Positions 1-8,622 of a DNA stretch of 8,622 nucleotides are shown one piece after another. The notes under the pieces were generated by a model that was not told the origin of the DNA, searched no databases, and saw only the letters and a program-made list of their open reading frames with translations. Source of the stretch: Propionivibrio sp. (GTDB lineage Bacteria; Pseudomonadota; Gammaproteobacteria; Burkholderiales; Rhodocyclaceae); assembly GCA_003249625.1 (NCBI GenBank), contig QKII01000235.1, positions 1 through 8,622 of the forward strand. Direction: 5' to 3'. Numbering within the stretch: position 1 is the stretch's first letter; the number at the start of each line of letters is the position of its first letter. The translations under genes and the position numbers were made by a program.

Positions 1-134
1 AGCAGAATGCGTCCGCGTCGGAGGAACTCGCTGCGACGGCTGAGGAAATGGGAAATCAGGCGAGTAATCTTCAGGAACTCATGAGTTTCTTCCGGCTTTC
101 CGATCATTCGGTGAGCCGAGAGCGCGCGGGCTGA
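1..134 (+). CDS. Methyl-accepting chemotaxis protein, C-terminal end (partial)
   Basis: Only the last 43 codons are present, read from base 3 to the TGA at 132-134; the 5' part lies outside the window. The peptide begins QNASASEELAATAEEMGNQA and goes on to a LQELMSFFRL stretch. This is the usual end of the cytoplasmic coiled-coil signalling domain of chemoreceptors, where the return helix closes with AATAEEM...QA..L...M.FF.L. Such proteins control CheA kinase activity in polar arrays. The tail ends SVSRERAG and shows no CheR/CheB-tethering pentapeptide of the NWETF type. The ligand domain is not visible, so the stimulus cannot be named. An intrinsic terminator follows 33 bases downstream, so the gene is probably not cotranscribed with the next one. 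Confidence 0.85.
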   Translation, partial: QNASASEELAATAEEMGNQASNLQELMSFFRLSDHSVSRERAG

Positions 135-167
135 AGGCGTTGATACGAGGCTTGCAATCGATTTGCC

Positions 168-194
168 AGGCTGTCAGCGTCTGGTAGCCTTTTT
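168..194 (+). terminator. Intrinsic terminator after the chemoreceptor gene
   Basis: AGGCTGTCAG (168-177), loop CGT (178-180) and CTGGTAGCCT (181-190) form a 10-bp stem with two G-U wobbles, followed by TTTT (191-194). The stem is preceded by ordinary intergenic sequence and starts 33 bases after the stop of the chemoreceptor gene. It should separate that transcription unit from the downstream regulator gene. Confidence 0.75.
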
Positions 195-228
195 AAGGTC
201 CATCAGGGGAAGCAGGCGGCTATCAATG

Positions 229-248
229 AAATACAGGTTTCTGTATTT
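229..248. repeat. Perfect inverted repeat upstream of the regulator promoter
   Basis: AAATACAG (229-236) and CTGTATTT (241-248) are perfect 8-bp inverted arms around GTTT. The dyad touches the candidate -35 element of the tetR-family gene (247-252). There is no T-run after it, so it is unlikely to be a terminator. It could be a binding site for a regulator other than the local TetR protein, because its sequence differs from the two AGAC/GTCT boxes. The function is unknown. Confidence 0.6.
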
Positions 249-275
249 GAATTAATAAGACGGTTGGTCTATTAT
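247..275 (+). promoter_or_regulatory. Candidate sigma70 promoter of the tetR-family gene
   Basis: The -35 is TTGAAT (247-252, four of six consensus bases) and the -10 is TATTAT (270-275, five of six), with a 17-bp spacer. The operator-like dyad 257-271 fills most of the spacer and overlaps the -10, a classic position for steric repression. The predicted transcription start near 282 leaves only a few bases before the ATG at 286, consistent with the absence of a Shine-Dalgarno sequence there. Confidence 0.55.
257..271. promoter_or_regulatory. Operator-like box 1 (probable TetR-family site)
   Basis: AAGACGGTTGGTCTA contains the inverted arms AGAC and GTCT around five central bases. It matches box 2 (947-961), in front of the reductase gene, at 12 of 15 positions. 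The TetR-family repressor NemR of E. coli is known to use a related TAGACC...GGTCTA box. Two copies, one before each gene of a regulator-target pair, support autoregulation plus target control. Confidence 0.65.
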
Positions 276-285
276 TCGCGCCGCC

Positions 286-930
286 ATGACTTTGACTGTT
301 GATTCTCGTTCGGTTCGTCGCCGGGGACGGCCGTGTAAACACGCCGCAGACCTTGGGGAAACACGCGAATTGCTGTTGCGCACCGGCGTCGAGTTGCTCA
401 CCGAGCAGGGTTTTTCGGTGACAGGGATCGACCAGATCCTGCGCCGGGTTTGCGTGCCGAAAGGGTCGTTCTACAACTACTTCAAGAGCAAGGAGGCGTT
501 TGGTGCCGAGTTGATCGAACGCTACCGGGTCTATTTCCTGCGCAAGCTGGAAAGGCATCTGGGGGATACGGCGCTGACGCCGCTTGCGAGGCTCCGCGCG
601 TTCATCGACGACGCGAAGTGTGGCATGCAGAGGTTCGATTTTTCGCGCGGTTGCCTGGCAGGGAATCTCGGGCAGGAAATGGGAACGCTGCCGGAGCCCT
701 ATCGGGCGCAGCTCAACGCGGTTTTTGCCGACTGGCAGGACTGTCTGGCGCGGAATTTCGAGGTGGCGAAGACGGCCGGCGAGATTGCTGCGGATGCTGA
801 TTGCCAGCAGCTGGCCGCATTTTTCTGGATCGGGTGGGAAGGCGCGGTGATGCGTGCCAAGCTGGAGAAAAGCGTGGCTCCGCTGAAGATCTTCGCAGAC
901 GGTTTTTTCGCAAGCGTCGTCAGACGCTGA
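286..930 (+). CDS. acuR: TetR/AcrR-family transcriptional repressor, AcuR/NemR-like
   Basis: A 214-residue protein of usual TetR length. A basic stretch (RRRGRP, residues 11-16) precedes the helix-turn-helix domain at about 23-70, whose recognition part is the family-typical VPKGSFYNYFKSKEAF (57-72). The rest is the all-helical ligand-binding and dimerisation domain, with an RGCLAGNLGQEM segment (121-132) like that of AcuR and NemR relatives. AcuR in Rhodobacter represses acuI and responds to acrylate; NemR senses electrophiles through cysteine. Cys123 in the RGCL motif is therefore a candidate sensor residue, by inference. The gene next door encodes an AcuI-type reductase, and both genes have matching operator boxes. 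The ATG at 286 has no Shine-Dalgarno sequence and lies just downstream of the predicted transcription start. The family is certain; the AcuR identity rests on the neighbour and the operators, and another electrophile or quinone could be the inducer. Confidence 0.8.
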   Translation: MTLTVDSRSVRRRGRPCKHAADLGETRELLLRTGVELLTEQGFSVTGIDQILRRVCVPKGSFYNYFKSKEAFGAELIERYRVYFLRKLERHLGDTALTPLARLRAFIDDAKCGMQRFDFSRGCLAGNLGQEMGTLPEPYRAQLNAVFADWQDCLARNFEVAKTAGEIAADADCQQLAAFFWIGWEGAVMRAKLEKSVAPLKIFADGFFASVVRR

Positions 931-936
931 TTTTTT
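913..936 (+). terminator. Weak terminator or attenuator at the end of the tetR-family gene
   Basis: AGCGTC (913-918), loop GTCA and GACGCT (923-928) make a 6-bp hairpin covering the last codons of the regulator gene. GA and then T6 (931-936) follow. The stem is short, so termination would be partial at best. It could keep regulator transcription from running fully into the reductase gene, which has its own operator and a possible promoter immediately downstream. Confidence 0.4.
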
Positions 937-963
937 GCAGTTTTTTTAGACGATCGGTCTAAT
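935..963 (+). promoter_or_regulatory. Candidate promoter of the acuI-type gene
   Basis: TTGCAG (935-940, three of six) is 17 bp from TCTAAT (958-963, five of six). Operator box 2 (947-961) lies between them and overlaps the -10, repeating the geometry seen before the regulator gene. The predicted start near 970 would fall on the ribosome-binding site (AGGAGA, 968-973), which weakens the call. Readthrough from the upstream promoter is an alternative source of the mRNA. Confidence 0.35.
947..961. promoter_or_regulatory. Operator-like box 2 (probable TetR-family site)
   Basis: TAGACGATCGGTCTA has perfect 5-bp arms TAGAC and GTCTA around GATCG. It shares 12 of 15 bases with box 1 (257-271). It sits in the 48-bp gap between regulator and reductase genes, 17 bases before the GTG start. 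It is more symmetric than box 1, so it may bind the repressor more tightly. Confidence 0.7.
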
Positions 964-978
964 TCTCAGGAGAAGCAA

Positions 979-1962
979 GTGTTCAAGGGAATCGTTATTG
1001 AAAAGGATGAGGCGGGCTACCGCGCCGCGGTGAAGGATATCGATGAGGCGCAACTGCCGGAAGGCGACGTTACCGTCGCGGTGGACTATTCGACCTTGAA
1101 CTACAAGGACGGGTTGGCCATTACCGGAAAAGGTCCGGTCGTGCGTAAGTTCCCGATGGTGCCGGGGATCGACCTCGTGGGCACGGTGGAGGCCAGCGAC
1201 AGTGCCGAGTGGAAGGTTGGCGACAAGGTTGTGCTGAACGGCTGGGGCGTGGGAGAAACTCACTGGGGCGGACTGGCGCAGAAGGCGCGGCTCAAGGGCG
1301 AATGGCTGGTACCGCTGCCGGCCGCCTTGTCGCCGCGCCAGGCAATGGCGATCGGCACGGCGGGTTACACCGCCATGCTCTGCGTCATGGCGCTTGAACG
1401 GCATGGTGTTACGCCGGCCAAGGGCGAAGTCGTCGTGACTGGTGCAGCGGGCGGGGTCGGTAGCGTCGCAGTCGCACTGCTGGCGAAGCTGGGCTACACG
1501 GTGGTTGCAGTCAGCGGCCGGTCGGAAGAAGCGGACTATTTGAAAGGGCTTGGCGCTGCCGAGGTGATGGACCGCGCCGCGTTTGCCGCGCCGGGCAAGC
1601 CGTTGGCGCGCGAGCGCTGGGCCGGGGCCGTCGACGTCGTCGGAAGCCACGTGCTGGCCAATCTCTGCGCTTCGATGAAGTACGGCGGCGTGGTTGCCGC
1701 ATGCGGTCTGGCAGGCGGAATGGACTTGCCGACTACCGTGATGCCGTTCATCCTGCGCGGCGTTACGCTGGCCGGGGTGGATAGCGTCATGGCGCCGCGC
1801 GAAATCCGGATCGAAGCCTGGCGGCGGCTGGCGACTGATCTCGACCTTTCCCGGCTGGCAGTGATGACGAAGGAAGCCGGTCTGGCCGAGGCGATGCCGC
1901 TGGCCGTCAAGCTGCTTGAAGGGCAGGTGCGCGGGCGGTTGCTGGTGGATGTGAACGCCTGA
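979..1962 (+). CDS. acuI: Acryloyl-CoA reductase (NADPH), AcuI/YhdH family
   Basis: A 327-residue zinc-independent medium-chain oxidoreductase, the normal length for AcuI/YhdH. Visible family marks are LNYKDGLA (40-47), [13 protein letters not shown] (58-70), [12 protein letters not shown] (87-98), the Rossmann nucleotide loop GAAGGVGS (155-162) and SGR (179-181), which in this family binds the 2'-phosphate of NADPH. AcuI reduces acryloyl-CoA to propanoyl-CoA in the cytosol, clearing the toxic electrophile formed from acrylate, DMSP or 3-hydroxypropionate. The start is GTG at 979 with AGGAGA five bases upstream. The gene follows the AcuR-like repressor gene by 48 bp and carries that regulator's putative operator in its leader. 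No DMSP lyase or CoA ligase gene is present, so the physiological source of acryloyl-CoA is open. The family is clear; the substrate is taken from homology and the regulator pairing. Confidence 0.87.
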
Positions 1963-1975
1963 TCGGTCGGAAGGA

Positions 1976-2467
1976 TCACAAATCGGCGAGGGGAATTCCC
2001 TCGCCTTTTGTTTCAAGTGTTTCCATCTGGTCGAGAAGTAGCTGAAGGTCGCCGTGCAGTTCGGCCAAGGTGTCCGCCGGTAGTTTCTGCAGGGCATCCG
2101 GCAGCAGACCACGCAGCGGGCCGGGGGCCTGCGCCAGGCGCGACTGGCCGGTGTCGGTGACGTAGAGCCCGGCGACACGGTTGTCGCGCGTGTTCCGCTC
2201 CTTGCGGACGAGATCGAGTTCGATCAGCCGGGCGAGCAGGTTGCTCGCGGTCGATTGATGTATCGACATCGCGCCGGCCAGCCGGGTCAGGCTGATGCCC
2301 GGTTGCTCGGCGACGATGGAGAGCGCCCAGAGCAGCGAGCCGCGCAGTCCGACACGGTTTTCGACGATCTGGAAGTGCCTGCGGACGGACCTGAAGATGA
2401 TCCGGAACTGCCGTAGCACTTCCATGTCGAGTGTGACAGCCTGGGCTGCCGGAGGGTTTGCGCTCAT
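1976..2467 (-). CDS. MarR-family winged-helix transcriptional regulator
   Basis: A 163-residue protein of usual MarR length. The winged helix-turn-helix spans about residues 38-105. GISLTRLAGAMSIHQSTASN (57-76) gives the helix-turn-helix with its recognition helix, and RKERNTRDNRVAGLYVTDTG (88-107) the wing, with the DxR motif that is nearly universal in the family. Flanking helices (14-35 and 120-155) would form the dimer interface. It is the last gene of the otsA-otsB-mscS-marR operon. Its ATG shares one base with the TAA of the channel gene (TAATG), and no Shine-Dalgarno sequence is visible upstream, so translation probably depends on reinitiation after the channel gene. The ligand is unknown. 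Its target could be the palindrome in the otsA promoter at 6749-6760, an inference from operon membership only. Its 3' end contains the hairpin that terminates the convergent acuI transcript. Confidence 0.85.
   Translation of the reverse strand: MSANPPAAQAVTLDMEVLRQFRIIFRSVRRHFQIVENRVGLRGSLLWALSIVAEQPGISLTRLAGAMSIHQSTASNLLARLIELDLVRKERNTRDNRVAGLYVTDTGQSRLAQAPGPLRGLLPDALQKLPADTLAELHGDLQLLLDQMETLETKGEGIPLADL
1985..2013 (+). terminator. Intrinsic terminator of acuI, inside the 3' end of the convergent marR gene
   Basis: GGCGAGGG (1985-1992), a five-base loop and CCCTCGCC (1998-2005) form a perfect, GC-rich 8-bp stem followed by TTTTGTTT (2006-2013). It begins 22 bases after the acuI stop. The same bases encode the last residues of the MarR-family protein on the other strand. 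Read leftward, the hairpin is followed only by GATTTGTG, so it may work weakly in that direction too. Confidence 0.8.
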
Positions 2468-3525
2468 TATTGGGCTTTGGCGATGTGCAGCGTCTGTGTC
2501 GGGAAGGCGAATTCGATGCCTTCTGCTTCGAGTCGCTCGATCAAAGCCAGGTTGATGGCCTGCTGGGTGTCCATGTACTGGTTGTAGTCAGGCGTGAGCA
2601 TGTAATAGACGATCTCGAAGTCGAGGCTGCTGGCGCCGATGGCCTTGAAATGGGCGCGGTCGAGGCGGGTGTTCGGCTGCGAGCGAACGCTGTCGGCGAT
2701 GATTTCGTTGGCCTTGCGCAGCTTTTCCGATGAGGTTCCGAAGACCAGGCCGATCTGGAAGACGATGCGGCGCTCCTCCATGCGTTTCATGTTGCGGATA
2801 CGACTTTTCAGCAGGTCGGCATTGGACAGAATCAACTCTTCGCCGGTCAGGCTCTGGATGCGGGTTGTCTTCAGGCCGACGTGTTTCACGGTACCCATTG
2901 CCGTGTCGATGATGATGAAGTCGCCCGCGACGAAGGGTTTGTCGAGGGCAATCGAGAGCGAGGCGAACAGGTCGCCGAGGATGTTCTGTACCGCCAGTGC
3001 GACGGCGATACCGCCGATTCCCAAGCTGGCTACCAGCGTTGTGATATTGACCCCGAGGTTGTCGAGGATCATCAAGACCAGCACGATCCACAGCGCCATT
3101 TCGCCGAGGAAGGCGATTACCCCGTAGTTCATCGCCGCCGCGCCGTTTTCCGATTCCTGTGAGCGGCGTATCTGCATCGTGCGCCAGCCACGGATGGCAC
3201 GGTGTCCCCAGAAGCCGACTTGGGTCAGAAGAATCAGGGTGAATCCGTGGGAGATGATCTGCTCGAGTTTCGCAGGAAGCGACAGGTTGTTCAGGCCGAT
3301 CAGCAGGGAGATGCCGAGCAGCATCAGGTTGTGCGTGGCGCTGACGACGTCGGCGAGCAGGTCGTCCCACTGCGTGCTGCTGCGCTGAGCCCACTGGGTC
3401 AGCTTGCGGGTCAGAACTGCCCTGACCACATACAGAACTATAAACGCGACAATGGCTAGCGCCGCTGCCGTCAGCAACTGTTCCACACTGTTCTGTTCGA
3501 CGAAGCGCTGCAGGTATTTCATCAT
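2467..3525 (-). CDS. MscS-family mechanosensitive ion channel
   Basis: A 352-residue inner-membrane channel of the small-conductance family. Hydrophobic segments lie at about 16-38, 59-79, 88-108, 131-153 and 158-182. The last is the pore helix, with the glycine/alanine-rich run SLGIGGIAVALAVQNILGD (167-185) and FASLSIALDKPF. The beta domain follows (GDFIIIDTAMGTVKHVGLKTTRI, the LSNADLLKSRIRNMKR stretch, to about 248), then the alpha/beta vestibule domain ending in the typical FPTQTLHI (341-348). E. coli MscS has three helices and 286 residues, so this is a longer, five-helix relative. Such channels open under membrane tension and release solutes during hypo-osmotic shock. The first ATG (3523-3525) overlaps the otsB stop by four bases (ATGA) and has AAGGA at a good distance; a second ATG follows directly. 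Placement with otsAB ties the channel to trehalose-based osmoadaptation. Confidence 0.9.
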   Translation of the reverse strand: MMKYLQRFVEQNSVEQLLTAAALAIVAFIVLYVVRAVLTRKLTQWAQRSSTQWDDLLADVVSATHNLMLLGISLLIGLNNLSLPAKLEQIISHGFTLILLTQVGFWGHRAIRGWRTMQIRRSQESENGAAAMNYGVIAFLGEMALWIVLVLMILDNLGVNITTLVASLGIGGIAVALAVQNILGDLFASLSIALDKPFVAGDFIIIDTAMGTVKHVGLKTTRIQSLTGEELILSNADLLKSRIRNMKRMEERRIVFQIGLVFGTSSEKLRKANEIIADSVRSQPNTRLDRAHFKAIGASSLDFEIVYYMLTPDYNQYMDTQQAINLALIERLEAEGIEFAFPTQTLHIAKAQ

Positions 3526-4292
3526 GCGGATTCCTTTTGTTGGGTGCGAATCATGCTATCGATTCGCTGGATCAGTGTTGCCATTTCGTTTTGCGAATTC
3601 AGACAATAAGCTGCGGCCGACGGGGCGTCGTGGCCAACGCGGATGGTCAGCCAGTCGGGCAGTGCGCGGCGGAAAACGTTCTCGTCTGTTTCGTCGTCGC
3701 CGATGAACAGTGCGTTGCCGGCGCCTTCATGGCGTTGAAGGGAAAGCAGAGCGTCGAACTTGTCGGCGGAGTTGGCCGGCAGCAGATTCACCACGCATTT
3801 GCCGCCAATCACCCGCGGCTTGGGTGACAGCGTCTGCACCAACGCGTCGATGGCCTGCTTCGCTGCCTCGCGGTCGGGGGCGGTGCGGTAGTGCAGGGAC
3901 AGCGAGTGCACCTTGTCCTCGAGGAAGATGCCCGGCGGCAGGCGATCGCGGGCACCGTCGATCTGGTAGGTCCACGCTTCGGCGTCGGCTCGCGACTCGT
4001 TTGCTCCGGCGGCTCCGGGCAGCCCCTCGGCGCCGTGGTTGCCGACGATGTACTTGGGCGTGAAGTCGAGCCGTTCGCGGATGTCGGCTACCGAACGGCC
4101 GGTGATGACGGCAACGCTGGCGATCTCGCACAAGCGCCGCATGGCCAGGCAGATCGTCATCGGCGTGCGCGCGGCGTCGGGCAAGGGCACGATGGGGGCG
4201 AGCGTACCGTCGAAATCGAAGGCCAGCAGGGTGTTTCGGCGGATGAAGCGGCTCATCGCCGCCTCGCCTTGCGGGGAAAAGATGTAGCGCAT
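3522..4292 (-). CDS. otsB: Trehalose-6-phosphate phosphatase
   Basis: A 256-residue HAD-superfamily phosphatase that removes phosphate from trehalose 6-phosphate to give free trehalose in the cytoplasm. HAD motif I is DFDGTLAP (26-33, nucleophile Asp26 and acid/base Asp28). ITGR (63-66) fits motif II, and NHGAE (85-89) is typical of trehalose phosphatases. GGKCVVNLLP (163-172) and the DKFDAL segment supply the lysine region. GDDETDENVF (208-217) is motif IV, with magnesium-binding aspartates. The gene follows otsA with a one-base stop/start overlap (TGATG). A second in-frame ATG at 4256 (Met13) has GAGG five bases upstream and would start the protein closer to motif I. The longer form also has GGAG eight bases upstream, so the true start is undecided. 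Motifs and the neighbouring synthase gene make the assignment strong. Confidence 0.93.
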   Translation of the reverse strand: MRYIFSPQGEAAMSRFIRRNTLLAFDFDGTLAPIVPLPDAARTPMTICLAMRRLCEIASVAVITGRSVADIRERLDFTPKYIVGNHGAEGLPGAAGANESRADAEAWTYQIDGARDRLPPGIFLEDKVHSLSLHYRTAPDREAAKQAIDALVQTLSPKPRVIGGKCVVNLLPANSADKFDALLSLQRHEGAGNALFIGDDETDENVFRRALPDWLTIRVGHDAPSAAAYCLNSQNEMATLIQRIDSMIRTQQKESA

Positions 4293-6529
4293 CAGTGATT
4301 CTCCGTGTGGGTCAGCAGGCGGGCTTCGATCCGTTCACGCCGGCGGATGCGCGCGGCGTCGAGCAGCATGAAGCCGGCCCAGCGATATACGTTGTACTCG
4401 CGCACCGTGGCGCGCAGGGTGCGCATGCGGTCGCGCTGCTCGGCTTCGGGCATGGTCAGCGCGCGGTAGAGCGCATCGGCGGTTTCCTCTACATGGTAAG
4501 GGTTGACGATCAGAGCCTCCGGGAGTTCGCCGGCGGCACCGGCGAACTGGCTGAGAATCAGCACGCCTTGCTCGTCGTTGCGGCTGGCAATGAACTCCTT
4601 GCTGACGAGGTTCATCCCGTCATGCAGGCTGGTGACGACGCAGACGTCGGCACCGCGGTAGTAGCGGTGAACGGTCTCGCTATCCTGGTGCTGCGCCAGC
4701 AGGATGAAGGGCCAGTAGTCCGGACTGCCGAAGCGCTCGTTGATCTCGGTTTTACGCCGTGCCAGCCGCTCCTGGAAGTAACGGTATTCATCGAGTTCGC
4801 TGCGTGACGGTGCCGCGACCTGGATCAGCGTGAATTTTCCGATCAGTTCCGGATGTTTTTCCAGCAAGCGCTCTACCGCGTTGGCACGTTCGAGGATGCC
4901 CTTGGTGTAGTCGAAGCGGTCGACGCCAATGGCGATCATGCGGTCTGCGGGGAGATCGAATCGTGCGCGTAATTCTTCCCGGCACGCCTCGATTGAGGGC
5001 CAAGCCGCTTCTTCTGCCGGCTCTGGCCAATTGATCGAGATCGGATAATTCTTGATCAGTGTTTCCTGACCGTCGAGCGTGATGATCGAGTGCTCGTGCT
5101 CGATGCGCGTTTCCAGGAAGCGGTCGACGGTCTCGATGAAGTTCTTGCAGTGAAAGCGTGTGTGGAAGCCAAGGATGCTGCTGCCGAGCATTCCGCGCAG
5201 GATCTCCTTTCGCCAGGGGCAAATGCCGAATGATTCCGGGTTTGGCCAGGGGATGTGCCAGAAGGTGATGATCGTCGCATGCGGCAGGCGTTCGCGGATC
5301 ATTTGCGGCAGCAAGGCAAAGTGGTAGTCCTGAACGAGGATCACCGGATCGTCGGTACGGGCGGAGGCGACCACCTTGTCGGCGAAACGCTGGTTGACGG
5401 TCTTGTAGTACTCCCAATCCGAAACGCGGAATACCGGACGTACGTGCGCGATGTGGCAGAGCGGCCAGAGTCCTTCGTTGGCGAAGCCGAAGTAGTAGCC
5501 TTGCTCCTCCTCGCGGGTCAGCCAGACACGCTTGAGCGAGTAGGCCGGGCGGTCGGGGGGGACGCGGACGACGTCGTGTTCATCGACGGATTCCTTGTCG
5601 CCCGAACCGCTGCCGTGTGCGATCCAGGTGCCCGAACAGGCGCGCATGACCGGTTCGACGGCGGTGACCAGTCCGCTGGCCGGACGTTTGACGATGATGC
5701 CGTCGGGTGTCTTTTCGTGGATATAGGGTTCCCGGTTGGAGACGACCAGCACCTCGTCGCCGCGCAGGTCAGCGTGCAGCAGGTCGCGGAGTTTGTCGGG
5801 TGTCCACGTATGCGGAGGGGTTTCCCGCGATCGATGCTCTTCTTCCATTTCCCGCAGCAGGGTCCGGAGTTCGTGGGCCAGCGGTTGTAGTTCCGACGTG
5901 GGATTCTCGAACGCTTTGAGCGGGTTGCTGCCGCGCAGTAGTTCACGTACGCCAGTGACCCAGCCACGCAGACTGAGATGGGCGGTGATCACGGTGATCA
6001 GCGCGATCACCGAGCCGAGGACGACAAAGAACAGGATCAGGTAGCGGCGGGTAGCTTCGCCGCGTTTTTCGGCGAAGCTGAGGTCATGCACAAGAACGAG
6101 TTCGCCAAGGTTCAAAGGTGGGCGCCGCAGTGGTTCGACAGCGATATGCACTGAGCCGCGGGGGAGCTTTAGTGTCGGCGAACTTTGCATAATGACCTGG
6201 TCGGCGATGGGGCAGGTGATTCCATCCGGGAAGCCGCTGGTTTTTTCGCGCAGGTTGCCCTCGTGATCGCACAAGCCAATGCCGAGCATGCGTTCATTGG
6301 CGATCAGACGGTTGAACAGGGCTTCGATACGGACGTGGTCGAAACTGATGATGCTGTCGATGACGTTCTCGTTGATCGTGTTGGCGACCAGTTCCGCCCT
6401 GCTGTTCAGGTCGTGGACCGTCCAGCGCAATGAGAACCGGTCGACCAGCGGCACAGTCAAGTAGGCCGTGAGGGCGATGACAAGAAACAGTGGCGCGATG
6501 AAACGGAACTGCAGGCGAAAGGTGTTCAT
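4292..6529 (-). CDS. otsA: Membrane-anchored trehalose-6-phosphate synthase with N-terminal sensor-like and HAMP-like regions
   Basis: A 745-residue protein; stand-alone OtsA enzymes have about 460-490. The GT20 domain covers about 257-735 and keeps the expected catalytic sites: SNREP (264-268), [12 protein letters not shown] (348-359), [10 protein letters not shown] (400-409, Asp401), [10 protein letters not shown] (423-432, His425), [14 protein letters not shown] (535-548, Arg538 and Lys543) and [12 protein letters not shown] (635-646, Asp637 and Glu645). It should transfer glucose from UDP- or another NDP-glucose to glucose 6-phosphate. The first 255 residues are extra: a membrane helix at about 10-28, an extracytoplasmic segment of about 130 residues with an IGLCDHEGN strand-turn like Cache/CHASE-type sensors, a second helix at about 163-184, and a HAMP-like linker (185-232) ending [22 protein letters not shown] lies eight bases before the ATG. 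It heads a four-gene overlapping operon. Synthase activity is well supported; regulation by an external signal is inferred from architecture. A related sugar-phosphate acceptor, as in glucosylglycerol-phosphate synthases, is less likely because otsB is adjacent. Confidence 0.9.
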
Positions 6530-6737
6530 GGCGGTATCTCCGTTGCGAACAGGGCAGCTTGGGTCCAGCGGGAGCCTCGGGTGAGGTCATGGATCATCGG
6601 CGCAAACCGTCATCCAGATAATGCCGATACCGCGGTTGTCGTGGTTCGGCACGAAATTACGTTCAATACATGGTGTCGAAGGCGCTGTGGCAACTATAAG
6701 CCATAGTCCGGCTGCCGTTGAAAAAACCGAAATTTCG
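6530..6737 (-). promoter_or_regulatory. Predicted long 5' leader of the otsA mRNA, with two hairpins
   Basis: If transcription starts about seven bases past the -10 at 6744-6749, the otsA leader is about 208 nt. Two foldable blocks are visible on the - strand. At 6689-6716, GGCA/TGCC and ACTAT/ATAGT arms are separated by a one-sided 5-base bulge. At 6623-6650, GCCGAACC pairs with GGT-A-TCGGC with a single bulged base. No known riboswitch class was recognised. No protein-coding gene is supported in this stretch on either strand. Confidence 0.35.
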
Positions 6738-6743
6738 CTGCGA

Positions 6744-6772
6744 ATTATATTTGTACAAATCTATTCTGTCAC
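6744..6772 (-). promoter_or_regulatory. Near-consensus sigma70 promoter for the otsA operon
   Basis: Read leftward, the -35 is GTGACA (complement of 6767-6772, five of six consensus bases) and the -10 is TATAAT (complement of 6744-6749, six of six), with an exact 17-bp spacer. It is the best promoter match noticed in the window. A 12-bp palindrome occupies the spacer next to the -10, so the promoter is probably strong but controlled. Confidence 0.7.
6749..6760. promoter_or_regulatory. Perfect 12-bp palindrome in the otsA promoter spacer (candidate operator)
   Basis: ATTTGTACAAAT is fully self-complementary. It starts on the first base of the leftward -10 and fills most of the spacer. A dimeric regulator bound here would block RNA polymerase. 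Palindromes of this size suit MarR-family dimers, and a marR gene ends the operon, but the pairing is only an inference. The site also lies about 70 bases upstream of the GH15 gene and could affect both directions. Confidence 0.55.
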
Positions 6773-6792
6773 CCACTGTGCAAAAATGTGGG
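6772..6792. repeat. Short inverted repeat CCCAC...GTGGG in the divergent region
   Basis: CCCAC (6772-6776) and GTGGG (6788-6792) are 5-bp inverted arms around an 11-base A-rich centre. The left arm overlaps the last base of the leftward -35, and the repeat covers the area where a rightward -35 for the GH15 gene would sit. It may be a regulator site, but arms this short could arise by chance. Confidence 0.3.
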
Positions 6793-6806
6793 CTGTTCGG
6801 TATAAA
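6777..6806 (+). promoter_or_regulatory. Possible rightward promoter of the GH15 gene
   Basis: TATAAA (6801-6806) matches five of six -10 bases, and TGTGCA (6777-6782) matches three of six -35 bases with an 18-bp spacer. A start near 6813 would give a leader of about 17 nt containing the Shine-Dalgarno sequence at 6817-6823. The weak -35 suggests an activator or an alternative sigma factor if the call is right. Confidence 0.35.
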
Positions 6807-6829
6807 CGTATAGGCGAAAGGAGCGGACA

Positions 6830-8617
6830 ATGGCGAACCTGAATCTCGGGTTGGTTGGCAACGGGTCGATCAGCGCGCTGGTCAACGAGCATGGGCGGAT
6901 CGTCTGGAGTTGTTTCCCGCGTTTCGACGGCGATCCGGTTTTTTGCCACTTGCTGCAGCCCGAAGGCCATGAGGCTGGCCGTGGCGCCTTCGGCATTGAA
7001 CTTGTCGACTTCTCCCACGCTGAACAACGTTACGAAACCAACACGGCCATTCTTATTACAAACCTCTACGACAGTCAGGGCGGCTGCGTCGAGGTGACCG
7101 ATTTTGCGCCGCGCTTCCATCTGTTCGGGCGGATGTTTCACCCGATGATGCTGGTACGGCGAGTGCGTCGGGTCACGGGAACGCCGCGGGTGACAATCAA
7201 CCTGCAGCCCTTGGCAAGTTACGGCGAACTGGCGCCCGAACTGACCTTTGGCAGTCACCATATCCGCTACGTCGGGCCGGAACCGACCCTGCGCCTGACG
7301 ACCGATGCGTCGATCAGCGCGATCATGGAACGGCGTCCGGTCTTCGTCGACGACACGATGACCTTCGTGCTCGGCGGGGATGAGACACTGCATGAGTCGG
7401 TCGAAATGGTCGGTCGGCGTTTCCTCGAAGAGACCCGCGGCTACTGGCACGGTTGGGTGCGCAGCCTGTTCGTGCCGGTCGAGTGGCAGGACGAGGTGAT
7501 CCGCGCGGCGATCACCCTGCAGCTCAACGCCTGCGAGGATACCGGTGCCATCGTCGCAGCGATGACAACCTCGATTCCCGAGCACGCCGACTCCGGGCGG
7601 AACTGGGATTACCGCTATTGCTGGCTGCGCGACGGCTATTTCGTGGTGAACGCGCTCAACCGGCTCGGCGCGACCAGTACCATGGAGAAGTATCTCGGAT
7701 ACATCCTCAACGTGGCGGCGGGCGAGGAGCACGGTGTCTTGCAGCCCGTGTACGGCATCAGCGGCGAAGAGCACCTGCATGAAGCTGTTGCACCTGCGCT
7801 GGCCGGCTATCGCGGCATGGGACCGGTGCGTGTCGGCAATCTCGCCTATGAGCAGATCCAGCACGACGTCTATGGCTCGGCGATTCTCTCGGCGACCCAC
7901 ATGTTCTTCGATCATCGCCTGTTTCGCCGCGGCGATGCCGACCTGTTCCGCCGGCTCGAACCGCTGGGGGCGAAGGCGCAGGCGAATTTCGATCAACCGG
8001 ACGCCGGGATCTGGGAACTGCGCGGCCGTACCCGCGTGCACACCTATTCGAGCGTGACCTGCTGGGCCGCCTGCGATCGCCTTTCGCGCATCGCCCGCCA
8101 GTTGAAGCTGAGCGACCGCGAGACTTATTGGCGCGAAGAGGCCAACCGGATGCACCGCATCATCTGCAAGGAAGCTTGGAGCGAAAAGAAACAGGCCTTC
8201 GTCGCCGCCTGGGGCGACGACGCGCTCGACGCCAGCATGCTGCTGCTGCACGAATTCGGCTTTCTCTCCGCGTGCGATCCGCGCTTCGTCTCGACGGTTG
8301 CAGCCATCGAATCCGAACTCAAGCATGGCGATTTCATCTACCGCTATGTCGAGCAGGACGATTTCGGCACGCCAGACAACGCCTTCCTCGTCTGTACGTT
8401 CTGGTACGTCTATGCCTTGCAGGCCTTGGGGCGCAAGGATGAAGCGCGCCAGATCTTCGAAACGCTGCTCAGCCGCTGCAACCCGCAGGGTCTGCTGGCC
8501 GAGGATTACTGCAGCCGAACGGGCGAACTGTGGGGGAATTTTGTACAGACCTACAGCATGGTCGGCCTGATCAACTGCGCGTTGCGTCTCTCCCGGCGCT
8601 GGGACCAGGCGTACTGA
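6830..8617 (+). CDS. GH15-family glycoside hydrolase (trehalase or glucoamylase-like)
   Basis: A complete 595-residue protein, the usual length for bacterial and archaeal GH15 enzymes of the trehalase/glucodextranase kind. The N-terminal beta-rich domain (about 1-200) opens with NLGLVGNGSISALVNEHGRIVW, typical of the family. The (alpha/alpha)6 barrel follows, with NWDYRYCWLRDG (258-269), PVYGISGEEHLHE (306-318), GIWELRG (393-399, Glu396 as likely general acid) and GELWGNFVQTYS (565-576, Glu566 as likely general base). The last motif is usually GNFPQAFSH in relatives; here it reads GNFVQTYSM. No signal peptide is seen, so it acts in the cytoplasm. AAAGGAG (6817-6823), six bases before the ATG, fixes the start. 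Mycobacterial and some archaeal GH15 members are trehalases, and the divergent otsAB operon makes trehalose a plausible substrate. Maltose, isomaltose or glycogen fragments remain possible. Confidence 0.88.
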   Translation: MANLNLGLVGNGSISALVNEHGRIVWSCFPRFDGDPVFCHLLQPEGHEAGRGAFGIELVDFSHAEQRYETNTAILITNLYDSQGGCVEVTDFAPRFHLFGRMFHPMMLVRRVRRVTGTPRVTINLQPLASYGELAPELTFGSHHIRYVGPEPTLRLTTDASISAIMERRPVFVDDTMTFVLGGDETLHESVEMVGRRFLEETRGYWHGWVRSLFVPVEWQDEVIRAAITLQLNACEDTGAIVAAMTTSIPEHADSGRNWDYRYCWLRDGYFVVNALNRLGATSTMEKYLGYILNVAAGEEHGVLQPVYGISGEEHLHEAVAPALAGYRGMGPVRVGNLAYEQIQHDVYGSAILSATHMFFDHRLFRRGDADLFRRLEPLGAKAQANFDQPDAGIWELRGRTRVHTYSSVTCWAACDRLSRIARQLKLSDRETYWREEANRMHRIICKEAWSEKKQAFVAAWGDDALDASMLLLHEFGFLSACDPRFVSTVAAIESELKHGDFIYRYVEQDDFGTPDNAFLVCTFWYVYALQALGRKDEARQIFETLLSRCNPQGLLAEDYCSRTGELWGNFVQTYSMVGLINCALRLSRRWDQAY

Positions 8618-8622
8618 CCTAT

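Follow-up and report, generated by a model that had tools for sequence, protein, structure and literature searches.

A trehalose-6-phosphate synthase with a receptor-like membrane front end in Propionivibrio and other bacteria

The window, that is, the whole stretch of 8,622 nucleotides of Propionivibrio sp. DNA that was analysed, contains an otsA-type gene heading an overlapping series otsA-otsB-mscS-marR, with a divergent GH15 trehalase-like gene alongside (Table 1). The reading frame of the otsA-type gene has exactly the coordinates given in the first-pass annotation and lies on the minus strand, which is the coding one (6529→4292); a plus-strand reading of 4292..6529 meets nine stops. The otsA stop and the otsB start share one base (TGATG), mscS and otsB overlap by four bases (ATGA), and marR and mscS by one (TAATG). 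The promoter match upstream of the series agrees with the consensus at 11 of 12 positions, with 0.3 such matches expected. The GH15 trehalase-like protein scores 286 bits against archaeal TreH1, far under the cut-off of 820. The window also holds a TetR-family regulator (286-930, plus strand) followed by a zinc-binding-dehydrogenase-type oxidoreductase (979-1962, plus strand; ADH_N and ADH_zinc_N in Pfam), which are likely a separate pair.

Table 1. Features of the window, with three kinase frames from other stretches (L248-L250) used for comparison
Feature	Position	Strand	Basis
Receptor-TPS gene (otsA-type)	4292..6529	-	745-aa ORF; Pfam GT20 E 7.8e-123
TM1	6443..6502	-	about residues 10-29; hydropathy and AlphaFold model
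Cache/PDC-like sensor domain, predicted extracytoplasmic	6056..6442	-	about residues 30-158; model, fold matches, conservation
TM2	5972..6049	-	about residues 161-186; hydropathy and model
HAMP-like segment	5822..5971	-	about residues 187-236; in-register alignment with HAMP of kinases L248-L250
Linker, Trp242 (motif W....L) and helix 244-254	5756..5821	-	between HAMP-like segment and GT20; conservation, model
GT20 trehalose-6-phosphate synthase domain	4367..5755	-	residues 259-721; Pfam
otsB, trehalose-6-phosphate phosphatase	3522..4292	-	Pfam PF02358 E 5e-20; TIGR00685 over cut-off
MscS-family mechanosensitive channel	2467..3525	-	Pfam MS_channel domains
MarR-family regulator	1976..2467	-	Pfam MarR E 4.1e-10
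Divergent GH15 trehalase-like glycoside hydrolase	6830..8617	+	Glyco_hydro_15 5.3e-49, TREH_N 9.8e-9; near window end
Sigma-70-like promoter match GTGACA-17-TATAAT	6744..6772	-	upstream of otsA series; consensus match only
Kinase frame, L248	386-1897	+	
Kinase frame, L249	973-2484	-	
Kinase frame, L250	1186-2640	+	

The 745-residue protein (receptor-TPS) is ordered as TM1, sensor domain, TM2, HAMP-like segment, linker helix and GT20 domain. Both of the membrane helices that the first-pass annotation had placed some 130 residues apart were found by hydropathy, at about residues 10-29 and 161-186, and with that spacing. The AlphaFold model of residues 1-258 (mean pLDDT 89.6) consists of a helix at 2-61, in which TM1 runs on into the sensor domain as its long first helix, a mixed alpha/beta domain, a helix at 151-198 that passes through TM2, a connector and a helix at 215-236.

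A structural comparison with Cache domains had been proposed at the outset, and the model of residues 1-258 does match solved Cache/PDC sensor domains. In a fold search, the predicted sensor structure groups with the Cache/PDC domains of kinases and chemoreceptors (WalK, LuxQ, and CitA); the top solved matches are WalK and LuxQ, and the solved matches include ligand-binding domains, namely, CitA with citrate, DctB with malonate or succinate, and chemoreceptors with amino acids. Cache domains are described as flanked by two TM helices, with a long N-terminal helix extending TM1 (PMC4822843, in the sections available), and hydropathy and the model give this layout here, with the domain between the two helices and a long N-terminal helix prolonging TM1. 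By homology, the sensor domain would face the outside of the cytoplasm. No Pfam Cache family matches the N terminus of the window protein, and a divergent family member, L187, reaches 27.2 bits against sCache_3_2, below the cut-off of 28.4. Near-invariant sensor residues across phyla are D40, R44, R80, C87, C106, D149, and R156, among them the paired conserved cysteines C87 and C106, whose pattern predicts a disulfide between the two, while D40, R44, D149, W242, and L247 are invariant in 75 N termini. Six receptor-TPS proteins (L195, L196, L199, L105, L110, and L111) have strongly diverged sensors, scoring 28-80 bits against the N-terminal profile, and a similar spacing of the TM helices despite this divergence. 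The diverged sensors may respond to different signals in different lineages.

The HAMP-like segment is less easily recognised. Pfam HAMP (PF00672) has no match in the window protein or in any of 36 family representatives, and it is absent among the families listed (25 of 49) in a Pfam scan of 75 N termini. The leading family in that scan, Adeno_E3B (31 members, best 2.8e-4), was taken as a match to transmembrane composition, and an NCBIfam DgcN match to the window protein (E 0.12) was discarded. When compared by hhalign with 30 HAMP domains drawn from six related genomes, the segment fell in the right register with a marginal score of 17.0, where 200 shuffles gave at most 16.7 and two other stretches of the TPS protein gave 16.0 and 16.4. 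In the model, the segment has the position and build of a HAMP domain, following TM2 as helix-connector-helix (helices 151-198 and 215-236). As direct detection is negative or marginal, the case for HAMP is carried by a bridge through histidine kinases.

This bridge came from a search with the N-terminal profile in 149 genomes of one phylum, that of the L055 genome (labelled Acidobacteria), which returned three strong non-GT20 frames, L248, L249, and L250 (profile positions 3-240, 4-241, and 4-242; E 1.3e-15, 2.4e-16, and 1.5e-16, respectively). Each of the three is a histidine kinase in which HAMP, HisKA, and HATPase_c exceed the Pfam cut-offs. Profile-profile comparison of 75 TPS N termini with these kinases gave a probability of 98.4% and a score of 100.4 over 227 columns, the match spanning TM1, sensor, TM2, and HAMP; 100 column shuffles gave at most 22.3, a margin somewhat flattered by the disruption of hydrophobic runs in the shuffles, and omission of the four most divergent TPS rows left 97.2% and a score of 78.3. 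From this comparison of sequences, the front end is homologous to the kinase receptor module including HAMP, with a diverged HAMP sequence, and the three kinases are possible kin of the source of the fusion. Within a set of 18 stretches, kinase-like frames such as L251, L252, and L253 also resemble the front end, though more weakly. The receptor-type front end with a HAMP-like linker claimed in the first-pass annotation is thus upheld by the Cache fold and by the kinase homology, but not by a direct Pfam HAMP match. That annotation had also named a lack of helices or of a HAMP match as grounds for giving up the idea; plain Pfam, negative for HAMP, supplies half of this, whereas profile-profile comparison does not.

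Ahead of the GT20 domain, the motif W....L is found in 99/99 two-TM frames, very diverged sensors included, and the Trp is followed by T or S in 72 of them. It occurs in 6 of 84 other frames: two truncated membrane-clade members (L046 and L058), three with chance spacing (L101, L128, and L135), and the soluble L184.

The catalytic domain bears out the expectation of a GT20 enzyme with intact catalytic motifs. Pfam GT20 scores 411.1 bits (cut-off, 32.5) over residues 259-721, with two weak overlapping glycosyltransferase matches. For the active site, we used a list of 17 positions of E. coli OtsA, numbered without the initial Met, and 16 are identical in the window protein (R9, G22, Y76, W85, D130, H154, R262, K267, R300, H338, D340, D361, M363, N364, L365, and E369). 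Among 36 sequences, 14 of these 16 are conserved in all, H338 in 32, and D340 in 6; the 17th position, 40, is entered as Trp in the list but is Gly in the E. coli sequence, and so tests nothing. The OtsA equivalog TIGR02400 scores 421.9, under its cut-off of 564.85, and TIGR02398, for glucosylglycerol-phosphate synthase, scores 291.1 (cut-off, 569); all four NCBIfam GT20 models matched are below their curated cut-offs. Since the TIGR02400 cut-off is missed, we treat the domain as a divergent subfamily with a putative product. Taken together, our results support the joint conservation of the receptor-type front end, the HAMP-like linker, and the intact TPS domain.

A search for the same architecture elsewhere, also proposed in the first-pass annotation, found the fusion in genomes labelled Pseudomonadota, Thermodesulfobacteriota, Nitrospirota, Acidobacteriota, and Bdellovibrionota. 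Carrier labels include Burkholderiales, Rhodocyclaceae, Geobacteraceae, Smithella, Nitrospira, Bdellovibrionota, Acidobacteria, Gemmatimonadetes, and Verrucomicrobia, many of the carriers being metagenome bins whose taxon labels can err. Residues 1-250 retrieved 366 proteins at E up to 1e-3, and among the 120 of these that were listed, all 114 with at least 700 residues have exactly two hydrophobic stretches in the first 400; as they were picked by N-terminal likeness, this measures conservation and not frequency among GT20 proteins. Where the listed matches were named at all, most names were plain trehalose-6-phosphate synthase. A scan of genome contigs gave at least 588 stretches, at least 575 of them confirmed. 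The front end is present in all of the 80 best loci, retained for likeness to the whole query (one partial, at a contig end), and in 80 of their 81 GT20 frames; the remaining frame encodes a soluble paralogue in L062. This second, soluble-type GT20 (L062, 13759-17242, minus strand) lies about 3.5 kb from the receptor-TPS and is accompanied by MscS-like and OtsB-like matches on the opposite strand.

In three evenly sampled phyla, GT20 exceeds the cut-off in 57/148, 56/149, and 38/100 genomes and the front-end profile is found in 14, 22, and 19; judging from frames read by eye, the front end is joined to or directly beside GT20 in 13, 15, and 15 of those. Within the class of Rubrivivax, the window N terminus alone matched 6 of 185 genomes, and GT20 was over the cut-off in 25. 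Rubrivivax gelatinosus is an example of a carrier that is grown in the laboratory. The receptor-TPS is the sole GT20 protein in 14 of 16 carrier genomes checked. When the N-terminus search was limited to proteins of about 142-451 aa, with the best 7993 candidates scored, at least 29 matches were obtained, several of them named or Pfam-marked as partial trehalose-6-phosphate synthases and none marked, by name or Pfam, with another output domain. P0147 and P0148, from the same search, are on long contigs. A 237-aa front-end frame without GT20 in frame (profile positions 3-188) was seen in L260 (1206-1916, minus strand), and its genome also holds two full receptor-TPS frames.

A GT20 tree of 147 rows puts all 63 two-TM rows inside one 65-row group (SH-aLRT 97), whose other two rows, both marked as soluble in the tree, are L058, a contig-end fragment, and L046, with one hydrophobic stretch. 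It is a quick tree, with SH-aLRT only, a midpoint root, and long-branch and composition warnings, and it omits L081-L096 (duplicates), the majority of the even-numbered two-TM loci among L001-L080, and rows in which the GT20 match begins past profile position 30. One fusion event followed by spread would fit this topology. The soluble L183 and L184 branch beside the membrane clade and could help to date the fusion, or else a front-end loss; of the two, only L184 carries the Trp at the linker spacing (W....L).

Among 80 related loci, otsB lies within 4 kb in 69, GH15 in 50, MarR in 21, and MscS in 13. Near and far rates per 100 kb are 12.3 and 0.2 for otsB, 8.9 and 0.2 for GH15, 3.8 and 0.4 for MarR, and 2.3 and 0.9 for MscS, the far rates being based on 1, 1, 2, and 4 counts, respectively. 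By these counts, otsB and the trehalase-like gene are steady partners and MscS is an occasional one. As for selection, dN/dS in 11 related pairs, several with saturated dS values, is 0.02-0.35 for the N terminus and 0.02-0.20 for GT20, with the N terminus the faster in 10, as expected for a sensor. Because the N-terminal dN/dS is low, chance is excluded, and selection acts on the whole protein.

The GT20 trehalose-6-phosphate synthase occupies the output place of a receptor module, where a signalling output domain would normally be. We consider, with a probability of about 0.7, that the protein is a transmembrane receptor-enzyme, with TPS activity controlled from the periplasmic domain by way of the HAMP-like relay. 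It would work as a dimer or higher oligomer, in which a signal at the periplasmic Cache-like domain would shift the transmembrane helices and the HAMP-like unit would hand the change on through the Trp242 linker helix. Cytoplasmic TPS activity would then rise or fall, and OtsB, from the overlapping frame, would complete trehalose. We infer the allosteric coupling from the conserved linker and from what the receptor module does elsewhere, and the sign of control is conjectural. Our leading guess for the signal, a tentative one, is the osmotic or envelope state, followed by a small periplasmic ligand. Having mscS and otsB as neighbours agrees with an osmotic role, but an osmotic signal is still guesswork because MscS-type genes are so seldom nearby (13/80 loci).

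One version of the receptor-enzyme, overlapping with the above, would have the front end report a periplasmic solute, such as trehalose, glucose, or an organic acid, for feedback or nutrient control. The ligand-binding domains among the solved fold matches (CitA, DctB, and chemoreceptors) and the trehalase-like gene near 50 of the 80 loci speak for this version, to which we give somewhat less than an even chance. Against it, a non-systematic look recognised no known ligand motif, and WalK and LuxQ are not known to be simple metabolite binders.

Unlikely, in our judgement, is a former receptor module that now serves only as a membrane anchor, placing TPS at the inner membrane by the MscS channel or a transporter without signalling. 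The HAMP-like part without a Pfam-recognisable HAMP sequence would suit an anchor, and so would the faster N terminus in 10 of 11 pairs. However, an anchor needs neither a conserved sensor, nor the Trp linker, nor both helices, whereas different phyla have retained the entire periplasmic domain, near-invariant residues included, rather than a TM helix alone, the Trp linker is found in every two-TM frame (99/99), and the 114 long homologues among the 120 of 366 proteins listed still have the two hydrophobic helices. Still less probable is that the GT20 domain makes a different compound from trehalose-6-phosphate, for instance some other compatible solute of the glucosyl phosphate type; the scores below the cut-offs of the four matched NCBIfam GT20 models (TIGR02400 and TIGR02398 among them) would agree with this. 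A wrong start codon or gene-calling artefact, with a soluble real enzyme starting near residue 250, is scarcely credible: soluble GT20 relatives do exist, the nearest outgroup L183 and L184 included, but the low N-terminal dN/dS (0.02-0.35 in 11 pairs), the homology of the N terminus to kinase receptors, the confident predicted fold of residues 1-258, and the presence of the front end at all 80 top loci (one partial; loci kept for whole-query likeness) all speak against it.

Going beyond the single protein, we find it fairly probable that receptor-TPS proteins are widespread one-protein systems, the only GT20-family TPS in most carriers examined, with a Cache-HAMP receptor in direct control of a biosynthetic enzyme; an outside signal would then set trehalose synthesis at the membrane without a kinase, second messenger, or transcription. 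If so, a single protein may let the cell read its environment and tune sugar synthesis to it, and the list of Cache outputs would extend to direct control of an osmolyte pathway. It would also point to a way for carriers among Burkholderiales, Nitrospira, and Geobacter relatives to adjust trehalose synthesis rapidly. With one soluble product, the receptor-TPS is a clean test case for sensor-to-enzyme control. No description of such a fusion was found in the literature searched, whose partial coverage makes this no proof of absence. According to the available sections of the 2016 census, Cache domains apart from SMP_2 sense for known signalling outputs (such as kinases, cyclases, diesterases, and chemotaxis transducers); as the models of that census derive from proteins that have signalling outputs, it may have overlooked outputs of other kinds (PMC4822843).

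Several known systems share parts of this arrangement. OtsA/GT20 TPS enzymes (E. coli OtsA and Mycobacterium thermoresistibile TPS, 5jio) have the same fold, active-site residues, and otsB neighbour, but the solved bacterial TPS chains matched are about 455-515 residues long and align from the GT20 start, whereas the GT20 domain of the window protein is preceded by 258 additional residues that include two membrane helices. TPS-TPP fusion proteins also join GT20 to another domain, but their partner is a C-terminal phosphatase, and they fall outside the membrane clade in the GT20 tree. In Thermoproteus tenax, the tpsp-gt-msc operon combines a TPS-TPP gene with a putative mechanosensitive channel, a likeness to the window, and its authors propose that trehalose is synthesised under stress and released through the channel (PMC3634074). 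Post-translational control of TPS activity would be a second likeness. The operon differs in having a TPS-TPP fusion and in that this control is exerted by a separate protein, a partner glycosyltransferase, and the available part of the text mentions no receptor module (PMC3634074). The Cache/PDC receptor histidine kinases (WalK, LuxQ, CitA, and L248-L250) have the same TM1 with a long helical extension, Cache-like domain, TM2, and HAMP region, the detectable sequence homology of the TPS front end being to L248-L250. In the receptor-TPS, by contrast, the HAMP sequence has diverged, no kinase, cyclase, or chemoreceptor output was found, and the output is a biosynthetic glycosyltransferase. Here a receptor module of known type carries an output of a new sort, a metabolic glycosyltransferase.
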